From NCBI RefSeq assembly GCF_023206395.1, contig NZ_CP066150.1:310001-374000 (forward strand): DNA of 64,000 nt, in the 5' to 3' direction. Under the pieces are notes generated by a model. It was not told the origin of the DNA, did not search any database, and was given only the letters and a program-made list of their open reading frames with translations. This DNA is from Vibrio sp. ED004 (GTDB taxonomy: Bacteria; Pseudomonadota; Gammaproteobacteria; Enterobacterales; Vibrionaceae). Shown one piece after another: positions 1 through 64,000 of this stretch (position 1 is its first letter; each line of letters opens with the position of its first letter). The position numbers and the translations under genes are program-made.

Positions 1-570
1 AGTGAGTCTCTAGAGTCTTACATTGCTCAAGGTTCTTATCTAGAGAGCACGGGTGTGATGGTGATCGACCACATTAATAAGACCATCTACGCGGCGCTTT
101 CTCAGCGTTGTGACCGTGAAGTACTAGAAGACTATGCAAAGCGCATTGGTTATTCTCGCGTGGTGTCATTCCAAACAGCACTGCCGTCTGGTCAGCCGAT
201 TTACCACACCAATGTGATGATGGCGATTGGTGATAACTTCTGCGTGATCTGTGATGAAGTGATCCCAGAATTTGAACGCCGTTTTGTGGTGAAGTCGCTT
301 GCTAAAGATAAGCAGGTTATCTCTATCTCAATTGATCAGATGAACCGATTCTGTGGCAACATCCTACAACTGGAAACCGTGAATGGCGACAAGGTGATTG
401 CGATGTCTCAATCGGCTTACGATGCGTTCTCTCCAGCTCAGTTAGCGCAACTTTCGACACACGGTAAGCTGCTACCATTTAACGTGAAAACGATTGAAGA
501 CATTGGTGGTGGTTCGGTGCGATGCATGTTGGGTGAGGTGTTTTTACCAACACGAGTGAATCGTCTGTAA
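1..570 (+). CDS. Amidinotransferase/arginine-deiminase-fold protein (CtlX-like), 5' partial
   Basis: The reading frame is open from base 1 (Ser-Glu-Ser-Leu), so the N-terminus lies outside the window and the GTG at 55 is internal. The visible 189 residues resemble the C-terminal part of the amidinotransferase family that includes the citrulline-utilisation hydrolase CtlX. Family-type segments are LESTGVMVIDH near the start, the central HTNVMMAIGD (catalytic-His region), and the C-terminal GGGSVRCMLGEVF, which would carry the catalytic Cys (GGGSxRCM). The expected role is hydrolysis or transfer at a guanidino or ureido group in the cytoplasm. The exact substrate cannot be told. A strong terminator follows at 601-632, so this is the last gene of its unit. 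Confidence 0.75.
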   Translation, partial: SESLESYIAQGSYLESTGVMVIDHINKTIYAALSQRCDREVLEDYAKRIGYSRVVSFQTALPSGQPIYHTNVMMAIGDNFCVICDEVIPEFERRFVVKSLAKDKQVISISIDQMNRFCGNILQLETVNGDKVIAMSQSAYDAFSPAQLAQLSTHGKLLPFNVKTIEDIGGGSVRCMLGEVFLPTRVNRL

Positions 571-600
571 CCAGCACTCACTTTCAGATATGAATTTTTG

Positions 601-632
601 AATACCACTCTTATCGCAGAGTGGTATTTTTG
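601..632 (+). terminator. Rho-independent terminator after the amidinotransferase
   Basis: A 10-bp perfect stem (AATACCACTC / GAGTGGTATT) with an 8-nt loop is followed by a T run, 30 bp after the stop codon. Confidence 0.9.
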
Positions 633-675
633 TATTGGTCTATTTTGTCTCGGTTTATCAGAAGTAAGAAAACAG

Positions 676-1308
676 CTATGAAGCGCTCTTGAAAGCCCTG
701 TGTTCGATGAACTGAGTTGAGAGTGCTACTACTTCCTTAGAGTACACCAGCGCCGTGTGATTGAGCTTGAGGGCGCAGGTGTCTGTTGCGCCTCGCAGGT
801 TCGCGTCTTCAAGCGTCACCGTGCCATCACCTGGGTTTCTGCCCAATACAATGCGCCCTACACCAGCGTCATAGGTGCCGGTAATCACGCCAATCGGTAC
901 ATCAATATCATAATCACCCAAGCCATCACTTAAGATCATCTTGCTCGAACCAAAGATAAAGCCAAGACCATGATTCGACAACGTTTTAGCGATAGTCGCG
1001 CCATTGTGTGGAGTCCCTGCGGTAATGATGCAGGTGTCGGCAAAGTCGGGTTGGTAAAACTTAAAGTAGTGACGAATCAGCAAGCCACCGAGCGAGTGAC
1101 CAAAGAAATAAACCTCATCGTGTTCATCAAAGCGTGCATTCACGAATCGATTTAGGCGTTTAGCAGCAGAAGGGAAACGCAGTGAGTTGTAGGCAAACTT
1201 GTGGGTTTGAAAGCCGCGCTTTTTGAAATTTCTATCCAGATATTGCATGATCAACGCAGGCATATATAGACCATGAATTAAAACTATATGTTTGTTTTTA
1301 TTATTCAT
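676..1308 (-). CDS. Alpha/beta-hydrolase (lipase/esterase-like)
   Basis: This is a 210-residue cytoplasmic protein with an alpha/beta-hydrolase fold. HIVLIHGLYMP near residues 8-18 gives the oxyanion-hole HG strand-turn. FFGHSLGG near residue 70 is the nucleophile elbow (GxSxG, Ser in GHSLGG). HTALVY near the C-terminus supplies a likely catalytic His, and the GDGTV segment is typical of lipase-like members that resemble PGAP1/triacylglycerol lipases. No signal peptide is visible. It is a single-gene unit on the minus strand with the ATG at 1308. The substrate is unknown. Confidence 0.75.
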   Translation of the reverse strand: MNNKNKHIVLIHGLYMPALIMQYLDRNFKKRGFQTHKFAYNSLRFPSAAKRLNRFVNARFDEHDEVYFFGHSLGGLLIRHYFKFYQPDFADTCIITAGTPHNGATIAKTLSNHGLGFIFGSSKMILSDGLGDYDIDVPIGVITGTYDAGVGRIVLGRNPGDGTVTLEDANLRGATDTCALKLNHTALVYSKEVVALSTQFIEHRAFKSAS

Positions 1309-1441
1309 TTTCGTCCTCCGTCTGATGGTGCCTCCAGTATATTTAGTCGCAAATCTAAACTCAATAAAACTTGCGGCTAATGGGACACAGCAGACAGAGT
1401 ATTCACTGTAGAAAGAATGTGCGTTATAGATAAAGAATGAG

Positions 1442-2281
1442 TTATTCCGATCTCACTCCACCATACACATCTATGGTTAAGCCACCTTCTTTGGCATAGG
1501 TGTTCGGCGTTAGGCCAATGGTTTTCTTAAGGTATCGAATCAGGTGTGGCTGGTCGCTAAATCCAAACTGATAGGCGACATCTATCCAATCAATGTCATC
1601 AAAATTTCGCTTATAAAGGTATTCCAACATCGCTTCGAGTTTGTTCATCGACTGACACTGCTTTAATGTTAGTCCGGTCACCTTGTTGAAGCTTCGTTCT
1701 AAGGTGCGCTGTGAGCAAAACAGCTTGTCGCCGAGCTCTGCAATTGGTGTTGTACCTAGTAGTTCTAACACCTTGCGGGTGAGTTCGCTGTGCCTGTCTG
1801 TTTTTGCTGTCGATAACCAAGGCAGCAGCAATTCATCTAACTGCTGACAACAGGTTTCAAAGTTGGTTTGAGCGAGGTTAATGAGCGACATGGCATCGGC
1901 ATTTGGGTTGCTTAATAAACTAACGAGATCGATAGGGTTAACTCGATCTAGGCTCGGGTGTGGGCTGTCTGGAAACTTTAACGAGTACAAGGCGCCAACA
2001 TGGAACTTGATACCCAAATGAATAAACGGTTTTGAGTGGTCCAGTTCAATCGCTCTATGGTGTGGCAGCAGCAAATGACAGCCAATGCCTTGATCGACCT
2101 GTTGCTCTATCGTGTAGTGATAAGGCTGGTCGCTTGGAGACAGAATCAAATGCGCTGAAGGGTCAGGGTTGAGCTTAGGAAACTGATGAGTTTGAGCGTC
2201 GGGCGTCTTCTCGATCAGCCAATAGCAATCAATGTACTGAGCAACAACAGAGGATTTCGGAGACTGTAACCAATTGATCAT
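1442..2281 (-). CDS. AraC-family transcriptional regulator
   Basis: A 279-residue regulator. The N-terminal ~150 residues form a sensing domain with an HHRAIELDHSKPFIHLGIKF section like the DUF6597-type domain that often precedes AraC HTHs. The C-terminal ~100 residues carry two helix-turn-helices: ELGDKLFCSQRTLERSFNKVTG, then WIDVAYQFGFSDQPHLIRYLKK with the AraC-typical GFSDQ(S/P)H. It stands alone between a hydrolase and a broken acetyltransferase, all on the minus strand. Target and ligand are unknown; the adjacent hydrolase at 676-1308 is a candidate. Confidence 0.85.
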   Translation of the reverse strand: MINWLQSPKSSVVAQYIDCYWLIEKTPDAQTHQFPKLNPDPSAHLILSPSDQPYHYTIEQQVDQGIGCHLLLPHHRAIELDHSKPFIHLGIKFHVGALYSLKFPDSPHPSLDRVNPIDLVSLLSNPNADAMSLINLAQTNFETCCQQLDELLLPWLSTAKTDRHSELTRKVLELLGTTPIAELGDKLFCSQRTLERSFNKVTGLTLKQCQSMNKLEAMLEYLYKRNFDDIDWIDVAYQFGFSDQPHLIRYLKKTIGLTPNTYAKEGGLTIDVYGGVRSE

Positions 2282-2379
2282 TCGACATTCTATTTGAGGT
2301 TAGCGTTGTAATAACTATATGTGTCTATCGTTGAGGAAGATAGTTTTGTCTATGAAATCGATAGCCACCAAAAACTAAA

Positions 2380-2416
2380 CCCATAACAGTTGGATGTATA
2401 AAGTCACTGTTATGGG
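2380..2416 (-). terminator. Terminator downstream of the acetyltransferase locus
   Basis: The inverted repeat CCCATAACAGT / ACTGTTATGGG (11 bp, 15-nt loop) reads into a T-rich tract on the minus strand, about 50 bp beyond the stop at 2468. Confidence 0.8.
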
Positions 2417-2467
2417 CTTTATTTAGTTGGCTTCGTTCGGGCGCGAGCAAGTCGTTAGGGTCGAACC

Positions 2468-3296
2468 CTAATCAAAATCGAACTGTAGGATTCGGTTTTT
2501 CGATGACAAACCTGCACGAGCGATCGCTTTCTGCGCGCCAATATTGCTGCTTTCTGTTGAACACATCGCTTCCAAACCTTGGCTGCTGGCGTGCTGTGTT
2601 AGAAAGTTCAGCACGCGCGTTGCTAACCCTTTTCCACGTTCTGCTTGCGTGACAAGCATGCCTAAGTCTGCAAACTGCGTTTGGTGCTCATCGAACTTTC
2701 GGCACTCTCCCGTTGCAAGAACGCTTTCATTTTCCCAGTAACCCCAAAGCTCTTGGCGAGCAATTAAATTGCTGTAGTAGTCAGTTAGCCACTCTTTCGG
2801 TGCGCCAATCGCTGATGAAGCAAATTCCACAAGCTTATCGAGTTGCTCTTGTGTCGCGAGCGTCATTTTTAATACCTTCAATACGACCTGAATGACGGCT
2901 AGCGTCGCTTTCTTGGTTTTGGCGGTACATCATCGCATTCACTTTGAATGACTCAGTATTGTCCATGCACAGTGTCAAGTATTGCGGCTCTGCGCTGCTG
3001 ACGAATGCGCCTTTCACCTCACCAATCACAGAACTGTTGTTTTCGATGATCAAGGTGAACAAGTCGGCAATGTTCGCGCTTGCGGTTGGTGCTAGGAAGA
3101 ACTGAAGTAAATAGCCTTCACCATTTAACACGCAGTAACCCACAAGTATGTCGTTCTCGTAAAAGCCGTAGTGGTCTGACATTGGCACAAAGCCGAAGTG
3201 CCACATGCCATCGAGTGGGGCGGTTGAATCTGCAAAGTAAGCCGTTTTAAGTTCGCTTAAGTCGCTCAGTGTTGTGATTTTTTTGATGTCTAACAT
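2468..3296 (-). pseudogene. GNAT-type acetyltransferase split by a single-base frameshift
   Basis: Two overlapping minus-strand reading frames (153 aa from 3296; 137 aa ending at 2468) look like the two halves of one ~285-residue acetyltransferase. The first frame stays in family-like sequence until YRQNQESDASRHSGRIE and then becomes a nonsense tail. The second frame resumes exactly there as VLKMTLATQEQLDKL and carries the acetyl-CoA binding segment (QAERGKGLATRVL, R/Q-x-x-G-x-G/A) and the SSNIGAQKAIARAG helix. Omitting one G in GAAGGTATT near 2879-2883 joins the frames. It may be a real inactivation, a sequencing error, or two proteins from an overlap; the first two fit better because neither half is complete on its own. 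Confidence 0.7.
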
Positions 3297-3440
3297 CGCT
3301 TGAATTCCTATTGTTTCGATTCAGTAGAGTGCGTGGTAGACATCGTACTTTTATTGGATGTGCCACGTTTCAATGCCCGCAAGTGTAGGTGAACACTGTA
3401 GGGAGGTATTGAACAAAAACGACAGTTTTGGATAGGTCAA

Positions 3441-3469
3441 AAAAGGGGACTCATAAACGAGTCCCCTTT
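3441..3469 (-). terminator. Terminator of the eptA-like gene
   Basis: AAGGGGACTC / GAGTCCCCTT stem with a 6-nt loop. The A run on the left becomes a T run for minus-strand transcription. It sits about 30 bp past the stop at 3501. Confidence 0.9.
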
Positions 3470-3500
3470 AAATCAAGCATGTGCGCCTAATGCGTTGCAG

Positions 3501-5123
3501 TTAACGACACGGTGCGAAGATGTCTTGGTTTTTTCGATACTCTTTGGTTTGAACGTCCATTAAACCAAGCAAAGAGTCGAACAGGTTATCGTGTGAAAAG
3601 CTCTGCTCTTTTCCTGCTTTACGCAAGCACGTGTCACTGATGCCTTTCTCTGCAGCAAAGCCGTCCGACATCCAAAAGATCAGTGGAACGTGGGTTTGTT
3701 CCTTTGGTGCTAGAGAGTAAGGCATGCCGTGTAAGTAGACGCCATTTTCTCCCAGAGATTCGCCGTGATCGGATACATACATCAACGCCACGTTGTATTT
3801 GTCGGTCAGTTTCTCAAGCTTTTGCATCGCCTGTGAGAGGAAGAAATCCGTGTACAAGATAGTGTTGTCGTAGGTGTTAACCACTTCCTCTTTGCTACAG
3901 TTTTCAATATCGGCGCGAGCGCAATCAGGTGTGAACTTCTTATGTTCTTCTGGATAGCGCTCAAAGTAAGTAGGGCCATGAGATCCGGCAATATGATAGA
4001 AAATGATGCTATCTTGGCTGAGATCTTGAGTATCTTGCACGAAGTTCTCTAACATCGCTGTGTCGTAGCACACATCGTTATTACACAACGGGTCGCTGTC
4101 TTTGGCGACGAGAGTCATCTCTTTGATTCGGTGTGCGACCGCCTTGTCTCCACCATCATGTTCTCGCCAGATAGAGTGAATGCCCGCGCGGTTCATGATG
4201 TCGACCACGTTATCTTGGTTGTAAGCTTTGTCTCGGTCGTAGTTGCTGCGATTCATGTTCGAGAACATACACGGCACAGAAACCGCAGTGGCTGTTCCGC
4301 ACGACTGAACATCAGAGAAAAATATCGGGTTGTAAGGCTGGGTGTGAGCGTTCGTTTCTCTCTCATAGCCATGATATTGGTAGTTATACGCGCGCGCGGT
4401 CTCACCAAGCACAAACACCAGTAAGGTCGGTTTGGTTGCTGCTTTGGCTTGCGGTGTTTGCTTCGCATCTAATCCTAGCTCTTGATAGGGGGTAGGCTCT
4501 TTGATGTAGGTGTTATTGATGTATTTGACTGCGGATGACACATATTCGGTTGGGATGATCATCTTTTTTATGTGCGAGTTATTGCGACCAATCGAAACAT
4601 AATCTTTGTAAAACAGCCCTGCAATTATCGCGATAACAATCAATGAAGAGAGTAATCCAATCGACTTCCAGACAAAGAAATCTTTCCATGACTCTCGCTT
4701 AAGTTCAGTAAACAGTAATATCAGTGACGGGACAATCCCCATCGTGAATAACCATAAGATGGAATGGGTACTTACATAGCTTGCTGCTTCGCCGCTATTG
4801 GTTTCGAAGACGTTCTCTATCATCCCATAGTCGACATAGATGCCGTAATTGAACATGCTGTAGCTGACGAGTGTTGAGGTGATGAGCAAGAAGATAAAAA
4901 ATGGCTTGGAGAATATCGGCCAATTGAAGACTTGGAAGATAAAATTGAAGGCAGCAAGGAAGAAGATAGGGATAGATATAAGAAACGCAACGCTTTCTGA
5001 CTTAGATGCCTGAACTATACTAAACAGCTCTTGGGAGAGAGGGATGTTGATGACAAGCAGATAATACACAGCCAATACAAAGGGCAGCTTGTTTATCGAC
5101 ATGTTTAAGCTTGGTAGATTCAT
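3501..5123 (-). CDS. eptA: Phosphoethanolamine transferase (EptA/MCR-like), inner membrane
   Basis: A 540-residue member of the alkaline-phosphatase-superfamily phosphoethanolamine transferases. The N-terminal ~175 residues hold about five hydrophobic helices (near 13-30, 45-65, 73-92, 120-140, 155-172). The periplasmic catalytic domain follows: GETARAYNYQYHGYERETN carries the Thr nucleophile near residue 242, with downstream HIAGSHGPTYFERYPEEH and YVSDHGESLGENGVYLHGMPY metal-ligand segments. Cys pairs (SCGTATAVSVPC and others) match the disulphides of the family. The reaction transfers phosphoethanolamine from phosphatidylethanolamine to lipid A, which in related enzymes lowers polymyxin sensitivity. 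The ATG at 5123 is preceded by AGGA at a workable distance. Monocistronic. Which lipid A position is modified cannot be told. Confidence 0.85.
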   Translation of the reverse strand: MNLPSLNMSINKLPFVLAVYYLLVINIPLSQELFSIVQASKSESVAFLISIPIFFLAAFNFIFQVFNWPIFSKPFFIFLLITSTLVSYSMFNYGIYVDYGMIENVFETNSGEAASYVSTHSILWLFTMGIVPSLILLFTELKRESWKDFFVWKSIGLLSSLIVIAIIAGLFYKDYVSIGRNNSHIKKMIIPTEYVSSAVKYINNTYIKEPTPYQELGLDAKQTPQAKAATKPTLLVFVLGETARAYNYQYHGYERETNAHTQPYNPIFFSDVQSCGTATAVSVPCMFSNMNRSNYDRDKAYNQDNVVDIMNRAGIHSIWREHDGGDKAVAHRIKEMTLVAKDSDPLCNNDVCYDTAMLENFVQDTQDLSQDSIIFYHIAGSHGPTYFERYPEEHKKFTPDCARADIENCSKEEVVNTYDNTILYTDFFLSQAMQKLEKLTDKYNVALMYVSDHGESLGENGVYLHGMPYSLAPKEQTHVPLIFWMSDGFAAEKGISDTCLRKAGKEQSFSHDNLFDSLLGLMDVQTKEYRKNQDIFAPCR

Positions 5124-5261
5124 AGGTTTGTTTTCCTGCGTCTCTTATCCCTTTATTTTAGTCTCGCTACCAAGAAAGCTCTAATATCAACGCATAAAGC
5201 TCAATTGGGCGGTGATGAGCGATAACTGGTTAAAGTGAAATGACGCGATAGGCGTGTAGAA

Positions 5262-5319
5262 ACAAAAAATTCACTTTACTGAGTGACCTTCATGACAAGG
5301 TGGAACAGCAAAGTGAATT
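5262..5319 (-). terminator. Terminator after the outer-membrane barrel gene
   Basis: AATTCACTTT (5268-5277) pairs with AAAGTGAATT (5310-5319). The loop holds a smaller ACCTT/AAGGT hairpin, and the stem is followed by a T run on the minus strand. Confidence 0.75.
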
Positions 5320-5354
5320 AGTATGTTCAGCTTATTCTATGTAGTTCAATCACA

Positions 5355-5936
5355 TTAGAAGTTGTATGAACCGCCGAAGCTAATGCTGTTGAAGGCAAGT
5401 GTTTTGTCTTCTTTATACAAACCGTAGTCGTTCTCTACGCTTACTGCGTCTGCTTGCGAAATTAGACGAAGTGTTAGGTGTTCAACCGGAGTGTATTCAA
5501 CACCAACACCAAAGTGGAAACCTGTACCGCTGTCATCAGCGTAACCAGCACTCTTATTTGCATTTAGGTCAACAGAGCTTAAACCTGCTAATACGAATGG
5601 GCGGATTGTGTTGTCAAATGTGTAACCAAGATTTGCTGACAAAGAAATAGACGTTGGAGACAGTTTTGCAGCGCCTTTTTTGTAGTCTGCGTAGTCGTTG
5701 TAGCCAAGTTCAACACCTACGATACGGTTGAACTGGTAGCCGCCGTATAGGTTGTAGCCCATACCGTCTGAATCTAAACTACCTTGACCATCTGTATCAG
5801 AATCTTGGTATACGCCAAGGCCGCCACCAATGTATGCGCCGCCGTCAGTACCTGCTGCTAAAGCTGGAAGAGAAACTGCGCTGATCAAGCCCAGTGCTAA
5901 TGCAGATTTTGTTATCTTGTTCATTTTCTTACTCAC
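5355..5936 (-). CDS. Small outer-membrane beta-barrel protein (OmpA-like/OmpW-size)
   Basis: 193 residues with a clear signal peptide (ITKSALALGLISAVSLPALAA) and a mature part of alternating aromatic/hydrophobic strands: AYIGGGLGVYQ, GYNLYGGYQF, VGVELGYNDY, SLSANLGYTF, RPFVLAGLSS, FHFGVGVEY. It ends in a C-terminal Phe (FGGSYNF), as expected for BAM-dependent barrels. It fits the eight-stranded outer-membrane-protein beta-barrel domain family. Asp-rich loops (DSDTDGQGSLDSDG) are near the N-terminus. No peptidoglycan-binding OmpA C-domain is present. Specific function unknown. Confidence 0.8.
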   Translation of the reverse strand: MSKKMNKITKSALALGLISAVSLPALAAGTDGGAYIGGGLGVYQDSDTDGQGSLDSDGMGYNLYGGYQFNRIVGVELGYNDYADYKKGAAKLSPTSISLSANLGYTFDNTIRPFVLAGLSSVDLNANKSAGYADDSGTGFHFGVGVEYTPVEHLTLRLISQADAVSVENDYGLYKEDKTLAFNSISFGGSYNF

Positions 5937-6115
5937 TTTTTAATGTCATGCCAGTATCAATTATTTTTGTTTTGCGACCTTTCGACCGTTGATGACCATT
6001 ATTCCGTAGTCTTGTATGTATTACTGTATGGCTTTGTAAGCTGAATCATTACATAGTAGAAAACATACACATCAGATTGCGTAAGTAATCAGGCTGCCCA
6101 AAACAAGGAGTAAAC

Positions 6116-6655
6116 ATGCTAACGAAACAAAAGACAGGTTTGGTGGTTGTGGATGTTCAGGGCAAGCTCGCGCGCCTTGTTGATGAGAGTGAGACACTGA
6201 TTGCTAACTGTGGAAAGCTGATTGAGGGAGCGCAGGTTTTAGGTCTTCCTGTTGTGAGCTTGGAGCAGAACCCAGATAAGTTGGGGCCTACCGTTAGCGA
6301 GCTGAATGACCTATTGAGTGATGTTAAGCCGATACCAAAATTTACGTTCAACGCGTGTAACGAGCCCAAGTTTGTTGAGGCAGTGCAAGCCAAGGATGTG
6401 GATACGTGGTTGGTGTGTGGCATTGAGGCTCATATTTGTGTCTATCAAACCGCAATGGGTTTGTTGGAGCTTGGGTACAAGGTTCAAGTAGTTGGTGACT
6501 GCATTAGTTCACGAACAGCATTGAATAAGAAATTGGCTATCAGACGATTGCGGGACGCTGGTGTTCAGATTACGGGATTAGAAATGAGCTTATACGAGCT
6601 AGTTAAAGATTGTCGCGCACCCGAATTTAAGTCCATTCTATCCTTGATTCGTTAG
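6116..6655 (+). CDS. Isochorismatase-family cysteine hydrolase
   Basis: 179 residues of the isochorismatase-like fold. TGLVVVDVQGKLARLV has the Asp of the catalytic triad near residue 14. KFTFNACNEPKF supplies the Lys, and TWLVCGIEAHICVYQTAMGLLELGYKVQVVGDC contains the nucleophile Cys in the family's GxxxxxCVxxTA-like motif. A good RBS (AAGGAG) precedes the ATG at 6116. Members hydrolyse isochorismate, nicotinamide or other amides; the substrate here cannot be assigned. It is 53 bp upstream of the P-loop gene on the same strand, so co-transcription is likely. Confidence 0.8.
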   Translation: MLTKQKTGLVVVDVQGKLARLVDESETLIANCGKLIEGAQVLGLPVVSLEQNPDKLGPTVSELNDLLSDVKPIPKFTFNACNEPKFVEAVQAKDVDTWLVCGIEAHICVYQTAMGLLELGYKVQVVGDCISSRTALNKKLAIRRLRDAGVQITGLEMSLYELVKDCRAPEFKSILSLIR

Positions 6656-6708
6656 CTTGGGTTTCGTTAAGGTTCGATTCGTTATTTTCCCCCTTTGAAG
6701 AGGTTCAT

Positions 6709-7251
6709 TTGAATAACCTAATTGTATTTACTGGTGGGCCGGGATCGGGCAAAACCTCGGTCATCGACGCTTTGAAAAGCCAAGGCTATCGCTGCGCACC
6801 AGAGGTTGGGCGTAAAGTGATTCAGCATCAAGTTGAGCAACAAGGTAGCGCCTTACCATGGTTAGATAAAGTGGCTTTTCGTGATGAGATGGTGCGAGAA
6901 GAGTTAGCAAATTACCAAGCATTTGAGGCAAGTGAGCAACTCGTTTTCTTTGATAGAAGCATTGTGGATTCATACGGTTACAGCTTGTTAGAAACGTTAC
7001 CTGTTCCAGAATCCTTGCTGAGTAGCTGTAATGAGATCGCATACAACGCCAAGGTATTTATCTTCCCGCCATGGGATTCGATTTTCATCAATGACCAAGA
7101 GCGTAAACAAGATTTCGATGAAGCGATCGCTACTTACGAAAAAATGGCGGCAGCCTATACCCAGTTTGGTTATCAGCTGGTGGAAGTGCCTAAGTTACCT
7201 GTTGAGGAACGAGTCGCGTTCATTTTAACTTCAATTGACTCAGACGAGTGA
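6709..7251 (+). CDS. AAA_28-type P-loop ATPase/kinase, TTG start
   Basis: 180 residues with a Walker A at the extreme N-terminus (FTGGPGSGKTSVIDAL, residues 7-22) and an ASEQLVFFDRSIVDSYGYS segment like the second motif of small kinase-like P-loop proteins (AAA_28 family). The TTG at 6709 is chosen because no ATG lies upstream of the Walker motif in frame and AAGAGG sits 6 bp before it. The size and motif layout resemble nucleotide or small-molecule kinases, but a substrate cannot be named. A shared terminator with the convergent rpiR gene follows. Confidence 0.75.
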   Translation: MNNLIVFTGGPGSGKTSVIDALKSQGYRCAPEVGRKVIQHQVEQQGSALPWLDKVAFRDEMVREELANYQAFEASEQLVFFDRSIVDSYGYSLLETLPVPESLLSSCNEIAYNAKVFIFPPWDSIFINDQERKQDFDEAIATYEKMAAAYTQFGYQLVEVPKLPVEERVAFILTSIDSDE

Positions 7252-7274
7252 CTTCCGACAAAATCACAATTACA

Positions 7275-7325
7275 AAAGCCCCGCAGTATCGACTCGATTG
7301 AGTGAAGACTGCGGGGCTTTTTAAT
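7275..7325. terminator. Bidirectional terminator
   Basis: AAAGCCCCGCAGT (7275-7287) pairs with ACTGCGGGGCTTT (7308-7320), with A and T runs on opposite sides. It sits between the convergent P-loop gene and the rpiR gene and can serve both. Confidence 0.9.
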
Positions 7326-7373
7326 TCAGATTCTATTTTGATGTAGCTACGAGACGCTTAGTTTCGGTTACGT

Positions 7374-8237
7374 TTAATCACCGAGAGGTTGTCGGTCGCC
7401 GCCACCCCGGTAGGAGTCTAAAGCAACCTTCAAGCGGCGCAGCTTATCGCGCGAGCGGTTCTTGTGATTGACCGCCATACCCATCGAAAGCACATCTACT
7501 AACGCCAGCATTGCGTAGCGAGATGCTGATGGCTTGTAGATGAAGTCGGTTTCCATGTGTTTGATTGGCAAAACAATATTGGCAATCTTTGCCAGAGGCG
7601 TGTCTTGCGGGGTAATCGCGATGATCTTAAGCCCATACTGCTTCGCTAACTCGGCCGTTTCGGTGATCACTGGCGTAAAGCCTGTCGCGGAAATCATCAC
7701 CATTACATCATTGGCATCTGCCGTAGCTGCAACCATGCGTGACATTAAGCCATCGTTGTACGACACCACTGGGTAACCTAAACGAAACAGTCTGTGTTGC
7801 AGCTCTTGAGAGGCGATGGTTGAGCCGCCACCCATACCGATCGCGATGATCTGTCTGGCGTTGTGCAGCCAACTCACTGCAGTTTCAACGTCTTGCTCTT
7901 TGAATAGAGTGCGGTTGATGTCTAGGCTCTGCTTGATCGATTCGTAGATACCTTGATAGCCCGTTTGGTTTACCGGTTCAAGAATAAAGCGCTGGCCGAC
8001 GGTTAGGGTTTGAGCAAGCTTGATTTTCATATCACGCACGTTGTTACAACCGATCGCCTTAGCAAAACGGGTAATCGTGGCTTCACTGACTTGAGCACCT
8101 TCAGCAAGCTCTGTGATACTGGCATTGGCTGCAAAATCAATGTCGTCCATGATCAGCTTAGCGACTTTTTTCTCTGCATCACGAAGAGCGGGAAAACGCT
8201 CGGTTATCTGTGAAATGATATCTACTTCTAAACTCAA
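7374..8237 (-). CDS. MurR/RpiR-family regulator of the GlcNAc-1-acid cluster
   Basis: 287 residues. The N-terminal HTH_6 domain (about 1-80; SITELAEGAQVSEATITRFAKAIGC is the recognition helix region) is followed by a SIS sugar-phosphate-binding domain (about 125-265; IIAIGMGGGSTIASQELQHRLF and VMISATGFTPVITETAELAKQYG). The SIS domain suggests an effector that is a sugar acid phosphate such as KDPG. It lies 89 bp downstream of the deaminase gene in the same direction, so the two are probably one transcript, with the rest of the cluster divergent. A palindrome at 9666-9684 is the candidate operator. Confidence 0.85.
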   Translation of the reverse strand: MSLEVDIISQITERFPALRDAEKKVAKLIMDDIDFAANASITELAEGAQVSEATITRFAKAIGCNNVRDMKIKLAQTLTVGQRFILEPVNQTGYQGIYESIKQSLDINRTLFKEQDVETAVSWLHNARQIIAIGMGGGSTIASQELQHRLFRLGYPVVSYNDGLMSRMVAATADANDVMVMISATGFTPVITETAELAKQYGLKIIAITPQDTPLAKIANIVLPIKHMETDFIYKPSASRYAMLALVDVLSMGMAVNHKNRSRDKLRRLKVALDSYRGGGDRQPLGD

Positions 8238-8258
8238 GAATCCTGATCCTTTGTTGAT

Positions 8259-8277
8259 GGGGCTAAGGCTTAGCCCC
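8259..8277. other. Short perfect intergenic palindrome
   Basis: GGGGCTAAGGCTTAGCCCC is a 9-bp arm palindrome around a single base, in the gap between the deaminase stop and the rpiR start. There is no T run, so it is more likely an mRNA stem-loop that partly uncouples the two genes, or a protein site, than a terminator. Confidence 0.5.
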
Positions 8278-8326
8278 GTTAGTATATCTGATTGCTTCGC
8301 TGATTCTAGCTTATTGAAAAATAGAG

Positions 8327-9601
8327 CTAGAAGCAGGTCTCTACCCAGTTTGTGACCTGATAGTCCTCATCGCTGATGGCAATGTAGCGCCATTTGTCGA
8401 AGGTTAAACATGGGTGTGAGGTTGAAAACGCAATCATGTCGCCCACTTCAATCTCAGCAGAACCGTCCGTTTCAACAAAGGTGTGCTGATCCATTACCGC
8501 GGTAGCAGTCAGACCTTTCACAGAGATAGCTTCACCATTGCGATAGCCGCGCTCGGCAATAGGTAAACCTGCATCGAAGGCCACATCACGCTTACCTAGC
8601 CCGATCACCAGTTTGGTTGGCTCCGGACGAGAGATAACATACGCCCACACCTCAAGTGCCGATTCTAAATCACCACCTAATTCACACGCGTAACCTTGGT
8701 TTACTTGGGCACGTTGCAACACCTTGCTTTGGGCATCTAAGTAGATCCCAGTATCGTGAATGGCATAGCAGCCTGGGCGGATAATCGCTAAATAATCCGT
8801 TAGGTTCGCCAGGCATTCTGCCACTACGTCATACCAAGCCGAGCCTGCGCCTGTGATGATAGGCTGGCCTGTAATTAAGCCATCTGATGCAAGGCTTTCG
8901 ACCGAAGTGAGCGCTTGGTTTAAGAAGGTACGAATGTCTTGCTCGGCATTGTCGCCATGAATCACACCCTCGTATACCTCAATACCCGCTAGCGAAAGCG
9001 CAGGCGAATCTTGGATAGTTTGCGCTAGCTCTAGAACTTCTTGAGGTGAACGACAACCACAACGGCCACCCGGAACACCAAACTCGATTAGAACTTTTAG
9101 CGTCTGCTTTTTGTTGGAGAAATACTGGTTGAGTTGCTGCACGTTGACTGACGAATCCACACAGCAATAGAAATCAACGTCGAACTCACTAATAAGCTGT
9201 TCGATGATCGCCATGTTGGTTTTACCTACCAATTGGTTAGCCATGATGATTCTTTTTGCGCCTGCCATTGCTGCAATTTCTGCTTGTGCAGGTGTCGCAA
9301 CCGTAATTCCCCAAGCGCCATTTTCTAGCTGTTGACGGAAGAAGTCAGGTGTCATCGATGTTTTGCCGTGTGGCGACAATTTAACCTGGTGATGATCGGC
9401 GAACGATTGCATCCAATTCAGGTTATTGGTCAACGCTGATTGTTTGATAATTGCTACCGGAAGCGAAATGTCTTCATCAATCAATCGATAAATACCGTTC
9501 TCAGATTGTGATATTGCTCTCCCTTTTTGGCCTTTTTTAGTCAAGATGAAACTATCTTTTTGATACTTTATAACATCTTTTTGTGCAGGGTTATGTTTCA
9601 T
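8327..9601 (-). CDS. PLP amino-acid deaminase (DSD1/D-threonine-aldolase-like), candidate glucosaminate deaminase
   Basis: 424 residues. An alanine-racemase-type N-terminal barrel has the PLP-binding Lys in SPHGKTSMTPDFF (near residue 78). A C-terminal D-serine-dehydratase-like domain includes SAEIEVGDMIAFSTSHPCLTFDKW with the Zn-ligand-type H-x-C pair. Related proteins deaminate D-amino acids to 2-oxo acids and ammonia. The divergent neighbour is an N-acyl-D-amino-acid deacylase and the cluster holds KDG kinase and KDPG aldolase. The inferred reaction is therefore D-glucosaminic acid to 2-keto-3-deoxygluconate plus ammonia, as in the oxidative chitin pathway. D-serine or another D-amino acid remains possible. 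Confidence 0.8.
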   Translation of the reverse strand: MKHNPAQKDVIKYQKDSFILTKKGQKGRAISQSENGIYRLIDEDISLPVAIIKQSALTNNLNWMQSFADHHQVKLSPHGKTSMTPDFFRQQLENGAWGITVATPAQAEIAAMAGAKRIIMANQLVGKTNMAIIEQLISEFDVDFYCCVDSSVNVQQLNQYFSNKKQTLKVLIEFGVPGGRCGCRSPQEVLELAQTIQDSPALSLAGIEVYEGVIHGDNAEQDIRTFLNQALTSVESLASDGLITGQPIITGAGSAWYDVVAECLANLTDYLAIIRPGCYAIHDTGIYLDAQSKVLQRAQVNQGYACELGGDLESALEVWAYVISRPEPTKLVIGLGKRDVAFDAGLPIAERGYRNGEAISVKGLTATAVMDQHTFVETDGSAEIEVGDMIAFSTSHPCLTFDKWRYIAISDEDYQVTNWVETCF

Positions 9602-9665
9602 TGCTGATTCCTAACATGATTTAAGTTGTTGTTATTTAATGTTTAAATATATCTGTAATGTGTTT

Positions 9666-9684
9666 TGTGATAGAAACTATCACA
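9666..9684. promoter_or_regulatory. Palindromic operator candidate for the RpiR regulator
   Basis: TGTGATAGAAACTATCACA is a perfect 8-bp inverted repeat around AAA in the divergent promoter region between the deaminase and the deacylase. A partial copy of its core (AATAGAAACT) lies at about 11274-11283, upstream of ridA. Position and symmetry suit an RpiR dimer; this is inferred, not shown. Confidence 0.55.
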
Positions 9685-9699
9685 CAAATTAAAATATTA

Positions 9700-9715
9700 T
9701 GTGTGTTTTGTCACT
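9700..9715. promoter_or_regulatory. Possible CRP site
   Basis: TGTGT-N6-TCACT matches the TGTGA-N6-TCACA consensus with one mismatch per half. It lies 63 bp upstream of the deacylase start, a sensible place for catabolite activation of a sugar-acid cluster. Confidence 0.35.
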
Positions 9716-9777
9716 GAAAATAATCGGCTGGATTTCTAATATAGCTCCATCAACAAAGTGGATTGAGAGAGTGAGAA

Positions 9778-11211
9778 ATGTTGTTCGATACGATAATTAA
9801 AAATGTAGAGGTGTTTGATGGCACCGGCGAACAATCGTTTTGTGCCGATGTAGCAATCCGAGATGGAAAAATCGCCGAAATTGGCAAAATCGATCATGAA
9901 GATTGTAGCCAGTTGGTTGAGGGAGCAGGCTTAGCATTGGCTCCTGGATTCATCGATGTACACACACACGACGATACCAATGTAATTCGTTACCCAGACT
10001 GTCTACCTAAGATTAGCCAAGGCGTGACAACCGTGATTGTTGGCAACTGTGGCATCAGCGCATCGCCAACGGTTTTGGCGGGCGATCCACCAGACCCAAT
10101 GAATCTATTAGGCGCGCAGGCTGATTTCAAATACCCAACCTTTGCCGCGTATGCACAAGCCGTAGAGCAAGCGCAACCAGCGGTGAACGTCGCAGCGTTA
10201 GTTGGCCACACCACACTGCGTAACCAAGTGATGGATGACCTACAACGCACCGCAAGCGAAGAAGAAATTGCAGCAATGCAAAGCAACCTTGATTTAGCGA
10301 TGGAGCAGGGTGCATTGGGTTTGAGTTCAGGTTTGGCTTACGCCAGCGCGAAACAAGCCAACGCCAATGAAGTGATGCAGTTAGCGAAAGTGCTGTCTAG
10401 TCATGGCGGCATCTATACCACGCATATGCGTACAGAATTCGAAGAGATCTTAAGCGCGATGGAAGAGGCGTTTGAGACCGGGCAATACGCGAAAGTACCC
10501 GTTGTTATCTCTCACCTTAAATGTGCAGGTGCGGGTAACTGGGGCAGAACCGTTGAAGTGCTTGATTTGATGGATAAGGTTTCAGAGCACCAAGATGTGT
10601 CTTGCGACTGCTACCCATATTCAGCGAGCTCTTCGACGTTAGATCTGAAACAGGTGACAGACGATTTCGACATCTTCATCACTTGGTCTAAAGCAAAGCC
10701 AGAACATGCAGGCAAAACGCTTAAGCAGATTGCTGATGAGATGAACCTACCACTGATGGACGCAGCAAAAGCACTTCAACCAGCAGGTGCGGTTTATCAC
10801 TGTATGGATGAGAACGACGTAAAGCGCGTATTGAAATACAAGCTGGCCATGGTTGGTTCTGATGGTTTACCGAATGATCCGCATCCACATCCAAGATTGT
10901 GGGGCACCTTCCCGAAAGTCTTAGGCCATTACTGCCGAGATGAAAAACTGTTCGCGCTGCCAGAAGCGATTCATAAAATGACCGGAATGTCTGCGAAGCG
11001 CTACAACCTCGCGGGAAGAGGTGAGATTCGCCAAGACGCATTTGCCGATTTAGTTCTATTTGATCCAAAGAATATTAAAGACACAGCAACATTTGAAAAT
11101 CCTATTTCAGTTGCTGAGGGAATAGAAAGTGTATTTGTAAATGGTGAGTTAACTTACCAAAAAGGAAAAGTGAAAAATAATCGTTCAGGCGTTTTCATTT
11201 ACCGTAATTAG
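9778..11211 (+). CDS. N-acyl-D-amino-acid deacylase family, candidate GlcNAc-1-acid deacetylase
   Basis: 477 residues of the amidohydrolase superfamily, D-aminoacylase branch. An N-terminal beta-sandwich (LFDTIIKNVEVFDGTGE) leads to the metal motif FIDVHTHDDTN (HxH near 62-64). Other family marks are GNCGISASP, GALGLSSGLAYA, TTHMRTE, VVISHLKC and the late Asp loop MVGSDGLPNDPHPHPRLWGTFPK. The C-terminus again forms the sandwich (GRGEIRQDAFADLVLFDP). In this setting the likely reaction is deacetylation of N-acetyl-D-glucosaminic acid, a D-amino-acid-like compound, to glucosaminic acid and acetate. It heads the plus-strand genes. A true D-aminoacylase is the alternative. Confidence 0.82.
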   Translation: MLFDTIIKNVEVFDGTGEQSFCADVAIRDGKIAEIGKIDHEDCSQLVEGAGLALAPGFIDVHTHDDTNVIRYPDCLPKISQGVTTVIVGNCGISASPTVLAGDPPDPMNLLGAQADFKYPTFAAYAQAVEQAQPAVNVAALVGHTTLRNQVMDDLQRTASEEEIAAMQSNLDLAMEQGALGLSSGLAYASAKQANANEVMQLAKVLSSHGGIYTTHMRTEFEEILSAMEEAFETGQYAKVPVVISHLKCAGAGNWGRTVEVLDLMDKVSEHQDVSCDCYPYSASSSTLDLKQVTDDFDIFITWSKAKPEHAGKTLKQIADEMNLPLMDAAKALQPAGAVYHCMDENDVKRVLKYKLAMVGSDGLPNDPHPHPRLWGTFPKVLGHYCRDEKLFALPEAIHKMTGMSAKRYNLAGRGEIRQDAFADLVLFDPKNIKDTATFENPISVAEGIESVFVNGELTYQKGKVKNNRSGVFIYRN

Positions 11212-11270
11212 AATTTAATTATTTTATTAAATATACAGTAATAAGAAAACGACGAATTAATTTAAATATA

Positions 11271-11292
11271 TTGGAATAGAAACTGTTTTATC
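11271..11292. promoter_or_regulatory. Partial operator copy before ridA
   Basis: Around 11274-11283 the sequence AATAGAAACT repeats the core of the palindrome at 9666-9684 (GATAGAAACT). The second arm is degenerate. It suggests ridA has its own promoter under the same regulator. Confidence 0.35.
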
Positions 11293-11332
11293 TATAAACC
11301 CAATATTATCTATAAAGAAGTGGAGTTAAAAA

Positions 11333-11725
11333 ATGACTATTAAACGTTACGGTGTTGAAGGCGGTACAGGTACAGGCGGACAACATTTACCATTTGCACG
11401 CGCAACTGAAGCGGGTGGTTTCCTGTACGTTTCTGGCCAGACACCGATGACAGATGGTGAAGTGGTAGAGGGTGGCATTGTTGACCAGTCTCGCCTAGCG
11501 ATCCAAAACTGTGTCGATATTATGACTGAAGCGGGCTACGGCCTAGAAGACGTAATGCACGTAAAGGTTGTGCTAACGGATTCTCGTTACTTCCAATCTT
11601 TTAATAAGGTATTCAAAGAGTTCTTTGGTGCTAACCCACCGGCTCGTATCTGCATGGTTTGCGACCTAGTTGTAGACGTGAAGGTTGAAGTAGATGTGAC
11701 TTGCTACCGCGCGGATCGCGTTTAG
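11333..11725 (+). CDS. RidA-family 2-imino acid deaminase
   Basis: 130 residues of the YjgF/YER057c/UK114 family: GGFLYVSGQTPMTDGEVVEGGIVDQ, AIQNCVDIMTEAGYGLEDVMHVKVVLTD, and PPARICMVCDLV with the substrate-binding Arg near residue 104. RidA proteins hydrolyse the enamine/imine intermediates released by PLP deaminases. This one therefore fits beside the PLP deaminase at 8327-9601, speeding release of the keto acid and protecting against imine damage. ATG at 11333 has GGAG 10 bp upstream. It sits between the deacylase and the symporter. Confidence 0.9.
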   Translation: MTIKRYGVEGGTGTGGQHLPFARATEAGGFLYVSGQTPMTDGEVVEGGIVDQSRLAIQNCVDIMTEAGYGLEDVMHVKVVLTDSRYFQSFNKVFKEFFGANPPARICMVCDLVVDVKVEVDVTCYRADRV

Positions 11726-11753
11726 TAATAACCTAATCACAATTACCTACTTA

Positions 11754-11801
11754 GAGAGTATTAGGGGTTAGTCATCCCTGTTATTATCCTTTAATACTCT
11801 C
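11754..11801 (+). other. Stem-loop between ridA and the symporter gene
   Basis: GAGAGTATTA (11754-11763) pairs perfectly with TAATACTCTC (11792-11801), with a smaller AGGG/CCCT hairpin inside. It lacks a strong T run, so it may be a weak terminator or an mRNA-processing structure. Confidence 0.5.
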
Positions 11802-11931
11802 ACCCTACATTTATAAAAATTACTTTAATTAAAATAGATAAAATCAATAAAGTAATTATATGAAATATAAAAATGAATGAATCATAAATAAAGTTCAAGA
11901 ATGAACTCAATATTTCACTGAGAGGTGTCAA

Positions 11932-13446
11932 ATGAACAGCACACTTTTTCTTACAGGCTTCGGCGTGTACGTATGTTTTTTAATTTGGTTAGGCTGGTTT
12001 GTCTCGCGTAATCAAAAATCTGGCGAAGATTTCTTATTAGGCGGCCGTGGCCTGCCATTATTCTTAGTACTTGGTACCACAGTTGCGACTATGGTCGGCA
12101 CGGGTTCAAGTATGGGCGCGGTTGGCTTTGGCTACGCAAATGGTTGGGCGGGTGCTCTGTACGGAATTGGCGGTGCTATCGGCATCCTATTGCTTGCACT
12201 TTGGTTTGCTCCGGTTCGTAAACTGAACTTCATGACCATGAGTGAAGAGCTGGCTTACTATGTTGGCGCTAACCGAATCGTAAAAAACGTGGTTGGCCTA
12301 CTTATCTTTATCGCGTCAATCGGTTGGTTAGGTGCGCACATTCTAGGTGGTGGCATGTACCTAGCGTGGATTGCAGACATCGACCTTAACCTTGCGAAAA
12401 TCATTATTGCTGCAGCATTCACTATCTACGTGGTTATCGGTGGTTACACAGCGGTTGTGTGGACTGATACGATTCAAGCAATCATCCTTTTTGCTGGCTT
12501 CATCCTAATGGCGGTAATGTCTGTCGATCACATCGGTGGCATGGACAACCTTTACGCTGCGATGGACCCTGCTGCTACAAGCTTTTTAGCAATCGATAAA
12601 CTGGGCATTCTGCCTGCTGTTTCTCTGGCTGTGGTTATCGGTGTGGGCGTACTTGCAACACCTTCATTCCGCCAACGCATCTATTCTGGTAAAGATGTTT
12701 CAACTATCCGTCGCTCATTCGTCGCTTCTGGTGTGTTGTACCTTTTCTTCTCAATTATTCCAGCAATCATTGGTATGGCTGCACACGCAATCGACCCATC
12801 ATTGGATAACCCGAACTACTCGTTCCCATACGTAGCTGCAACGGTTCTTCCCGTCGGCGTAGGCATGATTGTTCTTATCGCTGGTCTATCTGCAACCATG
12901 TCGAGCGCAAGCTCAGATGCGATTGCCGGTGTATCTATCCTACTGCGTGATGTGTACGTGATGTTCACAGGCCGCGTACCAAACAAAGAATCAATGTTGA
13001 ACTACTCTCGTCTAGCTTTGGTTGTGGTAATTGGCTTCGCATTGCTGTTCGCACTGACGTCAAACGACATCATTGGCTACATCACTAAGATGATTTCAAC
13101 TGTTATGTCGGGCATGTTTGTGTGCGGTATGTTGGGCAAATTCTGGAAACGTTACAACTGGCAAGGTGCGCTTGCAACACTAGCGGGTGCTTCTGTAGCT
13201 TCATTCGTAGTAATGCTAAACGCTGACTACACAGCCTTCTGGGGCAACCCAGTTATCCCATCATGTCTGTTTGCTCTAACGGCAGGTGTGGTTGTGAGCC
13301 TAGTGACTCCGGCTAACCAAGTAACACCTGAAATGGCAAAAGCGATTCTTGATGACGAGCGCGCTCTGATGGAGATGGAAATGTCTGAGACTGGCGTACT
13401 TGAAGAAGAAGCGGCACCTCAACGTCCTGCAAATCAAACAAGCTAA
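11932..13446 (+). CDS. Sodium:solute symporter (SSS family), candidate GlcNAc-1-acid importer
   Basis: 504 residues, about 13 hydrophobic helices. SSS-family marks include the early GEDFLLGGRGLP and LGTTVATMVGTGSSMGAVGFGYANGWAG, WLGAHILGGGMYLA, YTAVVWTDTIQ (the VWTDVxQ-like motif) and LIAGLSATMSSASSDAIAGVSIL (sodium-site Ser/Thr helix). The soluble C-terminal tail is acidic (EMEMSETGVLEEEAA). Located between RidA and KDG kinase, it probably brings the sugar acid across the inner membrane with sodium. A terminator follows at 13480. Confidence 0.87.
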   Translation: MNSTLFLTGFGVYVCFLIWLGWFVSRNQKSGEDFLLGGRGLPLFLVLGTTVATMVGTGSSMGAVGFGYANGWAGALYGIGGAIGILLLALWFAPVRKLNFMTMSEELAYYVGANRIVKNVVGLLIFIASIGWLGAHILGGGMYLAWIADIDLNLAKIIIAAAFTIYVVIGGYTAVVWTDTIQAIILFAGFILMAVMSVDHIGGMDNLYAAMDPAATSFLAIDKLGILPAVSLAVVIGVGVLATPSFRQRIYSGKDVSTIRRSFVASGVLYLFFSIIPAIIGMAAHAIDPSLDNPNYSFPYVAATVLPVGVGMIVLIAGLSATMSSASSDAIAGVSILLRDVYVMFTGRVPNKESMLNYSRLALVVVIGFALLFALTSNDIIGYITKMISTVMSGMFVCGMLGKFWKRYNWQGALATLAGASVASFVVMLNADYTAFWGNPVIPSCLFALTAGVVVSLVTPANQVTPEMAKAILDDERALMEMEMSETGVLEEEAAPQRPANQTS

Positions 13447-13479
13447 ACCTAGTATCCACAACTGGTTTGCTTAATTCAG

Positions 13480-13506
13480 ACCCTGCTTAATGGCAGGGCC
13501 TTCTTC
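13480..13506 (+). terminator. Terminator-like hairpin after the symporter
   Basis: CCCTGC-TTAATG-GCAGGG stem followed by CCTTCTT. The T tract is modest, so some read-through into the kinase gene is expected. Confidence 0.55.
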
Positions 13507-13536
13507 CCCATTTATCTCTCTATTTTAGGATCAGCT

Positions 13537-14484
13537 ATGCCTGCATCTTCTCATTTCAATATTGCTTTCTTTGGCGAATGTATGGTCGAAATCAGCGGCT
13601 CTCCATTAACCAAAAAGTTTGGCGGTGACACACTTAATACCGCACTTTACCTTTCTCGTTTAACGCAACATCAAAACCTCTCTGTGCACTATGCGACAGG
13701 CCTTGGCAGTGATGAGCTGTCTCAAAATATGATTGATAGCTGGCAGCTAGAAGGTATTCAAACCAATTTCGTTGAACGTATTGCGAACAAGCTTCCTGGA
13801 CTCTACATGGTCGAAACCGACGAGACAGGCGAGCGACATTTTCACTACTGGCGCAACGATGCAGCAGTAAAATCTTACTTTCAAGCTAGTGATCTGAATA
13901 AGCTCGAAATCGCGCTAACAGAGAAACAAGTCGACGCGGTTTATATCAGCGGTATCAGTATCGCGATTTTAGATGACGCCTCTCGTGAGCGCTTATTCAA
14001 AGCCATTAGCGTGTTCTCAAACCAAGGCGGCAAGGTGATTTTTGACAATAACTATCGCCCACAACTCTGGACGACTGAACAAGCTCAGCATTGGTACGCC
14101 AAGTTACTGCCATTGGTAGACATTGCACTGATCACCGAAGACGACGACTTGCTGGTCTGGGGCAATGCCGAGAGCGTTCAACAACGCTGCCTTCGCTTGG
14201 GTTGCCAAGAGATCGTTATCAAACGTGGCTGTGAGCCATGCAAAATTGTTCAAGTTGAACAAGGCGATGTTGTTGAGAGCTATGTATCAGCGACTCGTGT
14301 TTCTAACGTGGTCGACACCTGCGCTGCGGGCGATTCATTTGCCGCGGGTTATCTGGCGGCGCGCCTTACTGGTGAGAGCACTGCCGATGCAGCTGAACTT
14401 GGTCACCAACTGGCTTCTACCGTTATTCAATACTCAGGCGCGATCATCTCGGTAAGCGCTATGAATCACTTAATTAAAAAATAG
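13537..14484 (+). CDS. kdgK: 2-dehydro-3-deoxygluconokinase (PfkB family), first copy
   Basis: 315 residues of the ribokinase/PfkB family. FFGECMVEISG at the N-terminus with KKFGGDTLNTALYLSRL (substrate-binding GGD-N motif) and VVDTCAAGDSFAAGYLAARL (PfkB signature 2 with the catalytic Asp in the GD pair, near residue 266). It phosphorylates KDG to KDPG using ATP. The aldolase gene starts 20 bp later, so the pair completes the route from the deaminase product to pyruvate and glyceraldehyde 3-phosphate. A paralogue is at 61083-62045. Confidence 0.9.
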   Translation: MPASSHFNIAFFGECMVEISGSPLTKKFGGDTLNTALYLSRLTQHQNLSVHYATGLGSDELSQNMIDSWQLEGIQTNFVERIANKLPGLYMVETDETGERHFHYWRNDAAVKSYFQASDLNKLEIALTEKQVDAVYISGISIAILDDASRERLFKAISVFSNQGGKVIFDNNYRPQLWTTEQAQHWYAKLLPLVDIALITEDDDLLVWGNAESVQQRCLRLGCQEIVIKRGCEPCKIVQVEQGDVVESYVSATRVSNVVDTCAAGDSFAAGYLAARLTGESTADAAELGHQLASTVIQYSGAIISVSAMNHLIKK

Positions 14485-14504
14485 AAAAATAAAGCGAAAT
14501 TATT

Positions 14505-15134
14505 ATGTCTCAAGAAATGATCAACACACTTAAGCAATTCAAAGTTATCCCTGTTATCCAAATCAACAAGGTGGAACATGCGATTCCACTAGCAAAAGTG
14601 TTAGTAGAAAACGGCCTGCCAGTAGCAGAAGTGACGTTCCGTACCGAAGCGGCAGCTGATTCGATTCGTGCGATGCGTGATGCTTACCCAGAGATGTGTA
14701 TCGGTGCAGGTACCGTATTAACACCAGAGCAAATCGACCTTGCTAAAGAGGCGGGTAGTGAGTTCATCGTGGCACCAGGTCTGAACCCAAACACGGTTAA
14801 GCGTTGCCAAGAGATCGGTATGCCAATCGTTCCTGGCGTAAACAACCCAAGCCAAGTAGAGCAAGCGTTGGAGCTAGGCCTTAACTTCTTGAAATTCTTC
14901 CCTGCTGAAGCGTCTGGCGGCATCAATATGGTGAAATCTTTGCTTGCGCCTTACGTTGATGTGTCGCTAATGCCTACTGGCGGTATCGGCAAACACAACG
15001 TCAATGATTACTTAGCGGTCGATCGCGTGGTGTGCTGTGGTGGCACTTGGATGGTATCGCCAAAGATGATCGAGAACGAACAGTGGGATGAGATCGCGGT
15101 GTTGGTTCGTGAAGCGGTTGAGTTGGTTAGCTAG
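14505..15134 (+). CDS. eda: KDPG/KHG aldolase, first copy
   Basis: 209 residues of the class I KDPG aldolase family. VIPVIQI..AIPLAKVLVENGLPVAEVTFRT carries the Glu/Thr of the phosphate and proton-relay region. MCIGAGTVLT and NFLKFFPAEASGG follow, with the Schiff-base Lys in LKFFPAE. GGTWMV is near the end. It cleaves KDPG to pyruvate and glyceraldehyde 3-phosphate. Located directly after kdgK; a stem-loop lies just past the stop. A paralogue is at 60443-61072. Confidence 0.92.
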   Translation: MSQEMINTLKQFKVIPVIQINKVEHAIPLAKVLVENGLPVAEVTFRTEAAADSIRAMRDAYPEMCIGAGTVLTPEQIDLAKEAGSEFIVAPGLNPNTVKRCQEIGMPIVPGVNNPSQVEQALELGLNFLKFFPAEASGGINMVKSLLAPYVDVSLMPTGGIGKHNVNDYLAVDRVVCCGGTWMVSPKMIENEQWDEIAVLVREAVELVS

Positions 15135-15144
15135 TCATAAGTTT

Positions 15145-15182
15145 GTGAGCTCATTCGTTTGTTAACAGGCGAATGAGCTCAC
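15145..15182 (+). other. Strong stem-loop after eda
   Basis: GTGAGCTCATTCG pairs perfectly with CGAATGAGCTCAC (13 bp) around a 12-nt loop. There is no T run after it; it may act as a weak terminator or protect the upstream transcript's 3' end. Confidence 0.55.
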
Positions 15183-15205
15183 GATAAACAACAGCAGTGG
15201 CTGAA

Positions 15206-15247
15206 GGTTCTGTTTTGTGAATTGCCTCCGATAAACAAAACAGAACC
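15206..15247 (+). promoter_or_regulatory. Leader stem-loop before the GH20 gene
   Basis: GGTTCTGTTTTGT (15206-15218) pairs with ACAAAACAGAACC (15235-15247), a perfect 13-bp stem ending 23 bp before the ATG at 15271. It is either a 5' UTR structure or a transcription-factor palindrome; no T run follows. Confidence 0.45.
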
Positions 15248-15270
15248 CCCGTTATATAGGAAAACTAATA

Positions 15271-17721
15271 ATGAAAAAAACTATATTGTCTCTATTGATT
15301 TCAGGTTCAGTAGTGTCCCCAATGGCGTTAGCAATGGCTCCGAATACCGATCTAAATTTAATGCCGTATCCACAGACCGTCGAGCTACAAGCTGGGCAAG
15401 TTAAGGTTGACGGTAACTTCAAGGTTTACATCAAAGGCTTTAACTCTGATCGCGTTGAGTACACCGCAAAACGCTTTGTCGACCGCCTTGAGCGCCAAAC
15501 TGGCGTACCGATTTTAAACTGGCAGGTTGATAGTGCAGACGAAGCGAACCTGATCATTGATATCGACGCGGCACCAAAGTCTGAAGTACAGAACATCGAC
15601 TCTGTAGAGTCCTACAAGATTACCACTCAGGGTGAGCAAATCACGCTGAGCGCACCAAGCCCATATGGCGCTATCCACGGCATCGAAACCCTTTTACAGC
15701 TCGTCGAAACGACAGCGACTGGCTACCGTATTCCTGCCGTAACAATTGTCGATGAGCCTCGTTTCCGTTGGCGTGGTGTCTCTTATGATACCTCGCGTCA
15801 TTTCATTGAATTCGATGTGCTGATTCGTCAGTTAGATGCGATGGCATCGGCGAAGATGAACGTTTTCCATTGGCACTTCTGGGACGACCAAGGTATTCGT
15901 ATTCAAACGGAATCTTGGCCGCGTCTGTGGTCTGAAACTGCCGACGGTAACTACTACACCAAAGACCAAGTTCGTTACCTAGTCGAGTATGCTCGTAACC
16001 TTGGTATTCGTGTGATTCCTGAAGTCTCCTTGCCGGGTCACTCTTCTGCTGTGGCGCATGCTTACCCACACTTGATGTCGGGTGGTGAAGGTCAAAGCTA
16101 CGAACAAGAACGTGGTTGGGGCGTATTTGAGCCACTGATGGATCCACTTAATCCTGAGCTCTATGAAATGCTGGGCGATGTGTTCGACGAAGTGACAGAA
16201 CTATTCCCAGATGAGTACTTCCACATTGGTGGCGATGAGCCGAACTATGCGCAATGGAAAAACAGCGAAAAGCACCAAGAATTCATTGAAGAGAACAATA
16301 TTGATGGTGAGCGCGGCCTGCAGTCTTACCTCAACGTAAAAGTTGAAAAGATGCTGGAAGAACGCGGCAAGAAGATGACGGGTTGGGATGAGATTTGGCA
16401 TAAAGATCTGCCAACTTCTATCGTGATTCAGAGCTGGCAAGGACACGACAGCATTGGTCGTGCGGCGAAAGAGGGCTACCCAGGTATTCTGTCTACGGGT
16501 TATTACCTAGACCAACCTCAGCCAACCAGTTACCACTATCGTAATGATCCAATGCCAACTGGCATCACGGTTGACGACAAGCTTCACAGCGGTGAGAAGT
16601 TTGTGACTTACCAATGGCAAAAGCCTCGTTCTAAAGGCAGCCCACGTAAGGGAACACTGACTATCATTGAAGCGAAAGACGGTACTTTCCGCGCGTTCAG
16701 TGATTACAACGGCAAGTCTCGTGAAGAGATCTACATCCTTGATTATGTGCCGGGTAAAACCTTTGTTGGCCACTTCGATAACTTCATGTCGTACACCGAG
16801 TTCAACCTTAACCTCAATCCAAATGGGTTTGCGGAAGGCAGCTATCAGTTAATTGGTAACGTGCGCTGGCCAACCACAGGTGAAGTGATTGCGAGCAGCG
16901 ATGTTGAAGGCAGCGTGATCCCTGAGCCAAATGGTGGTTACCCTGCGGAGCTAACCGACAAAGAAAAAGAGCTTATTTTAGGCGGCGAGATCACCATGTG
17001 GCTAGAGAACAAAGACAGCCTCACGGTAGAAAATTACTTATGGCCACGCAGCTATGCAATTGCAGAGCGTTTCTGGTCGGATGCTGAACTGACTGATGAA
17101 CGAAGCATGTATAAGCGCATGAAAGCGATGGATACATGGTCGGAAGTGTCGGTTGGATTACGTCACCACGCCGATGCTGACATGTTGTTGAAGCGCATTG
17201 CAAAAGGCCAAGATATTCACGACCTGCGCGTGCTAGCGAAGTACACCGAGCCAGCACAGTATTATGCTCGTAACTGGGAGAAGTGGAATTCCACCGAACC
17301 TAAGGGCACCTTGTACAGCCAATACGAGCGCCTAAACCGCTTCGTGGATGCGCTGCCTGTGGAAAGCTACGCGGTGTATGAGATGCAAGACTTGGTCAAC
17401 GAAGTGGCGACAGGCAATCAACAAGCGCTTGAGCAACTTGCAGATCATTATCAACAAGCAAAATCGGCTGCACTAGCAGCGGAAACTGTCTTTGCGGGTA
17501 GCGTATCTTCGGTAGAGACGGTTGTGGTTGCTGAGAAAACCGTCGAAGTTGCAGATTTAGCATTAACCTTAATTGCTAAAGCGCAAGCTGGCGAGAAGGT
17601 AAGAGAAGCCGATGTGAACGCTTATCAAGCGATTCTGTCTGATTCAGCGAAAATCTACGATGAATCGATCATCGCGATTGTGCGCCCAACAGAACTATTG
17701 TTGAAGCAGTTAGCTGAGTAA
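15271..17721 (+). CDS. Exported beta-N-acetylhexosaminidase, GH20
   Basis: 816 residues with a signal peptide (KKTILSLLISGSVVSPMALA), so periplasmic or exported. A GH20b N-domain (about 30-155) precedes the TIM barrel: RFRWRGVSYDTSRHFIEFDVL, MNVFHWHFWDDQG, VIPEVSLPGHSSA, and FHIGGDEPNYAQW with the catalytic Asp-Glu pair near residues 322-323. WLENKDSLTVENYLWPRSYAIAERFW ends the barrel. A ~150-residue insert with Trp/Gly-rich beta segments (about 430-560) and a helical C-terminal region make it longer than the usual enzyme. In the cluster it should release terminal sugars, including GlcNAc-1-acid, from oxidised chitooligosaccharides in the periplasm. Confidence 0.88.
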   Translation: MKKTILSLLISGSVVSPMALAMAPNTDLNLMPYPQTVELQAGQVKVDGNFKVYIKGFNSDRVEYTAKRFVDRLERQTGVPILNWQVDSADEANLIIDIDAAPKSEVQNIDSVESYKITTQGEQITLSAPSPYGAIHGIETLLQLVETTATGYRIPAVTIVDEPRFRWRGVSYDTSRHFIEFDVLIRQLDAMASAKMNVFHWHFWDDQGIRIQTESWPRLWSETADGNYYTKDQVRYLVEYARNLGIRVIPEVSLPGHSSAVAHAYPHLMSGGEGQSYEQERGWGVFEPLMDPLNPELYEMLGDVFDEVTELFPDEYFHIGGDEPNYAQWKNSEKHQEFIEENNIDGERGLQSYLNVKVEKMLEERGKKMTGWDEIWHKDLPTSIVIQSWQGHDSIGRAAKEGYPGILSTGYYLDQPQPTSYHYRNDPMPTGITVDDKLHSGEKFVTYQWQKPRSKGSPRKGTLTIIEAKDGTFRAFSDYNGKSREEIYILDYVPGKTFVGHFDNFMSYTEFNLNLNPNGFAEGSYQLIGNVRWPTTGEVIASSDVEGSVIPEPNGGYPAELTDKEKELILGGEITMWLENKDSLTVENYLWPRSYAIAERFWSDAELTDERSMYKRMKAMDTWSEVSVGLRHHADADMLLKRIAKGQDIHDLRVLAKYTEPAQYYARNWEKWNSTEPKGTLYSQYERLNRFVDALPVESYAVYEMQDLVNEVATGNQQALEQLADHYQQAKSAALAAETVFAGSVSSVETVVVAEKTVEVADLALTLIAKAQAGEKVREADVNAYQAILSDSAKIYDESIIAIVRPTELLLKQLAE

Positions 17722-17766
17722 GTCGTTAACGGATTAGCTGATAAGTCACACGCCAATCAGTGAATC

Positions 17767-17796
17767 AAAACCGCCCTCTGTGGGCGGTTTTTTAGT
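17767..17796 (+). terminator. Terminator of the GH20 gene
   Basis: AACCGCCC-TCTGT-GGGCGGTTTTTT is a classical GC stem with a T run, 46 bp after the stop codon. It closes the catabolic cluster. Confidence 0.93.
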
Positions 17797-17841
17797 TTTA
17801 GTGACTCAATAGAATGGGGTGCTTAAGCTCAATGTAAGTAA

Positions 17842-19905
17842 TTACTTACTATCGACATTCTTCAGCGTTAACGTAAATGTCATGCCTTGGTCTGAATTAT
17901 TCTTCGCAATTAGGGTACCTTGCATATCACGCACGTTGTTTGCCGTGATAGCCAACCCGAGTCCTAAGCCTTCCCCCATTTTTTTGTTGGTGTGAAACGG
18001 TTCGAAAATGGTTTCGAGTTGATCTTCAGACACACCACAACCGTTATCTTGAACCTTGATGACCACGCGTTGTTGCTCGGTATGAGCGCTGATAACAATG
18101 GTCGCTGGTTTCTGATTCTGCGTGGCATCGACAGCGTTTCTAAGCAGGTTACCAAGCACTTGTCTAAGTCGCGCCTCTTCTCCCATTACCATCGAAATAT
18201 TGGAAGCGACACGCACGCGGATATCGACGTTTTCCAATTCGGCTTGATGAATACGCAGGGTTTCTTGCAGCGCGTCTGTCAGTGAAACTGGGTAAGGCTT
18301 TTCCAGTCTTTGGAAGGCGAACGACTTCAATTGGCTGGTCATGTTAGCCATTCTGTCGATTAGGCTCATGACTAAGTCCATGTTCGCTTTCAACATCTTA
18401 GTCTCACCCCTTTCCATCAGTAGCTGGTTGCTTGAAAGCAGGGTTTTTAGGCCAGTAAGCGGCTGATTGAGTTCATGAGTAATCGCACTCGACATACGAC
18501 CTAATGCGGCAAGTTTGCTTGATTCAACCAACTCTCGCTGCGCATCTTTTAGATCTTGTGTTCGCTCTTCTACGCGCAGTTGAAGTGTTTTATTGGCTTC
18601 CTGAACTGCAATCTCTGCTTTCTTACGTTTACTGATATCAATCACGGTACACAGGTAATAGGTCGTGGCATGCCAAGGAAAGGCGCTAATAGAGAACAAT
18701 ACTGGGAAATAGCTGCCATCACTGCGTCTTGCCATGGTTTCAACGCTGGTGATCTCGGCCAGTTCTTGGTGTTGCTCTAAGTTCTTGAGTAGCTGCAACG
18801 TGGTTGAATTCGGATTGCCCGCTTCAAATAACTGCCACGCCTTAATGTTGTTGATCATCGAATCGGACAGGCAGAAGTAGTTCTTCGCCATCAAGTTAAT
18901 GTCGTGGATATGACCGTGCTTATCGATCAGTACAAGTCCAACGTGGGTCTTGTTTATCATTCCTGATAGGCGCTTTTCCGACTCTTCGATTAGCTTTTGG
19001 ATTCGCAGATTACTGAGTTTTTTCTGGCGTCTTTGATAAAGAATCACTAGCAATAGCATGACGAAAAGACAAGCCACCGCTACGCTCCAGCTGATCCAAC
19101 TCGTGGTTTGGTTGAGGCTGGTTAATGGCGTTAGGTAGGTTAATCGCCAGTTGAGATCGTCTAACTTGATCGACTGAATCAGATAGTCTTTACCTTGCAG
19201 TCGCCACACGCGAATGTGGGTTTGGTCATACAACTCACGCTTTGTGGCTGTCGGCTGAGAGTTGAAGTTGTCATTGAACCAGTCGGCACTCAGCTTGTTG
19301 TCGCTGGAGAGAAAGAACTGGTCACGAGGGTTCTGGAACAGTATCGCTTCACCATCGGCAAACCATTGATCGGTTAACAATGACAAATCGATTTGTACTG
19401 CGACAATACCGACTACATCAGAGGCTCGATAAACGGGTGCGGCAATGAAGTAATCGGGCGTCACGCCTTTGTTTTTTGTCACCAGCGAAATCGCACCACC
19501 TTGCTGGTGAATCTTAGAAACAATCGTGCTGGCGTTTTTATTGCTCAGTTTGCTTCTTTCGACACTCGATACCAACAAGTCCCCTTCGCCAGAAAGCAGA
19601 TACCAACCCTTGGTATTAGCGGCTTTATCCAATTGAATCAGTTGTTTCTTGATGCGTTTTTCAAGGCGGTCTTCACCATCGATAAAACGCACCGTGGTTT
19701 CATCATTGGTGACTAGGTAGGGCAGATAGTAGAAACGTTTAAGGGTTCGCCTTGCTTCGGCAATGTAACCAAGGAAGCGCTGTTCGGCATAGCGTTGGGC
19801 TTGCTCAAGCTTCCACTGGCTGATGCCATTCTTGGTGGTGACCTGCACCAAACCAATCAATAAACAGGCACACAGGAATAACCAATATCGATTTTTGTTA
19901 ATCAT
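17842..19905 (-). CDS. DctB-like membrane sensor histidine kinase
   Basis: 687 residues. A first transmembrane helix (YWLFLCACLLIGLVQVTT), a periplasmic double-Cache-type domain of ~250 residues (GWYLLSGEGDLLVSS and DYFIAAPVYRASDVVGIVAVQIDLS), and a second helix (WSVAVACLFVMLLLVILYQRR). Then a PAS domain (LSGMINKTHVGLVLIDKHGHIHDIN), a coiled linker, HisKA with SAITHELNQPLTGLK (phospho-His near residue 477), and HATPase_c (NLLRNAVDA, VQDNGCGV, GEGLGLGLAI). The architecture matches DctB-type sensors of extracellular dicarboxylates. It is divergent from a sigma-54 activator at 20114, its likely partner, with the TRAP transporter and LhgO beyond. Confidence 0.85.
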   Translation of the reverse strand: MINKNRYWLFLCACLLIGLVQVTTKNGISQWKLEQAQRYAEQRFLGYIAEARRTLKRFYYLPYLVTNDETTVRFIDGEDRLEKRIKKQLIQLDKAANTKGWYLLSGEGDLLVSSVERSKLSNKNASTIVSKIHQQGGAISLVTKNKGVTPDYFIAAPVYRASDVVGIVAVQIDLSLLTDQWFADGEAILFQNPRDQFFLSSDNKLSADWFNDNFNSQPTATKRELYDQTHIRVWRLQGKDYLIQSIKLDDLNWRLTYLTPLTSLNQTTSWISWSVAVACLFVMLLLVILYQRRQKKLSNLRIQKLIEESEKRLSGMINKTHVGLVLIDKHGHIHDINLMAKNYFCLSDSMINNIKAWQLFEAGNPNSTTLQLLKNLEQHQELAEITSVETMARRSDGSYFPVLFSISAFPWHATTYYLCTVIDISKRKKAEIAVQEANKTLQLRVEERTQDLKDAQRELVESSKLAALGRMSSAITHELNQPLTGLKTLLSSNQLLMERGETKMLKANMDLVMSLIDRMANMTSQLKSFAFQRLEKPYPVSLTDALQETLRIHQAELENVDIRVRVASNISMVMGEEARLRQVLGNLLRNAVDATQNQKPATIVISAHTEQQRVVIKVQDNGCGVSEDQLETIFEPFHTNKKMGEGLGLGLAITANNVRDMQGTLIAKNNSDQGMTFTLTLKNVDSK

Positions 19906-20113
19906 GCTTGATTAAATCCTTTTAAAATTATTGAGTTGAAAAGCTGCGTTTTATTACCACATGGAAGGTTGAATCTGGAACAAATTGAAGCTAGCAAACA
20001 TTATAAAACTGTTAAAGGAGTGTTATTCAAAGTGGGAGCTAGCTCCTTTTAGTCTGCGGCTTTTTTACATACCGTGGTCGATATTATTTAGGTGTAAGCG
20101 ATGGGAAGAGATC

Positions 20114-21457
20114 ATGCAACGTATTGCTTTGATTGAAGATGACGCAATTGTGCGTCAAGCAACCAGCCAATGGTTGCAGTTGGCAGGCTTCGATGTCACC
20201 GCTTTTGAGATTGGACAAGACGCGTTAGATGCGGTCGTGGAAGGTGATTTTCAGACCATCATTAGCGATGTGCGCTTACCTGATATTGATGGTGTTGAAC
20301 TGTTAAGTCGCTTTAAAGATTTGGTGCCAGAAGTACCTGTTATCTTGATCACCGGACATGGTGATGTCGATATGGCCGTTAAGGCATTACAGCAAGGCGC
20401 GTATGATTTTATAGAAAAGCCGTTCGATCCAGAGCGTTTGTCTCAAACGGTATCGGAAGCGGTAGATAAACATCAAAGTGGTCAAGATAGGATAAATCGT
20501 CAAAGCTATTTGGATAACCTGAAGGGCATTGAACAAGTTCTGATTGGCCGCAGCAAAGTGATGTGTGCATTACGAGAACAAATACAAAAAGTCGCTTCCA
20601 TTGATACCAACGTGATCATTTATGGTGAAACTGGCTGTGGGAAAGAGCTCGTTGCCTCTTGTTTACATAAATTTAGTCAGCGTAAACCTCATCCTTTTGT
20701 GCCACTAAACTGTGGTGCGATTCCAGAGAATCTATTTGAAAGCGAGCTGTTTGGTCATGAAGCCGGGGCATTTACTGGTGCTGCCAAGCGACGAATTGGT
20801 AAGCTTGAATTTGCCGACAAAGGTACGGTCTTTCTTGACGAAATAGAAAGTATGCCGTTGTCGATGCAAGTCAAAGTGCTACGTACTTTACAAGACAATG
20901 TTGTTGAGCGTGTCGGTGGTAATCAACAGCAACATGTTGATTTAAGAATAGTTTCAGCTTCGAAATGCGACCTTTTAAATCATCCGGACTTTCGCCAAGA
21001 TCTTTTCTATCGTTTGAACGTTGCTCAACTGCATTTACCTCCCCTTAGTGAACGAGAAGACGATGCTCTTATCCTTTTTGAACACTTCACTCAAGAAGCG
21101 AACAGCGAAACCCGAGCGGCCAGTGAAGCCGATCGCTATGCCTTGTTGTCGTATGCATGGCCGGGCAATGTGCGTGAACTGCGCAATGTTGCGATTCGTT
21201 TTGCGCTGGATGAAAGCCAGACCGTTGGTGATATTTTGGCGTGTCGTCCTAATTCTGTCACAGAGTCTACAACGGCAGGCATCCCGTTGGCGGTTCAAGT
21301 GCAGAGCTTTGAACGGAAAGTGATTCATGATGCGCTAGCGCGGTATCAGGGACGCATCAATGACGTGATGCAAGACTTGGATTTACCTCGTCGAACATTG
21401 AACCAAAAGATGGTGCGTTATGGGTTGAATCGAAGTGACTACGTCGATTCTCAATGA
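20114..21457 (+). CDS. DctD-like sigma-54-dependent response regulator
   Basis: 447 residues from the ATG at 20114, chosen over an in-frame upstream start because MQRIALIEDDAIVRQ begins the receiver domain directly and GGAAGAG precedes it. Receiver Asp in TIISDVRLPDIDG near residue 53. The AAA+ domain has Walker A GETGCGKE (near 172), the sigma-54-contacting GAFTGA loop (near 218), and Walker B GTVFLDEIE. The C-terminal Fis-type HTH is RINDVMQDLDLPRRTLNQKMVRYGL. It should activate the sigma-54 promoter at 21701-21717. Confidence 0.92.
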   Translation: MQRIALIEDDAIVRQATSQWLQLAGFDVTAFEIGQDALDAVVEGDFQTIISDVRLPDIDGVELLSRFKDLVPEVPVILITGHGDVDMAVKALQQGAYDFIEKPFDPERLSQTVSEAVDKHQSGQDRINRQSYLDNLKGIEQVLIGRSKVMCALREQIQKVASIDTNVIIYGETGCGKELVASCLHKFSQRKPHPFVPLNCGAIPENLFESELFGHEAGAFTGAAKRRIGKLEFADKGTVFLDEIESMPLSMQVKVLRTLQDNVVERVGGNQQQHVDLRIVSASKCDLLNHPDFRQDLFYRLNVAQLHLPPLSEREDDALILFEHFTQEANSETRAASEADRYALLSYAWPGNVRELRNVAIRFALDESQTVGDILACRPNSVTESTTAGIPLAVQVQSFERKVIHDALARYQGRINDVMQDLDLPRRTLNQKMVRYGLNRSDYVDSQ

Positions 21458-21599
21458 TCGGTTTGACAGTCGTGTTTATTGGATATTGATGAGCAATAAA
21501 TGGCTCATCGTATATTTATCACTTTATAAACATTGATCACATAAATATAACATGATGTGACCTGACTACCTTTAAGGGGATGTTAACTGCGGCTTTGGA

Positions 21600-21653
21600 T
21601 AAGCAAAAAATAGCTTACTCATTAGTAATGAAATAAGCAAAAAATGGCTTACT
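21600..21653 (+). promoter_or_regulatory. Pair of upstream activator repeats
   Basis: TAAGCAAAAAATAGCTTACT (21600-21619) and TAAGCAAAAAATGGCTTACT (21634-21653) differ at one base. Each is itself an inverted repeat (TAAGC...GCTTA). Start-to-start spacing is 34 bp, about three helical turns, and the second ends 47 bp before the -24 element. This is the usual arrangement of enhancer sites for a sigma-54 activator, here the DctD-like regulator. Confidence 0.75.
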
Positions 21654-21700
21654 TTAGGTGGCTTTTAAAATAAATTATAATAAAAACAGTAGTTTAAAAA

Positions 21701-21717
21701 TTGGCATTGTGCTTGCT
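21701..21717 (+). promoter_or_regulatory. Sigma-54 (-24/-12) promoter of the TAXI-TRAP operon
   Basis: TTGGCATTGTGCTTGCT fits TTGGCACG-N4-TTGCW with correct GG-to-GC spacing (two mismatches in the less conserved CG). It lies about 60 bp before the solute-binding-protein ATG, directly beyond an RpoN activator gene. Confidence 0.85.
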
Positions 21718-21775
21718 ATCTAGTGATTTTTGTTAACAAAAATATAACGTGAATAACCCTACATGGAGAGTAACA

Positions 21776-22789
21776 ATGAAATACAACAAGCTAGTTAAAA
21801 CTTTAGCGATAGCAATGGCTTCTCTTGGCCTTATCAGTAATGCGTCAGCTGAAGAAGATCGCAGCTATATTTTAGCGACGGCCTCAACGGGTGGTACTTA
21901 CTATCCGGTAGGTGTGGCCTTAGCGACATTGAGTAAAGTTAAGCTTGCGCCTAAGCAGCACTTTTCTTTAGCGGCTATTAGCTCTGCGGGCTCGGGTGAG
22001 AACGTAAAGTTGTTGAACGAGAACGAAGCTCAGTTCGCCATTCTACAAGGTTTGTATGGTGCTTGGGCTTGGCAGGGTTTGGGGCCATATGAGAAATCTG
22101 GCAGACAAACTCAACTGCGTTCAGTTTCCATGTTATGGCAAAACGTTGAACACTTTATTGTGCGTTCAGATCTAGCAAAAACAGGTACGGTAAGCGATCT
22201 AGAGAACCTAAACGGTAAGAAATTCTCTATCGGTAAGAAGAACTCTGGGACTGAAAACTCAGGTCGTCAAATCATGCAAGGCTTATCCGTGGACCCAGAA
22301 CAATTTAAACTCGCCTTTATGGGTTACGGTGGCAGTGCGAGCGCATTACAAAATGGCACAATTGATGGTATGAACACGCCTGCTGGTGTTCCTGTTGGTG
22401 CGGTGACGCAAGCCTTTGCAGCACTGGGTGAAGACATTCAAATCCTGTCGTTTACCGATGCACAAATCAAACAAGCGAATGGTGATTACAATATTTGGAC
22501 CAAGTATGAGATCCCAGCAAACACTTATCCAGGTGTCGATAAACCAATTACTACGATTGCCCAACCTAACTTCCTAGCGGTTCGTGAAGACATTTCTGAA
22601 GAAGATGTGTATCAACTGACCAAAGCTATCTATGAAAACCTACCTTTCCTACAAGGTATCCACAAAGCAACCAAAGCAATGGCACTTGAGAAAGGGATCG
22701 CAGGCCTTCCTGTTCCGCTTCACCCAGGTGCTGCTCGTTACTATAAAGAAGTGGGTATAGAAATCCCTTCTGAGTTGATCGTCGACTAA
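21776..22789 (+). CDS. TAXI-family TRAP transporter solute-binding protein
   Basis: 337 residues from the ATG at 21776 (GGAGAG upstream; an upstream in-frame start at 21749 would place odd residues before the signal peptide). Signal peptide KLVKTLAIAMASLGLISNASA. TAXI-family features: ILATASTGGTYYPVGVALATL, AISSAGSGENVKLLNENEAQFAILQG, GKKFSIGKKNSGTENSGRQIMQ and GTIDGMNTPAGVPVGAV. It binds a carboxylate-type solute in the periplasm for the permease at 23003. Family substrates include glutamate/2-oxoglutarate-like acids. A sigma-54 promoter precedes it. Confidence 0.88.
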   Translation: MKYNKLVKTLAIAMASLGLISNASAEEDRSYILATASTGGTYYPVGVALATLSKVKLAPKQHFSLAAISSAGSGENVKLLNENEAQFAILQGLYGAWAWQGLGPYEKSGRQTQLRSVSMLWQNVEHFIVRSDLAKTGTVSDLENLNGKKFSIGKKNSGTENSGRQIMQGLSVDPEQFKLAFMGYGGSASALQNGTIDGMNTPAGVPVGAVTQAFAALGEDIQILSFTDAQIKQANGDYNIWTKYEIPANTYPGVDKPITTIAQPNFLAVREDISEEDVYQLTKAIYENLPFLQGIHKATKAMALEKGIAGLPVPLHPGAARYYKEVGIEIPSELIVD

Positions 22790-22866
22790 CCCTTTGTCTT
22801 CGATTAGCCATTTATCTTTAACTCGCTATTTGGCGTGAACTGAATATTCGCGTTAATTAATTGCTT

Positions 22867-22947
22867 GGTGCGTTTTCATCTGTTTCGGCTACTTTGTCTG
22901 ATTTGACCGTCTCCGTCTTGTTCGATTATTTGAAGTGAAAACGCACC
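22867..22947 (+). other. Long-range inverted repeat between TRAP genes
   Basis: GGTGCGTTTTCA (22867-22878) and TGAAAACGCACC (22936-22947) are perfect 12-bp arms around 57 nt. They lie in the gap between the solute-binding-protein and permease genes, where such structures often set the protein ratio by stabilising the upstream message. Confidence 0.5.
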
Positions 22948-23002
22948 ACCTTACTTTATGGATTTTCTCTGCGCGTTTGGCTGTGGAGAGCAGGAGTTTT
23001 CT

Positions 23003-25180
23003 ATGAGCGATTCGCTGCAGCAGGAACTGAAAAAATTCGAATTGCCTACCCGAACAGATTTCCCTTGGGTAGGCAAAGCAATAACGACAATGGGAGTGAT
23101 ACTCTCCCTCCTACATATTTGGTTTAATACTTTATCTACCTTGCCAGAGCTTTGGATTTCGGCGACGCATTTCGCTGGTTTCGCAATCATTTGCGCACTT
23201 TGGTATCCCGCCCATGTCTCGCTTAAAAAAAGCAAAATAGCATTAACTATCGATATTGGGATTGCCTTGGCTGCTTTAGCTTGCCTTATCTACATTCCCT
23301 TTGCCGAAGATGCGTTGTATGACCGAGGCGTAAAATTTATCGCCAGTGATTGGTTTTTCTCTATCTTGGCGATTGCCATCGTCATTGAGCTGATTAGACG
23401 CACTATGGGCTGGTTCATTCCAGTGCTTATCTTAGTGTGCTTAAGTTATGTAGTGCTTTGGGGACAATGGACCAGCGGTATTTTTCATTTTCCGGGTTTA
23501 AGCCTTGAGACGTTACTTTATCGAAGCTTTTACTCATCAGAAGGGATGTTTGGTTCGATCTCAAGAATCAGTTGGACCTTCGTGTTCATGTTCATCTTAT
23601 TTGGCGCATTTTTAGTTCGATCTGGTGTCGGCGACTACATTATTGATGTATCCCGTGCCGCGGCGGGTAAAGTGATTGGTGGCCCTGGTTTCATTGCCGT
23701 TATTGGCTCCGGCTTGATGGGCTCTGTCTCCGGATCGAGTGTAGCAAACACAGTATCAACGGGCGTGATCAGTATTCCTTTGATGCAAAAGGCAGGTTTC
23801 CCTTCGCGTTTCGCGGCAGGTGTTGAAGCGGCTGCATCTACTGGCGGGCAGCTGATGCCACCTGTGATGGGTGCGGGTGCGTTCATCATGGCGTCTTATA
23901 CGCAAATTCCTTATGTCGATATTATTGCGGTTTCCTTTGTTCCTGCGCTTATCTACTTTTTGTCTGTGGCCTTTTTCGTGCGTATTGAAGCGAAGCGTAG
24001 TGGTGTACAAAAGGTGACCTCTGGCTGTGAACCTTTGTTAAAGGTATTGCTGTCGGGTTGGCACAACCTGATCCCATTGGCCGTGTTAGTGACTTTGCTC
24101 GTTCAAGGCTTTACGCCGACTTACGCTGCGGGTATTTCGATTCTTTCTGTGGTGGTGGCATCATGGTTCTCTAAAAATCACAAAATGGGACCGAAAGCGA
24201 TCATTGAAGCGTTGTCTCAAGGCGCAAAAAACATGGCGACAACGGCTGTGTTATTAGTTGGTATTGGTCTAGTTGTTAATGTCATTAGCACTACGGGAAT
24301 TGGTAACACCTTCTCTTTGATGATCAACAGCTGGGCGAATGGCGAGTTACTGGTGATGATTGCGTTGATCGCACTGGCGTCTTTGATTCTGGGTATGGGG
24401 TTACCAGTAACGGCGGCTTATATTGTGTTGGGAACATTGTCTGCTCCTGCCTTGTATAAATTGATTGCTGAAAGTCAGCTGCTCGACTTGTTGGTGTCAG
24501 GGCAGCTTCCTGAGCAAGCTAAAGCCATCTTTATGTTGGCTGCGCCAGATAAGCTTGATCTATTGAACGCACCGATGGCGTTGGAAACGGCGAAAGAGAT
24601 GATTGCGTTGGTTCCTGCTGATTTTGTGGAAACTCTGCTTGAACAGAGCCTTGGCTTAGAAGCAATCAGTCTCGCACTGCTTTCGGCTCACTTAATTATT
24701 TTCTGGTTATCGCAAGACAGCAACGTGACTCCGCCTGTTTGTTTAACTGCATTTGCGGCTGCAACCATTGCTAAAACACCCCCGATGAGAACAGGCTTAA
24801 TGGCATGGAAGATCGCCAAAGGCTTGTATTTAGTACCATTGTTGATTGCCTACACTAACTTGGTAAGTTGGGATGTGACCTCCGTTTTAGTCACGGGTGG
24901 CTTTGCTGTTATTGGTACTTACGCGTTTATCGCGGCGATTGAAGGTTATCTAGAGAGCGAAGTTAATATTATTACTCGAGTAGTGTTGGTTGCGATAGGT
25001 ATAGCTCTAGTATGGCCTGATGTTTCAGTCGTGATCCGTTTGGTATGTGTTGCCATTTTTGTTGGTATCTTTATCTACAGCGGTCGTAAATACGATGCTA
25101 ATCAAGTGAAAAAGGAATCAGAAAGTGAGGAAAAAAAGTCACCTCAAACCGGGTCTAACACTGTCGCGTCTTCCCTATAA
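23003..25180 (+). CDS. TRAP transporter fused permease (TAXI type, 4TM-12TM)
   Basis: 725 residues from the ATG at 23003, preceded by CAGGAG; the longer ORF start at 22958 is less likely. Multiple hydrophobic helices with the small-subunit-like N-terminal part fused to the large DctM-like subunit: SGLMGSVSGSSVANTVSTGVISIPLM and AGVEAAASTGGQLMPPVMGAGAFIMA, both hallmarks of fused TAXI permeases. LGMGLPVTAAYIVLGTLSAPAL and DSNVTPPVCLTAFAAATIA are further on. The last ~25 residues are charged (KKESESEEKKS). It pairs with the TAXI binding protein, driving sodium-coupled uptake. Confidence 0.92.
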   Translation: MSDSLQQELKKFELPTRTDFPWVGKAITTMGVILSLLHIWFNTLSTLPELWISATHFAGFAIICALWYPAHVSLKKSKIALTIDIGIALAALACLIYIPFAEDALYDRGVKFIASDWFFSILAIAIVIELIRRTMGWFIPVLILVCLSYVVLWGQWTSGIFHFPGLSLETLLYRSFYSSEGMFGSISRISWTFVFMFILFGAFLVRSGVGDYIIDVSRAAAGKVIGGPGFIAVIGSGLMGSVSGSSVANTVSTGVISIPLMQKAGFPSRFAAGVEAAASTGGQLMPPVMGAGAFIMASYTQIPYVDIIAVSFVPALIYFLSVAFFVRIEAKRSGVQKVTSGCEPLLKVLLSGWHNLIPLAVLVTLLVQGFTPTYAAGISILSVVVASWFSKNHKMGPKAIIEALSQGAKNMATTAVLLVGIGLVVNVISTTGIGNTFSLMINSWANGELLVMIALIALASLILGMGLPVTAAYIVLGTLSAPALYKLIAESQLLDLLVSGQLPEQAKAIFMLAAPDKLDLLNAPMALETAKEMIALVPADFVETLLEQSLGLEAISLALLSAHLIIFWLSQDSNVTPPVCLTAFAAATIAKTPPMRTGLMAWKIAKGLYLVPLLIAYTNLVSWDVTSVLVTGGFAVIGTYAFIAAIEGYLESEVNIITRVVLVAIGIALVWPDVSVVIRLVCVAIFVGIFIYSGRKYDANQVKKESESEEKKSPQTGSNTVASSL

Positions 25181-25205
25181 TTAAAGGATTGAATGTAGGA
25201 ATATT

Positions 25206-26420
25206 ATGAACTCAACATACGACTATATTATCGTTGGTGGTGGCATTGTTGGTGTGTCGACGGCATGGCAATTACAGCAAGCTCACCCTGATAAAAGTAT
25301 CCTTTTAGTCGAAAAGGAGCGTGGCTTCGCGCAGCACCAAACTGGCCACAACAGCGGTGTGATTCACGCGGGTGTTTACTACGCTCCAGGCAGTTTAAAG
25401 GCCGATTTTTGTAAGCGTGGCGTAGAGCGAACTATCGCCTTTTGCAGCCAACACGATATCCCAGTCGAAAACTGCGGTAAGCTGTTGGTCGCGACCAATG
25501 AGCAGGAAGTGGAGCGCATGAACGCGCTCTATCAACGTTGTCATGATAACGACATTGATGTCGATCTCTTAGATCAAGCGCAACTGAAACTTGCAGAGCC
25601 AAACATCACGGGCTTGGGCGCGATTTATGTCAAAACCACCAGTATCGTCGACTACAAAAAAGTCACAGAAGTAATGGCTCAAGAGCTTGTTGAGGCGGGT
25701 GGCAAGCTCAGTCTCGGCACAGAAGTGATCATGGCGGATGAGCAAGAAGATGAAGTGCAGTTAACGTGCAAAGTAGATGGTCAAACTCTACAACTGAACA
25801 GCCGATTCTTGATCACTTGTTCTGGTTTGATGGCCGACAGAATGACCAGCATGCTTGGCATTGAAACCGACTTTCAAATCGTGCCTTATCGTGGTGAGTA
25901 TTATCAGTTGGACGCGAAACACAACCAGGTGGTGAATCACCTTATCTATCCGATCCCTGATCCAGAACTGCCTTTCTTGGGGGTGCACTTAACACGTATG
26001 ATTGATGGCTCCGTAACAGTAGGGCCAAATGCAGTTCAAGGTTGGAAGAGAGAAGGCTATGGCAAGCTAAACTTTAGTTTTAAGGACACTTGGCAGATGT
26101 TGAGATTTGCGGGCTTTTGGAAAGTGACTGCGAATAATATGAAAACCGGTTTGATCGAGCTTAAGAACTCGTGGTGGAAGCCGGGCTATCTAAAATTGGT
26201 CAACAAATATTGCCCGAGCATTACGGTGTCAGATTTCAAACCTTACCCAGCAGGCATACGCGCTCAAGCGGTGCTCAAAGATGGTACCTTGGTACATGAT
26301 TTTCTGTTTGCCGAAAGCCCAAGAAGCCTGCATGTGTGTAATGCGCCATCGCCAGCAGCGACCTCTGCAATGCCGATTGGTGAATACATTTGTGGCAAGG
26401 TGATCAAAAAAACGTCTTAA
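25206..26420 (+). CDS. lhgO: L-2-hydroxyglutarate oxidase/dehydrogenase
   Basis: 404 residues of the FAD-dependent DAO superfamily: YIIVGGGIVGVSTAWQLQ (dinucleotide fold, residues 6-23), HQTGHNSGVIHAGVYYAPGSLKADFC (LhgO-typical), YRGEYYQL, and a C-terminal PSPAATSAMPIG FAD contact. It oxidises L-2-hydroxyglutarate to 2-oxoglutarate, passing electrons to the membrane quinone pool. It begins 25 bp after the TRAP permease stop and so belongs to the sigma-54-driven operon. This hints that the transporter carries L-2-hydroxyglutarate or a close C5 diacid. That link is inferred. Confidence 0.88.
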   Translation: MNSTYDYIIVGGGIVGVSTAWQLQQAHPDKSILLVEKERGFAQHQTGHNSGVIHAGVYYAPGSLKADFCKRGVERTIAFCSQHDIPVENCGKLLVATNEQEVERMNALYQRCHDNDIDVDLLDQAQLKLAEPNITGLGAIYVKTTSIVDYKKVTEVMAQELVEAGGKLSLGTEVIMADEQEDEVQLTCKVDGQTLQLNSRFLITCSGLMADRMTSMLGIETDFQIVPYRGEYYQLDAKHNQVVNHLIYPIPDPELPFLGVHLTRMIDGSVTVGPNAVQGWKREGYGKLNFSFKDTWQMLRFAGFWKVTANNMKTGLIELKNSWWKPGYLKLVNKYCPSITVSDFKPYPAGIRAQAVLKDGTLVHDFLFAESPRSLHVCNAPSPAATSAMPIGEYICGKVIKKTS

Positions 26421-26490
26421 CTGTGAATTAAACTAATGGCTTGTTTGTTCGAACAGGGCTGTTCATAGCAAGTGAAGAGCGTAGATGATA

Positions 26491-26538
26491 AAAAATCCGC
26501 CAGCTCCATTCTATTTAGGATCGAACTTGCGGATTTTT
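26491..26538. terminator. Bidirectional terminator between lhgO and the aminopeptidase gene
   Basis: AAAAATCCGC (26491-26500) pairs with GCGGATTTTT (26529-26538) across a 28-nt loop. The genes are convergent, and the A/T-ended stem can terminate either strand. Confidence 0.7.
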
Positions 26539-26591
26539 GGTTTTAGCCGTGTTTGCTCGGGTTAGTGGCTAGCAAGCAACTAAACTTAAAG

Positions 26592-28142
26592 CTAATCAGG
26601 AACAAAGTTAGCGACGATGGTGACATCGTTAAAGTTACGGTAGCCGCGCACCATGATGTTGAATTCACCCGCTGGCTTGTTCAATACACACTGCTCGTTG
26701 CTACTGTTCTGGTATGGGCGGCAATCGTAGCTTGTTTTCGATACTGTACCATTGTGTTTCACATATAAATCCGCATCACCACTACGAGAGCCTGTTAATG
26801 TCACCGTTAACTGACCTGCACTTTCCGTTGTAAATGTGAAGAACTGCTCTTCACCATATCCTGCAGTAAGCCCTTCAACAGGCACGTCATTTTGCAGCTC
26901 TTTAGAGCCTGCAACGGGCGAATCAAGGCTGGTTTCGACAAGGTAAGCAATGGCCAGTTTGGCGAACTTGGTCGCATGTGTCGCTGTTGGATCGGAGTTC
27001 TCAAGCGTGTCGTGCTGAGTATGAATGTTTGGGTTGTAATCATTGAACATGCTCTCGAATGGCATGGCGGCTGGGTAGCCAACATTGTGCCAAGAGGCGT
27101 GGTCAGAACAGGCATAGCCACAATCATCGAAACCGTAACTGATGTCGCTGGCATAGGTGTCGATCAGCTCGCTTAAGTAGGTGGTTAAGTTACTGTCGGT
27201 ATAGTCTGTGATGAAGGTGATATCGTGCGCCGAACCGTTGTAGTTGGTCATGTCTAATTGCAGTACCGACACAACGTTTGCTTGTTCGTCTCTTAATGCA
27301 TTGGCGACATCTTGTGAACCACGTAGCCCTACTTCTTCTGCAGCATAACCATAGAACTTAATGGTTTTGTCTGGCTGAATGCCACTGGCGATCATCAGGC
27401 GAAGCGACTCTGTTACCGTTGCAATACCAGACGCATCATCATCGGCTCCCGGTGAGATGGTGCCTTCGCTTGTCCAAGATCCAACGGTCGAATCAAGGTG
27501 TCCACCAACCACGACGATCTCTTCAGGATATTTAGCGCCAAGCAGTGTCACTTCAACGGATTTCTGTGGGTATTCGGCATGCGTGATCTGGCGTGCAGAC
27601 GCATACGGCACATCCTTAATTTCTGTTTCCCAACGCTCTAAAAGCCAATCTGAAGCAGCAACACCAGTAGAAGTAGTATAAAAACGGTTGGTGAAGTTGG
27701 TTAGATTTTCAATGGTCGAGACCATGTTGTTCGGCTCGATCTGAGCGAGTAGGTCGTTCACTGTGTCTTGATGGCTGATTACCGGCTTTTCGAAGGTGCT
27801 CATTGTCAGTGGCATCGCTGCGGCTTTGAGTGCGCTTGCTTTGTCTTCGTGTACCATGTAGCCACCACAACGGTGGGTTTCTTCGTGCATGTGGCTGGAT
27901 AGTTTAGCGAGCTCTTTCTGGTTGATTTTCGCGACGATGGAATGCTTGTTTCCCGTCACGCTTGGGTAAACTGTTGCGCCATGTTGAGTCATTATATGCT
28001 GTGCGTCAGCATCGGTGGTGATCCAAACCTCTTGGTTCGCTGGTGGTGTGATGCCTAGGGATGCGTAAGCCGAAGTACTGTTGATTAAGGCTAGAGAACC
28101 TCCGAGTACAGCCAAAGCTAGCATGCTTTTTTGAATAGCCAT
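26592..28142 (-). CDS. Secreted M28 leucine aminopeptidase with PPC domain
   Basis: 516 residues: signal peptide (SMLALAVLGGSLALINSTSAYA), an N-terminal propeptide to about residue 120, and an M28 catalytic domain. Zinc-site residues are visible in VVGGHLDSTVG, SPGADDDASGIATV, YAAEEVGLRGSQ and HTQHDTLENSD. The C-terminal PPC domain (about 430-516) has GQLTVTLTGSRSGDADLYVKHNG and NKPAGEFNIMVRGY. It closely follows the architecture of the Vibrio proteolyticus-type aminopeptidase, releasing N-terminal hydrophobic residues outside the cell. Its neighbour is an M4 endopeptidase, so the two together degrade external protein. Confidence 0.9.
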   Translation of the reverse strand: MAIQKSMLALAVLGGSLALINSTSAYASLGITPPANQEVWITTDADAQHIMTQHGATVYPSVTGNKHSIVAKINQKELAKLSSHMHEETHRCGGYMVHEDKASALKAAAMPLTMSTFEKPVISHQDTVNDLLAQIEPNNMVSTIENLTNFTNRFYTTSTGVAASDWLLERWETEIKDVPYASARQITHAEYPQKSVEVTLLGAKYPEEIVVVGGHLDSTVGSWTSEGTISPGADDDASGIATVTESLRLMIASGIQPDKTIKFYGYAAEEVGLRGSQDVANALRDEQANVVSVLQLDMTNYNGSAHDITFITDYTDSNLTTYLSELIDTYASDISYGFDDCGYACSDHASWHNVGYPAAMPFESMFNDYNPNIHTQHDTLENSDPTATHATKFAKLAIAYLVETSLDSPVAGSKELQNDVPVEGLTAGYGEEQFFTFTTESAGQLTVTLTGSRSGDADLYVKHNGTVSKTSYDCRPYQNSSNEQCVLNKPAGEFNIMVRGYRNFNDVTIVANFVPD

Positions 28143-28251
28143 TTGTCGTCCTTTTTATGGTGATTATTGTTATCTTGATGGGTGTGATTTTTGTGTAATG
28201 CGTGGATGTTTTTGTGTAGATGTTTCATGCGCTAAACAGACAATAGAGAAA

Positions 28252-28271
28252 AGGGCCCCTTTCGGAGCCCT
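28252..28271 (-). terminator. Terminator of the M4 protease gene
   Basis: On the minus strand AGGGCTCC-GAAA-GGGGCCCT forms an 8-bp stem (one G-T pair) with a GAAA loop followed by TTTTCT, 15 bp past the stop at 28286. Confidence 0.8.
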
Positions 28272-28285
28272 GAATTTGCTATTGA

Positions 28286-31128
<2,843 letters not shown>

Positions 31129-31157
31129 AAAAAAGCCAGCGACGAGGTCACTGGCTT
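31129..31157 (-). terminator. Terminator of the small lipoprotein gene
   Basis: AAGCCAG...CTGGCTT stem with GAC/GTC inner pairs, followed on the minus strand by six T residues, about 65 bp past the stop at 31223. Confidence 0.85.
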
Positions 31158-31222
31158 AGATGAACTTAGTTTGTACAGGCTACGATTTAAGGCGCGTAAC
31201 TTAAGTATGCAACGATAGCGAA

Positions 31223-31498
31223 TTACTGCTTCTTACCGCCAACTTGAACGTAGTCGATACCGATAATACGGTTGATGATACCCAGAACAGAGCTTGTGTC
31301 AGAGTTTGTAGAGCGAATAGTTTCAACCGTAGCGCCTTCAGGTACCAATTCCATTGCACGATCTTGTGTGTTACCAGGAACTTGGAAACCTACGATGTTG
31401 AAGCTCTCAGCGTGCGCTGTGTAAACTTCTTCGTTGTGGCTGATACCTGAACAACCTGCTAGAGAAACAATGCCTAAAACAACTAATAACTTTTTCAT
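31223..31498 (-). CDS. Small lipoprotein of unknown function
   Basis: 91 residues with a type II signal: KKLLVVLGIVSLAGCSG places the lipidated Cys at residue 16. The mature part (GFQVPGNTQDRAMELVPEGATVETIRST) ends in VLGIINRIIGIDYVQVGGKKQ. The composition resembles small Vibrio lipoproteins of the TRL/YgdI type, but a family cannot be named. It lies 135 bp beyond the end of a two-component pair on the same strand, with its own terminator. Confidence 0.75.
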   Translation of the reverse strand: MKKLLVVLGIVSLAGCSGISHNEEVYTAHAESFNIVGFQVPGNTQDRAMELVPEGATVETIRSTNSDTSSVLGIINRIIGIDYVQVGGKKQ

Positions 31499-31633
31499 AA
31501 AAATACCCTAAGAATGATTGGAACCTAGATGGCAAGGCACAAAGGCAGTGGCATGATTATCTAGATTTAATAAGTTCATGGGAGACAGCATCTCCCGACC
31601 GATGTTGAACATTATTCCAGAGGTGTTTTGTCG

Positions 31634-32953
31634 TTACTGTATGGGTTTGTCAGCTGAATTATTACATAGCTGAATGGTTATGATGAATACTGCACCCTTT
31701 AAGGCATGGCTCTGACCCACTTCCACGGTTGCGTTGTGTTGAGCACAGATCTTCTCGACGATAGACAACCCTAAACCATGGCCACTCTTGGCTTTGTTAC
31801 GCGCTTTATCGCCAACGTAAAACGGTTCAAACAAGCGAGCCTGATGCTCTTGAGTCACACCATCGCCATCATCATGTACAGCTATCTGCAGTTGCTCTTG
31901 ATGCGCGCTGGCTTCAATTAACACTTGAGAGCGTGCGAATTTCATGGCGTTGCGTACGAGGTTATCTAGAGCGCGGTTCAGCAGTATTTCATCCGCAAGA
32001 ATCTCGTATGGTTGGTGTGGCAGTGATAGGTTGATATCGAGCTCAGTATCTTTATTCCAACGTGTCATTGCGTGACCAAGAAAGTCATTTATCTCGACAG
32101 GCTGCTGCAAATTTTCGAGGTCGCAGCTATCTAGCTTGGCGTAACACAATAGCTCGTCGACCATCTTCTCCATCTCTTCAGTATCCTCCACAATGCTTTC
32201 TACAGTCTTTTGTTGAGACTGATTGAGCGGTGTGTCTTTAAGCATTTCAGCTTGCCATTGGATACGGAATATCGGCGTGCGCAGCTCATGGGCGACCGCA
32301 TTTGTGAGCGAGCGATTACTCTCAATCAGTCGGTGAATACGGTCTGCCATTAGGTTGAAAGACTTATTGAGTGAGCCAATTGCAATGCCACTTGAGGTTT
32401 CGGCTCGCGAGGAGAGATCCCCTTCTGCAAAGGCTAGCGTCGCCGATTCAAGCTTCTTAACTCGGCGGAAGATGATAAATAGGTGGCATACGCCGTATAA
32501 GATAAAGCTGGCTAGGAAAAACAACCAGATGAGGTCATCTTCCAATTCTATTTTTTGCCTAACGAACGCTTCGCTGTTGGGTAGGTAATGATAGGTATTG
32601 TCACTGCTTGCTAAGCGAAACCAAAGATCACGCTCATCATCGTGAAAGATAAAGGTATTTGGGTTGGTCGAGAAGAACTCTGAAACAGAGCTTGGTATTT
32701 CATCTTTTGGATTGAACGTAATCAGTTTATTTCGAGTGGTTTCGACAAACTGGTTCATGGCTTGTTGAGCCGCTTCAAGCCCCTGATTTTTTGCGATGTT
32801 TTCTATGAGTTGCTGGTGGGCTGTTGCTTCATAATCTTGCAGAACATATTCGTAGTCAGTATTGAGCTGATAGACACAGATTTCGTAAGCGACAATGCCG
32901 CCCATGAAGCAAACTAACAGCCCTAATAGGGACTCCAAAAAGATACGTCGCAT
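31634..32953 (-). CDS. Sensor histidine kinase (RstB-like layout)
   Basis: 439 residues: TM1 (LLGLLVCFMGGIVAYEI), a ~125-residue periplasmic domain, and TM2 (LIWLFFLASFILYGVCHLFIIF). Then HAMP (RRVKKLESATLAFAEGDLSSR), HisKA with NAVAHELRTPIFRIQW (phospho-His), and HATPase_c (NLVRNAMKFA, VHDDGDGV, SGHGLGLSIVEKICA). It starts 36 bp after the response-regulator stop, in one operon. The layout recalls the RstA/RstB or CpxA group of envelope sensors. The signal is unknown; nearby lipoprotein genes suggest an envelope role. Confidence 0.88.
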   Translation of the reverse strand: MRRIFLESLLGLLVCFMGGIVAYEICVYQLNTDYEYVLQDYEATAHQQLIENIAKNQGLEAAQQAMNQFVETTRNKLITFNPKDEIPSSVSEFFSTNPNTFIFHDDERDLWFRLASSDNTYHYLPNSEAFVRQKIELEDDLIWLFFLASFILYGVCHLFIIFRRVKKLESATLAFAEGDLSSRAETSSGIAIGSLNKSFNLMADRIHRLIESNRSLTNAVAHELRTPIFRIQWQAEMLKDTPLNQSQQKTVESIVEDTEEMEKMVDELLCYAKLDSCDLENLQQPVEINDFLGHAMTRWNKDTELDINLSLPHQPYEILADEILLNRALDNLVRNAMKFARSQVLIEASAHQEQLQIAVHDDGDGVTQEHQARLFEPFYVGDKARNKAKSGHGLGLSIVEKICAQHNATVEVGQSHALKGAVFIITIQLCNNSADKPIQ

Positions 32954-32989
32954 AATCGCTCTCTTTCATTACGCTCGTACTGAGCGAAG

Positions 32990-33694
32990 TTAATGCCAGG
33001 CGGTTGAAACAAACAAGTAGCCTTTACCGCGAATGGTCTGAATTTTCTCTGCTGGTGTGTGGTCGTCGCCCAAAATCTTCCTTAGACGTACGACCTTGTT
33101 GTCAATCGTCCGGTCTATTCCGTCGTACTCAATCCCGCGTAATGTTTGCGTCAAGTAGTCACGAGATAGCGGCGTATCTGGGTTGCTTGCCAATAACCAA
33201 AGTAAGTCGAACTCGCTGTCAGTGAGTGATAAAACCGCACCTGAAAGTTCACACTTCTTATAAGTGTTTTTCAGAACGAGTTGATCAAACTGAAGGGTGT
33301 CTGAGTCATCGACTGAAGCGGTATTGGTGTCTTGGCGGCGTAATAGCGAACGAACTCTGGCCAGCAGAACTCTTGGTTTGATTGGCTTGGTGACATAGTC
33401 ATCAGCCCCTGTCTCTAAACCAGCGACGTGATCAAAGTCGTCATCGCTAGCGGTGAGCATCAAGATTTTACCTTTATAGTGCGTACGCGTCTGTCGGCAG
33501 ATTGTAAGTCCATCAGTTACAGGAAGCATCAAATCCAGCAGTACGATGTCAGGTTGTTCCTCGAGGATGGTGTGTGCGGCATCGCTACCATCATCCAATA
33601 CCGTGACATCAAAATCTTGCGCTACAAAGTAGTCCTGCAACATTTTCTGAAGTTTCAAATCGTCTTCCACGATGATCATTTTAGGTTTTGTCAT
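32990..33694 (-). CDS. OmpR-family response regulator
   Basis: 234 residues from the ATG at 33694 (MTKPKMIIVEDD), preferred over a 38-codon longer ORF because the receiver domain begins at once. The receiver has PDIVLLDLMLPVTDG (phospho-Asp) and the Lys of DDYVTKPIKPRVL. The C-terminal winged helix is LTDSEFDLLWLLASNPDTPLSRDYLTQTLRGIEYDGIDRTIDNKVVRLRKIL, with the transactivation loop and DNA-recognition helix. It is the first gene of the pair with the sensor at 31634-32953 and is divergent from a lipoprotein gene that may be a target. Confidence 0.9.
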   Translation of the reverse strand: MTKPKMIIVEDDLKLQKMLQDYFVAQDFDVTVLDDGSDAAHTILEEQPDIVLLDLMLPVTDGLTICRQTRTHYKGKILMLTASDDDFDHVAGLETGADDYVTKPIKPRVLLARVRSLLRRQDTNTASVDDSDTLQFDQLVLKNTYKKCELSGAVLSLTDSEFDLLWLLASNPDTPLSRDYLTQTLRGIEYDGIDRTIDNKVVRLRKILGDDHTPAEKIQTIRGKGYLFVSTAWH

Positions 33695-33981
33695 TCCATT
33701 ATCAGCCTTGTCGTGCGTTTCACTTATTGAGATTAGGTGAGCGAGTCTTCGTCGTGATGAATTATTACGATTAGACGCTGTTGCATATAAGTTCACATGC
33801 TTCGCCAAATACCTAAAGCGAATGATTAAACACTTTATAAGTTAGTTCAATGATGAATTAGCATTTATAGGGAAATAAAAAACATTGTTCAAATAAGTTC
33901 GACATTCTCATACATTCCCAAGACAGATCAATTCAGCGCTAAACAATAGAATTTTCCCATCAAACATTTTGGGAATGACGC

Positions 33982-35079
33982 ATGAATAACTATAGAAAAA
34001 CGTTACTGGCACTGCCTTTGATTATTTTAGCTGGGTGTAACTCAGGTTCAAGTTCTGGTAACGCAGCGACTAAAGCACAAGTGAAACCTAAGGCGGATTA
34101 CGTATTTTCGTCAGTAAAATTAGGTAAGTTGTATCAAGAGCGAGAAGAGCTTCAAGAGTCAATGAAACTGACCTATAACGGTGTGCAGTATGACCAAATT
34201 CAATTTGCTGAAGACATCAGTGAGAAGCAAAAAGTAGTAAGGCTTGCGAGCCGTTTAGGTCAAAGTGTTGACCTGTACTTTCCTGATGCAGGGTTTGATA
34301 GCTGCGGTATCTACACTGAGAGCAAGGGTTTGGATGTGTTTGATTGCGGCGCGGCGCTACGTTCTGTTTCTAATGAGACCACGTTAATCCAAACAAAAAC
34401 GAACAGTGCAAAAGCAGTTGAGCTTGAGTACCAAAATGAGTTGTCGCAATACGTGACGAGCTTGGGTTCGACGATTCTGAGTAAGACCAAAAATGGTAAT
34501 ACGGTCACCATCACCACTTCATTTGCTTTCAATGCTTTTTACCGAGATGTGCTCAAAGAGACTGGCGCTGTTGAGCGAATTCAATCGACTTTGGGTGCAT
34601 CCACCTATTCTCAGCTTTTTGATATCGTAAAGTTGTACCCGGGTAGCGAGATGACGTTGAAATTCACCAATCATATCGGTGGTAGTGCTGATGACGAAAT
34701 CAACATGTACACCGGGCGCATGATCCACCACAACAAGATGACGACAGTCGTTACTGCTACGGGTTCGGTGTTCTCGGGTGGCACGGATCTGTTCGCAGCG
34801 GGGAATCCACGAGTTCTGCAACGGGCTGATACCACCAAAGCTATTGAGCTGAATAAGCAGGTGGGTGTGCATAGCTGGGCTGAGGGGGATAAAACGGCTA
34901 AAGAGTTCCCATACACCAACGAGAGTCATCGCCAACAAGCGACCTATTTCAAAAAGGTGATAGGAGACAAAGGAATCGATTTCTACATCTTCACTTTAGA
35001 TTCTGCCCCAGCTTCTGGTGAGCACTGGATGACGAAAGCCGACTCGGATAAGTATGGTTTTATTACCCGTATTGAGTAA
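33982..35079 (+). CDS. Predicted lipoprotein, unknown function
   Basis: 365 residues with a lipobox (LLALPLIILAGCNSGSSSG; Cys at 19) and a low-complexity Ser/Gly tether. The mature domain shows mixed alpha/beta composition with two Cys (DSCGIYTESKGLDVFDCGAAL) that could form a disulphide. The family was not recognised. It is divergent from the two-component operon, and a terminator follows at 35119, so it is monocistronic. The next genes (LruC protein and a Gly-rich lipoprotein) suggest an envelope or surface-associated locus. Confidence 0.7.
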   Translation: MNNYRKTLLALPLIILAGCNSGSSSGNAATKAQVKPKADYVFSSVKLGKLYQEREELQESMKLTYNGVQYDQIQFAEDISEKQKVVRLASRLGQSVDLYFPDAGFDSCGIYTESKGLDVFDCGAALRSVSNETTLIQTKTNSAKAVELEYQNELSQYVTSLGSTILSKTKNGNTVTITTSFAFNAFYRDVLKETGAVERIQSTLGASTYSQLFDIVKLYPGSEMTLKFTNHIGGSADDEINMYTGRMIHHNKMTTVVTATGSVFSGGTDLFAAGNPRVLQRADTTKAIELNKQVGVHSWAEGDKTAKEFPYTNESHRQQATYFKKVIGDKGIDFYIFTLDSAPASGEHWMTKADSDKYGFITRIE

Positions 35080-35118
35080 GTTCTAAAAGCATAGTTCTCG
35101 ATAGTTCTAACTCTTAGC

Positions 35119-35155
35119 AAGGTTGATAGTGACTCCGTCGTTATCAACCTTTTTT
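35119..35155 (+). terminator. Terminator after the 365-residue lipoprotein gene
   Basis: AAGGTTGATA (35119-35128) pairs with TATCAACCTT (35142-35151) and is followed by a T run, 40 bp after the stop. Confidence 0.92.
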
Positions 35156-35303
35156 GTGTTTTCTTTTTCACTTCAACTTCATTCTCAAAATGAGAATAAA
35201 TAAGTATTAACATCTAAGTGATTGTTAAATAAAATATTAATTACCAGCACTATCTTTGCTCTATCTCTCTTTACACGTTTAAGGCTAGTGAAGAGGGAAC
35301 ATA

Positions 35304-36983
35304 ATGAGAAATTGGAATTCAATCATACTGTCTAGTTGCTTGATGCCATGTGTTGCGCTGGCGTTGACCACTGCGGGCTTAACATTTGAGTCTGGGGCGG
35401 ATGCGTCAAACTATTCTGCAAAAGGTAAACCCAACAATACCTATTCAATATCAGAGTCACTTCCGCAAGATGTTTTAACTAACGTCTATTCGATGCTACC
35501 TGAAGGTAGTACGGTCAATAGTGCATTCATTGCTCCTGAGCGTTATTCAAGTATTGATATTGACGATGAGCTAAATGGCGCGGAATACGCCACTGTATCT
35601 TTGACGTTCCTCAACGAAGGGGCGGGCTATCGAAATACACTCGGTTATTTTGTTTTTGATACCGACAACCCACCTGCAACTAAAGATGACATCAACGCAC
35701 ACGTTGTGGTGTTTCCTAATACATCCGTTGCTGATGTTGGGGAAATGCAAGAAGGGGATACCATCGATCTCAATGTCCAACTCACCGCGGGTCAAACGTT
35801 GGCCTTCTTTATCATTTCGAATGGTTGGGGCTGGGAAGGATCTTATAACAACATTCCTTGGCTTGGTGGTTGGGGAACGCCTTTCTATAGCTATCCTGCT
35901 TTGAATCCAGAGGCGACCGCTGAAAATAGAAGACACAATGTTGCTTTCCTTGATACCGAGAATGAGTTCTTGGTGCTTGGTTTTGAAGATATCTACCGAC
36001 CTAGTGGAGACAATGATTTCAACGACTTGATCTTCACGGTTGATGTTACTCCGTTTTCTGCGGTTGATGGGGTTAACAAAGATGGTACAACAGACTCGAA
36101 ATATGAGGTGCTTGTTCAAGAGAACAATGAAGACGTGACAGTGACATCGGTTTACTCAAGTTCGAATAGCTACGCAACGATTGCTTTTGAGGATAACTGG
36201 CCACTAAAAGGTGACTACGACTTCAATGATGTGGTTTGGCGTTATCAAGTAACGGAGCAGCTTAACGGTCAACGAGAACTCAAAAATTTGACCGTAGATT
36301 ATACGCTTCAAGCGATGGGTGCAGGCTACTCGAATGGTTATGCAGTGAAGTTGCCGAATGTTTTGCCTGCGAATGTAGCGTCTACCACACTAACTCGTAA
36401 CGGCGTCGCTGTAGGTCACACGATTCTGCAAACGGGAGAGAGTGAAACGATATTGATGGTGTCAGAAAATCTAAGAGAAGATTTGGAAAACTTAGGTGAA
36501 CTTACAGAAAGCTGTGTTTTCTACCGAACCCAAAGTGCATGTTCTGGGGTACAAAATGCTGACGTGCTTAACTATGAATTGTATGTGGAATTTACCACGC
36601 CAGTTTCTCGAGACGACATCGGTTACCCACCTTATGACTCGTTCATTTTTGCTGCTGACGGTACGTATCATGGTGATTTTGTCGCAAGCCCGCCGGGTAT
36701 GACGTGGCAAACTCACTTAAAAGAGTTTTCAGGTACCAGTGATATGAATAATGCTTTGTTTAACAGTCATGATGATAGCTCTTCGGGCTCTTAATCGTTC
36801 AAAACCAGCAATAACATGCCATGGGTTATTAATATTCGAGACGAATGGGATCACCCTGTAGAACTGGTTGATATCAGTGATGCGTATACGTCATTCCCTA
36901 CATGGGTAACCAACAGCGGTGAAACCGATGGTGAATGGTATAAAGCATCGACCACCAACAAAGTTATATCAGCGACAGATGAG
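35304..36983 (+). pseudogene. LruC-domain exported protein interrupted by an in-frame TAA
   Basis: The frame from 35304 encodes 496 residues: signal peptide (SIILSSCLMPCVALALTTA), then a DUF4114-like segment (FEDIYRPSGDNDFNDLIFTVDVT) and an LruC/DUF4842-like segment (NWPLKGDYDFNDVVWRYQVT). It stops at TAA 36792-36794, just after HDDSSSGS. The same frame then stays open for 62 codons to TGA at 36981-36983 and reads as the missing LruC C-terminus: NNMPWVINIRDEWDHP, VDISDAYTSFPTWV, GEWYKAS. The W-x-I, DI-x-AY-x-F and WY pattern is what closes other LruC proteins. A nonsense change (or sequencing error) thus removes the last ninth. The Asp/Asn-rich repeats suggest calcium binding. Confidence 0.75.
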
Positions 36984-36995
36984 TAGGAGAGCACC

Positions 36996-37505
36996 ATGAA
37001 TAAGATAAGCAAATTAATCACCATGACATCCTTCTCACTCGTAATCAGCGCTTGTGGCGGCGGTGGAGGAGGAGGCGGTGGTAATACGAGTCCATCACCT
37101 GCGCAGACTCCAGCTGCGACACCGTCTCCAACGCCAGCTCAATTGCCTGCGTCTGCAGTCCAACCTGCCGCGATCAGTACGTCTGACATTGTGGCGCCTG
37201 TTGGTTTCTCATTCGATATCGGTGAGAAGATCAGTTTGTCGATGGACTACACGGGAACGACGGCAGGGGCTCTTCATTTGTACTCTGAGTCAGCATTTGT
37301 CATGAGTAACGGTGATGTTGTCGCTGACCCTTTGTCGAGAATCACCACGGTGTACCCCACTCAAATCGATGTTGTGGAATTAGAGGTTAATGGGAACTGG
37401 GAGCAAATTTACGCTCGTTGGGTGCCGATGAGCAGCAGTGAGCAAGAGCAAAGTTGGGTGATCTCACTGGATCAATCGAGTAATAGTTACCACTTGGCAT
37501 TTTAG
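36996..37505 (+). CDS. Gly-rich tethered lipoprotein
   Basis: 169 residues: lipobox SLVISACGGG (Cys at 20) followed by nine consecutive Gly and a Pro/Ala/Thr-rich linker to about residue 60. A small beta-rich domain follows (VGFSFDIGEKISLSMDYTG, VELEVNGNWEQIYARWVPM). AGGAGAG precedes the ATG at 36996, only 12 bp after the readthrough end of the LruC gene, so the two are co-transcribed. Function unknown; the long flexible tether suggests a domain held away from the membrane. Confidence 0.75.
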   Translation: MNKISKLITMTSFSLVISACGGGGGGGGGNTSPSPAQTPAATPSPTPAQLPASAVQPAAISTSDIVAPVGFSFDIGEKISLSMDYTGTTAGALHLYSESAFVMSNGDVVADPLSRITTVYPTQIDVVELEVNGNWEQIYARWVPMSSSEQEQSWVISLDQSSNSYHLAF

Positions 37506-37550
37506 TTGAACTAACCACGCTTTGTTGCCTCGATATTGGTGATAAAAATG

Positions 37551-37578
37551 AGAGCACCTAATTTGATAAAGGTGCTCT
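37551..37578 (+). terminator. Hairpin after the Gly-rich lipoprotein gene
   Basis: AGAGCACC / GGTGCTCT, 8-bp stem with a 12-nt loop, followed by a weak T stretch. Probably the 3' end of the LruC operon. The remaining ~320 bp to the BetI operator show no gene I can support. Confidence 0.6.
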
Positions 37579-37900
37579 TGTCGTATCTGATTTTCATTCC
37601 TGCTCTCGATCAATCTCGCCATCGATTTTCTCTTCTTAACCACAAACAACGATGCTTATTCTTTGTATATCACCCATTTCGGCTCAGAAGACAAGTGGTT
37701 GATTTTTGTTCTCATTGAGCGAAAACATTTGACCATTAACTATCACACCTCAAATCTTTAATTGATTTCGTTAGTTCCCTAAATGATATTTAACTGTTTG
37801 TTTTTAAATAACTTGTTGGTTTTTGAGTGCTGTGTTGTTACGAGTTTGTTTTAAATAATCATTTGAACCCTAACTAAATTTCTGTCATTTTATATTTAAC

Positions 37901-37910
37901 TGAACGTTCA
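37901..37910. promoter_or_regulatory. BetI operator core
   Basis: TGAACGTTCA is a perfect palindrome 23 bp before betI, within AACTGAACGTTCAATAAAAA, which matches the known style of BetI sites (TTGAACGTTCAA). It implies choline-relieved autorepression of the whole operon. Confidence 0.75.
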
Positions 37911-37933
37911 ATAAAAAATAAAAGGACTAAGAA

Positions 37934-38536
37934 ATGCCGAAGGTTGGGATGCCTGACATACGTAAACCACAGCTTGTTCAAGCGACCATGACGGTGATTG
38001 ATCGAGTCGGTTTGCATGCCGCGAGTATTGCGTTGATCAGCAAAGAAGCGGGAGTCTCTACCGGCATTATTAATCACTATTTTGGTGGCAAGCACGGGCT
38101 GATCGAAGAGACCATGCGTGAAATCCTTCGCCAACTGTCCAATACCATTACCACCGCGCTCAAAGCGCTCCCTGCTGACGTTCACCAGCAGAGGATTAAT
38201 GCCATCATCGACGGTAACTTTGAAGGTTACCAAGCAGAAAATAAGGTGGCGAAGACGTGGTTGGCATTTTGGTCGTATTCGATGCATGACCAAAAGCTAA
38301 AAAGACTCCAGCGCGTGAATGAAAGACGTTTGCTGTCGCATTTACGCCTTGAATTGAAAAGTATTTTGAATCATGAACAAGCAGATCTCGTTGCTCACGG
38401 GATCGCGTCTCTGATTGATGGTTTATGGCTGAGAGGCACGTTAAACCCAGATGGTATCGATGCTCAGAAGGCGCGCGCCATCATCAACGATTACCTTGAT
38501 AAACAACTGACGTTCTACTCGTGCACTACCAAATAG
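37934..38536 (+). CDS. betI: Transcriptional repressor BetI
   Basis: 200 residues, TetR family. The start [56 protein letters not shown] is the typical BetI HTH, with [10 protein letters not shown] closing the recognition helix. The ligand domain ends in [13 protein letters not shown], conserved in BetI. It represses the bet genes until choline binds. First gene of betI-betB-betA-choX-choW-choV, all on the plus strand with 31-121 bp gaps or less. Confidence 0.95.
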
Positions 38537-38641
38537 AACGTAGTGTTAGAACTAGAACAGCACTAGAACGACCAATACTTACACCCAACATTTAAACTAG
38601 ACCAGTAGAGTCTAATAACAATAATTAAGTCAGAATCTCAA

Positions 38642-40102
38642 ATGGAAATGAACTCGTTATACATTGATGGCGCAGCGGTCAAAGCTACGTCTGGTGAAAC
38701 CTTTGATAGCATCAACCCAGCAAACGGCGAACTTATCGCCACGCTAGGCCAAGCCTCTGCAGCGGATGTGGATCGCGCTATTGAATCCGCGAAGCGTGGC
38801 TTTGCGGCATGGTCAGCAATGACAGCGGTAGAGCGCAGTCGCATTCTTTTGAAGGCCGTTGAAATCCTTAGGGCTCGAAACAATGACCTTGCTAACCTTG
38901 AGGTTGTTGATACAGGCAAGCCGCTGCAAGAAGCCATTGAAGTGGATGTGGCGTCTGGCGCTGATGTTATTGAATACTTTGCGGGCCTTGCTCCAACTCT
39001 ACAAGGCGACCAACAACCGCTGAGCGAATCTCAATTCTTTTACACACGCCGCGAGCCTCTAGGCATCTGTGCTGGCATTGGCGCGTGGAACTACCCTATC
39101 CAAATCGCGATGTGGAAATCAGCTCCGGCGCTTGCTGCGGGTAACTCGATGATTTTCAAACCTTCAGAAGAAACGCCGCTAACCGCGCTCAAATTTGCGG
39201 AGATCTTTACCGAAGCTGGTCTTCCTGATGGCGTGTTCAACGTGGTTCAGGGTGACTACCGTGTGGGTCAAATGCTAACGGCGCACCCAGACATCGCGAA
39301 AGTCTCTTTCACGGGTGAAACCGGTACGGGTAAAGCCGTGATGGCTGACAGCGCTAAAACGCTGAAATCAGTCACTATGGAGCTAGGTGGCAAATCACCA
39401 ATGATCGTGTTTGATGACGCTAAATTGGATGATGCAGTTTCCGCTTCGATGGTCGCTAACTTCTACACCCAAGGTGAAGTGTGTACCAATGGTACTCGTG
39501 TTTATGTGCACGAAAACATCTACAACGCATTCATCGACCAACTTAAAACACGCACAGAGAAGCTGATCATTGGTAACCCAATGGACATGGAAACTCAGAT
39601 CGGCGCGTTGATTTCTAAAGAACACCTTGCAAAAGTCCTTGAAGCGATTGAGTTAGCCAAACAGTCGGGTGCAACCTTGCTGACGGGCGGCTATCAAGTG
39701 ACAGACAACGGCCTCGAAAACGGTAACTTTGTTATCCCAACCGTGTTTGTGGATTGCGAAGACCATATGCCTCACGTTCAACAAGAGATCTTTGGCCCAG
39801 TGATGTCGGTAATGAAGTTTACTGACGAAGACGATGTGATTCGCCGTGCTAACGATACTAAATACGGCCTTGCTGCTGGCGTATTCACGCAAAACCTTTC
39901 TCGCGCTCACCGCGTTATTCACCAAATACAGGCGGGTATTTGCTGGGTGAACACGTGGGGTGATTCACCAGCAGAAATGCCTGTTGGTGGCTACAAGCTT
40001 TCGGGTATTGGTCGTGAAAATGGACCAGAGACTCTACTCCACTATACGCAGACTAAGAGCATTCTTATCGAACTTGGCGACTACGCCAGCCCTTATGCCT
40101 AA
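38642..40102 (+). CDS. betB: Betaine aldehyde dehydrogenase
   Basis: 486 residues of the ALDH superfamily, BetB type. [33 protein letters not shown], the catalytic Glu in [13 protein letters not shown] and the catalytic Cys in [15 protein letters not shown] are all present. [15 protein letters not shown] is near the end. It oxidises betaine aldehyde to glycine betaine with NAD, the second step of choline oxidation in the cytoplasm, making an osmoprotectant. Confidence 0.95.
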
Positions 40103-40174
40103 CGCGTAACACTCAATTTTATGGGCTAGCTTAAAGTAGCTAGCTCTACTGACTCACCTCAGGGAATAGATAAC

Positions 40175-41887
40175 ATGGAACAACGCTACGATTATATTAT
40201 CGTCGGCGCGGGTTCGGCCGGCTGTGTGTTAGCGGATAGGCTAACGGAAAGCGGTGAACATAGCGTTTTATTACTCGAAGCTGGTGGTACGGATAAGAGC
40301 ATTTTTATCCAGATGCCGACCGCGCTTTCTTACCCAATGAATACTGAAAAGTACGCTTGGCAATTTGAAACAGAGAAAGAGCCGGGCCTTGACGGGCGTG
40401 AACTGCACTGCCCACGTGGCAAGGTGTTAGGTGGTAGTTCATCAATCAATGGCATGGTTTATGTGCGTGGCCACGCTTGTGACTTCGAGCAGTGGGAAGA
40501 AGAGGGCGCAGCGGGTTGGAATTACCAAGCGTGTTTGCCTTACTTCCGCCGTGCTGAATCGTGGAACAAGGGGGGTGACGAATATCGTGGCGACAACGGA
40601 CCTGTAGGTACATGTAACGGCAACGATATGGAGCTTAACCCGCTTTACCAAGCGTTCATCGATGCAGGTAAAGATGCCGGTTACCCAGAAACTCAAGACT
40701 ACAACGGCTACCAGCAAGAAGGCTTCGGCACCATGCACATGACGGTAGACAAGGGTGTCAGAGCCTCAACCTCTAACGCTTACTTGCGCCGTGCATTGAA
40801 GCGCCCAAATCTAACATTGAAAAAAGGCATCGTGGCTCGTCGTTTCTTACTTGAGTCACAAGACGCACAGGGTCAATCGGGCTTGAAAGCGGTTGGTGTC
40901 GAGTTTGAAAAGTCAGGCAATACCCAAGTGGCGGTAGCGAACAAAGAAGTGATCTCTTCTGCGGGCTCTATCGGCTCGGTTCAACTGCTTCAACTATCTG
41001 GTATCGGCCCGAAAGCGGTGCTTGAAAAAGCGGGCGTTGAACTGAAACACGAGTTGAATGGCGTAGGTGAAAACCTTCAAGACCACCTAGAAGTTTACTT
41101 CCAGTATCACTGTAACGAACCTATCACGCTTAACAGCAAACTTGGCTTGGTGAGCAAGGGCATGATTGGCGCGGAATGGATTCTGACTCGTAAAGGCTTG
41201 GGTGCGACCAATCACTTTGAATCGTGTGCGTTTATTCGTTCTCGCAAAGGGTTGAAGTGGCCAAATATTCAATACCACTTCCTACCAGCAGCAATGCGTT
41301 ACGACGGCCAAGCGGCCTTTGATGGTCACGGTTTCCAAGTACACGTTGGGCCTAATAAGCCAGAGAGTCGCGGTACGGTTGCGATCACTTCGGCAGATCC
41401 GCATGCCAAACCAGAGATCATTTTCAATTACATCTCGACTGAACAAGATCGTCAAGATTGGCGTGACTGTATTCGTCTGACTCGCGAAATTCTGTCGCAA
41501 CCTGCGATGGATTTTTACCGTGGTGAAGAGATTCAGCCGGGTCTAAACATAACTTCCGATGAAGCGATTGATGAGTGGGTTAAGCAGAACGTTGAAAGTG
41601 CTTATCACCCTTCTTGTGGCTGCAAAATGGGTTCAGATAACGACCCAATGGCGGTGCTTGATGAAGAGTGTCGTGTTCGTGGCATTGATAATCTGCGTGT
41701 CGTCGACTCGTCCGTTTTCCCTACCATTCCCAACGGAAACTTGAACGCGCCAACCATCATGGTTGCTGAACGCGCATCTGATCTGATTTTGGGTAAACCA
41801 ATGCTTAAAGAACAGGACGTGCCAGTGTGGATTGCGCCGGAATGGGAAGAAAAGCAAAGAATCAATAAGCCAGTGAGAGAAGCTTAA
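40175..41887 (+). CDS. betA: Choline dehydrogenase
   Basis: 570 residues of the GMC oxidoreductase family: [19 protein letters not shown] (FAD fold, residues 6-24), [19 protein letters not shown] (GMC signature 1), [18 protein letters not shown] (signature 2), and the C-terminal active-site [11 protein letters not shown]. It oxidises choline to betaine aldehyde at the inner membrane. It lies between betB and choX; length and order are normal for the Vibrio operon. Confidence 0.95.
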
Positions 41888-42008
41888 GCCTCTGTTACTG
41901 CTTAAAAAATAACAAAAATAGTAACACCAATCATAAGTCAAAAGTCAGCAGTACTGCCGCTATCCGTTTGAGATAGAGCAGAAAAAGGAAAGATCAAAAG
42001 GAATCATT

Positions 42009-42980
42009 ATGACGACTCTAAATATTCAGAACGTGGCGACAAAAACGTTAACAACACTCGCTATCAGCTCATTTGCATTTGCGGCTAACGCTTCTGTTGA
42101 GCCACAGCAATGTGAAAACGTGCGCTTTGCTGATGTCGGTTGGACAGACATCACTGCAACGACTGCCGTTACTTCTGAGCTACTGAAAGGTCTTGGTTAC
42201 AAAACCAAAACAGACCTGCTTTCAGTACCCGTAACTTACTCTTCTATGGCCAATGGCGACATTGATGTATTCCTAGGTAACTGGATGCCAACCATGGAAG
42301 GCGATATTGCTAAATATCGTGAAGCGGGCACCGTTGAAACCGTTCGAGCCAACCTTGAAGGTGCGAAATACACGCTCGCTGTACCTAAGTACGTGTACGA
42401 CGCAGGTGTTAAAAGCTTCGCAGACCTAGCAAAACATGCCGACAAATTTAAAGACCGCATCTACGGCATTGAGCCTGGTAACGATGGTAACCGCCTAATC
42501 CAATTGATGATCGACTCTGACGCATTCGGTCTAAAAGACTTCAGCCTAGTTGAATCAAGCGAAGCAGGCATGGTGTCGCAAGTATCACGCGCAGCGCGTC
42601 GTAGCCAATGGATTGTTTACCTTGGCTGGGCACCACACCCAATGAACAGCAACGTTGAGATGGAATACCTCTCTGGTGGTGACGACTTCTTCGGTCCGAA
42701 CTACGGTGGCGCAAATGTTTACACCAATGTTCGTTCAAACTACCTGTCTGAGTGTTCAAACGTCGGTCAGCTTCTACAGAACCTAGAGTTCACTCTAGAG
42801 ATGGAAAACCAGCTGATGGAAGAGATTCTGAACCAGAATGTGAAGCCTGAAAAAGCGGCGCAACAATGGTTGAACAGCAATCCACAACAAGTGGAAGCTT
42901 GGTTAGACAACGTAAAAACGCATAAAGGTGAATCAGCGACTCAAGCCGTTACTGAATACCTAAAACAAGTTAAAGCTTAG
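42009..42980 (+). CDS. choX: Choline ABC transporter substrate-binding protein
   Basis: 323 residues, OpuAC/ProX family. Signal peptide (TLTTLAISSFAFAANASV), then QCENVRFADVGWTDITATTAVTSELLKGLGY, FLGNWMPTM and a QWIVYLGWAPHPMN region with aromatic residues for the quaternary ammonium cage. It captures choline in the periplasm for ChoW/ChoV. Co-transcribed with bet genes. Confidence 0.92.
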   Translation: MTTLNIQNVATKTLTTLAISSFAFAANASVEPQQCENVRFADVGWTDITATTAVTSELLKGLGYKTKTDLLSVPVTYSSMANGDIDVFLGNWMPTMEGDIAKYREAGTVETVRANLEGAKYTLAVPKYVYDAGVKSFADLAKHADKFKDRIYGIEPGNDGNRLIQLMIDSDAFGLKDFSLVESSEAGMVSQVSRAARRSQWIVYLGWAPHPMNSNVEMEYLSGGDDFFGPNYGGANVYTNVRSNYLSECSNVGQLLQNLEFTLEMENQLMEEILNQNVKPEKAAQQWLNSNPQQVEAWLDNVKTHKGESATQAVTEYLKQVKA

Positions 42981-43075
42981 TTCTACCTATCTCAACAGCT
43001 ACATAAATAATAAAGGTGGGCTTGCCAATTTATCGATTGGCTTGAAGTAGCCCACCCATAATAAAAGGCAATATT

Positions 43076-43918
43076 GTGAATTTTATTACGGAAAACAAAA
43101 TCCCTGTCGGACAATGGATGGAAGCTGGTGTTGACTGGTTAACAATCAACGCAGCTGGCTTTTTTGATGCTATTTCTATCTTTTTAGAAACCGTTATTCT
43201 GTTTTTAGTTGATGTATTTAAATGGATGCCGCCTGCGCTCCCTATCGTGATTACCGCAGCGATTGCTTGGTATTTACACCGTAAATTGTCGTTGGTGATC
43301 TTCGTTGTCGCGGCGCTTCTGACCATCCTCAACCTTGGCTATTGGCAAGAAATGCTGGAAACCTTTGTTCTCGTCTTTGCGGCGACAACGATTTCCGTAT
43401 TAATTGGCGTACCGGTTGGCATCATGGCGGCGCACCGCCCTTGGTTGTATACGTTACTGCGCCCCATTCTCGATTTAATGCAGACGGTACCAACGTTTGT
43501 GTACCTTATCCCGACCTTGGTTCTATTCGGCTTAGGCATCGTTCCGGGCTTAATCTCAACCATTATTTTTGCTATCGCCGCGCCAATACGCTTGACCTAT
43601 CTGGGTGTGACTAAAGTACCTGAAGAATTGATTGAAGCAGGTAAAGCCTTTGGTGCTAGCCGCATGAAGTTGCTACTCAAAGTGGAATTGCCGGCGGCTC
43701 TACCAAGCATTATGGCCGGTGTTACTCAGTGCATCATGTTGTCGCTTTCGATGGTGGTTATCGCCGCTCTTGTCGGTGCTGATGGGCTTGGTAAGCCAGT
43801 TGTTCGTGCATTGAACACAGTAAACATCTCACAAGGTTTTGAAGCCGGACTGGCGATTGTATTAGTCGCTATCATTCTTGATCGCTTGTGCAAAACACCC
43901 AATCAGAAGGAGGCTTAA
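43076..43918 (+). CDS. choW: Choline ABC transporter permease
   Basis: 280 residues with about six to seven hydrophobic segments and the BPD_transp_1 EAA-like loop (EELIEAGKAFGASRMKLLLKVELPAALPSIMAGV). The start is GTG at 43076. MQTVPTFVYLIPTLVLFGLGIVPG is typical of the ProW/OpuAB type. It stops 2 bp before choV, consistent with coupled translation. Confidence 0.92.
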   Translation: MNFITENKIPVGQWMEAGVDWLTINAAGFFDAISIFLETVILFLVDVFKWMPPALPIVITAAIAWYLHRKLSLVIFVVAALLTILNLGYWQEMLETFVLVFAATTISVLIGVPVGIMAAHRPWLYTLLRPILDLMQTVPTFVYLIPTLVLFGLGIVPGLISTIIFAIAAPIRLTYLGVTKVPEELIEAGKAFGASRMKLLLKVELPAALPSIMAGVTQCIMLSLSMVVIAALVGADGLGKPVVRALNTVNISQGFEAGLAIVLVAIILDRLCKTPNQKEA

Positions 43919-43920
43919 TC

Positions 43921-45135
43921 ATGTCTAGCTCTCAGGAAAAAAAGACAATGGACGCGATTACCATTAAAAACCTTGATGTTGTTTTTGGTGATAAGTCCAA
44001 GCAAGCGCTCGAGCTACTCGACCAAGGCAAAACTCGCCAAGAGATCATTGATGAAACTGGTCAAGTCGTTGGCGTAGATAATGTTTCTCTGACGGTTGAA
44101 GAAGGCGAGATCTGCGTGTTGATGGGCTTATCGGGCTCGGGTAAGTCTTCATTGCTTCGTGCCGTAAACGGTTTGAATGAGATCAGCCGTGGTTCATTGG
44201 CAATCAAAGATGGCGATAAGCTGGTGGATCTAGGCGAACAGTGCGACGAAGCGACACTGCGTCACTTACGTACTCACCGCGTTTCTATGGTGTTCCAAAA
44301 ATTCGCTTTGATGCCTTGGCTAACCGTATTGGATAACGTGGCATTTGGCCTTGAAATGCAAGGTGTCGCCAAAGATGTTCGTCGTGCGAAGGCGCGTGAA
44401 CAGCTTGAAATGGTTGGCCTCGCTGAGTGGGAAACGAAATTCCCGCATGAGCTGTCTGGCGGCATGCAGCAACGTGTTGGTTTAGCGCGTGCTTTTGCTA
44501 TGGATACTGACATTCTATTGATGGATGAACCGTTCTCGGCACTTGACCCATTGATTCGTGCCCAGCTTCAAGATGAACTGATTACACTGCAAAGCAAACT
44601 TAACAAAACGATTCTGTTCGTGAGTCACGATCTAGATGAAGCGCTGAAGATTGGTAATAACATCGCGATCATGGAGTCTGGCAAACTGATCCAACACGGT
44701 AAACCGGAAGAGATCGTACTGACGCCGAAAACGGAATATGTGAAGGACTTTGTTGCTCACACCAACCCGTTGAATGTGCTTAAAGGTCGCTCTTTAATGC
44801 AGCCTCTTGATTCACTGACGCAAGAGAATGAAAGCTGGAAGATCTGTGATTCTAAAGATCTCTGGATTGAACAGAGTGAAGGTGCTTTATCGGTAAAAGG
44901 TGAACCGACGTTGGCACTTGTTGAGTGGAATGAGTCTGACGACTTAACGGCTATCAACGCTTCGAGTGTCGTGGTCACAAGCCCTGAAATTGGTATGCGT
45001 GATGCGATTAAGCTCAAGCAGATCAGTAACCATCCGATTTTGCTGGTTGAAGACAATCAATTGGTTGGGATCTTGGATAACAGCGAGTTCTACAACGCGC
45101 TGACAGGTAATTTTCAACTAAACAGTGCTGCTTAA
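43921..45135 (+). CDS. choV: Choline ABC transporter ATP-binding protein
   Basis: 404 residues from the ATG at 43921, right after AAGGAGG; a longer ORF start at 43888 overlaps choW and is not needed. Walker A GLSGSGKSS, signature LSGGMQQRVGLARA, Walker B DILLMDEPFSALDP and switch His FVSHDLDEAL are present. The N-terminal ALELLDQGKTRQEIIDETGQVVGV is typical of ProV/ChoV types. The C-terminus looks like a degenerate CBS region for ionic-strength sensing. Confidence 0.93.
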   Translation: MSSSQEKKTMDAITIKNLDVVFGDKSKQALELLDQGKTRQEIIDETGQVVGVDNVSLTVEEGEICVLMGLSGSGKSSLLRAVNGLNEISRGSLAIKDGDKLVDLGEQCDEATLRHLRTHRVSMVFQKFALMPWLTVLDNVAFGLEMQGVAKDVRRAKAREQLEMVGLAEWETKFPHELSGGMQQRVGLARAFAMDTDILLMDEPFSALDPLIRAQLQDELITLQSKLNKTILFVSHDLDEALKIGNNIAIMESGKLIQHGKPEEIVLTPKTEYVKDFVAHTNPLNVLKGRSLMQPLDSLTQENESWKICDSKDLWIEQSEGALSVKGEPTLALVEWNESDDLTAINASSVVVTSPEIGMRDAIKLKQISNHPILLVEDNQLVGILDNSEFYNALTGNFQLNSAA

Positions 45136-45170
45136 TCTTTTGAACTAAAATAGTCAGATGTCGAAACATT

Positions 45171-45209
45171 AAATAGGTAGTGAGGCCATCACAATCTCTC
45201 TACCTATTT
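45171..45209 (+). terminator. Terminator of the bet-cho operon
   Basis: AAATAGGTAG pairs with CTACCTATTT over a 19-nt loop; a T6 run appears 13 bp later. The 287 bp beyond, up to the marR gene, hold its promoter but no other feature I can support. Confidence 0.65.
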
Positions 45210-45496
45210 GACTGCTCTGCTTTTTTATTTGTTAACGACTTCTGGCTTTTTGTTACCTTGTTAGCCGATATAAGAGCGAAAATCGTGACTCATTGAGTAA
45301 AAGTGTTGCCCTGCGCAAATTCAGAGGCATAGAAAAGATTGAGAATAGTATGAACATCAGTACAATGCGGAAAAATTAATGACGTAATTTATCAATTTAC
45401 AGTGTAATTCGAGCGGCCCTGACTCCGATTTCATGAGAGATCTTCGCTTCGACGCTGTAAAACCACTCACAGTATATTAGTACAAAGGTCTGCATC

Positions 45497-45979
45497 TTGG
45501 ACAAACATGACGAAATCCTGGTCGCTATTCGACAAATTATTCGCGCTATCGATTTACACTCGAAGAAGCTGAGTAAAGAGTATGGTTTGACTGGCCCTCA
45601 ATTAATTCTAATGAGAGCAATCCAAGAAATGGGTAATGTGACAATCAAAGAATTGTCGAATCACACCAATGTAAGCCAAGCCACAACCACGACGATCATC
45701 GATCGCCTAGAGTTGAATGGTTACGTACAACGTATCCGTAGTGTTGCTGACCGCCGTAAAGTGCATGCGAACTTGACGGAAAAAGGCCAAGAGCTGCTAA
45801 ACAATGCGCCACCGCCGCTGCAAGATAACTTCGTTAAAAAATTCCAAAACCTAGAACCGTGGGAGCAAAGCCTACTGCTTTCTTCGATGCAACGCGTATC
45901 GTCAATGATGAATGCGGAAGACATCGACGCAGCCCCAGTTCTGCAGCTTGAAGGCATTGCTAACGTTGCTAAGAGCTAG
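45497..45979 (+). CDS. MarR-family regulator, possibly the osmotic regulator CosR
   Basis: 160 residues from a TTG start at 45497 (AAAGG 8 bp upstream; the next in-frame ATG would lose the first helices). A winged helix: LTGPQLILMRAI, NVTIKELSNHTNVSQATTTTIIDRLELNGYVQRIRSVADRRKVHANLTEKGQELL, with the D-R-R wing motif of MarR proteins. In vibrios CosR, a MarR-type repressor of compatible-solute genes including bet, has similar size and N-terminal style. The position after bet-cho supports that guess but does not prove it. Confidence 0.85.
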   Translation: MDKHDEILVAIRQIIRAIDLHSKKLSKEYGLTGPQLILMRAIQEMGNVTIKELSNHTNVSQATTTTIIDRLELNGYVQRIRSVADRRKVHANLTEKGQELLNNAPPPLQDNFVKKFQNLEPWEQSLLLSSMQRVSSMMNAEDIDAAPVLQLEGIANVAKS

Positions 45980-46028
45980 TTAGTTAGCTGGACTTATTGT
46001 TTAAAAACAGTACGTTAATAAAGTTTTT

Positions 46029-46051
46029 AATGGTCGCTTTAAGCGGCCATT
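46029..46051 (+). terminator. Terminator-like hairpin after marR
   Basis: AATGGTCGC-TTTAA-GCGGCCATT, 9-bp stem with one G-T pair, followed by a short T-rich stretch. Confidence 0.6.
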
Positions 46052-46210
46052 CTTGATCCTGCTACTCCCCATTTCTCTGGTTATATCAGCCTGATTTGTC
46101 TTTTCTTTATCCTTTTCTTCTTCCCACTTTTTCAAATTTACTACCTCTTATTTATTCAATATCTAGCCACTTATTTCAGAAAGCATTGACGATTCTCTGA
46201 CAAAATAACA

Positions 46211-46228
46211 CTAGACCGACCGGTTTGT
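46211..46228. promoter_or_regulatory. TetR-type operator before the aldehyde dehydrogenase operon
   Basis: CTAGACCGACCGGTTTGT is identical over 18 bp to the site at 50987-51004 and related to one at 56760-56777. The core TAGACCGACCGGT resembles the NemR box (TAGAC..GGTCTA). It lies 40 bp before the ATG at 46269, overlapping the expected promoter, so repression is likely. Confidence 0.8.
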
Positions 46229-46268
46229 TGTGTATTATTGTGTGCATCTCTTAACCACGAGGTGATGT

Positions 46269-47684
46269 ATGAAACATGAATTGACGGCTACACAAATGAC
46301 AGCGACGTTGAAGAGTATGCAGGAAGCTTTTGCAGATGATCCGATGCCCACTGTGCCGGTGAGAATAGAACAGTTGCTTGCGCTGAAATCTGCTCTTATC
46401 GATTACACAGACCGTTTGTGTGTCGCGGTAAGTGAGGACTATGGTCACCGCAGCCGACAAGATACTTTGATGGCCGACATACTCCCTTGCTTAGGTAATA
46501 TTGATCACACCATCGAGTGTTTGCCACATTGGTCGACATCTTCTATTCGCCACTCAGGCCCTTTGCTTTCAACCTCTCGCGTTGAAGTGGTTTATCAGCC
46601 TAAAGGCGTTGTGGGGATCATTGCCCCGTGGAACTTCCCTATCATGTTGTCGGTTGGCCCGCTCATTTCAGCTTTGGCGGCGGGTAATCGCGCCATGATC
46701 AAGATGAGTGAATTTACGCCAGCAACCAATGACGTTTTAAGACAGTTATTGGATGAAGTCTTTAATTCCAACGAGGTGTGCTTGGTTGAGGGTGAGGTGG
46801 AAATTGCTGCTGCGTTTTCTGCGCTGCCGTTTGATCATCTTCTGTTTACGGGTTCAACCCAAGTGGGGCGTCAAGTGATGAAATCAGCGGCTGACACGTT
46901 AACTCCCGTCACTCTTGAACTTGGCGGCAAGTCGCCTGTTATCGTGGCAGAAGACATGCCGATCGATATTGCAGTCGAGCGAATCATTTACGGAAAAAGC
47001 CTCAATAACGGCCAAGTATGCGTTGCGCCTGACTACGTATTGCTGCCTGAAGATAAGCTCGAAGGTTTTATTAAGGAATATAAAAAACAGTACCAACTGC
47101 TGTTTGATGAAGGGGTCTATTCCGAGAATTTGACGTCTCTAATCAACCCTCGCCAATGCGACCGCATCGTGGGTTTGTTGAATGAAGAACAACAAGCGGG
47201 AACGCGAACCGTGGCCTGCCATGACGACGCGATGAACTTAGATTGTCAACGACTGGTGACGCATCTGATTGTAGAACCAAGCTTGTCATCCAAGGTGATG
47301 AACGAAGAGATTTTCGGCCCGCTATTACCGTTGATTACGTATCTCAATATCGAAGAGGCGTTCCAAGTCATCAATAGCAAACCGAGGCCTTTGGCGCTGT
47401 ATCTGATGAGCTTTGATTTGAGTTTACAGTCTCAGGTTAAGCACCAAGTTCATTCCGGTGGAATGTGTATCAATGACTGTGTTTTTCACTTGGCGGTTGA
47501 TGATGCGCCGTTTGGTGGCATTGGTGAATCAGGTCAGGGCAATTATCACGGTAAAGAAGGGTTTATCACTTTCTCCCATGCCAAAACAGTTTTAGAAACG
47601 GGCTTAGATCATCGAGTTAAGCATCTGTTTGCAAAAGAGGACAACGAATTAAAGACAGCTGTGATGAGCATGCTAGGCAAGTAA
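46269..47684 (+). CDS. Aldehyde dehydrogenase, coniferyl-aldehyde type
   Basis: 471 residues of the ALDH superfamily, in the group annotated as coniferyl aldehyde dehydrogenases (short, membrane-interacting class 3-like). VYQPKGVVGIIAPWNFPIMLSVGPLISALAAGN, LFTGSTQVGRQVM, catalytic Glu in TLELGGKSPVIV and catalytic Cys in KSLNNGQVCVAPDYVL. The C-terminus (GLDHRVKHLFAKEDNELKTAVMSMLGK) is basic/amphipathic. It oxidises a hydrophobic or aromatic aldehyde. It is followed by a small membrane protein and sits under the shared TetR-type operator. Confidence 0.88.
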   Translation: MKHELTATQMTATLKSMQEAFADDPMPTVPVRIEQLLALKSALIDYTDRLCVAVSEDYGHRSRQDTLMADILPCLGNIDHTIECLPHWSTSSIRHSGPLLSTSRVEVVYQPKGVVGIIAPWNFPIMLSVGPLISALAAGNRAMIKMSEFTPATNDVLRQLLDEVFNSNEVCLVEGEVEIAAAFSALPFDHLLFTGSTQVGRQVMKSAADTLTPVTLELGGKSPVIVAEDMPIDIAVERIIYGKSLNNGQVCVAPDYVLLPEDKLEGFIKEYKKQYQLLFDEGVYSENLTSLINPRQCDRIVGLLNEEQQAGTRTVACHDDAMNLDCQRLVTHLIVEPSLSSKVMNEEIFGPLLPLITYLNIEEAFQVINSKPRPLALYLMSFDLSLQSQVKHQVHSGGMCINDCVFHLAVDDAPFGGIGESGQGNYHGKEGFITFSHAKTVLETGLDHRVKHLFAKEDNELKTAVMSMLGK

Positions 47685-47736
47685 ATCACACCTGACATTC
47701 AGCTATTTATTTTAGAAACTATTCAAGAGGTTATTT

Positions 47737-48180
47737 ATGTTGGAACGTTTTTTTGAAAGAACCATGAAGTCGTATTTGATGATCACCGGATTCTTAACCG
47801 CCACTGCTTTTTCCACCTTCTTGGCGCCGGATTGGAGTATGCAGACCCTGTTTTCATACAACGATACGATGATGGAAAACAAAGAGTATCTGTTGGGTAC
47901 TTATCAGCACTGGGGTGTGATGGTTGGCTGTATTGGTGTGTTGCTGATGTTTTCGGCCAAGTACAAATCGCTGCGTACTTCGACCATGATTTACAGCGCA
48001 TTTGAGAAGTCGATGTTTGTTGGCATCTTCTTATACAACGTCTGCATTAATGACTATGAGTGGTTCTATGGTTGGAGTGGTGTGTTTGCGCTCGATGCGT
48101 TTGTGACCGTCTACTCTTTGGTTTATCTCTACTACTATCTCAACCGAGATAAAACAAAGGTACCCGCTCACTTGCGTTAA
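47737..48180 (+). CDS. Small four-helix membrane protein, unknown function
   Basis: 147 residues with about four hydrophobic segments (near 14-30, 58-72, 85-103, 112-132). DWSMQTLFSYNDTMMENKEYLLGTYQHWGVMVGCIGVLLMF and FEKSMFVGIFLYNV are features, but no named family was recognised. It starts 52 bp after the aldehyde dehydrogenase stop and ends just before a terminator, making a two-gene operon. A role beside the dehydrogenase in the membrane is inferred only from position. Confidence 0.75.
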   Translation: MLERFFERTMKSYLMITGFLTATAFSTFLAPDWSMQTLFSYNDTMMENKEYLLGTYQHWGVMVGCIGVLLMFSAKYKSLRTSTMIYSAFEKSMFVGIFLYNVCINDYEWFYGWSGVFALDAFVTVYSLVYLYYYLNRDKTKVPAHLR

Positions 48181-48215
48181 CCTCTGTCGTTCAGCTCGTT
48201 GAATCTAATATTCCT

Positions 48216-48238
48216 AAGCCCGCATTTGCGGGCTTTTT
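48216..48238 (+). terminator. Terminator used as group II intron insertion target
   Basis: AAGCCCGC-ATTT-GCGGGC-TTTTT ends the aldehyde dehydrogenase operon. The intron begins one base after its T tract. Confidence 0.93.
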
Positions 48239-48962
48239 CGTTTGCCCAGCGAAGCTGGCAAACCCGTTAGGTTGAAAGAAACCTGAATCACCCCGACTGA
48301 GGGGAAGATAATCCGAATCGCAAGGGCGTTGCTGGCTAACGGCAGGGTCTGAAGGAAGCGATAGGAAGTTAACAGTACACAACGCAAGTAAACCTGCTTC
48401 GGCAATATAGGTGGGTAAGCGTCCGAAATAGCGCGAAGCCCTATACTCAGTCAGACCTATGCTGTGCTTGAGGTGGCATTGTTAACAGGGAGCCAGTGCA
48501 GTAACTGGGAAGCCTGACACCACAGCCAAAAGTCTGGAAGCACAAACTCGAAGCGAAAGCTAAGAGCTGTGTTGGTGCGAGGTGGCAGATGAATCCGTAG
48601 TAGTGAGTAAGGCTAAGCCGAGAAGCCCAGTAATGGTGTGGAGGAGAAAACTTAGCTGACCATCAGCATCAAGTCTGATGGAGCACTGAAATGCCAAAAG
48701 CACTCAGTGCTGCGAAGGGAGGAAGTACACTTTAAGTCTGTGATGAACAGATGTTTTTTTTTCAGTGATACCCAAACCGAATCGCTATCGGGGTATTGAT
48801 TGTGGAAGCAAGATACTGAGCTAAGAAACCGTATAGGGGAGTAACTCTGACACACTTCAGTAAATTGCCATTGAGCTAGAAGGCTGAATAGCAGAGAGAA
48901 ATAACACCCACACTGGACATGAAACACTTGTCCCCACACAGCACACAACCCAAGGAGAGAAA

Positions 48963-50247
48963 GTGCGAGTTTATTACAGTTTATATGGTCATCTGCTCAA
49001 CAAAGAGAGGCTGTATAAAGGGTTTAAAAAGGTAAAGAAAGCGAAAGGCGCGGCTGGAATAGATGAGCAGAGCCTGAGCGACTACGCCGAAAATCTGAGT
49101 GATAACCTCGATCAACTCCTCTCTGAACTCAAAACCAAGCAATACAAACCTCAGCCAGTCAAACGAGTAGAGATACCCAAAGAAGACGGAGGGGTACGAT
49201 TGCTTGGGATCCCAACCGTTAGGGACAGAGTTGTCCAACAAGCACTCAATGATATCCTCACCCCCATCTTCGAAGAGCAATTTCACCCATCAAGTTTTGG
49301 GTATAGACCGAATCGAAGTTGTCACGATGCAATCAACAAATCCACGATGTTTATCCGCCGATACGGATTACAGCACGTCGTAGATATGGACTTGTCGAAG
49401 TGCTTTGACAAACTCGACCATGAGTTGATCCTCAAGAGCATCAGAAGGCGAGTCACAGATAGCAGCGTGTTAGAGCTGATAAAACAGTTTCTGAAAAGTG
49501 GCGTGATGATAGACGGTAGTTGGCAGGAGACAGAGCTAGGAAGTCCACAAGGTGGTGTTATCAGTCCTTTGATTGCCAATATCTACCTTGATGCGTTCGA
49601 TCAGGAAATGCGAAAGCGTGACCATAGGCTCGTTCGTTATGCGGATGACATACTCATCTTCTGTCGTAGCAAGGCAGGAGCAGAGAATGCCCTTGCACAA
49701 GCGACGAAGATCCTAGAAGGAGAGCTTAAACTCACAGTGAATCAGACGAAATCACATATAGCGCACAGCCGTGATGGCGTGAAGTTCTTAGGTGTAGAAA
49801 TCGGGAGTCAATTTACCCGCATTCAAACTAAGAAACTGAAAGGGTTCAAAAGTAAGTTAAAGCGACTGACAAAGCGAGGGGTGCGGTAAGCCACTTGAGC
49901 AAGTCATAAAAGCTTTAAACCCAGTGTTAAGAGGGTTCAGTCAATACTTCAGGATCACCAATAACAGCAGAGAGTTCTCAAGGTTAGCAGGGTGGCTACG
50001 AAGAAGACTTCGTAGTATCCAGTTGAAACTTTGGAAGAAGCCTCAACGGTTACACCGAAGGTTAAAACAGTTAGGGTATAAGCCGCCGTTCCAACATATC
50101 TCAATGACAAGTTGGGTCAGTGCAGCGAGTCCCCTATCAAGCTATGCGATGCCAAATCAATGGTTTAATGACCAAGGATTGGTAAATCTTGGAACAATAA
50201 GGACAGGGCATGTGTTCAGCCAATATGCTGAATGGAAGTGTGCATGA
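48963..50247 (+). pseudogene. ltrA: Intron-encoded reverse transcriptase/maturase, frameshifted
   Basis: From GTG 48963 (AAGGAG upstream) the frame gives 308 residues: reverse-transcriptase blocks KAKGAAGIDEQSL, VEIPKEDGGVRLLGIPTVRDRVVQQAL, SSFGYRPNRSCHDAI, DMDLSKCFDKLDHELIL, GSPQGGVISPLIANIYLD and the catalytic RYADDILIF near residues 224-232. It stops at TAA 49887-49889. The maturase X domain continues in the next frame from 49888 (KPLEQVIKALNPVLRGFSQYF, AGWLRRRLRSIQLKLWK). Removing one T at 49887 would restore a ~428-residue protein. The X domain is needed for splicing, so the protein is probably inactive unless frameshifted. No HNH domain. Confidence 0.9.
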
Positions 50248-50316
50248 GCCGTATACGAGGTCCGTACGTACGGTTCTGTGAGAGGGATGAGGCGGTAACG
50301 CCTCACCCTACTCGAT
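50246..50316 (+). ncRNA. Group II intron catalytic domains V and VI
   Basis: Domain V stem GAGCCGTA/TACGGTTC with inner TACG/CGTA and a CG bulge; domain VI TGAGGCG-GTAA-CGCCTCA extended by GGG/CCC and GAG/CTC with a bulged branch-point A at 50310. It overlaps the maturase stop codon by 2 bp. Confidence 0.85.
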
Positions 50317-50329
50317 GTTTTCAGCCCTA

Positions 50330-50924
50330 AACCACCTACTTCAGTAGGTGGTTATCATTCAGTTTGGCTTTGCCTGTAGTTCTACCCATGTTAAATGCTC
50401 CCTTGATTTTTAGCGAAGTCAAAGAGGACAAATAACATGAGCAGATATAATCAAGCTTCCCACGTATTTTGGAGATGTCAATATCACATAGTGTGGACAC
50501 CAAAGTATCGATTTAGGATTTTGAAAAACAATGTAGGTAAAGAAGTTTATCGATGTATAAACGTTTACTGTAATCAACTTGGATGTGAAGTCGTTGAATT
50601 AAACGTTCAAGTTGACCACGTGCACTTGGTAGTAAAAGTTCCGCCTAAGTTATCGATATCCAAGTTGATGGGCGTATTGAAAGGCAAAATAGCTTTAAAA
50701 CTCTTTAGTAAATTTCCATATTTAAGGAGAAACAAACTCTGGGGTAACCACTTTTGGCAAAGGGGCTATTTTGTCGATAGCGTAGGGGTTAATGAAGAAA
50801 TCATTCGACGCTATGTAAGACATCAAGAGAAAAAAGAGCGCGTGGAGCAGCAGCAATTGGCGTTGGACTAAACAAAGGCCCCCTTTTAGGGGGCTCACAT
50901 AAAGCCACCTTCTTTAGAAGGTGG
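50330..50924 (+). mobile_element. IS200-type insertion sequence (IS200/IS605 family)
   Basis: Left-end hairpin AACCACCTAC-TTCA-GTAGGTGGTT (50330-50353) and right-end hairpin CCACCTTC-TTTA-GAAGGTGG (50905-50924) flank a single Y1 transposase gene. There is no tnpB. A GCCCCC/GGGGGC terminator (50878-50894) follows the transposase. No terminal inverted repeats or target duplication are expected for this family. True tips lie some bases outside the hairpins, so the left end is within about 13 bp of the intron's 3' end. Confidence 0.85.
50437..50871 (+). CDS. tnpA: IS200/IS605-family Y1 transposase TnpA
   Basis: 144 residues, the normal length. The HUH metal motif is H61-V-H63 in QVDHVHLVVKVPP, and the catalytic Tyr is Y126 in RRYVRHQEK (Y-x-x-x-Q). 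The N-terminal HVFWRCQYHIVWTPKYRFRIL is conserved in the family. The gene looks intact. It catalyses single-strand excision and insertion guided by the terminal hairpins. Confidence 0.93.
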   Translation: MSRYNQASHVFWRCQYHIVWTPKYRFRILKNNVGKEVYRCINVYCNQLGCEVVELNVQVDHVHLVVKVPPKLSISKLMGVLKGKIALKLFSKFPYLRRNKLWGNHFWQRGYFVDSVGVNEEIIRRYVRHQEKKERVEQQQLALD

Positions 50925-50986
50925 TAATTTACTTTAGACAAATGATCCTCAATGATCTTAATTGACATATCTTTGACATTAACACT

Positions 50987-51004
50987 CTAGACCGACCGGT
51001 TTGT
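50987..51004. promoter_or_regulatory. TetR-type operator before the iron alcohol dehydrogenase
   Basis: CTAGACCGACCGGTTTGT, an exact 18-bp copy of the site at 46211-46228, 43 bp before the ATG at 51048. Both sites follow AACA(CT) and precede a TTGT/TTGG-rich stretch, so the whole promoter context is conserved. Confidence 0.8.
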
Positions 51005-51047
51005 GTTGGTTATTGTTTAATCATCAAACATAAACGAGGTAAACACC

Positions 51048-52253
51048 ATGACTACCAATAACTTTAACTTTCAACTGAAAACCATTGTTCACGCTCAAGA
51101 GAACGGCATCGAAAATATCCCTTCTCTGTTTGCTCGCTTAGGTGCAAAAAGAGTCGTGCTTTTTTCTGACAAAGGTTTGGAGTCTTTGGGCTTTGTTGAG
51201 CAATTCTCAGAGTTGTTTGCAAACCAGGCGATGAATCAAGAAGCAAATCATCAAGCGACTAAGCTCGTTGGTGTGTACACCGATATTGCGCCAGACGCGA
51301 CTTGCGACAACATCAACGCTGCGATTGAGTTTGCTAATAACTTGAATGCAGACGCTATTTTGTCTGTCGGTGGAGGCAGTGTGATTGATGCTTCTAAGGG
51401 CGTGAAATACGCACTTCATAAGCAGATTGATGATATCCGTACCGTGATTGCTGGCGGTGGCTTTATGGAAGTGTGGCCAAACAATGAAGACATTCGAGTG
51501 CCTCATATTGCCGTACCAACAACGGCTGGTACTGGCGCTGAAGCTTCTCCGATTGCGGTTTTTTACAACGAGCATGAAAACATCAAGGCAAGTTTAGTGG
51601 TGTCTGGTTTAGAGGCTGACATTGCGATTCTTGATCCGACTGTCACCACCAAATTGCCTGCGCACCTGACTCGCTCAACCGCGATGGATGCATTAACGCA
51701 CGCCGTTGAGGCCATTGTTTCTCCAATGAGCAATGCCTTTACCGACGCTTACGGCATTCAAGCTGCAAAACTGATTGTTGAAAACTTACCCGTGGCACTT
51801 GAGGAGCCTGAAAACCTAACCGCACGCGGAAATCTACTTCAGGCAAGCACCATGGCGATTTCTGCATTTTATTCATCGCTAGGTGGCATCCCTATCCATA
51901 ACTGCGCCCATGCCTTTGGTGCGATTAGCCATATCCCGCATGGTGATGCCAACACGGTACTGATGCCAGTTGTGATTGAAGCCCTGCCGGAATTCTATAT
52001 GCCGAACGTAATTAAATTAGCTCAAGCATTCTCGCTAGAGAGCACAGGAACGGACGAGATGATTTACCAACGAGTTTTGGATTTCTTACGCAACTTCCAA
52101 ACCCAAGTAGGTGCGATGAAGCGTTTCAGTAGCTGGGAATTTGATGATCAAGAGAAGCGCAATATTGCTCAAGCGATTGAGAAAGATATCTGCTTCCAGT
52201 TCTACCCAATCTCAAAACAAACGATTGAACAGATTATAGAAAAATCAATTTAG
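51048..52253 (+). CDS. Iron-containing alcohol dehydrogenase
   Basis: 401 residues of the group III Fe-ADH family. GGGSVIDASKGVKYAL (NAD-binding), VPTTAGTGAEASPIAVF, DPTVTTKLPAHLTRSTAMDALTHAVEAIVSPMSN and the metal-ligand helix HNCAHAFGAISHIPHGDANTVLMP with its two His. It interconverts an alcohol and an aldehyde with NAD(P). The operator is shared with the aldehyde dehydrogenase at 46269, so the two probably act in sequence. It may lead a unit that includes the sulfatase genes. Confidence 0.9.
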   Translation: MTTNNFNFQLKTIVHAQENGIENIPSLFARLGAKRVVLFSDKGLESLGFVEQFSELFANQAMNQEANHQATKLVGVYTDIAPDATCDNINAAIEFANNLNADAILSVGGGSVIDASKGVKYALHKQIDDIRTVIAGGGFMEVWPNNEDIRVPHIAVPTTAGTGAEASPIAVFYNEHENIKASLVVSGLEADIAILDPTVTTKLPAHLTRSTAMDALTHAVEAIVSPMSNAFTDAYGIQAAKLIVENLPVALEEPENLTARGNLLQASTMAISAFYSSLGGIPIHNCAHAFGAISHIPHGDANTVLMPVVIEALPEFYMPNVIKLAQAFSLESTGTDEMIYQRVLDFLRNFQTQVGAMKRFSSWEFDDQEKRNIAQAIEKDICFQFYPISKQTIEQIIEKSI

Positions 52254-52300
52254 TCGTCTGATTAAGCATCCAAAAACTCACTGTAAATCGAGGACTAATT

Positions 52301-52366
52301 ATGAAGATTGAAAACGTATTGCTATCGAGCTTGTGCATCATCGCGCCGTTTCTACTTTTCACCTAA
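52301..52366 (+). CDS. Tiny hydrophobic ORF, 21 residues
   Basis: ATG 52301 with AGGA 8 bp upstream; MKIENVLLSSLCIIAPFLLF then Thr and stop. It is a charged N-terminus followed by a single short hydrophobic segment, as in small membrane peptides. No homologue was recognised. It lies 47 bp after the alcohol dehydrogenase and 47 bp before the Sel1 gene. It might be translated, a leader peptide, or chance. Confidence 0.35.
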   Translation: MKIENVLLSSLCIIAPFLLFT

Positions 52367-52413
52367 TTCACTCGACAGGGACGTTGTGACCTTTATTCCT
52401 GAGGAGGAAATAA

Positions 52414-52830
52414 ATGTTCAATAAACGTTTAACTACCGTGATTCTGACTGGTGTTGTGACGGTTCTGCTTTTTGCCAAGGCAAGCGTTGGCAGCGAAAGC
52501 TCTGTGGCCTTATCTGAACAGCACCGAGATGTCGTTCAGGTGTTGGATGAAGCCTATGAAGGACACTCTGAAGCACAACTTGCTCTCGCTTATCGGTATT
52601 TGAGCGGTGATGGTGTTGAGCAGAATGACGAGAAAGCGGCGGAGTGGTTTGAAACCGCAGCCAGCGCCGGTAGCCCTGAAGCTCAAACACAGCTTGGCCT
52701 AATGTACTTCTCTGGAAGTGGCGTTCAGGTCAGCCAAGCGGACGCTGTCACTTGGATCGGTTTGGCAGCCGCTCAAGATTATGACCCTGCGCTCGACTTA
52801 TTACATTGGATGTCCCAAGCCGCGCACTAA
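52414..52830 (+). CDS. Exported Sel1-repeat protein
   Basis: 138 residues with an N-terminal signal segment (RLTTVILTGVVTVLLFAKASVGS) and two Sel1/TPR-like repeats: AQLALAYRYLSGDGVEQNDEKAAEWFETAASAG and AQTQLGLMYFSGSGVQVSQADAVTWIGLAAAQ. GAGGAGG precedes the ATG. Sel1 repeats bind partner proteins. It sits 63 bp before the sulfatase gene and may help a periplasmic complex, but no partner can be shown. Confidence 0.8.
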   Translation: MFNKRLTTVILTGVVTVLLFAKASVGSESSVALSEQHRDVVQVLDEAYEGHSEAQLALAYRYLSGDGVEQNDEKAAEWFETAASAGSPEAQTQLGLMYFSGSGVQVSQADAVTWIGLAAAQDYDPALDLLHWMSQAAH

Positions 52831-52893
52831 CTCAGATTAGTCACAGAAAAAGTTAATCATAGAAAAATTATTCACAGCTATTGGAGACGTCTT

Positions 52894-54639
52894 ATGCAGA
52901 CATTCAAGAAATCCCTATTATTCACCGCGATGGCCGCTGCAAGTAGCGCCGCCCTCGCTGCCGAATCAGATAAGCCGAACATCGTTGTTATTGTCGGTGA
53001 TGATGTTGGCTTTGCTGATACCCAGCCTTATGGTTCAGAAGTCGAAACACCCAACTTGATGGCGCTTGCTGAAGAGGGGGTTAAATTCACCAACTTTCAT
53101 GCATCACCGACCTCATCAGTTACTCGCTCAATGATGTTAACTGGAGCGAACAGCCACGAGGTTGGGCTAGGTACCTTTGATTATGCTGTCTATCCGGGCG
53201 CGATTGGTAAGCCGGGCTATGAAGGTTACCTGACCAAGAAGGGCGTAACAGTAGCTACGTTGCTCAAAGAAAATGGCTACAACACGTATTTATCGGGTAA
53301 ATGGCATTTAGGTCATGATGATGGATTTTTACCAGACGATCGCGGCTTTTCCGAAAGTTACGGCATTTTAGCGGGTGGTTCGAATCACTTTAACCGCGAC
53401 ATGATGTTCCCAGCCAAAAACGCGGCTACCGCTGAAGCGCTTCAAAAAGGCGACATTCCCGGCGTTGAAGTTGAACCTACCTACAGAAACGGTGAAGTGG
53501 TTGAGGACAAATACAAAGGCGAGTACTCAGACCAAGTCTACACCAACGAACTCATCAAGATGATCGATGGTAAGAAAGACGACGGTAAGCCTTTCTTCGC
53601 TTATCTTCCTTTCACTGCCATACACCTTCCGCTGCAAGCGCCAGAATCAGCGTATCAAGGTAAAGTCGACTACTACGTCGAGCATGGTTGGGATTCGATT
53701 CGTGAAGACCGCTTTGACCGCATGAAGGAGATGGGCGTTATTCCTAAAGATGCCGATATCTCAAGTCGTAATGCACTAAGTCGCCCTTGGGACTCTTTGT
53801 CTGATAAAGAACAAGAGTGGTATGGCAAGAAGATGGCGGTGGCAATGGGCATGATGGAGATGCAAGACCAACAAGTCGGTCAGGTTGTCGATTACCTAAA
53901 AGAGATTGGGGAATACGACAATACTTACATCATGTATCTGGCAGACAACGGGCCTGAAGCCGCGGACATTACCGGTGAAAACATCAGTGATTTGATTCGC
54001 ACATGGACGGCGCATCACTTTGACAACTCGACGGAAAACCTAGGTAAAGCCAACTCCAGCGTGTCATTAGGCCCTGAGTGGGCAAGTGCATCAACCGGTG
54101 GTTTGTCTTGGTATAAAGCGTACACGGCTGAAGGCGGTATTCGTGTGCCGTTTATTGTTAAGCCTGCGAAAGCACTCTTAGAGGGCGATCAAGCGCTGCA
54201 ACCTGGTACTCAAACTGATGATTTGTCACAAGTAAAAGACATCGCAGCCACCATTCTTGAAATCGCCGATGTAGAGCACCCAGGAACAGAGTATCAAGGT
54301 CGTGAAGTGGCCCCGATGAGTGGTGTGAGCTTGCTGCCTTACTTTAAGGGCGAAACGGCAGAGGTGCACAGTGCCGATAATGCGATTCCATTTGAGTTGT
54401 TCGGCAGCGGCATTTTGCTCAAAGGGGATTACAAGATCATCCGAATCTCTACAGGCATGGGCGGTGACAGTGAATGGCACCTGTACAACACCAAACAGGA
54501 TCCGGCTGAGCAGCATGACTTGAGAAATCAAATGCCAGACTTGTTCCTTGAGATGGTTGCTGAGTATCAAGAGTACGAAAAAGCGCAAAATATCGTCCCA
54601 GTGGATGAAGCGTGGAACCCGTTTGAGAACGTGAAATAG
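52894..54639 (+). CDS. Exported Ser-type sulfatase (arylsulfatase family)
   Basis: 581 residues: signal peptide (SLLFTAMAAASSAALAAES), metal-ligand NIVVIVGDDVGFAD near 29-42, the formylglycine-type motif PTSSVTRSMMLTG with Ser74-x-Val-x-Arg78, SGKWHLGHDDGFLPDDRGF, and the later YLADNGPEA Asp-Asn. The nucleophile is Ser, the substrate of anaerobic maturases, and a radical-SAM maturase follows 119 bp on. Val replaces the usual Pro/Ala in C/S-x-P-x-R. It hydrolyses a sulfate ester in the periplasm; the substrate is unknown. An aliphatic or aromatic alcohol sulfate would suit the nearby dehydrogenases. Confidence 0.88.
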   Translation: MQTFKKSLLFTAMAAASSAALAAESDKPNIVVIVGDDVGFADTQPYGSEVETPNLMALAEEGVKFTNFHASPTSSVTRSMMLTGANSHEVGLGTFDYAVYPGAIGKPGYEGYLTKKGVTVATLLKENGYNTYLSGKWHLGHDDGFLPDDRGFSESYGILAGGSNHFNRDMMFPAKNAATAEALQKGDIPGVEVEPTYRNGEVVEDKYKGEYSDQVYTNELIKMIDGKKDDGKPFFAYLPFTAIHLPLQAPESAYQGKVDYYVEHGWDSIREDRFDRMKEMGVIPKDADISSRNALSRPWDSLSDKEQEWYGKKMAVAMGMMEMQDQQVGQVVDYLKEIGEYDNTYIMYLADNGPEAADITGENISDLIRTWTAHHFDNSTENLGKANSSVSLGPEWASASTGGLSWYKAYTAEGGIRVPFIVKPAKALLEGDQALQPGTQTDDLSQVKDIAATILEIADVEHPGTEYQGREVAPMSGVSLLPYFKGETAEVHSADNAIPFELFGSGILLKGDYKIIRISTGMGGDSEWHLYNTKQDPAEQHDLRNQMPDLFLEMVAEYQEYEKAQNIVPVDEAWNPFENVK

Positions 54640-54653
54640 AGGAAACAAACTTC

Positions 54654-54689
54654 TCGGCCAACCTAATACCATCAGGCTTGGTTGGCCGA
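54654..54689 (+). other. Stem-loop between sulfatase and maturase
   Basis: TCGGCCAACC pairs perfectly with GGTTGGCCGA over a 16-nt loop; no T run. It probably lowers or processes read-through so that less maturase than sulfatase is made. Confidence 0.55.
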
Positions 54690-54758
54690 TGAACACCGTG
54701 TAAAGGAATTACGAATTGTTTTGGCTAATACAATATCTTTTACATCGAGGAATTCTTC

Positions 54759-56006
54759 ATGACGACCTTATCACTATCAAATCTGAGTTCGGTTCCGCAA
54801 TTTAATGGCAAGGCGCACAGTAAGCTTCAAGCGTTGGCTAAACCCATTGGTGCCGTGTGCAATATCAGTTGTACCTACTGTTATTACTTAGAGAAACAGC
54901 AGTTGCTTGAATACCCAAAAGGATCTCAATACGTGATGGATGAAGCGCTGTTAGAGCTGTATATCAAGCAGTATATTGAGGGGCAGAACACGCCGGAAAT
55001 CATATTTTCTTGGCATGGCGGAGAACCAACTCTGCTCGGCATTGAGTACTTTGAAAGGGTCGTGGCATTTCAGAAAAAATACTGCCCTAGCCACAGCAAG
55101 ATCAGCAACGACCTTCAAACCAATGGCACTTTGTTGAATGATGATTGGTGTGAGTTCTTCAAGAACAATGACTTTATCATCGGTGTGAGCATTGATGGCC
55201 CCGAGCATCTACATAATCATTACCGTACAAATCGCGCAGGCAAAGGCACTTTTTCCCAAACCATGCGCGGAATCTGCTATCTAAAAAAACATAACGTTGA
55301 GTTTGCGACCTTAACTTGTGTGAACGATGTGACGGGCAAATACCCGTTAGAGGTTTATCGTTTTCTGCGAGATGAAGTAGGTTCAAAGCAGCTGCAGTTC
55401 ATCCCTGTGGTGGATAAGCGCGAGGCTCACTCCAACAATAAATGGTTGAGCAACCAACAAGCGATCATTCCTGTTTTTGGTGAAGTTGAGCCTTGGAGCG
55501 TGGGTTCTACGCAATGGGGTGAGTTTCTTTCGACGGTTTTTGACGAGTGGTTCGAACGCGATTTTGGCCGAGTGCTTGTGCCTTACTTTGAAAATTTCGT
55601 CGGTGTGTGGATGGGAAGAGACAGTACCATGTGCACCTTGAGTGAAATCTGCGGCAAAGGGTTAGCGGTTGAACCTAATGGCGATGTGTACTCATGCGAC
55701 CATTATGTCTTTCCTGAGTTTCAGTTGGGCAATCTTCATGATAAGCCACTATCGAAGCTAGCATTTTCACCCGCTCAGCAAACTTTTGGATTCGCGAAGC
55801 AAAAGTCACTACCTAAACAGTGCCAAACTTGTGAGTTTAAATTTGCTTGTCATGGTGAGTGCCCCAAGAACCGAATTATCAACAGTCGTGATGGTGAGGC
55901 AGGGCTAAATTACCTATGTGAAGGATGGCTCACATTCTTTCAACATATCGACCCGGTGCTCAATGCTTTGCTAAAAGCCAATAACATAGCGCCGCGCATG
56001 GGATAA
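54759..56006 (+). CDS. Anaerobic sulfatase-maturating enzyme, radical SAM
   Basis: 415 residues. The radical-SAM cluster motif is CNISCTYCYYLEK (CxxxCxxC near 37-44), followed by SWHGGEPTLLG and ISNDLQTNGTLL. The C-terminal SPASM domain has Cys ligands in CTLSEICGKGLAVEPNGDVYSCDHYVFPEFQLGN and CQTCEFKFACHGECPKNR. It converts the active-site Ser (or Cys) of sulfatases to formylglycine in the cytoplasm before export. Its target is surely the Ser-type sulfatase just upstream. Confidence 0.93.
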   Translation: MTTLSLSNLSSVPQFNGKAHSKLQALAKPIGAVCNISCTYCYYLEKQQLLEYPKGSQYVMDEALLELYIKQYIEGQNTPEIIFSWHGGEPTLLGIEYFERVVAFQKKYCPSHSKISNDLQTNGTLLNDDWCEFFKNNDFIIGVSIDGPEHLHNHYRTNRAGKGTFSQTMRGICYLKKHNVEFATLTCVNDVTGKYPLEVYRFLRDEVGSKQLQFIPVVDKREAHSNNKWLSNQQAIIPVFGEVEPWSVGSTQWGEFLSTVFDEWFERDFGRVLVPYFENFVGVWMGRDSTMCTLSEICGKGLAVEPNGDVYSCDHYVFPEFQLGNLHDKPLSKLAFSPAQQTFGFAKQKSLPKQCQTCEFKFACHGECPKNRIINSRDGEAGLNYLCEGWLTFFQHIDPVLNALLKANNIAPRMG

Positions 56007-56084
56007 TCGAATCGATCACGTGATAAGTAAAAGCTTAGGTAGAAAAAGAATAAGTCTAGGTAGAAAACGTACAAGCCTGAAAAG

Positions 56085-56112
56085 CAAAAGGCTCGCTATA
56101 TAAAGCGAGCCT
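56085..56112. terminator. Terminator between the maturase and tetR genes
   Basis: AGGCTCGCT / AGCGAGCCT stem, A-rich on the left and therefore T-rich for the minus strand; it can serve both convergent genes. Confidence 0.85.
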
Positions 56113-56131
56113 CTTAGCGTGCAGGAGTTGG

Positions 56132-56710
56132 TTAATCTTTTGAACTCATCGCGAGCAATGTCTCTTCCATGGCATTGTTCAGAATCGAACGGTTGCGCTG
56201 CATCGCTGCCATGAGCGTTGAGCCTAGCCATAAGCCATAAAGCGTGCGAGATAGCGTTTCAGGTTCTGCGATATTGAAATCACCCGCTTCATTGCCTTCT
56301 TCGAATAGCTTAGCCATACGCAGAATGATCTTTTCCGCACCTTCTGCCATGGTTGATTGCAACGGATTAGCAGACCCAGATACTTCACCAGCTAGCTTGA
56401 CCACAAGACATTGGATATTGAAGTCTTCAGTCAATTTCGATGAACACCAGAATTCGAAGTACGTTTTAACACGGTCACGACGAGATAGAGTCTCATCACT
56501 CAAAAAGTCATCAAGCTTAATTAGGTGATCATCAAAGTAGTTGGCTAGAAGGATCTCGCCAAAGTGCTCTTTGGATTTGAAGTAGTGGTAAAAAGAACCT
56601 TTGGTCCCTTCTGCTTGGTTGATGATTTTCATCAGACCAACGCCAGCAAATCCGTGTTCATTAATAAGGCTAAACCCTGCATCGAGCATAGCTTGTCGCA
56701 TGTCTTTCAT
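56132..56710 (-). CDS. TetR-family regulator (NemR/AcuR-like), candidate master of the regulon
   Basis: 192 residues. N-terminal HTH: MRQAMLDAGFSLINEHGFAGVGLMKIINQAEGTKGSFYHYFKSKEHFGEILL, with KGSFYHYFKSKE typical of the NemR/AcuR group. The ligand domain contains a single Cys in FNIQCLVVKLAGEVSG, in a place where NemR-type proteins carry a reactive Cys (CLTVKLSAEV in NemR), plus a second Cys in FWCSSK. That hints at sensing an electrophile or aldehyde. A degenerate copy of the regulon operator lies 50 bp upstream of its start. Confidence 0.85.
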   Translation of the reverse strand: MKDMRQAMLDAGFSLINEHGFAGVGLMKIINQAEGTKGSFYHYFKSKEHFGEILLANYFDDHLIKLDDFLSDETLSRRDRVKTYFEFWCSSKLTEDFNIQCLVVKLAGEVSGSANPLQSTMAEGAEKIILRMAKLFEEGNEAGDFNIAEPETLSRTLYGLWLGSTLMAAMQRNRSILNNAMEETLLAMSSKD

Positions 56711-56759
56711 TGGTCTTACTCTTTATGCCGAGAATGATGATTAGTGTAGCGAGATGCAT

Positions 56760-56777
56760 ACCAACCGTCCAGTCTAG
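56760..56777. promoter_or_regulatory. Degenerate TetR operator before its own gene
   Basis: Read on the minus strand CTAGACTGGACGGTTGGT matches CTAGACCGACCGGTTTGT at 14 of 18 positions and sits 50 bp before the tetR start, suiting autoregulation. Confidence 0.6.
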
Positions 56778-56897
56778 AGCGTTAGGGTTTAGTCTATAAT
56801 TGCCTCGTTTCGTCAAAATAGCTTTATCTTCTATTTAGCCCTCTAAGCAACAAAACTTTTTTCAATATAAGCGCGTTCTAATAACAGGAAATAGCAC

Positions 56898-56953
56898 CCT
56901 TAAATTGCCAGTTTGGGTCCTTAAAATGGCTAAATTGGTGTGCTTTAAGTTGC
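56898..56953 (+). promoter_or_regulatory. Three phased repeats upstream of qnr
   Basis: CCTTAAATTGCC (56898), CCTTAAAATGGC (56919) and GCTTTAAGTTGC (56942) recur at 21- and 23-bp spacing, about two helical turns, ending 77 bp before the qnr start. The spacing places them on one face of the DNA. No other gene lies in the 320-bp gap between tetR and qnr. Confidence 0.45.
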
Positions 56954-57030
56954 TGTTTTTGTTAGCTTTTAATTTGGTGTTTTCTGAAGTTCACAATGGT
57001 AGTCTTAGCTTAATTTCTTTAGGGGGCTAA

Positions 57031-57687
57031 ATGGACACCAATAACAGCACTTATCATCAACACAGTTTTACTCATCAAGACCTGTCTGAAATGACATTTA
57101 CCGCATGCACTTTTATCCGATGCGACTTCAGGCGTTCAAACTTACGCGATGCAACATTTATCAATTGTAAGTTCATCGAGCAAGGTGATATCGAGGGCTG
57201 CCACTTCGATGTCGCAGATTTGCGTGATGCAAGTTTTCAGAACTGTCAGCTCGCCATGGCCAATTTCAGTAACGCCAATTGCTACGGTATAGAGCTACGT
57301 GAGTGTGATTTAAAAGGCGCCAACTTTACCCGCACTAACTTCGCCAATCAGGTAAGTAACCGGATGTATTTTTGCTCGGCGTATATCACGGGCTGTAATC
57401 TGTCTTACGTCAACTTGGAGCAAGCTTGCTTAGAAAAGTGTGAGTTATTTGAGAACCGTTGGATAGGCACTTACCTTGCTGGCGCATCATTAAAAGAGTC
57501 AGATCTCAGCCGAGGTGTATTCTCGGAAGATGTGTGGGGACAATTCAGTATGCAAGGAGCGAACTTGTGCCATGCTGAGTTAGACGGTTTAGACCCTCGT
57601 AAGGTCGATACTTCTGGAATTAAAATTGTGGCTTGGCAGCAAGAGCAACTGCTTGAAACTATGGGCATTGTTGTGATGCCTGACTAA
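57031..57687 (+). CDS. qnr: Qnr pentapeptide-repeat protein, QnrS/QnrVS type
   Basis: 218 residues, the exact Qnr length. Pentapeptide repeats (A/C-D/N-L/F-x-x) run through it: CTFIRCDFRRSNLRDATFINCKF, GCHFDVADLRDASFQNCQLAMANFSNANCYGIELRECDLKGANF. The central Gly break and the two loops match QnrS, and the C-terminus HAELDGLDPRKVDTSGIKI is as in QnrS. From memory the sequence is very close to plasmid QnrS, as reported for Vibrio splendidus chromosomal qnr genes. The right-handed beta-helix mimics DNA and protects gyrase and topoisomerase IV from quinolones. AGGGGG precedes the ATG. Its native role is uncertain. Confidence 0.95.
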   Translation: MDTNNSTYHQHSFTHQDLSEMTFTACTFIRCDFRRSNLRDATFINCKFIEQGDIEGCHFDVADLRDASFQNCQLAMANFSNANCYGIELRECDLKGANFTRTNFANQVSNRMYFCSAYITGCNLSYVNLEQACLEKCELFENRWIGTYLAGASLKESDLSRGVFSEDVWGQFSMQGANLCHAELDGLDPRKVDTSGIKIVAWQQEQLLETMGIVVMPD

Positions 57688-57806
57688 TAGAGTGGGTGGA
57701 GCTAGGAAAGCCAATAGTGAACAGTGTTGTTTTGTATAACTAACGCTTGTTACACTATAGCCTTGCGGCTGCACATGTTTATATTCAGTTCAATCCAGAG
57801 AAAACT

Positions 57807-58238
57807 ATGACTATAGAAAATGTGCTTCCTGAAGATTACGCAGAAATGCTTAAGGTTTGGGAAAATTCAGTCCGAGCAACTCATGACTTTATTACAGAAG
57901 AAGATATTGAGTTTTTTAAACCTATCATCATGGAACATGCGTTCCCTGCGGTTTCTTTGAAATGCGTTAAAAATGAAAGCGGTTCGATTGTTGGCTTCGT
58001 GGGTGTCCATGATGCAAAAGTCGAGATGCTTTTTGTTTTGAATGAAGTTCGAGGGCAAGGAGTAGGTACGGTGTTGTTGCAACATGCGATTGAGCAGCTA
58101 GCAGCCACCAAAGTTGGCGTAAATGAGCAAAACCCACAAGCGGTAGGTTTCTATCAGCACATGGGGTTCAAAATTGAATCACGCTCTCCACTTGATGATA
58201 TGGGAAAACCATTTCCAATTCTGCATATGACGCTGTAA
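57807..58238 (+). CDS. GNAT-family N-acetyltransferase
   Basis: 143 residues from the ATG at 57807 (MTIENVLPEDYAEMLKVWENSVRATHDFI), preferred over an in-frame start 20 codons earlier that lacks family sequence. The acetyl-CoA motif is LNEVRGQGVGTVLLQHAI (R/Q-G-x-G-x-G), followed by VNEQNPQAVGFYQHMGFKIESRS. It resembles the YjaB/PhnO-like group of small acetyltransferases. The acceptor is unknown. It follows qnr on the same strand; terminator at 58290. Confidence 0.88.
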   Translation: MTIENVLPEDYAEMLKVWENSVRATHDFITEEDIEFFKPIIMEHAFPAVSLKCVKNESGSIVGFVGVHDAKVEMLFVLNEVRGQGVGTVLLQHAIEQLAATKVGVNEQNPQAVGFYQHMGFKIESRSPLDDMGKPFPILHMTL

Positions 58239-58289
58239 GACTCGGTTGTCGTATCACTCGGTTGTAATCAACCACAGTCGCTAGAAGAA

Positions 58290-58316
58290 AAGCCCAAAGC
58301 TAATAACTTTGGGCTT
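58290..58316 (+). terminator. Terminator after the GNAT gene
   Basis: AAGCCCAAAG-(7 nt)-CTTTGGGCTT, 10-bp stem; A-rich before and moderately T-rich after, so it may work both ways with the convergent small gene. Confidence 0.8.
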
Positions 58317-58385
58317 ATCCGTATCTGGTAGCCAGCATTTTATAATGAAATTAAAAAAGACAATGCTTGGCAAATATCTGGATGA

Positions 58386-58610
58386 TTAATGCATACCTGA
58401 ACGCATTTTGTCGGCAAGTGCAAAGAAGACAAATAGCACAAAACAGATTAGAGCGACACCTAGTGATACTAAGATCGTTGTTGCGTCTTTTGATATCAAT
58501 GGAACAACGATAGAAGCTAATGCTATCAACATAACAAGGACATGAACTATTCGTCCGGGAATTGGATTTTTATGACAGAATGAAGCCCATAGGTAACGCA
58601 TTTTTAACAC
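58386..58610 (-). CDS. Small two-helix membrane protein, unknown function
   Basis: 74 residues with two hydrophobic stretches (IVHVLVMLIALASIVVPLI and TTILVSLGVALICFVLFVFFAL) and positively charged ends. No family was recognised. The ATG at 58610 is in a plausible context, and the coding composition is even through the frame. It is convergent with the GNAT gene. Confidence 0.6.
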   Translation of the reverse strand: MLKMRYLWASFCHKNPIPGRIVHVLVMLIALASIVVPLISKDATTILVSLGVALICFVLFVFFALADKMRSGMH

Positions 58611-58988
58611 CAGTATAAAATTAGTGGGTTTATTCTATTTCTCTAGTGGGTGTTTTGTAAATAACATAAAGTTATCGCTCATTGATAGAATTGGCACTAT
58701 CTATATGATTATTCATAGTATTCCGTATCTTTTGGAATGATAAGTCAAAATTTGTTCGATTTTTGGTTTCTTGACTGAGGATCTCATTTATTGAGTCTTC
58801 TATTAAGAGACTTTTTGCGTATTACTATTCATGCTTTCAATGTCAATTAGGTTGGTATTTGATTTGAATCTGTAATTCGTTTTACTTTATTTATCGGAAC
58901 GATTTTTCTGAATTGGGATCACTGTAATCTTGTCTAAGATTCTGTTTGATATACTCAATATTCACTCGATAAAGATGATGGAGATGAC
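58611..58988. other. Gene-free AT-rich spacer
   Basis: About 380 bp between divergent small genes. It should hold both promoters; no RNA gene, strong hairpin or coding signal was seen. Confidence 0.5.
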
Positions 58989-59249
58989 ATGTCGAAAACC
59001 GCGAAGATCATGAATGAAGATAAGCTGGTAAAAAAAGCAGTTGAAGTCGGTTTTAAGATGGCAAAACTACAAGGTTTTGATTTGCCGGATTCATCTCAAC
59101 CGATAAAGGTTAAAGCGGTGTACTTGTTCCTTGTTGAGGTTAATCAGATCACTCCTCTCCCGGAGAGCAAGCTTGATGGGGCCAATATTAAGAAGCGACT
59201 AGCGTTATGGCTACACAATGCATTACCCGATAACGACCCTCTGAAGTAA
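58989..59249 (+). CDS. DUF5062-family small protein
   Basis: 86 residues, soluble, Lys-rich: KIMNEDKLVKKAVEVGFKMAKLQGFDLPDSSQPIKVKAVYLFLVEVNQITPLPESKLDGANIKKRLALWLHNALP as successive segments matches the DUF5062 proteins found across Vibrionaceae. Predicted mainly helical. Function unknown. GGAGATG precedes the ATG, and a clear terminator follows. Confidence 0.8.
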   Translation: MSKTAKIMNEDKLVKKAVEVGFKMAKLQGFDLPDSSQPIKVKAVYLFLVEVNQITPLPESKLDGANIKKRLALWLHNALPDNDPLK

Positions 59250-59277
59250 GCTAACAATATCTCGTTTTTATTATTGA

Positions 59278-59306
59278 AACCTAGCGACTATTCGCTAGGT
59301 TTTTTG
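59278..59306 (+). terminator. Terminator of the DUF5062 gene
   Basis: AACCTAGCGA-CTAT...TCGCTAGGTT followed by a T run. The next 330 bp, to 59637, contain no gene I can support and must hold the promoter of the DUF5993-dsbB unit. Confidence 0.92.
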
Positions 59307-59637
59307 TTTTATGGTGCGGCCATTTACTATTTGAGCGTCAGTCAACGTTCTAAGTGTAGTCAATCGTAATATCTACCTTCTGTTTGCGGTTATGCCTGAT
59401 GTTGAGCGGTGTTCACTTTGCTAGAAACGGCGTGTTACTTGCTTGGTTGAGTAGGGGCTGCGCTCTGTTAGTTACGGAAACTTGACAGCTTAGAGCTTAC
59501 TAACAAGTATTAAGCTGATGATTTTAAATCCGTAATCCATAGATTTGCCGATGTTGAATGCTTTAGGGCGTAGGTGTGGATATTCATTCTGACGTTCAAT
59601 ATGACTGAACTTGATAAATGGCGAGGGAATACCTCTT

Positions 59638-59793
59638 ATGATGTCTTTACTGTTTCTATTATTACTCGTGGCGATGCTATGCGCCTTTTTCGACAAGAAG
59701 ACCGCGGCTTATGGCTTTTTTGCGGGCTCTGTGATCCTTGGGTTGTATTGGTTTAATCACCATGCGACTGATTCTCTACCCATCTTATTGTAA
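59638..59793 (+). CDS. DUF5993-family small membrane protein
   Basis: 51 residues from ATG 59638: two hydrophobic helices (SLLFLLLLVAMLCAFF and YGFFAGSVILGLYWF) joined by DKKTAA, then NHHATDSLPILL. The pattern fits the DUF5993 family, usually found just before a DsbB-like gene. The stop is 9 bp before dsbB, so the two are translated from one message. It probably works with DsbB in the membrane, by association only. Confidence 0.75.
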   Translation: MMSLLFLLLLVAMLCAFFDKKTAAYGFFAGSVILGLYWFNHHATDSLPILL

Positions 59794-59802
59794 GGAGCTA
59801 AC

Positions 59803-60342
59803 ATGAATCGAAATCAGTTAACGCTCCTAAATACGCTTGGCCTACTCGGCATGACTGCGGTTCTGTTGATAGGCTTTATCCTTCAGTTTGTTCTTCATGA
59901 GTTGCCTTGCCCACTGTGTTTATTGCAACGTATCGGCTTTATAATGGTTGCATTTGGTTTTATGTTGAATGTGGTTTATGGACCTCAATCTCGGCACTAT
60001 GGCATTGTTTTGATTGGCGCTTTATACGGTGTCGCTACCTCGCTAAGACAGGTCTCATTACATGTGATTCCAGGTACGCCCGGCTATGGCAGTCCTATCT
60101 TTGGGATGCACTACTACACTTGGGCTTTCGTATTATTTGCTGCGACCATATTAGCGGTTGCCGTCATTTTAATATTGACCAACAAAGAGCAGTCGCAAGA
60201 AGCTTATAAGATGAGTAACTTGGGGCGTGTGGCGTGCTTGTTAGCCATCGTCGTGGTTGCACTCAATGCTATCGCCACCTTTGTTGAGTGTGGTCCTTAT
60301 CAGTGCCCTGACAATCCAGTGAGCTATTGGCTGCTTAACTAA
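59803..60342 (+). CDS. Disulfide bond formation protein B-like
   Basis: 179 residues with four or five hydrophobic helices. The quinone-linked first Cys pair is HELPCPLCLLQRIGF (C-x-x-C near 32-35). A C-terminal pair appears in FVECGPYQCPDNP. DsbB reoxidises periplasmic DsbA and passes electrons to quinone. This paralogue is shorter in its periplasmic loop than classical DsbB, and its partner protein is not in the window. Good AAGGAG upstream; preceded by DUF5993. Confidence 0.85.
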   Translation: MNRNQLTLLNTLGLLGMTAVLLIGFILQFVLHELPCPLCLLQRIGFIMVAFGFMLNVVYGPQSRHYGIVLIGALYGVATSLRQVSLHVIPGTPGYGSPIFGMHYYTWAFVLFAATILAVAVILILTNKEQSQEAYKMSNLGRVACLLAIVVVALNAIATFVECGPYQCPDNPVSYWLLN

Positions 60343-60367
60343 TTGATTCGTCAGTTCATAGCAAAAA

Positions 60368-60397
60368 CAAAAGCCACAGCATCTGCTGTGGCCTTTG
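60368..60397. terminator. Bidirectional terminator between dsbB and eda
   Basis: GCCACAGC-ATCT-GCTGTGGC (60373-60392), with CAAAA on the left and CTTTGTT on the right, between convergent genes. Confidence 0.88.
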
Positions 60398-60442
60398 TTG
60401 TTGTGGAGTCAAGAGAGTTTGTTCTTTCCTGAGCGTTATCTA

Positions 60443-61072
60443 CTAACGATTCACTTGCTCAACAATCTCACGCGTTAGGCGGGCAATTTCGGCCCACTCG
60501 CCGTTTGCAACGAGCTTTTTGTCTACCATCCAAGTGCCACCACAAGCTAACACTTGAGGTATGGCTAAGTAGCTATCGATGTTAGATGGCGTGATGCCAC
60601 CGGTAGGCATTAGTCGAATATCGCCATATGGCCCAACGAGTGATTTCACCATGTTGAGTCCACCAGAGGCTTCTGCTGGGAAGAATTTGAGCGTTGTCAG
60701 TCCCATTTCTAATGCTGCTTCAACTGTGCTTGGGTTGTTAACACCTGGAACAATATCGATGCCGATCTCTTGGCATGCTTTGACAGTGTTTGGATTGAAT
60801 CCCGGTGATACAACGAATGTTGCGCCGGCTTCTTTAGCTGCGAGTACTTGTTCACCGTTTAAGATGGTTCCCGCGCCAATAAGCATGTCTGGCTGTGCTT
60901 GGCGAAGTAATCGAATCGCTTCAACCGCAGCACCTGAACGGAACGTAATCTCTGCTGCGGGCAGTCCATTTTCTGCTAACACTTTACCTAGTGGAATGAT
61001 GTCTTCTGCGTTATCGATGGCAATAACAGGAATCACTTTAAGGGCTTGCAGTTGGTCGTTGATTGTAGACAT
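60443..61072 (-). CDS. eda: KDPG/KHG aldolase, second copy
   Basis: 209 residues from the ATG at 61072 (MSTINDQLQALKVIPVIAID); a longer ORF start at 61258 would overlap the kinase gene and adds no family sequence. The Schiff-base Lys is in TLKFFPAEASGG, and EITFRS, GAGTILNGEQ and ACGGTWMV are conserved. It is clearly paralogous to the enzyme at 14505-15134. It follows the second KDG kinase, so the pair again makes pyruvate and glyceraldehyde 3-phosphate. Confidence 0.92.
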   Translation of the reverse strand: MSTINDQLQALKVIPVIAIDNAEDIIPLGKVLAENGLPAAEITFRSGAAVEAIRLLRQAQPDMLIGAGTILNGEQVLAAKEAGATFVVSPGFNPNTVKACQEIGIDIVPGVNNPSTVEAALEMGLTTLKFFPAEASGGLNMVKSLVGPYGDIRLMPTGGITPSNIDSYLAIPQVLACGGTWMVDKKLVANGEWAEIARLTREIVEQVNR

Positions 61073-61082
61073 AGTGTACTTC

Positions 61083-62045
61083 TTAATTAGCTGTGAATAG
61101 TGTATCGGTAATGCTTTTAGGGATGATGGCTCCATGATGGTGGATGACCAATCTCGCCAGAGCATTACCTTGATGACAAGCTTGTTCAATAGAGCCGCCA
61201 GATAGATAGCAAGACAAGAATCCGCCATTGAATGAATCACCTGCTGAGGTGCTATCAACTACGGTTTCTACTGGTGTGGTTTCAATTAGGCTTGGTGTAT
61301 GGGCTGGAGATTCACTCACCAAACAGCCTTCAGCACCGAGTTTAACAATGATGGTTTTTACGCCCAGTTTGTGCAGTCGTTCGATTGTGTCTTGAGGTGT
61401 TTGGTCGTCCCACAGTTGTTGTTCATCATCAAAGGTAACCAAGGCGATATCTGTGGTTTGATAACCCAGTCGATAGCACTCTTTGGTCGCGCTTTCTGAT
61501 TCCCATAATTTTGGTCGGTAGTTACTGTCAAAAGCGATAGTGACGCCTCTTGAACGCAGTTTTTGGATGACTTCTAGTAACTTGATTTGATCGCTTTGTG
61601 GCAATATTGCGAGCGATATACCGCTGAAAAAGATCATATCCACATCGTTTAGTGATTGGCAGATCTCATCGAAATTAGGGTGTTGAACTAGATAGCGTGC
61701 AGCGGAGTTGTTGCGCCAATATAAGAAGGTTCTTTCCCCTTCGTCATCCAGCTGAATCAAATACAGGCCCGGAGAGCGTTTCTCGTCGATAAGTACAAGA
61801 TCTGTTGATATGCCTTCATCTTGCCAGCGTTCTCGCATCTGTTGGCTAATGGCGTCAGCACCAATCGCAGTCATGTAACTTGTACGTACTGCAGGCTGGC
61901 CTGTCTGGTTAGCATAGCTGGTGGCACTTCGGTTCAAGTAAACCGCTGCGTTGAGCGTGTCTCCGCCATAGCTTTGTTGCATGGTGCCAAATGGCGCGCC
62001 ATTCAGTTCAATCATGCATTCGCCGATAATTGCAATGTGGCTCAT
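61083..62045 (-). CDS. kdgK: 2-dehydro-3-deoxygluconokinase, second copy
   Basis: 320 residues, PfkB family: IAIIGECMIELNGAPFGTMQQSYGGDTLNAAVYLNR at the start (substrate motif), FFSGISLAILP, FDSNYRPKLWE, and VVDSTSAGDSFNGGFLSCYLSGG with the catalytic Asp. It phosphorylates KDG to KDPG. It lies 10 bp upstream of the aldolase and downstream of a PTS permease, one minus-strand operon. Confidence 0.92.
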   Translation of the reverse strand: MSHIAIIGECMIELNGAPFGTMQQSYGGDTLNAAVYLNRSATSYANQTGQPAVRTSYMTAIGADAISQQMRERWQDEGISTDLVLIDEKRSPGLYLIQLDDEGERTFLYWRNNSAARYLVQHPNFDEICQSLNDVDMIFFSGISLAILPQSDQIKLLEVIQKLRSRGVTIAFDSNYRPKLWESESATKECYRLGYQTTDIALVTFDDEQQLWDDQTPQDTIERLHKLGVKTIIVKLGAEGCLVSESPAHTPSLIETTPVETVVDSTSAGDSFNGGFLSCYLSGGSIEQACHQGNALARLVIHHHGAIIPKSITDTLFTAN

Positions 62046-62091
62046 TGTGTGACCTTAAGAAGAGTGAGTTTGCTAGGTATCAAATAATGAA

Positions 62092-62118
62092 ACGTGGCTA
62101 CACAAGAGGTAGCCACGT
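62092..62118 (-). terminator. Hairpin after the PTS gene
   Basis: ACGTGGCTAC / GTAGCCACGT, 10-bp stem with a 7-nt loop, 32 bp beyond the EIIBC stop. The T tract is weak, so it may be a processing or attenuation stem before kdgK. Confidence 0.65.
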
Positions 62119-62149
62119 GAATCCTTAAATCAATGAATAGGTAAGGGAA

Positions 62150-63595
62150 TTATTTGTTGTCTAGTTTTACGAACAACATTGTTAGAACGAAAGACAGTGC
62201 GAATACACCCACCACGCCCATCAGCGCTTGAATGAAGTTTTGCGTACCGCCAGCAAGGTAAGCAGGCAAGCTGAATACAGAAGAAAGAATATAGCTTGTT
62301 AAGTGCGTATCGATTGTTACCGAGATAGCACCGAACGCACCTGCCGCTAAACTCGCTGTCATCATCGCTTTGGTGTATTTAGTGAGTACACCGAACAGAG
62401 CTGGTTCTGTGATACCCAGAATTGCAGTAACACTTGAACCCATTGTGATTGAAGATTGCTCTTTAGAAACCGTCTTGCGCTGTTTATGCCAGATAGCCAT
62501 AGTTGCACCCGCAATCGCCATGTTACTCAGACACATGATAGGCATCAGTAGATCCTTACCATATAGTGCGAAGTTGTTGAGGCTGATTGGCGTCATGCTG
62601 TGGTGAATACCAAACACAATCGTAATAGGACGAGTTAGACCAAACACAAAGCCCGTTAATGTCGGGGAGATCTCCAGTAGTGAATTCATTACCCAACCCG
62701 CGCCGTTACTTAGCCAGATACCTGCAGGACCAACAAAAGACAGTGTGATGGTTGAAGTGACCGTAAAGGCCAGCAGTGGTGTAAATACAGGCTTCGCAGA
62801 GGAAGGTACTAGACGGTCAACTAACGGAGTCACTTTCGATAGTAACCAGATTGCTAGAATCGCAGGAACGATCGCACCGCCGTAGTTAAGCAGCTCAATA
62901 GGCACCACGCCAAGAACGGTCAGCTCTGGAGCCGCGCCCGCTTCTTTTAACATAGATGCTTTATCGACAAGCAATGGCGCTAGCATGGCAGAGGAGACCG
63001 CAAGTGCGATGTACTCGTTTACTTTGAATACCTTCGCGGCAGAGAAAGAAACCAGCATAGGTAAGAAGAAGAACACAGCGACAGAAATTGAACGGAAGAA
63101 GTAAACCGTGTCTGAAGTTTCAGAGATAACATTGGTTGCAATAAGACCAGACAACAGACCCATCAACATACCCATCAACATACCAGCGCCAGCGATTGCC
63201 GGTACAACTGGACCAAAGATACATGCAGCAATGCGCATAACGCCTTGGAATAGCTTGCCTTTCTCTAGCTCATCGGCCGGAGTCGCGTCAGCTTGTTGAG
63301 TATTGGAAAGCGCGTTGAACCACTTTTCTACCTTAACACCGATGATGACTTGGGTTTGGCCTTGTTGAAGTACCACACCTTTCACATCCGCAATCTGCTT
63401 GATCGCTTCTTCGTCTACCAGAGACTCGTCTGCTAATTTGAATCGTAACCTTGTCATACAGTGCGTGATACTCACGATATTGTCTTCACCACCAACAGCA
63501 GTGACTAATAACTGTATATTTTCTTTGAAATTTTTCTTCTTCGATGATGACTTAGAGTTATTCACAACGGCATCACTCTTTTCTACCATTTGCAT
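62150..63595 (-). CDS. PTS transporter EIIBC (glucose/sucrose superfamily)
   Basis: 481 residues: a short Lys/Ser-rich leader, then an EIIB domain with the phospho-Cys in IVSITHCMTRLRFKLAD (near residue 45). An EIIC domain of about ten helices follows (IFGPVVPAIAGAGMLMGMLMGLLSG, FGIHHSMTPISLNNFALYG, GSSVTAILGITEPALFGVLTKY, the last being the conserved ITEP motif). No EIIA domain is present, so it borrows a cytosolic EIIA such as Crr, as MurP, ScrA and TreB types do. The linked genes point to a sugar-acid-containing substrate; identity unknown. Confidence 0.9.
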   Translation of the reverse strand: MQMVEKSDAVVNNSKSSSKKKNFKENIQLLVTAVGGEDNIVSITHCMTRLRFKLADESLVDEEAIKQIADVKGVVLQQGQTQVIIGVKVEKWFNALSNTQQADATPADELEKGKLFQGVMRIAACIFGPVVPAIAGAGMLMGMLMGLLSGLIATNVISETSDTVYFFRSISVAVFFFLPMLVSFSAAKVFKVNEYIALAVSSAMLAPLLVDKASMLKEAGAAPELTVLGVVPIELLNYGGAIVPAILAIWLLSKVTPLVDRLVPSSAKPVFTPLLAFTVTSTITLSFVGPAGIWLSNGAGWVMNSLLEISPTLTGFVFGLTRPITIVFGIHHSMTPISLNNFALYGKDLLMPIMCLSNMAIAGATMAIWHKQRKTVSKEQSSITMGSSVTAILGITEPALFGVLTKYTKAMMTASLAAGAFGAISVTIDTHLTSYILSSVFSLPAYLAGGTQNFIQALMGVVGVFALSFVLTMLFVKLDNK

Positions 63596-63722
63596 ACTAC
63601 ACCTGTTATTGGAATATATTTAACTCGAGAAATCATAACGACAACCAATTTAAATCCAACGGAGTAAAAAGAGATCTCAATCACATTTAAAATCCTAAAA
63701 ATTAATTTTTCACCGTTTTTTG

Positions 63723-63772
63723 CCAATTGGTATGTTTTGTTTATCAAAAAAAAACACTTAACGTACCAATTA
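63723..63772. promoter_or_regulatory. Inverted half-sites in the divergent PTS/dehydratase promoter
   Basis: CCAATTGGTA (63723-63732) and TACCAATTA (63764-63772) are inverted about 30 bp apart. AATTGGTA/TACCAATT equal the halves of the ExuR/UxuR box (AAATTGGTATACCAATTT), so a GntR-type hexuronate regulator could bind here, perhaps across two dimers. Confidence 0.5.
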
Positions 63773-63856
63773 TTTTAGGGCGAAAATTAGCGCTTGAAAT
63801 GTGATTTTTAAAGCGGTTAGATAATAGGAGTTGACTTAAGTTTAGGTTATTTAATT

Positions 63857-64000
63857 GTGAAAGAAACTATTATATCTGACATCCATTGTATTATTACTAA
63901 ACCAGACAGACACAACCTAATTACCGTTGTAGTTGAAACGAATGAAGGTGTGACTGGCTTTGGTTGTGCGACATTCCAACAACGACCACTTGCTGTAAAA
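63857..64000 (+). CDS. Enolase-superfamily sugar-acid dehydratase (ManD/RspA-like), 3' partial
   Basis: Only the first 48 codons are in the window, from GTG 63857: [22 protein letters not shown], then [23 protein letters not shown]. This is the N-terminal capping domain of the mandelate-racemase/enolase superfamily, in the D-mannonate dehydratase/RspA group. Its product, 2-keto-3-deoxygluconate, is the substrate of the divergent kinase. The RBS is weak (AGG about 11 bp upstream), but no other in-frame start fits. The catalytic part is outside the window. Confidence 0.8.

Follow-up and report, generated by a model that had tools for sequence, protein, structure and literature searches.

A conserved Vibrio gene cluster that looks like a TetR regulon with NemR-type operators and new targets

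In a window of 64,000 nucleotides (the whole stretch of DNA from the marine Vibrio sp. ED004 that was analysed), a palindrome-like box precedes an aldehyde dehydrogenase (ALDH) gene, an iron-containing alcohol dehydrogenase (Fe-ADH) gene and a tetR gene. Probably the TetR protein belongs to the NemR/CurR group, owns the three sites and acts as a local repressor of ALDH, ADH and its own gene. The cluster looks like a conserved regulon whose operator is of the NemR type and whose targets are new. Rather than a system of a new kind, it seems to be a new cousin of the NemR circuit known from E. coli. The sites, their conservation, their co-inheritance with TetR, the operator type and the linkage to a sulfatase gene were established computationally. 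In the circuit that we propose, a TetR dimer would bind the 16-bp site before ALDH, Fe-ADH and its own gene and would hold back a short oxidation route from alcohol to aldehyde to acid. The sulfatase and maturase genes would be repressed too, probably via read-through from the ADH promoter. An aldehyde of the pathway or another electrophile, or else a bound alcohol or aryl ligand, may release TetR, perhaps through Cys101, and its release would allow the enzymes and, by a proposed autoregulation, more repressor to be made.

Operators and genes in the window

The features of the cluster are as follows.
46211-46228, + strand: operator 1, 16-bp core TAGACCGACCGGTTTG, 40 bp 5' of the ALDH start codon
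46269-47684, + strand: ALDH, class-3-like, 471 aa (PF00171)
47737-48180, + strand: 147-aa protein 3' of ALDH, no Pfam or NCBIfam match at E 0.001
48216-48235, + strand: terminator-like hairpin ending the ALDH unit (terminator scan)
48246-50931 (limits approximate), + strand: inserted mobile DNA, group II intron and IS200/IS605 transposase (comparison with relatives)
50437-50871: IS200/IS605-family transposase
50987-51004, + strand: operator 2, 43 bp 5' of the Fe-ADH start codon
51048-52253, + strand: Fe-ADH, 401 aa (PF00465/PF25137)
52414-52830, + strand: Sel1-repeat protein (PF08238), position kept in many relatives
52894-54639, + strand: AtsA-like sulfatase (PF00884)
54759-56006, + strand: anaerobic-type sulfatase maturase, radical SAM (TIGR03942, 487 bits, cut-off 349)
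56132-56710, - strand: NemR/CurR-like TetR repressor, 192 aa (PF00440 and PF16925)
56760-56777, - strand: operator 3, CTAGACTGGACGGTTGGT, 49 bp 5' of the TetR start codon

Box 1 is thus followed by ALDH and the 147-aa gene, and box 2 by the Fe-ADH, Sel1, sulfatase and maturase genes, all on one strand; box 3 precedes TetR on the opposite strand. Operators 1 and 2 are exact copies of one 18-mer, CTAGACCGACCGGTTTGT, as an earlier note on this DNA had claimed. Allowing up to three mismatches, this 18-mer occurs twice in the window against 0.02 expected; in the 5.83-Mb genome the only exact copies are operators 1 and 2, and the single 3-mismatch copy lies within the coding sequence of a 351-aa flavin/2Fe-2S reductase. 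The same note placed the two sites at the same distance from their genes. The gaps are near-equal and not identical (40 and 43 bp), and with 49 bp at the third site equal spacing holds only approximately. The reported relative of the 18-mer before the tetR gene was recovered as operator 3, which shares 14 of 18 bases with CTAGACCGACCGGTTTGT. A looser 14-bp palindrome pattern was not enriched in the window (7 matches, 6 expected), and the pattern TAGACNNNNCGGTNNGT gave 6 matches genome-wide, the three operators and three others, with 3 in the backwards control. Since such looser patterns are near chance, operator 3 rests on where it lies and on how relatives have kept it, and not on rarity.

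The earlier note had looked to a genome scan for more sites; the scan was run, and among the matches examined it recognised no regulon member beyond the three. Relaxed to one mismatch, the pattern gave 28 matches in the own genome and 61 in the control, and further members there were dropped for lack of an excess over the control. Fifteen further matches were inspected in 3-kb loci, where ORFs extending past the locus ends are invisible: 8 lie within an ORF and 7 outside, and none of the 15, read by eye, precedes an ADH, ALDH or sulfatase gene. Of the other 12 one-mismatch matches, the three examined fall within the reductase gene, within an EAL response-regulator gene and at an AMP-binding ORF, near its end. 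A search for sigma-70-type promoters at the boxes found none. Directly 5' of the ALDH and ADH boxes (46180-46210 and 50960-50986) stands a pair of TTGAC-like repeats, with about 11 bp between them, that is mostly conserved across the aligned relatives; the pair may belong to a promoter or be the site of a second regulator.

The DNA between the ALDH unit and operator 2 is largely mobile. Compared with one relative (G005), the insert adds about 2.7 kb. It includes Rfam group II intron domains (48329-48499 and 50244-50316), and the intron and IS200/IS605 proteins were not found in the other 47 loci. The insert sits between the hairpin of the ALDH unit and the promoter region of ADH; operator 2 has kept about 55 bp on its upstream side. 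The hairpin and its T-tract recur in five of the seven relatives in the ADH alignment, and in part in a sixth, in a scan that overall gave no more terminator-like sites than shuffled sequences did. The intron protein (48963-50247) looks interrupted: its reverse-transcriptase frame stops at 49889, and an ORF at 49924-50247 is in another frame. The description of the regulon as split by mobile elements is only partly correct: the group II intron and the element of the IS200 type went in between two units that were each boxed beforehand, and the regulon seems not to have been cut apart by them. ALDH and ADH each carry a box, with no insert, in 6 of the 7 first relatives having both genes, and the distance from TetR to ADH is made up of the sulfatase and maturase genes, which are cluster members. 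Because of the separate boxes, the insert appears to have lengthened the cluster without splitting a single transcription unit. The identity of operators 1 and 2 near mobile DNA could also mean that the boxes are products of a recent promoter duplication or of a mobile element and not functional operators. We regard this as extremely improbable: boxes persist before ALDH and ADH where the rest of the promoter has diverged, and they are also found in relatives that have no intron or IS200 element there.

The box and its genes across the genus

For the genus comparison, the box was taken as a 17-mer with one base free and a TetR ortholog as a match at E 1e-45 or better. The box was present in 44 and the TetR ortholog in 46 of 227 same-genus genomes, all 44 fall within the 46, and the box was missing from 181 of 181 genomes without the ortholog, counts that overstate the evidence because the relatives are not independent. 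The claim of a single TetR regulon with three operators is supported by this co-occurrence and by the conservation in relatives. The two remaining genomes (G110 and G152) have the ortholog without a near-exact box, yet both carry a variant box. Among the box matches listed, a single one is further than about 10.5 kb from TetR: it is in G141, at a distance of about 520 kb, and precedes an iron ADH. Outside the genus, the box was missing from all 362 genomes sampled from the order, and the 3.6 kb fetched around a 69%-identical TetR of Aliivibrio sp. 1S175 holds only a degraded one. One Vibrio genome has TetR fragments of the window type (G036:C1:368195-368657; identities of 69, 53 and 59%, and two stops in one of the fragments) and no exact box was found in it, a pattern that fits loss of TetR and box together. 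G110 carries the TetR locus twice, on separate contigs (L159 and L160), both with 302-aa ORFs of one family that, read by eye, is transposase-like.

The first eight relatives compared all have the cluster, in full or reduced, with the box or a variant before ALDH in 8/8, before TetR in 8/8, and before ADH in 6 of the 7 with an ADH ortholog; in the seventh (G035), ADH follows ALDH by about 30 bp. Of 74 loci, 28 have the pattern TAGACNNNNCGGTNNGT; all 28 are from this cluster, and the remaining 46 lack it. Gene order and neighbours vary among the relatives despite shared ancestry. A literature search covering titles and abstract openings of the papers listed found no published study on this TetR clade or regulon; an operator and likely targets are now given to a clade present in 46 of the 227 genomes.

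We next asked which genes carry the box in the fetched stretches, calling a box at a weight-matrix score of at least 18 bits from -110 to 260 bp upstream and excluding genes that start within 60 bp of a locus end. The matrix was derived from sites of these same loci, and some sites are counted on both strands; the reversed-sequence control gave 1 match against 130 in 554,634 bp. Boxes precede 39/39 ALDH orthologs and 27/33 ADH orthologs, and the six ADH genes that lack a box stand about 25-37 bp behind a boxed ALDH (alignment edges). They precede 39 of the 47 TetR genes, the other 8 having no box of at least 18 bits. All eight SDR-like genes are boxed, as are five of five non-orthologous Fe-ADHs (about 30% identical; one is the distant G141 gene) and the one other ALDH (34% identical). 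Boxes are less frequent before maturases (6/37), DUF4345 genes (2/16), F11 family genes (2/16) and chalcone-isomerase-like genes (1/6), and no gene has its own box in the 147-aa family (0/39), the Sel1 family (0/29) or the MarR neighbours (0/17). The counts for the pentapeptide-repeat gene (21/21), F18 (7/7) and F15 (3/8) cannot be assigned, since their intergenic region is common with a boxed gene. The fetched stretches of the 46 genomes contain ALDH in 40, Fe-ADH in 38 and the maturase in 37. Because ADH, and once ALDH, can be replaced by a non-orthologous enzyme that is again boxed, the regulated target appears to be the alcohol-to-aldehyde-to-acid chemistry.

Operator type and the TetR protein

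The operator consensus, TAGACCG-RY-CGGTYTR, is 16 bp long and palindrome-like, with TAGAC/GTCTA half-sites and a 6-bp spacer. A palindrome 15 bp before E. coli nemR, TAGACCGACTGGTCTA, which we take to be the NemR operator, shares 13 of 16 bases with the window core and has the same 6-bp spacer, so the likeness of the core to the NemR box noticed earlier was borne out. No operator text was found in the part of PMC3739934 that was available.

The genome also encodes a CurR-like paralog (C2:981573) that is 35% identical to the window TetR and nearly identical in the recognition-helix region, so it could be the owner of the three sites. This is very unlikely. At the paralog locus (G000:C2:981409-982172), sites with perfect arms and a 5-bp spacer precede the paralog and curA, the neighbouring gene that passes the curcumin-reductase (CurA) model, and a protein standing beside 5-bp-spacer sites is an unlikely owner of 6-bp-spacer sites. 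The box is also missing from those genomes of the genus in which the best TetR match reaches only about 32-43% identity. A third 5-bp-spacer site occurs in the genome at C1:2213540, with 2 per strand in the backwards control. The distinction extends to a paralog-type set of 72 TetR relatives of 35-43% identity, taken from the best 80 among the matches listed: the 6-bp-spacer site is present in 46/48 regulon loci vs 3/72 paralog-type loci, and the exact 5-bp-spacer site in 0/48 vs 68/72. Paralog-type promoters mostly carry TAGACGACYGGTCTA, with a 5-bp spacer; both arms are perfect in 67 of 71 (0.05 expected from shuffles), and among those with at most one mismatch the spacer is 5 bp in 68 of 69. 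The two proteins offer a clean test case of paralogous repressors that use the same half-site and may stay apart through spacer length.

The window TetR has a PF00440 DNA-binding domain (39.7 bits, cut-off 24) and aligns to NemR (4yze) at E 1.7e-28. On a midpoint-rooted tree with one NemR sequence, it belongs to a Vibrio/Aliivibrio clade of 55 tips (support 1.0) that excludes NemR and the paralogs. Its Cys101 aligns with the redox Cys106 of NemR, and the Cys that had been pointed out at the NemR-like CLxVKL position is invariant (47/47). Lys175 of NemR is its proposed partner for a sulfenamide bond; the aligned residue is Ala169 in 47/47, and the own paralog has Lys. In the accessible part of PMC8748444, a NemR-based sensor with the Lys-to-Ala change still answers NaOCl, and it is disputed whether Lys175 is needed at all. 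The window TetR may thus still use Cys chemistry, and the missing Lys175 was no longer counted as decisive against a sensing Cys. Because the CurR-like paralog has this Cys too, the residue is by itself no pointer to aldehydes. Sensing of an aldehyde or another electrophile by the window TetR is plausible.

Sulfatase linkage and related systems

Of the 46 TetR-ortholog loci, 44 contain at least part of a sulfatase gene (absent in G125 and G203, a fragment only in G032). We concluded from this that the sulfatase and maturase genes between ADH and TetR belong to the unit, a point that the earlier note had missed; the ADH/ALDH pair is thereby tied to a sulfatase and maturase whose substrate can be sought. 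From -110 to 260 bp upstream, no box was found directly before the sulfatases (0/37 AtsA-like, 0/16 second-type). Since the sulfatases have no box of their own and the maturase only rarely has one, their control in the window would depend on an assumed read-through. The stretch from ADH to the sulfatase showed no terminator-like site, in a scan that overall did no better than shuffles, so read-through is possible, as we infer. Matches to the sulfatase, ADH or maturase are broken into pieces in three loci (L161, L172 and L173), which suggests decay of the cluster.

The same features could be read as a NemR-type stress circuit, in which Cys101 would react with quinones, aldehydes or reactive chlorine, ADH and ALDH would detoxify general aldehydes, and the sulfatase would be a passenger. 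The NemR-type operator and the invariant Cys agree with it, as do three loci (L081, L181 and L165) that hold ALDH and the box without a full AtsA-like sulfatase. We consider it possible but on balance doubtful: the window TetR is not a NemR ortholog on the tree, the classified neighbours are not nemA or gloA, and the frequency of the sulfatase argues against a passenger. Three other loci (L167, L171 and L176) keep the box, TetR and a sulfatase with no ALDH or ADH in the fetched stretch; there the box lies a few hundred bp 5' of a second, Cys-type sulfatase, and in L171, the only one of the three loci for which three frames were read, box and sulfatase are separated by what looks by eye like a small protein resembling the DUF4345 family. 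The change of Lys175 to Ala also speaks against the stress circuit, although the NaOCl response of the Lys-to-Ala sensor, from the part of PMC8748444 available, weakens this point.

Going further than the local repressor of ALDH, ADH and tetR that we prefer, the cluster might be a vibrio pathway devoted to one sulfated alcohol, lipophilic or aromatic, e.g., the sulfate of an aryl alcohol, a steroid or a fish bile alcohol. The sulfatase would be exported and would free the alcohol, the Fe-ADH and the steroid-aldehyde-dehydrogenase-like ALDH would oxidise it, the NemR-type Cys repressor without Lys175 would sense the aldehyde made in the pathway, and the one extra bp of spacer would keep the CurR-like paralog apart. 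We offer this only tentatively and think it rather unlikely; export of the sulfatase is predicted from its N-terminus, read by eye. The best solved relative of the ALDH is the steroid aldehyde dehydrogenase 9nxl (336 bits). Steroid specificity was rejected, since the other ALDH of the same genome (C1:191744) scores 322 bits to 9nxl and the match is not specific.

Compared with AtsA-type arylsulfatases, the window pair is alike in that a sulfatase related to the arylsulfatase 1hdh (its best solved relative, 397 bits) adjoins a TIGR03942 maturase. The usual sulfatase motif has Pro where the window sulfatase, with SSVTR, has Val. It is unlike them in this Val, in the Ser at the presumed nucleophile position and in its link to an ALDH/ADH regulon; SSVTR is the same in the AtsA-like sulfatases of relatives with a visible N-terminal part. 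CurR, a TetR repressor of Pseudomonas (NCBIfam NF058643), is the best NCBIfam match of the window TetR and has the same half-sites, but the score of 162.7 bits is under the curated cut-off of 300, the regulon operators have a 6-bp and not a 5-bp spacer, and curA adjoins the other paralog. The AcuR model is further off (93.3 bits vs a curated cut-off of 247). With NemR of the E. coli nemRA-gloA operon, the window TetR shares the TetR family, the Cys in CLxVKL and a TAGACC..GGTCTA palindrome with a 6-bp spacer before its own gene. It differs from NemR in its separate clade, in the Ala that replaces Lys175 and in its boxes, which precede ALDH, Fe-ADH and sulfatase-linked genes and not nemA or gloA.
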